A DNA stretch of 10,322 nt from Campylobacteraceae bacterium (GTDB taxonomy: Bacteria; Campylobacterota; Campylobacteria; Campylobacterales; Sulfurovaceae), in contig JALWZI010000288.1 of NCBI GenBank assembly GCA_027002755.1, forward strand, positions 1-10,322, in the 5' to 3' direction. Position numbers and translations under genes: made by a program. Within the stretch, counting starts at the first letter, position 1. Each line of letters begins with the position of its first letter. The notes beneath the pieces were generated by a model, which saw nothing but the letters and a program-made list of their open reading frames with translations, ran no database searches and was not told the origin of the DNA. Positions 1-10,322 of this stretch are shown one piece after another.

Positions 1-850
1 TCAGGGAGTTCATCGCAAAGGCGATATATTCCCAGAAGCTTTCGGTCGTCAGGCGGATGGAGGGGAAGAGGGTGTTGGTGAAGCCCCGTTGTCCCACCAC
101 CAGCCCGGCGGCGACGGTGCTCATGACTCCCGAAACGCCCAGTCGCTCGGCGATGAGGAAGGAGCCGTAGGCGGCGACGGTAGTGAGGGTGATGACGATC
201 ATCACGTCATCGAGATTCTGCATCGCCACCGCCGTCAGAAAGCCCACGATCACCCCCACGAGCAGCCCCAGCCCCACCACACGGAAAAATTCGATGACCG
301 CCTCCTGGGGTGTCGAGAGGTCACCGTGGATGAAAGCCCAGGCGATGGTAAAGATCACGATGGCCGTCCCGTCGTTGAGGAGGCTTTCACTCTCCATCAG
401 GACCCGCAGTCGCTGAGGAACCCCCAGCTTTTTGAAAAGGGCGACCACTGCGACCGGATCGGTGGCCGCCACCGCGGCGCCGAAGAGGATCCCCACGGCC
501 CAGTTGAGGGCATGGAGCTGGGGAAGATGCTGACCGATGGGGATCATCACCGCCGCTGTCGCCAGTGTCGAGAGGATGACCCCGGGAACCACCAGGGTAG
601 CGATAGGCCAGAAGTCCCGCCGGATATCGTCAGCTTTGAGATGGATCGCCGCTTCGAAGATCAGTGGCGGCAGGAAGATATCGTAGAGAAGCTCCTGCGT
701 CAAATGGGGAGCGTTGAGCAGATGCAGAGCCCCGAGAACGATACCGACCGCCATCAGGGCGATGGTATAGGGCAGATCGATCCGACGGGCTGCGACGGCG
801 ACGACGGAGGCGATAACGAAAAGGATCAGAATCGCGATTTCGTAGGGCAC
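1..850 (-). CDS. Na+/H+ antiporter, CPA1 family (partial, C-terminus outside window)
   Basis: Integral inner-membrane exchanger that would swap Na+ (or K+) for protons for pH and salt homeostasis. Reading the complement from a GTG at 850 gives 283 open codons running off the window edge. The protein is strongly hydrophobic with many membrane segments. Family motifs seen are FLPPLIFEAA (residues 59-68), ATDPVAVVALFKKLG (129-143) and ESESLLNDGTAIV (153-165). The Asn-Asp pair at 159-160 is the ion-binding signature of electroneutral CPA1 exchangers (NhaP/NHE type). The GTG start is chosen because a perfect AGGAGG lies at 865-860 (minus strand), 9 nt upstream. The gene is divergent from gpmA across a 150-nt spacer. 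The last membrane segments and any cytoplasmic regulatory tail are missing, so the NhaP subtype cannot be settled. Confidence 0.93.
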   Translation of the reverse strand, partial: MPYEIAILILFVIASVVAVAARRIDLPYTIALMAVGIVLGALHLLNAPHLTQELLYDIFLPPLIFEAAIHLKADDIRRDFWPIATLVVPGVILSTLATAAVMIPIGQHLPQLHALNWAVGILFGAAVAATDPVAVVALFKKLGVPQRLRVLMESESLLNDGTAIVIFTIAWAFIHGDLSTPQEAVIEFFRVVGLGLLVGVIVGFLTAVAMQNLDDVMIVITLTTVAAYGSFLIAERLGVSGVMSTVAAGLVVGQRGFTNTLFPSIRLTTESFWEYIAFAMNSL

Positions 851-897
851 CTTGCTCTTCCTCCTTTCTATTTTGCTATCGTCCCGATCCTATGCCG

Positions 898-903
898 ATT
901 ATA
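898..903 (-). promoter_or_regulatory. Probable -10 box of the antiporter gene
   Basis: The minus strand carries a perfect TATAAT at 903-898. It would start transcription near 891, giving a leader of about 40 nt that contains the AGGAGG Shine-Dalgarno site and the GTG start. No good TTGACA-like -35 box is seen at 16-18 nt spacing, so the promoter is either weak or activator-dependent. The 851-1000 spacer must also hold the gpmA promoter, but I see no convincing plus-strand pair there. Confidence 0.45.
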
Positions 904-1000
904 CACTTTTGAACTCAACAGATCTTCGATGGTTAGTATTAATGCGATACTATTGTTTCAGATCGATCGGATCGTAAAAGCTTTGCCAAAAGGAGAAAGA

Positions 1001-1690
1001 ATGGGACGATTGATCCTCCTGAGACATGGACAGAGCCTCTACAACCGGCGGAACATTTTCACCGGGTGGACCGACGTGGATCTGAGCGAAGAGGGGATCG
1101 CCGAGGCGAAACGGGCCGGACAGCTCCTCAAAGAGAGCGGCCTGTATCCGGAAATCTGTTTCAGCTCCTGGCTCAAACGGGCGATCCATACCGCCCAGCT
1201 GGCACTAGGGGAGATGGATTGGGAACAGATCGACTGCTGTAAGAGCTGGAAGCTCAACGAACGTCATTACGGCGCCTGGCAGGGGAGGAACAAGGACGAG
1301 GTCAAAGCTGAAGTGGGGGAGGAGGCTTTCATCGCCGTGCGTCGGGGCTACGCCACACCCCCGCCGCCGCTGCCCGACGGCGATCCCCGCCTGCCGCAGA
1401 ACGATCCCAAATTCCGCCTCATCGACCCGCAGGACCTTCCCCGAAGCGAATCGCTCAAAGAGACCCGTCGGCGGACCCTGAACTATTTCTACGAAGCGAT
1501 CGCTCCCGAACTGGCGAGGGGGCGGACAGTCCTGGTCAGCGCCCACGGCAACTCCCTGCGGGCTCTGACCATGTCCATCGAGGGTCTCAGTCCCGACGAG
1601 ATCGTTCATGTGGAGATCCCTACGGGAGTTCCGATCCTTTATCACTTCGATGAGACGCTAAAGATGCAGGAGAAGAAGGTCCTGGCTTGA
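1001..1690 (+). CDS. gpmA: 2,3-bisphosphoglycerate-dependent phosphoglycerate mutase
   Basis: Cytoplasmic glycolytic/gluconeogenic enzyme interconverting 3- and 2-phosphoglycerate through a phosphohistidine. The 229-residue product has the histidine-phosphatase core. LLRHGQS (residues 6-12) carries the phosphorylated His9. NIFTGWTDVDLSEEG follows at 18-32. LNERHYGAWQG (85-95) contains the catalytic Glu87, and SAHGNSLRAL (180-189) contains the second histidine, His182. The start at 1001 is chosen because AGGAGA lies just upstream (991-996) and LILLRHG begins at residue 4, as in the family. The reading frame stays open far upstream to 89, but that part is antisense to the antiporter and is not protein-like. 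It is about 20 residues shorter than E. coli GpmA. The TGA stop lies inside the TTGACA of the next promoter. Confidence 0.95.
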   Translation: MGRLILLRHGQSLYNRRNIFTGWTDVDLSEEGIAEAKRAGQLLKESGLYPEICFSSWLKRAIHTAQLALGEMDWEQIDCCKSWKLNERHYGAWQGRNKDEVKAEVGEEAFIAVRRGYATPPPPLPDGDPRLPQNDPKFRLIDPQDLPRSESLKETRRRTLNYFYEAIAPELARGRTVLVSAHGNSLRALTMSIEGLSPDEIVHVEIPTGVPILYHFDETLKMQEKKVLA

Positions 1691-1715
1691 CAGGGAAAAG
1701 TTTGAGAGTTATCAT
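1687..1715 (+). promoter_or_regulatory. Sigma70-type promoter of the AhpD-like gene
   Basis: TTGACA (1687-1692), a 17-nt spacer and TATCAT (1710-1715) form a near-consensus promoter. The -35 box contains the gpmA stop codon. It is followed by a strong GGAGG (1735-1739) 5 nt before the ATG at 1745. A hyphenated palindrome, TTATCA (1709-1714) and TGATAA (1727-1732) separated by 12 nt, overlaps the -10 box and could be an operator. The same hexamers with the same spacing recur before mazE. Confidence 0.7.
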
Positions 1716-1744
1716 TGGAAGAAGCCTGATAAAAGGAGGATGTC

Positions 1745-2086
1745 ATGGGACGCTATACCGAGAAACTCGAGGAGATCAAACGGCTGATCGGAGACCTGCA
1801 GAAGGAAGCCCCCGAAGCGATCGGGGCCTTTCACACTTTCATGGAAGCGGTGGAGAAGCCAGGCGCCATGGATGCCAAGTCCAAAGAGCTGGTCAATGTG
1901 GGATTGGCGGTGGCGGCCCAGTGCGAATGGTGCATCGCCCTGCATACCAAAGGGGCCCTCGATGCCGGCGCCACCCGGGCCGAGATCATCGACGCGGCCC
2001 TCCAGGCGGTGCTGATGCACGGCGGACCGGCTTTGATGTACATGACGCCGGTGATCAATGCGTTGGATGAGTTTGGAGCGAAATAG
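1745..2086 (+). CDS. AhpD-like carboxymuconolactone decarboxylase family protein
   Basis: Small soluble all-helical protein of 113 residues, a typical length for single-domain CMD-family members. The sequence shows Glu48, then Cys60-Glu-Trp-Cys63, then His67, giving E-x11-C-x2-C-x3-H. That spacing matches the catalytic relay described for M. tuberculosis AhpD (Glu118, Cys130, Cys133, His137), so a thiol-disulfide or peroxidase activity is more likely than true 4-carboxymuconolactone decarboxylation. AhpD is reduced by lipoylated E2 and E3, and this gene sits directly upstream of the pdh genes, which supports a redox link; that link is inference. It has its own promoter and strong ribosome site. 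No aromatic-catabolism genes are nearby. It is separated from pdhA by a palindromic repeat, so joint transcription is uncertain. Confidence 0.85.
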   Translation: MGRYTEKLEEIKRLIGDLQKEAPEAIGAFHTFMEAVEKPGAMDAKSKELVNVGLAVAAQCEWCIALHTKGALDAGATRAEIIDAALQAVLMHGGPALMYMTPVINALDEFGAK

Positions 2087-2090
2087 GTCG

Positions 2091-2170
2091 CGTCATCCTG
2101 AACTTGATTCAGGATCCACGGTTTGATGGGTATTCAAGACCCTGGATTCCGGGTCAAGCCCGGAATGACG
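2091..2170. repeat. Paired palindromic (REP/BIME-like) repeat
   Basis: Two 28-nt units (2091-2118 and 2143-2170) lie in inverted orientation around a 24-nt centre and agree at 20 of 28 positions. Each unit is itself a hairpin: an ATCCTGAA/TTCAGGAT stem (2095-2102, 2108-2115) with loop CTTGA, and an ATTCCGGG/CCCGGAAT stem (2146-2153, 2159-2166) with loop TCAAG. The units end in cGTCAT and ATGACg. The right unit resembles dispersed GTCATTCC...GGAAT palindromes I know from many proteobacterial genomes. It fills nearly all of the 116-nt gap before pdhA and may act on mRNA stability or termination. No U-run follows. Confidence 0.75.
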
Positions 2171-2202
2171 TTAATCAATTATCTATATAACAAGGACTAG
2201 CC

Positions 2203-3168
2203 ATGGACAAACTCACAGCCGAAGAGATCTACTACACGATGGTCCTGGGACGGAAGTTCGAATACGCCGCCAAAGAGCACTATATGAGGGGGGAGATTTC
2301 GGGCTTTCTCCATCTGGATATCGGGCAGGAGGCGCTGAGTGTGGCGGCGATGAAGGCTTTCGACCACGGGGATGTCTTCACCACCTACCGGGAGCACATC
2401 ATGGCCATCGCCCGGGGTATCGAACCCAAGGCGGTGATGGCGGAGCTCTTCGGCAAAAAGAGCGGCGTGAGCGAAGGGCGGGGCGGGTCGATGCACCTCT
2501 TCGATCCCAGCCACTTCTTCTACGGCGGCGACGCCATCGTGGGCGGCCATCTACCCAACGCCGTAGGCTGCGCATATGCCCGGAAATTCCAGGAGAGCGA
2601 GCATGGCGTCATGGCGGTTTTCGGCGACGGGGCCACCAACGGGGGCGCCTTTTTCGAATCGCTCAATATTTCCAGCGCCTGGAAACTGCCGATGCTCTTT
2701 CTCTGCGAAAACAACCGCTACGCCATCGGCACCGAGATCACCCGGGTTGCCCCTTTCCTGGAGCAGGCCAAAAAGGCCGAGCCCTACATGCCTACGATGG
2801 AGGTCGACGGCAACGACGCCGTGGCGGTCTACGAAGCGGTCAAGGAGGCCCAGGCCTACATCCAGAAGGGCCACGGCCCCATTTTCATCGAAGCCTTCAC
2901 CTACCGGTGGGAGGGGCACTCCATGAGCGATCCGGGGACCTACCGCAGCCCCGAGGAGATGGAGATCTGGAAGCGGCGCGATCCCATCGCACGGATGCAG
3001 CAGGTGCTGCGGGAACGCTACGGTATGAGCGATGCCCGGATCGGGGCCCTGGACCAAAAGGCCCAGGCAGCGGTGGACGAGGCGGTGGACTATGCTTCCA
3101 AAAGCCCCGAACCGGAGGTCTCGGAGCTCTTCGACCATGTTTTTGTGGAGGAGGTGGCCCATGATTGA
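2203..3168 (+). CDS. pdhA: Pyruvate dehydrogenase E1 component, alpha subunit
   Basis: ThDP-binding subunit of the alpha2-beta2 E1 that decarboxylates pyruvate and passes the acetyl group to lipoyl-E2 in the cytoplasm. The 321-residue product has the expected order: SGFLHLDIGQEA (33-44), TYREH (61-65), the GRGGSMHLF segment (92-100), the ThDP/Mg motif starting GDGATNGG (141-148) and ending in ENNRYAIG (169-176), and YRWEGHSMSDPGTYR (234-248). The HSMSDP loop is like that of mitochondrial and bacterial PDH, which favours pyruvate over branched-chain oxo-acids; acetoin dehydrogenase is a less likely alternative. The ATG start has AAGGA at 2192-2196. The gene overlaps pdhB by 8 nt, so the two are translationally coupled. 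I see no convincing promoter just upstream: the AT-rich stretch at 2184-2191 lies too close to the ribosome site. Confidence 0.93.
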   Translation: MDKLTAEEIYYTMVLGRKFEYAAKEHYMRGEISGFLHLDIGQEALSVAAMKAFDHGDVFTTYREHIMAIARGIEPKAVMAELFGKKSGVSEGRGGSMHLFDPSHFFYGGDAIVGGHLPNAVGCAYARKFQESEHGVMAVFGDGATNGGAFFESLNISSAWKLPMLFLCENNRYAIGTEITRVAPFLEQAKKAEPYMPTMEVDGNDAVAVYEAVKEAQAYIQKGHGPIFIEAFTYRWEGHSMSDPGTYRSPEEMEIWKRRDPIARMQQVLRERYGMSDARIGALDQKAQAAVDEAVDYASKSPEPEVSELFDHVFVEEVAHD

Positions 3169-4147
3169 GATGCTCTATCGCGAAGCCCTGAACCGGGCGA
3201 TCGACGAGTGTATGGCGGCCGATCCCAATGTGGTGATGCTGGGTGAGGATGTAGGGCTCTACGGCGGCAGCTACCGTGTCAGTGAAGGGCTGGTGAGCAA
3301 ATATGGTGAGAAACGGCTCATCGACACCCCCATCGCCGAGCTGAGTATCGTGGGGAATGCCGTCGGGATGGCTATCGGGGGCCTGCGCCCCATCGCCGAG
3401 ATCATGACGGCCAACTTCAGCCTCCTTGCCTTCGACCAGATCATCAACCATATGAGCAAGTACCGCTATATGAGTGCGGGCAAGATCACCCTGCCGATGG
3501 TGGTCCGTTTCCCCCAGGGGGTGAGCAAACAGCTGGCGGCTCAGCACAGCGAAAGCTACGAGCAGATGCTCAGTGCCGTCCCCGGGATGCACGTTTTTGC
3601 CGCCGGCGATCCCCACTACGCCTACCACGCCCTCAAAAAGGCGATCCTGATGGACGATCCGGTGGTGTTCATCGAGCATGAACTGCTTTACAACAAAAAA
3701 GGGGAAGTCGATTTCGATGCCGAAGTGGATCCCTTCAAAGCCCGGATCGTTAAAGAAGGAAACGATGTGACGATCGTCAGCTACCTCAAAATGGTCGACG
3801 ACGTGATGGCGGCGGTCCCCGAGATCGAGGAACGAACAGGTAAAAAGTGCGAAGTGATCGACCTGCAGTCCCTCAACCCCATCGACACCGGGACCCTGAA
3901 AACCTCCATCGAAAAGACCGGACGCCTGGTGGTCGTGGAAGAGGATCACAAGATGGGGGGCTACGGTGCCCAGATCGTCAGCTGGGCCGCCGAGAGCCTC
4001 TTCTACGCCCTCGATGCCGCGCCGCTGCGGATCGCCGGCGAAAACGTCCCCATCCCTTACAACCGCCAACTGGAGCTCGCTTCCATCCCCACGCCCGACA
4101 AGATCGCGGCGAAGATCATCCAATGGGGGGCGGACAATGGCCTATGA
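3161..4147 (+). CDS. pdhB: Pyruvate dehydrogenase E1 component, beta subunit
   Basis: Second half of the heterotetrameric E1; it completes the ThDP site and binds the E2 subunit-binding domain. The 328-residue length is normal. Visible motifs are GEDVGLYGGSYRVSEGL (28-44), DTPIAELSIVGNAVG (55-69) with the cofactor-activating Glu60, the LRPIAEIMTANFS segment (75-87) and AAQHSESYE (126-134) with the conserved His129. The C-terminal transketolase domain includes NPVVFIEHELLY-like DDPVVFIEHELLY and VVVEEDHKMGGYGAQI. The start at 3161 is chosen because GGAGGAGG lies just upstream and similarity begins at the first residue; the open frame upstream is inside pdhA. It overlaps pdhA by 8 nt and pdhC by 11 nt, a tightly coupled three-gene unit. 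Confidence 0.94.
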   Translation: MIEMLYREALNRAIDECMAADPNVVMLGEDVGLYGGSYRVSEGLVSKYGEKRLIDTPIAELSIVGNAVGMAIGGLRPIAEIMTANFSLLAFDQIINHMSKYRYMSAGKITLPMVVRFPQGVSKQLAAQHSESYEQMLSAVPGMHVFAAGDPHYAYHALKKAILMDDPVVFIEHELLYNKKGEVDFDAEVDPFKARIVKEGNDVTIVSYLKMVDDVMAAVPEIEERTGKKCEVIDLQSLNPIDTGTLKTSIEKTGRLVVVEEDHKMGGYGAQIVSWAAESLFYALDAAPLRIAGENVPIPYNRQLELASIPTPDKIAAKIIQWGADNGL

Positions 4148-5498
4148 GATCGTCATGCCCCAGCTCTCCGATTCGATGGAGGAGGGCAAGCTCATCAGCT
4201 GGAAAGTCAAACCCGGTGACCAGGTGAAAGTCGGCGACGTCATCGCCGAAGTCGAAAGCGACAAGGCGATCATGGAGGTGCAGAGCTTCAAGGAGGGGAC
4301 CGTCAAAGAGCTGAGGGTCCAGGAGGGGCAGAGCGTGCCCGTCGGAACGGTGATCGCTGTGATTGAGCCAACAGGCTCAATCACAAGTGAGGAGTCAGGA
4401 GTGAGGAGTGAGGAGCGGGCGAAGCCTGCGGCTTCGAATGAGCAATTAGGAATGAGGAATGAGGAACCGAAAGAAGAGCCTCAAAAAACTACTCAACCTT
4501 CAACACCTAAATCTTCAAACGACAAAGAGGCGCAACGCGCCGTTCAAACGACAAACGACTCCCATTCCATCCTCGACCAAATCCTCGGCTTCAACGAAAC
4601 CCCACCTTCAATCCAAAATCCGGGCGAAGCGACCGGCGTCGCTTCGCCGAAGGCCCGCGCCCTGGCGGCCCAATACGGCCTCGATATCGAGGCGCTTCAA
4701 GAAGAGGGCAAGCTCCCCACACCGGCCCACGAAGCCGATGTGAAACGCTACTACTACCGCCGCTACTTCACGGCCAAAGCCCTGAAGCTCCTGCACGAAT
4801 ACGGACTCTCTCCCGAGCTTTTCCCGGTGGGCAAAAAGCATAGCGAAAAGGAGATTCTCGCCTACATCGCCGAACATGAGATCCCCAAACCCGAGCCGCT
4901 CAGCCCCATGCGCAAGGCGATTATCGCCACCGTCACCCAGGCACAGCAAAAGCCGGTCTACCACATCTACGACGCCATCGACGCGACGCTGCTCAAAGCC
5001 CACGAGAGCGAGCGCTACACCCTCACCGTCTGGCTGCTCAAACTCTTCGCCGAGGCGATGATGCGTCACGAAGATTTCCGAAAGACCCTCAGTGGCGACG
5101 CCATGCAGCTGTGGCCCAATGCCTCGATCGCCCTGGCCATGGCCGACGGTGAAGCCCTCTACATGCCGGTCTTTCGGGACCTCAACCGCAAAAGCGTCGC
5201 ACAGATCGCCGACGAGCTGGCGGCGATGAAAGAGAAGGTCAAAACAGGCCGGGTGACGCCGGAGGATTTGAAAGGCTCGACCTTCGGTATCAGCAACTTA
5301 GGCATGACGGGCATCGAGCGTTTCGATGCCATGATCAACGCCCAGGATTGCGGCATCGCCGCCGTCGGCAGTGAAACGGGCGGCAAAATCTCTGTCACCC
5401 TCACCCTCGATCATCGGATCGTCAACGGACTGCAGGGGGCGCAATTCATGCAGACCCTCAAGGAGCTGGCGAAAGAGAAGACCCTTTTCAAAACTTGA
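4137..5498 (+). CDS. pdhC: Pyruvate dehydrogenase E2, dihydrolipoamide acetyltransferase
   Basis: Core of the PDH complex; it moves acetyl groups from E1 to CoA. The 453-residue product has one N-terminal lipoyl domain (about 1-79) with the lipoylation site ESDKAIME at Lys43. A long low-complexity linker (about 80-165) follows, then a peripheral-subunit-binding-like segment (ASPKARALAAQYGLDIEAL, 169-187) and a second similar segment (about 211-245, ending KHSEKEILAYI). The catalytic domain (about 254-453) has FGISNLGMTGI and the active-site LDHRIVNGLQGAQF with His426. The usual HxxxDG is HxxxNG here (Asn430). The catalytic domain is rather short. The start at 4137 overlaps pdhB by 11 nt. The linker DNA is unlike the rest of the gene: it is less GC-rich and built of hairpins, heptamers and a direct repeat. 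Pyruvate specificity is inferred from E1. Confidence 0.9.
   Translation: MAYEIVMPQLSDSMEEGKLISWKVKPGDQVKVGDVIAEVESDKAIMEVQSFKEGTVKELRVQEGQSVPVGTVIAVIEPTGSITSEESGVRSEERAKPAASNEQLGMRNEEPKEEPQKTTQPSTPKSSNDKEAQRAVQTTNDSHSILDQILGFNETPPSIQNPGEATGVASPKARALAAQYGLDIEALQEEGKLPTPAHEADVKRYYYRRYFTAKALKLLHEYGLSPELFPVGKKHSEKEILAYIAEHEIPKPEPLSPMRKAIIATVTQAQQKPVYHIYDAIDATLLKAHESERYTLTVWLLKLFAEAMMRHEDFRKTLSGDAMQLWPNASIALAMADGEALYMPVFRDLNRKSVAQIADELAAMKEKVKTGRVTPEDLKGSTFGISNLGMTGIERFDAMINAQDCGIAAVGSETGGKISVTLTLDHRIVNGLQGAQFMQTLKELAKEKTLFKT
4358..4464. repeat. Composite hairpin-heptamer repeat inside the pdhC linker
   Basis: Four blocks follow one another. First is a perfect 12-bp hairpin, TGTGATTGAGCC (4358-4369) and GGCTCAATCACA (4374-4385), with loop AACA. 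Next are four heptamers of type GTGAGGA (4387-4414; the second reads GTCAGGA). Then comes a perfect 7-bp hairpin, CGAAGCC (4420-4426) and GGCTTCG (4430-4436), with loop TGC. Last are four heptamers of type AATGAGG (4437-4464; the first two read AATGAGC and AATTAGG). The element is read in frame as a Ser/Glu/Arg-rich part of the E2 linker (residues about 75-110). It resembles intergenic short tandem repeats rather than coding DNA. Confidence 0.85.
4514..4555. repeat. 13-bp direct repeat around a small palindrome in the pdhC linker
   Basis: TTCAAACGACAAA occurs at 4514-4526 and again at 4543-4555, an offset of 29 nt, which is not a multiple of three. Between the copies lies a 5-bp palindrome, GGCGC (4529-4533) and GCGCC (4537-4541), with loop AAC. 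The two copies are therefore read in different frames. This looks like a target duplication or slippage product in non-conserved linker sequence. Confidence 0.7.
4623..4648. repeat. Perfect 11-bp hairpin at the end of the pdhC linker
   Basis: GGCGAAGCGAC (4623-4633) and GTCGCTTCGCC (4638-4648) pair perfectly around the loop CGGC. The hairpin encodes residues 163-171, just before the first subunit-binding-like segment. It shares the GGCGAAGC core with the hairpin at 4418-4436 and with the lipB/lipA junction. Confidence 0.7.
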
Positions 5499-5523
5499 CA
5501 AAAGGGCCGCGGTGACGTATCAT
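5495..5523 (+). promoter_or_regulatory. Sigma70-type promoter of mazEF (and possibly ohyA-lpdA-lipB-lipA)
   Basis: TTGACA (5495-5500), a 17-nt spacer and TATCAT (5518-5523) form a near-consensus promoter. Its -35 box contains the pdhC stop codon (5496-5498). Transcription would begin near 5530, and AAGGAG (5537-5542) lies 6 nt before the mazE ATG. The hexamers and spacing are identical to the promoter at 1687. No terminator is seen between here and lipA. Confidence 0.75.
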
Positions 5524-5534
5524 TATGTAGATAC
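5517..5534. promoter_or_regulatory. Probable MazE/MazEF operator
   Basis: GTATC (5517-5521) and GATAC (5530-5534) form an inverted repeat with an 8-nt spacer that covers the -10 box and start point of the mazE promoter. Its reverse complement begins TGTATCTACATAATGATA. From memory this is nearly the E. coli mazEF operator core TGTATCTACATATGATA. MazE-family antitoxins autorepress through such palindromes. Confidence 0.6.
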
Positions 5535-5548
5535 ACAAGGAGCACACA

Positions 5549-5785
5549 ATGACAATAGCGATCAAAAAGTGGGGAAACTCCCTGGCGATCCGACTCCCCA
5601 AAGAGATCGCCAAATCCCTGGCGGTCAAGGACGATACCAAGCTCGACGTACAAATCGAAGAGGGAAAGTTGATCCTGACCCCGCGAAGGGAAGAGGATTT
5701 GTCGCAATTGCTGGAGCAAATCACCCCGGAAAACCTCCATCGGGAGATCGATACGGGCGAAGCGGTCGGCCATGAGATCTGGTAG
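5549..5785 (+). CDS. mazE: Antitoxin MazE (AbrB/SpoVT fold)
   Basis: Labile antitoxin of 78 residues that neutralises MazF and, with it, represses its own promoter. The N-terminal swapped-hairpin DNA-binding domain is recognised by IKKWGNSLAIRLPKEIA (5-21) and by GKLILTP (39-45). The acidic C-terminal tail, ITPENLHREIDTGEAVGHEIW (58-78), closely follows the E. coli MazE toxin-binding tail. The start is fixed by AAGGAG at 5537-5542. It overlaps mazF by 14 nt, the usual coupled antitoxin-first order. Its position between pdhC and ohyA/lpdA is unusual. No integrase, transposase or other mobile gene is visible nearby. Confidence 0.95.
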   Translation: MTIAIKKWGNSLAIRLPKEIAKSLAVKDDTKLDVQIEEGKLILTPRREEDLSQLLEQITPENLHREIDTGEAVGHEIW

Positions 5786-6116
5786 AGACTATGTCCCGGA
5801 TCGGGGCGATCTCGTCTGGCTCGATTTCAATCCCCAAGCCGGGCACGAGCAACGGGGCCGCCGTCCCGCATTGATCCTCTCTCCCAAAGCCTACAACGAA
5901 AAGACCTCATTGTGTATCGCTTTGCCGATCACTTCCAAAGTCAAAGGCTACCCCTTTGAAGTGAAGCTCGATCCCGCACTTCCCATCCACGGCGTCATCC
6001 TCGCCGACCAGGTCAAGAGTCTCGATTTCACGGTCCGCAACGCCGCATTGATCTGCCGAATCGACGAGGCGACACTTCACGAGGTTCAGCGCAAGCTCTC
6101 GGTATTGATCCACTAA
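5772..6116 (+). CDS. mazF: Toxin MazF, sequence-specific mRNA interferase
   Basis: Ribosome-independent endoribonuclease of the MazF/PemK family that cleaves mRNA at a short motif when freed from MazE, stopping growth. The 114-residue product begins YVPDRGDLVWLDFNPQAG (7-24) and continues with EQRGRRPALILSP (26-38), KGYPFEV (58-64) and ADQVKSLDF (78-86), all as in E. coli MazF. Arg31 and Thr54 align with the E. coli catalytic residues Arg29 and Thr52, so the toxin appears intact. The ATG at 5772 lies inside mazE and is the only in-frame start that keeps the YVPDRGD end. Cleavage specificity cannot be read from the sequence. ohyA follows after only 16 nt, so a shared transcript is likely. Confidence 0.96.
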   Translation: MRSGRDYVPDRGDLVWLDFNPQAGHEQRGRRPALILSPKAYNEKTSLCIALPITSKVKGYPFEVKLDPALPIHGVILADQVKSLDFTVRNAALICRIDEATLHEVQRKLSVLIH

Positions 6117-6132
6117 ACCAAAAGGAGACCCC

Positions 6133-7743
6133 ATGCACCACCACAAAAGAGCCAAAGCGACCGAAGAGACCGAAGTCCATCTGATCGGCAGCGGGATCGC
6201 CTCCCTGGCGGCGGCCTATTACCTGATCGAAGATGCCGGGGTGATCCCCGAAAAGATCACGATCTACGAGCAGCGCAACGTCACCGGAGGGGCTCTGGAC
6301 GGATCGGGAGATCCCGAGCGCGGCTTCTTGATCCGGGGCGGCCGGATGCACGAGGAGCACTATCGGTGCTACTGGAGTCTTCTCGACAACGTCCCCTCCC
6401 TGGAAGATCCCGAGGTGAGCGTCACCGAGGAGTCCAAGGAGTTCAACAGCCGCTTCGTCTCCCACGCCCAGGCGAGGCTGCTGCGAGACGGCAAAAAGGT
6501 CGATCTGAGCTCCTACGGGGTGGGCACCAAAGACCAGCTCCTCATGAGCCGGCTTCTGTTCACCCCCGAGAGCCGCCTGGACGGGCTCAAGATCGAGGAG
6601 TGGTTCACCGGAGAGTTTTTCCGGAGCAACTTTTGGCTCCTTTTTACCTCGATGTTCGCCTTCCAGAAGTGGAGCTCCCTGATGGAGATGCGCCGCTATA
6701 TGCTGCGCTTCATGCACCTGATGCCGGGGATGAAACATCTGGAGGGGATTTTGCGGACCAAATACAACCAATACCACTCGGTGGTCCTTCCTCTGCAGCG
6801 CCTCCTGGAGGACCGGGGGGTCCGCTTCGCCCTCGACACCCAGGTACTGGACATCGAATTCGCCTCTGAAGGCGAGGGGAAACGGGCGAACCAGCTGCGG
6901 GTACGCGAACGCGACGGCACGGAGCGGACCGTCTCTCTGGGGGAGCACGCCTACTGCTTCCTCACCAACGGTTCCATCGTCGACGCCGCAGACGAAGGGG
7001 ACCTGAACCGCGCCCCCGTCCTCAAAGGGGTCGAAGATTCGGGGGCCTGGCAACTCTGGCAAAAGGTCGCCGCCAAGGATCCCGCCTTCGGGAAGCCGGA
7101 GGTCTTCTGCGGGGACGTGGATCGGAGCAAATGGTACTCCTTCACCGTCACGATGCGGGACTGGACCTTCCTCGACTATATGGAGGATTTCACCGGCAAC
7201 ACCCACGGAACGGGCGGCCTGGTGACGATGACCGAGTCCAACTGGCTTATGTCGATCGTCATCGCCCGGCAGCCCCATTTCCCCAACCAGCCCAAAGATA
7301 CGACGGTCTTCTGGGGCTACGGCCTCTACCCCGACCGGATCGGGAACAAGGTCAAAAAACCCATGAGTGCGTGCACCGGGCGGGAGATCCTCGAGGAGCT
7401 CTGGTACCACCTGGGGATCGAGGAGCTCATGGAGCCGATCATGCAAAGCGACCGCCTCGTCAACGCCATCCCGGTCGCCATGCCCTTCATCGACAGCCTC
7501 TTCATGCCCCGATCCGCCGGGGATCGTCCCGAGGTACTACCCGAGACTTGCGAAAACTTCGCCTTCCTGGGTCAGTTCGCCGAAGTCGAGGACGACTGCG
7601 TCTTCACGGTGGAGTATTCGGTCCGCACGGCGATGGAGGCGGTCTACGGACTCTTCGACTGCGGCAAAACCCCGCCCCCGGTCTACGTCGGAGCCCACCA
7701 CCCCAGCGCCCTGGTCAAGGCGATGGCGGCGCTGGCGAAATAA
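6133..7743 (+). CDS. ohyA: Oleate hydratase (FAD-dependent, MCRA family)
   Basis: Adds water to the cis-9 double bond of oleate and related fatty acids to give 10-hydroxy acids; FAD is structural. The 536-residue protein shows the dinucleotide fold VHLIGSGIASLAAAYYL (15-31), YEQRNVTGGALDGSGD (45-60), RGGRMHEEHYRCYWSLL (68-84), the TMFAFQKW-like SMFAFQKWSS (173-182), RTKYNQYHSVVLPL (208-221) and QFAEVEDDCVFTVEYSVRTAMEAVYG (481-506). All are hallmarks of this family. The Tyr of YNQY (Tyr214) probably matches the catalytic Tyr241 of Elizabethkingia OhyA. Met72 stands where that enzyme has the activating Glu122. The protein is somewhat shorter than the 560-590 residues common in the family. AAAAGGAG precedes the ATG. 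It may detoxify unsaturated fatty acids or modify membrane lipids. Confidence 0.95.
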   Translation: MHHHKRAKATEETEVHLIGSGIASLAAAYYLIEDAGVIPEKITIYEQRNVTGGALDGSGDPERGFLIRGGRMHEEHYRCYWSLLDNVPSLEDPEVSVTEESKEFNSRFVSHAQARLLRDGKKVDLSSYGVGTKDQLLMSRLLFTPESRLDGLKIEEWFTGEFFRSNFWLLFTSMFAFQKWSSLMEMRRYMLRFMHLMPGMKHLEGILRTKYNQYHSVVLPLQRLLEDRGVRFALDTQVLDIEFASEGEGKRANQLRVRERDGTERTVSLGEHAYCFLTNGSIVDAADEGDLNRAPVLKGVEDSGAWQLWQKVAAKDPAFGKPEVFCGDVDRSKWYSFTVTMRDWTFLDYMEDFTGNTHGTGGLVTMTESNWLMSIVIARQPHFPNQPKDTTVFWGYGLYPDRIGNKVKKPMSACTGREILEELWYHLGIEELMEPIMQSDRLVNAIPVAMPFIDSLFMPRSAGDRPEVLPETCENFAFLGQFAEVEDDCVFTVEYSVRTAMEAVYGLFDCGKTPPPVYVGAHHPSALVKAMAALAK

Positions 7744-7750
7744 TAAGGTC

Positions 7751-7769
7751 ATTGGCCATTGGGGATTGG
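7751..7769. repeat. ATTGG heptamer tract between ohyA and lpdA
   Basis: ATTGG occurs at 7751, 7758 and 7765, exactly 7 nt apart, right after the doubled TAA stop of ohyA. It is the inverse of the CCAAT heptamers at 9733-9759; the 9-mer CCAATGACC is shared in inverted form. The rest of the 82-nt gap holds the ribosome site (AAAAAGGA at 7811-7818) for lpdA and no credible promoter or terminator. Confidence 0.6.
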
Positions 7770-7825
7770 TTTGAAAGTGAATTTGTAGACAGAGAGATCA
7801 TACGATATACAAAAAGGACTTTTCG

Positions 7826-9154
7826 ATGAACTACGACTACGACATCCTCTTCCTCGGCGGCGGGCTCAACTACGCCGGCGCGGTGGTGGCATCCAAAGCG
7901 GGACTCAAATGCGCTCTGGTGGAGAAGAATCCCGCGCATCTAGGGGGTACCTGCCTCCACAACGGCTGCATCCCCTCCAAGATGTACCTGGAGGCCGCCG
8001 AAACGATTCGAAAGGCGAAAAAAGACCATTTCTCCGGCTCGATCGCTCTGGAGATGGCGAAGCTGGACGACGAGAAAGAGGAGCTGCTGGTACGCGCCAC
8101 CAAAGCCATCACGAAGCAGTGTGCGGGCGTGGATATCGTGAAAGGGCAGGGGGTCTTGACGGCCCCTCACATTGTCGAGGCGGCGGGACGGACGCTGACG
8201 GGGCGGTACATGATCATCGGCACCGGCTCGCGCCCTTTCATTCCCGAGGGCATTGAGTATGACGGTGTAGGGGTCATCACAAGCGACGAGGTGCTCAATA
8301 TGCGATCCCTTCCCGAGAAGATCGCCGTCTACGGTGACGGAGCCATCGGACTGGAGATGGCGAGCTTCTTCGCAAGCGCGGGAGTGGAGACCGAGCTGAT
8401 CTGGCGGCACGACACGCTGCTGCGTAAAGCCCATCCGATAATCTCCCAAAACCTGATGAAGCAGATGGAGTCTCTGGGAGTCACTCTTAGCCCCGAACGT
8501 TCCATCCAAAGCGCCAAAACGACCCGACGGGGAGTCCATATCCGCTACACCGACGGCAAAGAGCACTATGTTCCGACGCTCCTGGTGGCCACGGGGCGCC
8601 GCGCGGTCACCGATGCCGTGCAGGTCCCCGAGATCGAGATCGGCAAAAAGGGGATCGTCACCGACGAACACTTCGAGACGACGCTGAGGGATCACTACGC
8701 CATCGGGGACTGCAACGGCAAGCTCCAGCTGGCCCACGCCGCCCGGGCCGAAGTGCTCTACGTGGTGCGCCGGATTCTAGGCAAAAAGCCCGAAACGATC
8801 GATCTGGAGCATGTGGTCAGGTTCATCCACACCCTGCCGTGCTCCTACGCCGTCGTGGGCAAAAGCAAAGCGGAGCTGGAAAGAGTCGGAACGGAGTACC
8901 GTGAAAGCGTCGTGCCGCTGAGCGGACTCCCCTTCGCCCTGACCCACGACGGAGCCGACGGCGTGATGATCGTCTACGCCGACGCGGAGGGCTTCATCCT
9001 CGGCGGTGAGATCTTCGCCCCGAACGCCGAGGAGCTCATCGCGGTCGTCGCCATGGCCGTGGCCGGCGAAATGGACGCCGCGACGGCCAAACGGACGATC
9101 CTGGCCCACCCGACCTTCGGCGAATCGCTGGAGAAGGCTTTTTGGCGGCTATGA
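7826..9154 (+). CDS. lpdA: Dihydrolipoamide dehydrogenase (E3)
   Basis: FAD flavoprotein that reoxidises dihydrolipoyl-E2 with NAD+. The 442-residue product has the redox-active pair in GGTCLHNGCIPSK (Cys43, Cys48), the NAD-binding YGDGAIGLEMASFFASAG (169-186), the second FAD motif YAIGDCNGKLQLAHAARAE (291-309) and the C-terminal HPTFGE with the His428/Glu433 proton relay. The set is complete for catalysis. Oddities are the N-terminal FAD loop GGGLNYAG (11-18), which lacks the third glycine of GxGxxG, an LHNG linker in place of the common LNVG, and a length about 20-30 residues below typical E3. There is no lipoyl domain. Context (E2 upstream; lipB overlapping by ATGA) supports E3 of this PDH rather than mercuric or glutathione reductase. 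Confidence 0.92.
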   Translation: MNYDYDILFLGGGLNYAGAVVASKAGLKCALVEKNPAHLGGTCLHNGCIPSKMYLEAAETIRKAKKDHFSGSIALEMAKLDDEKEELLVRATKAITKQCAGVDIVKGQGVLTAPHIVEAAGRTLTGRYMIIGTGSRPFIPEGIEYDGVGVITSDEVLNMRSLPEKIAVYGDGAIGLEMASFFASAGVETELIWRHDTLLRKAHPIISQNLMKQMESLGVTLSPERSIQSAKTTRRGVHIRYTDGKEHYVPTLLVATGRRAVTDAVQVPEIEIGKKGIVTDEHFETTLRDHYAIGDCNGKLQLAHAARAEVLYVVRRILGKKPETIDLEHVVRFIHTLPCSYAVVGKSKAELERVGTEYRESVVPLSGLPFALTHDGADGVMIVYADAEGFILGGEIFAPNAEELIAVVAMAVAGEMDAATAKRTILAHPTFGESLEKAFWRL

Positions 9155-9780
9155 TCCTCCACCGCTGGGGTCTGATCCCCTATGAAGAGGCCCGCGAAAA
9201 GATGAACGAGGTCCACACCACAGCCTGTGCTGACGGTCAAAACCATCTGATCTTTTGCTCCCATCCGCTCTGCTACACCGTCGGCAGCGACGATCCGGGC
9301 GGCTGGAGCGTGGAGACGATCCCCGCCGACCGGGGCGGCTCCATCACCTGCCACTCCCCGGGACAGCTGGTGGCCTACTTCTGCTTCCAGGCGCCCGAGC
9401 CTGCCGTGTTTTACCGAAAAGTGCGCCGCGCCTACGACGCCCTCTTTGCCGAGCTGCTCCCCCGGGCCCGCTACGATGCCGGGCGTCCGGGATGGTATAT
9501 CGACAATCGCAAGATCGCTTCGCTTGGCTTCCGCTACCGAAACGGCGTGAGCCTCCACGGCGTCGCCCTCAACGTCGACGTGGACCTGGCCGCTCACAAC
9601 CGCATCACCCCCTGCAACCTCGACGGCGTCACCGCCACCTCGTTGGCGAATGAAGGGGTAGAAATCTCATCGGTTGAACTGGAAAATCACCTTGTGGGTA
9701 TCACTGAAAAAGTCTGGAATGAAACGTTACACCCAATGACCAATAACCAATACACCAATGACCATAAGGCGAAGCCTTGA
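9151..9780 (+). CDS. lipB: Octanoyl-ACP:protein octanoyltransferase LipB
   Basis: Transfers octanoate from acyl carrier protein to the lipoyl-domain lysine (here probably E2 Lys43), the first step of lipoyl assembly. The 209-residue product has RGGSITCHSPGQLVAYFCF (61-79), KIASLGFRYRNGVSLHGVALN (121-141) and RITPC (151-155). Lys121 and Cys155 match the E. coli Lys135/Cys169 pair with the same 34-residue spacing, so the acyl-thioester site is intact. The ATG at 9151 is preferred over the in-frame TTG at 9142 because it forms an ATGA overlap with the lpdA stop. The last 15 residues (PMTNNQ..., from 195) are encoded by a CCAAT heptamer repeat and are not family-like. Confidence 0.94.
   Translation: MILHRWGLIPYEEAREKMNEVHTTACADGQNHLIFCSHPLCYTVGSDDPGGWSVETIPADRGGSITCHSPGQLVAYFCFQAPEPAVFYRKVRRAYDALFAELLPRARYDAGRPGWYIDNRKIASLGFRYRNGVSLHGVALNVDVDLAAHNRITPCNLDGVTATSLANEGVEISSVELENHLVGITEKVWNETLHPMTNNQYTNDHKAKP
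9733..9777. repeat. CCAAT heptamer tract at the lipB/lipA junction
   Basis: Units start with CCAAT at 9733, 9740, 9747 and 9755 (spacing 7, 7, 8 nt), with a decayed CCATA at 9762. Then comes GGCGAAGCCT (9768-9777), a 10-mer also found next to the heptamers of pdhC (4418-4427). The tract encodes the end of LipB and runs up to the lipA TTG. The unit resembles the TTGGTCA class of cyanobacterial short tandemly repeated repeats, as I remember it. Confidence 0.75.
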
Positions 9781-10322
9781 TCCACAAACCCCGCGTCAAA
9801 GCCCCCGATCCCCATCTGATCGCCAAAACCGACGAGATTTTGAGGGCGCACGATCTCACCACCGTCTGCGAGGAGAGCGCCTGCCCCAACCGGACCGAAT
9901 GCTACGCCCGCGGCACGGCGACCTTCATGATCCTGGGGGATACCTGCACCCGTGCGTGTCGATTCTGCAACGTCAAAACGGGGCGGGGACTTCCCCCCGA
10001 TCCGGAAGAGCCCGAACGGATCGCGGCGGCGGTGCGGGATCTGGGGCTGTGCTATGCGGTGATCACTTCGGTGGACCGGGACGACCTGAGCGATTACGGA
10101 TCGTCGCACTTCGCCGCCGTGGTCGAAGCGATCCGCGCACGTGCGCCGGGGGTGAAGATCGAGCTCCTCACCCCCGATTTCCGGGGAGACGCCGCCGCCC
10201 TGGATACCGTGATCGCCGCCGGGCCCGACAAACTGGCCCACAACGAAGAGACGGTCCGCCGCCTCTCGCCGCAGATCCGCCCCCAGAGCGACTACGACCG
10301 CTCCCTGGAGGTGCTGCGCCAT
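9777..10322 (+). CDS. lipA: Lipoyl synthase LipA (partial, C-terminus outside window)
   Basis: Radical-SAM enzyme that inserts two sulfurs into the octanoyl group placed by LipB, completing the lipoyl cofactor on E2. The window holds 182 codons. Both cluster motifs are intact: the auxiliary-cluster C-x4-C-x5-C in CEESACPNRTEC (31-42) and the radical-SAM C-x3-C-x2-C in CTRACRFC (57-64). These are followed by the ITSVDRDDL segment and by LLTPDFRGD. An in-frame TAA at 9765 rules out any start further upstream, leaving TTG at 9777 as the first possible start. It overlaps the lipB stop as TTGA, so translation is probably coupled. The ribosome site is poor (AAGG at 9766-9769). The final third of the protein lies beyond the window. 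Confidence 0.95.
   Translation, partial: MIHKPRVKAPDPHLIAKTDEILRAHDLTTVCEESACPNRTECYARGTATFMILGDTCTRACRFCNVKTGRGLPPDPEEPERIAAAVRDLGLCYAVITSVDRDDLSDYGSSHFAAVVEAIRARAPGVKIELLTPDFRGDAAALDTVIAAGPDKLAHNEETVRRLSPQIRPQSDYDRSLEVLRH

Follow-up and report, generated by a model that had tools for sequence, protein, structure and literature searches.

A heptamer and hairpin tract in the linker of pdhC

The window (the whole stretch of 10,322 nucleotides that was analysed) carries a gene for the acyltransferase component (E2) of a 2-oxo acid dehydrogenase complex, and a series of short repeats and hairpins lies inside it, as follows.

4137..5498, forward strand: pdhC-like gene, 453 aa, for E2 (dihydrolipoamide acyltransferase); TIGR01349 is the best match in NCBIfam and scores below its cut-off
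4358..4385, forward strand: 5' hairpin, arms 4358-4369 and 4374-4385, perfect 12 bp, loop AACA
4387..4414, forward strand: array 1, four units of GTGAGGA type (GTGAGGA-GTCAGGA-GTGAGGA-GTGAGGA); TRF row 4386-4415
4420..4436, forward strand: inter-array hairpin CGAAGCC TGC GGCTTCG, arms 4420-4426 and 4430-4436, perfect 7 bp, 3-nt loop
4437..4464, forward strand: array 2, four units of AATGAGG type (AATGAGC-AATTAGG-AATGAGG-AATGAGG); TRF row 4436-4466
4514..4559, forward strand: short runs of CAAACGA, a third type of heptamer, found with repeat and hairpin tools including TRF
4623..4648, forward strand: further hairpin at the linker end, perfect 11 bp, GGCGAAGCGAC CGGC GTCGCTTCGCC, found by eye

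The order of hairpin, four heptamers, hairpin and four heptamers given in an earlier note on this DNA was borne out base for base, by direct reading as well as by repeat and hairpin tools. Simulating the gene 300 times with a first-order Markov model never yielded a stem of at least 12 bp with a loop of 3-8 nt (observed 12) or a period-7 stretch of at least 18/21 matches (observed 19). When periods 5 to 11 were tested, period 7 alone attained 17/21 matches in the window, and this only at starts 4383-4441. The inter-array hairpin is of the same kind as the CGAAAGC-nnn-GCTTTCG hairpins that separate arrays elsewhere in the genome, and full arrays of the CAAACGA type are also found elsewhere in it. 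The hairpin at 4623-4648 has a counterpart, GGTGAAGCGAC-loop-GTCGCTTCACC, beside a TTGGATT-type array in the related genome G008 (locus L011; here G000 is the window's own genome, the other G numbers are compared genomes and L numbers are loci).

Pfam places the lipoyl domain of E2 (PF00364) at residues 4-76 and the catalytic domain at residues 252-445. No subunit-binding-domain family was among its Pfam matches at E values up to 1e-3, and the start of that domain (ASPKARAL, about 4650) was set by alignment alone. The tract had been described as lying between the lipoyl and subunit-binding domains; this is right for the linker as a whole but not for the left arm of the 5' hairpin, which begins within the last lipoyl-domain codons (residue 76 ends at 4364). 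The outer arm of this hairpin covers the conserved VIE with which the lipoyl domain ends, and its inner arm is the complement of that sequence and adjoins array 1.

The linkers of relatives were compared next to that of the window. Period-7 arrays of differing types occur in the pdhC linker of G000, G001, G005, G008, G010 and G011, which are all the array-bearing members of the genus with a pdhC match, and the linker of G007, a genome that gave no match to the array pattern, holds no array (best score 9/14). Scores of 12 and 13 of 14 were obtained for the linkers of two loci from other records, L094 and L101, as well, so that the pdhC linker looks like a recurrent array site; the linkers of G039 and G034 lay outside this scoring. 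An alignment with relatives had been proposed as a way to see presence or absence with clean junctions. The array-free linkers did prove unrelated in sequence, but the linker is too variable to give a clean empty site, and such sites were obtained only in the SdhA/FrdA- and SdhB/FrdB-like genes treated below. As a separate observation on the same protein, its active-site motif reads DHRIVNG (5409-5429, residues 425-431), where the canonical E2 motif is DHxxxDG; the N is present in 14/14 aligned rows that cover the site (L101 does not reach it) and, judged from this alignment, looks like a lineage trait.

Because 7 and 3 have no common factor, three perfect GTGAGGA or AATGAGG units create a TGA in every reading frame, while arrays of CTCACTC, the opposite strand of a GTGAGGA-like array, are free of stops. 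The pdhC arrays run in the TGA-creating direction. In the window, the second unit of each array departs from the perfect unit precisely at the codon that would be an in-frame TGA: GTCAGGA gives TCA at 4395-4397, and AATTAGG gives TTA at 4446-4448. The codon expected to be TGA was replaced in 13/13 pdhC motif matches from five genomes (TTA 11, TCA 1, in the window, and CGA 1), a count in which one of five units of G008 may have entered twice, as two of its pdhC contigs end in the repeat, though with different flanks; a match NEE*GVRSE in L100, outside pdhC and on the opposite strand, is not among the 13. TTA units are also present in copies that look non-coding (about 16/20 non-pdhC rows, by eye), and the idea that the TTA variant marks coding copies alone was rejected. 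Since non-coding-looking copies have it too, coding copies may have inherited TTA, and suitable copies may have been retained instead of unsuitable ones being changed.

Dispersed copies of the composite repeat

With a 141-base query, 43 places in the window's own genome match the tract, itself counted. On contig C284, 83 bases spanning array, hairpin and array are 88% identical to it, and contig C129 carries a GTGAGG-type array, CGAAAGC-GAT-GCTTTCG, an AATGAGG array, TTTAGGG and GCGTTGC-TTT-GCAACGC. Composites of array, hairpin and array number 32 in our locus set, which was chosen around arrays. Both the blocks and their order thus recur, as the earlier note had proposed to look for, and its view of a defined repeat element is upheld by dispersed composite copies in this genome and in related ones. 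Neither of the two outcomes that it had named as refuting this view was obtained, since the blocks do recur and array-free relatives have unrelated linkers.

A pattern of four AATGAGG units, with up to 3 mismatches, was found in 16/60 genomes, the window's own included, all of them from one family (f1); the backwards control gave 0. Among 397 genomes spread over the phylum Campylobacterota, a related array pattern was found in 10, all of family f1 and of two genera. The palindrome GCGTTGCNNNGCAACGC, used as a query without any array, was found in 15/60 genomes with 2 to 57 sites each (backwards control 0). Array and palindrome occurred together in 14 genomes, the array alone in 2 (G021 and G030), the palindrome alone in 1 (G036) and neither in 43 (Fisher p 1e-10, with genomes that are related and not independent). 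In 400 kb of G011 sampled at even intervals, the source of the array counts, stem rates and palindrome distances given here, 5/6 palindromes lay within 55 nt of a period-7 stretch, compared with 58/4000 random sites. These results indicate that the tract in pdhC is one copy of a composite repeat that is dispersed through the genome of a Nitratifractor-like bacterium.

In the G011 sample there were 68 arrays of period 7, and 0, 9, 7, 6 and 0 of periods 5, 6, 8, 9 and 10. Units are of many kinds (AATGAGG, GTGAGGA, GGTGAAT, GATGGAA, AGCGTTG, CCAAAAT, AACACGT and others), and 36 of the 49 arrays of at least 26 nt measure 29-36 nt, about four units; the 19/68 shorter arrays were left out of the stem counts. 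Read on the purine strand, a 3' stem of at least 7 bp accompanies 15/49 arrays (1.3% of 3000 random positions) and a 5' stem of at least 9 bp accompanies 7/49 (0.13% of 3000 random positions). Stems of at least 9 bp are found on the 3' side in 2/49. No stem of at least 7 bp was present on the 3' side of 34/49 arrays or on the 5' side of 40/49. Two AATGAGG arrays of G011 are unusually long (L126, C1:99211-99358, and C1:1878346-1878427). In the same genome, a gene for a tyrosine recombinase of the XerC/XerD kind (L128 670-1536, near 181583) ends in a heptamer-encoded tail, GNEELGMRSEEPSD.

The two hairpins differ in character. The figures that follow come from the locus set, which is mostly array-centred and hence biased; this set also underlies the composite count above and the start-codon counts below. 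The loop of the 3' hairpin is 3 nt long in 66/74 cases (scan range 3-14), its inner arm is GCGTTGC in 36/74, the arms often being GCGTTGC/GCAACGC, and the loop triplet is variable, with 20/32 strand-folded triplets seen among 50 sites. Composites elsewhere often continue with TTTTGGTA, then GCGTTGC nnn GCAACGC and then T-rich sequence, with a mean of 4.2 T in the 8 nt downstream of the 3' hairpin. On the other side, a perfect 5' stem of 9-16 bp abuts 27/257 distinct arrays of at least 26 nt, and its arms vary by locus, orthologous loci excepted; the family palindrome accounts for one of these stems (L072 9928). The outer arm of the 5' hairpin consists of host sequence, such as the beginning of an open frame or conserved codons.

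In-frame copies in other genes and their flanking hairpins

That such tracts normally sit between genes, as had been supposed, is only partly right, and several copies are inside genes. Besides pdhC, in-frame arrays were found in SdhA/FrdA-like, SdhB/FrdB-like and DsbD-like genes, and the insert lengths of the in-gene copies keep the reading frame. The SdhB/FrdB-like protein is the iron-sulphur protein of succinate dehydrogenase/fumarate reductase (TIGR00384, above cut-off); for the SdhA/FrdA-like flavoprotein the best match, TIGR01812, is under its cut-off, with PF00890 and PF02910 above theirs. Together the two genes have three array places, and in both of them the array orientation is the one free of stops. 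In the DsbD-like gene (PF11412 and PF02683) of the window's own genome, the array lies in the linker preceding the membrane domain, and a matching array is present in G006. For the iron-sulphur and flavoprotein genes, two sets of 30 loci were gathered. In the former 13 were aligned and 9 more read, G041, G013 and G040 having no anchor motifs; in the latter 14 were aligned and 8 more read, G020, G014 and G019 having no anchors. The rest of both sets, mostly paralogs and weaker scores, stayed outside the counts of filled and empty sites.

At site 2 of the iron-sulphur protein, the interval between conserved motifs measures 66 nt in 11/12 array-free orthologs and 60 nt in the remaining one; one of these orthologs, that of G018, comes from a genome with arrays elsewhere. 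In six array-bearing members of the genus the interval is 102-114 nt with period-7 scores of 12-14 of 14, so that the inserts amount to 36-48 nt. Heptamers and encoded peptides differ between members; by eye, the units are CAACGCT, CCAAAAT and CATTCTC, and in three members CTCACTC or a near variant. At site 1, scores of 13-14 of 14 were obtained for five of the six members, and G009, with 7/14, has no array. G021 (C35, L194) was placed in neither the filled nor the empty group at site 2: it has there a different repeat, coding for glutamine and glycine, of the same length class (114 nt, period-7 score 8/14). Because this repeat differs, the site 2 loop is suggested to accept several kinds of repeat.

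The flavoprotein site measures 18-39 nt without an array in 12 orthologs, including that of the array-bearing G010, and 42-75 nt when filled, in six members of the genus, with units CTCACTC, CAACACT and CTACCCA; G008 (42 nt, 9/14) and G004 (63 nt, 10/14) are weak cases among these six. In G018 (L232), which belongs to another genus, the site holds a 75-nt array interval (SQSDANQNPSPFTLHPSLK) much like that of G011, while G018 has an empty iron-sulphur site 2. In a flavoprotein tree built without G018, the sisters G001 and G006 have different units at this site, and G012 (L227), whose genome is array-free and whose site is empty, groups within the filled clade. This requires two or more changes, through precise loss or repeated gain.

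The heptamer type thus turns over at fixed sites, and the flanking hairpins follow the host sequence. The first hairpin of pdhC is TGTGATTGAGCC/GGCTCAATCACA in G000 and G001, and in G005 it is TCGAAGAGGC/GCCTCTTCGA with a shifted centre. At iron-sulphur site 1, G006 has CCTCTTCCTCCG/CGGAGGAAGAGG and G008 has TGCCTCATCCTCCG/CGGAGGATGAGGCA, the other four members having shorter stems or none, and at the SdhA/FrdA-like site no stem of at least 6 bp was present in 5/6 members. A host hairpin at iron-sulphur site 2 was found in 6/6 filled orthologs and in 0/6 empty ones, the first six empty orthologs being those compared. Over the same 21 columns, 89.6% of cells were paired in the filled group, with 3 two-sided pairs and a covariation score equalled in 1/500 shuffles; in the empty group 47.9% were paired without an excess of covariation (220/500 shuffles), both samples being small and composed of related sequences. 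The inner arm at site 2 codes for LLD, and the empty sites have IID at the aligned codons. Judged from this alignment, the hairpin seems to have been written over existing codons, which favours template switching at the array border over an inverted copy simply added by insertion, a possibility that is weakened accordingly at this site.

Origin of the repeat and comparison with known systems

Taken as a whole, the data are very probably explained by a dispersed composite repeat whose in-frame copies are tolerated. Its layout is a host-flank hairpin, about four heptamers, a hairpin with a 3-nt loop and again about four heptamers. Copies would last in loops and linkers because in-frame inserts are tolerated only there, and the encoded tract would be a flexible, charged passenger in the protein. 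Less surely, array borders may be hot spots of template switching during replication or repair; such switching could exchange or homogenise heptamer units, giving the turnover of type at a fixed site, and could rewrite the adjoining host sequence into perfect hairpins. This last step is built on three in-gene sites. The tract had also been proposed to be domesticated as a linker. It does sit in a tolerant inter-domain linker and might be of use there, but a passenger that is tolerated and still changing accounts for the data no less well.

The earlier note had suggested a possibly mobile element, with transposition as a tentative origin, for which no mobiliser was found. A non-autonomous element moved in trans, by a REP/RAYT-like Y1 transposase, a reverse transcriptase or an unrecognised enzyme, would agree with the dispersal of copies in both orientations, with the conserved palindrome adjoining TTTTGGTA and with the in-gene copies, and Y1_Tnp is indeed present in the array-bearing G001, G008, G010, G011, G017, G018 and G021. 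However, Y1_Tnp (PF01797) was not found in the array-bearing G000, G004, G005, G006 and G009 (76, 99, 88, 88 and 96% complete), and it was found in the array-free G002, G007 and G012. As its presence does not follow the arrays in the genus, a Y1/RAYT transposase was rejected as the mobiliser. The same applies to a reverse transcriptase: RVT_1 is present in one array-bearing genome of the family f1, G017, but within the genus it is limited to the array-free G003 and G007. By eye, no direct target duplications were seen at the in-gene sites of the iron-sulphur and flavoprotein genes. We consider mobilisation in trans unlikely; the repeat may have spread through a different kind of mobiliser or by recombination between its copies. 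Apart from this, G011 has seven equal-scoring copies of a short Y1 transposase of 143 aa (L104 and six more places), probably an IS200-like element.

Fold-back insertion, in which the 3' end of broken host DNA folds back and copies about 12 nt before heptamers are added, would leave an inverted copy of the flank. The perfect 5' stems, with arms that differ outside orthologous loci, and the excess of long stems on the 5' side in the unbiased G011 sample speak for it, but the codons of site 2 look rewritten in place, and this explanation seems to us rather improbable. A selected regulatory RNA element (a terminator, a start-site hairpin or a GGA array), taken up into coding regions, would account for the T-rich sequence beyond the 3' hairpin. 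It would also account for a feature of 16 of the 27 5' stems of at least 9 bp, inside which an open frame directed away from the array has an ATG or GTG. Two of the 16 are pdhC copies on the wrong strand, and the figure for other arrays, under a 40-nt rule, is 56/223 (7/257 were too near a contig end). Against this, the heptamers are of many types, lie in both orientations and within unrelated genes, and some genomes of the same genus are without the repeat. At gathering thresholds, Rfam matched only tmRNA in the window, L003, L061 and L064 (53,401 bases), a known RNA family was rejected, and we regard such an origin as decidedly improbable. Ordinary slippage in a low-complexity linker, with hairpins arising by chance, is hardly credible: the linker does tolerate repeats and the two long arrays of G011 could be products of slippage, but most longer arrays keep to about four units, the simulations reached neither stem nor period, and the recurrence of the same units and block order in dispersed copies refutes it.

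The composite repeat ties together heptamer arrays and short palindromes, which are usually described apart. Its filled and empty sites in conserved enzymes make gain, loss, unit exchange and selection on the reading frame traceable base by base, and its in-frame settling in several metabolic genes offers a rare view of repetitive DNA turning into protein. More tentatively, and with considerable doubt, it might represent a new mode of propagation, in which template switching or fold-back makes the host-flank hairpins, swaps the unit type at a fixed site between sister species and has repeatedly built segments of core enzymes. If so, the footprint would be inverted and not direct, and in-frame segments of pdhC and of the SdhA/FrdA- and SdhB/FrdB-like genes would have been built in this way in one bacterial family.

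Among known systems, the small dispersed repeats (SDR) of Nostoc, of 21-27 nt, reportedly described by Elhai and others in 2008, are said to lie inside tandem heptamers, some with hairpins; these are reportedly small, with varying arms, within the heptamer arrays of Cyanobacteria. We know of no host-matched flanking hairpins or in-frame enzyme copies among them. REP/REPIN palindromes go with a RAYT transposase. A short palindrome in many copies is present here too, and no Y1 (RAYT) transposase was found in five carriers of the genus. As far as the accessible text of one account goes (PMC12306157), the likeness to REP/REPIN lies in a short conserved palindrome with an adjoining conserved tract in tens of copies per genome; unlike them, the palindrome here is joined to heptamer arrays and the Y1 transposase does not follow the copies. 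Terminal inverted repeats and direct target duplications, the marks of MITEs, were not recognised by eye at the arrays with 5' stems and at the in-gene sites. In nematomorph mitochondria, perfect inverted repeats of up to 284 bp occur in coding sequence, for which template switching is among the mechanisms that the authors consider possible; these palindromes are mitochondrial, and the accessible part of the paper describes no heptamer arrays (PMC6649704). Among titles and abstract openings we found no description of the repeat in Campylobacterota, and the accessible part of the Nitratifractor salsuginis genome paper mentions neither palindromes nor heptamers and names CRISPR as the sole genomic repeats.

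TAACTGA heptamer repeats are known from Beggiatoaceae, Cyanobacteria and Bacteroidetes, where they are mostly intergenic (MacGregor 2015, PMC4679880). Going by the accessible text of that paper, they share with the present repeat short arrays of 7-nt units, other heptamers mixed in and some stop-free arrays in reading frames, and they differ in unit and in phyla, the units here being GTGAGGA, AATGAGG and others; a hairpin composite, filled and empty enzyme orthologs and a stop-replacing variant are not described in it. The TAACTGA unit is absent from the pdhC tract, which resembles these repeats in kind (7-nt arrays) and not in family. Rickettsia palindromic elements, from what the accessible text on them states (PMC10969869), are likewise in-frame palindromic repeats in unrelated metabolic genes, of about 150 bp and each with a conserved encoded peptide, whereas the copies here are mosaics of heptamers and short hairpins and, unlike those elements, sister species hold different heptamers at the same site. 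Because the defining features of each known family are present only in part, we do not file the repeat as a member of any of them; closest in behaviour are the Rickettsia palindromic elements, for their in-frame copies, together with the heptamer repeats of other phyla.
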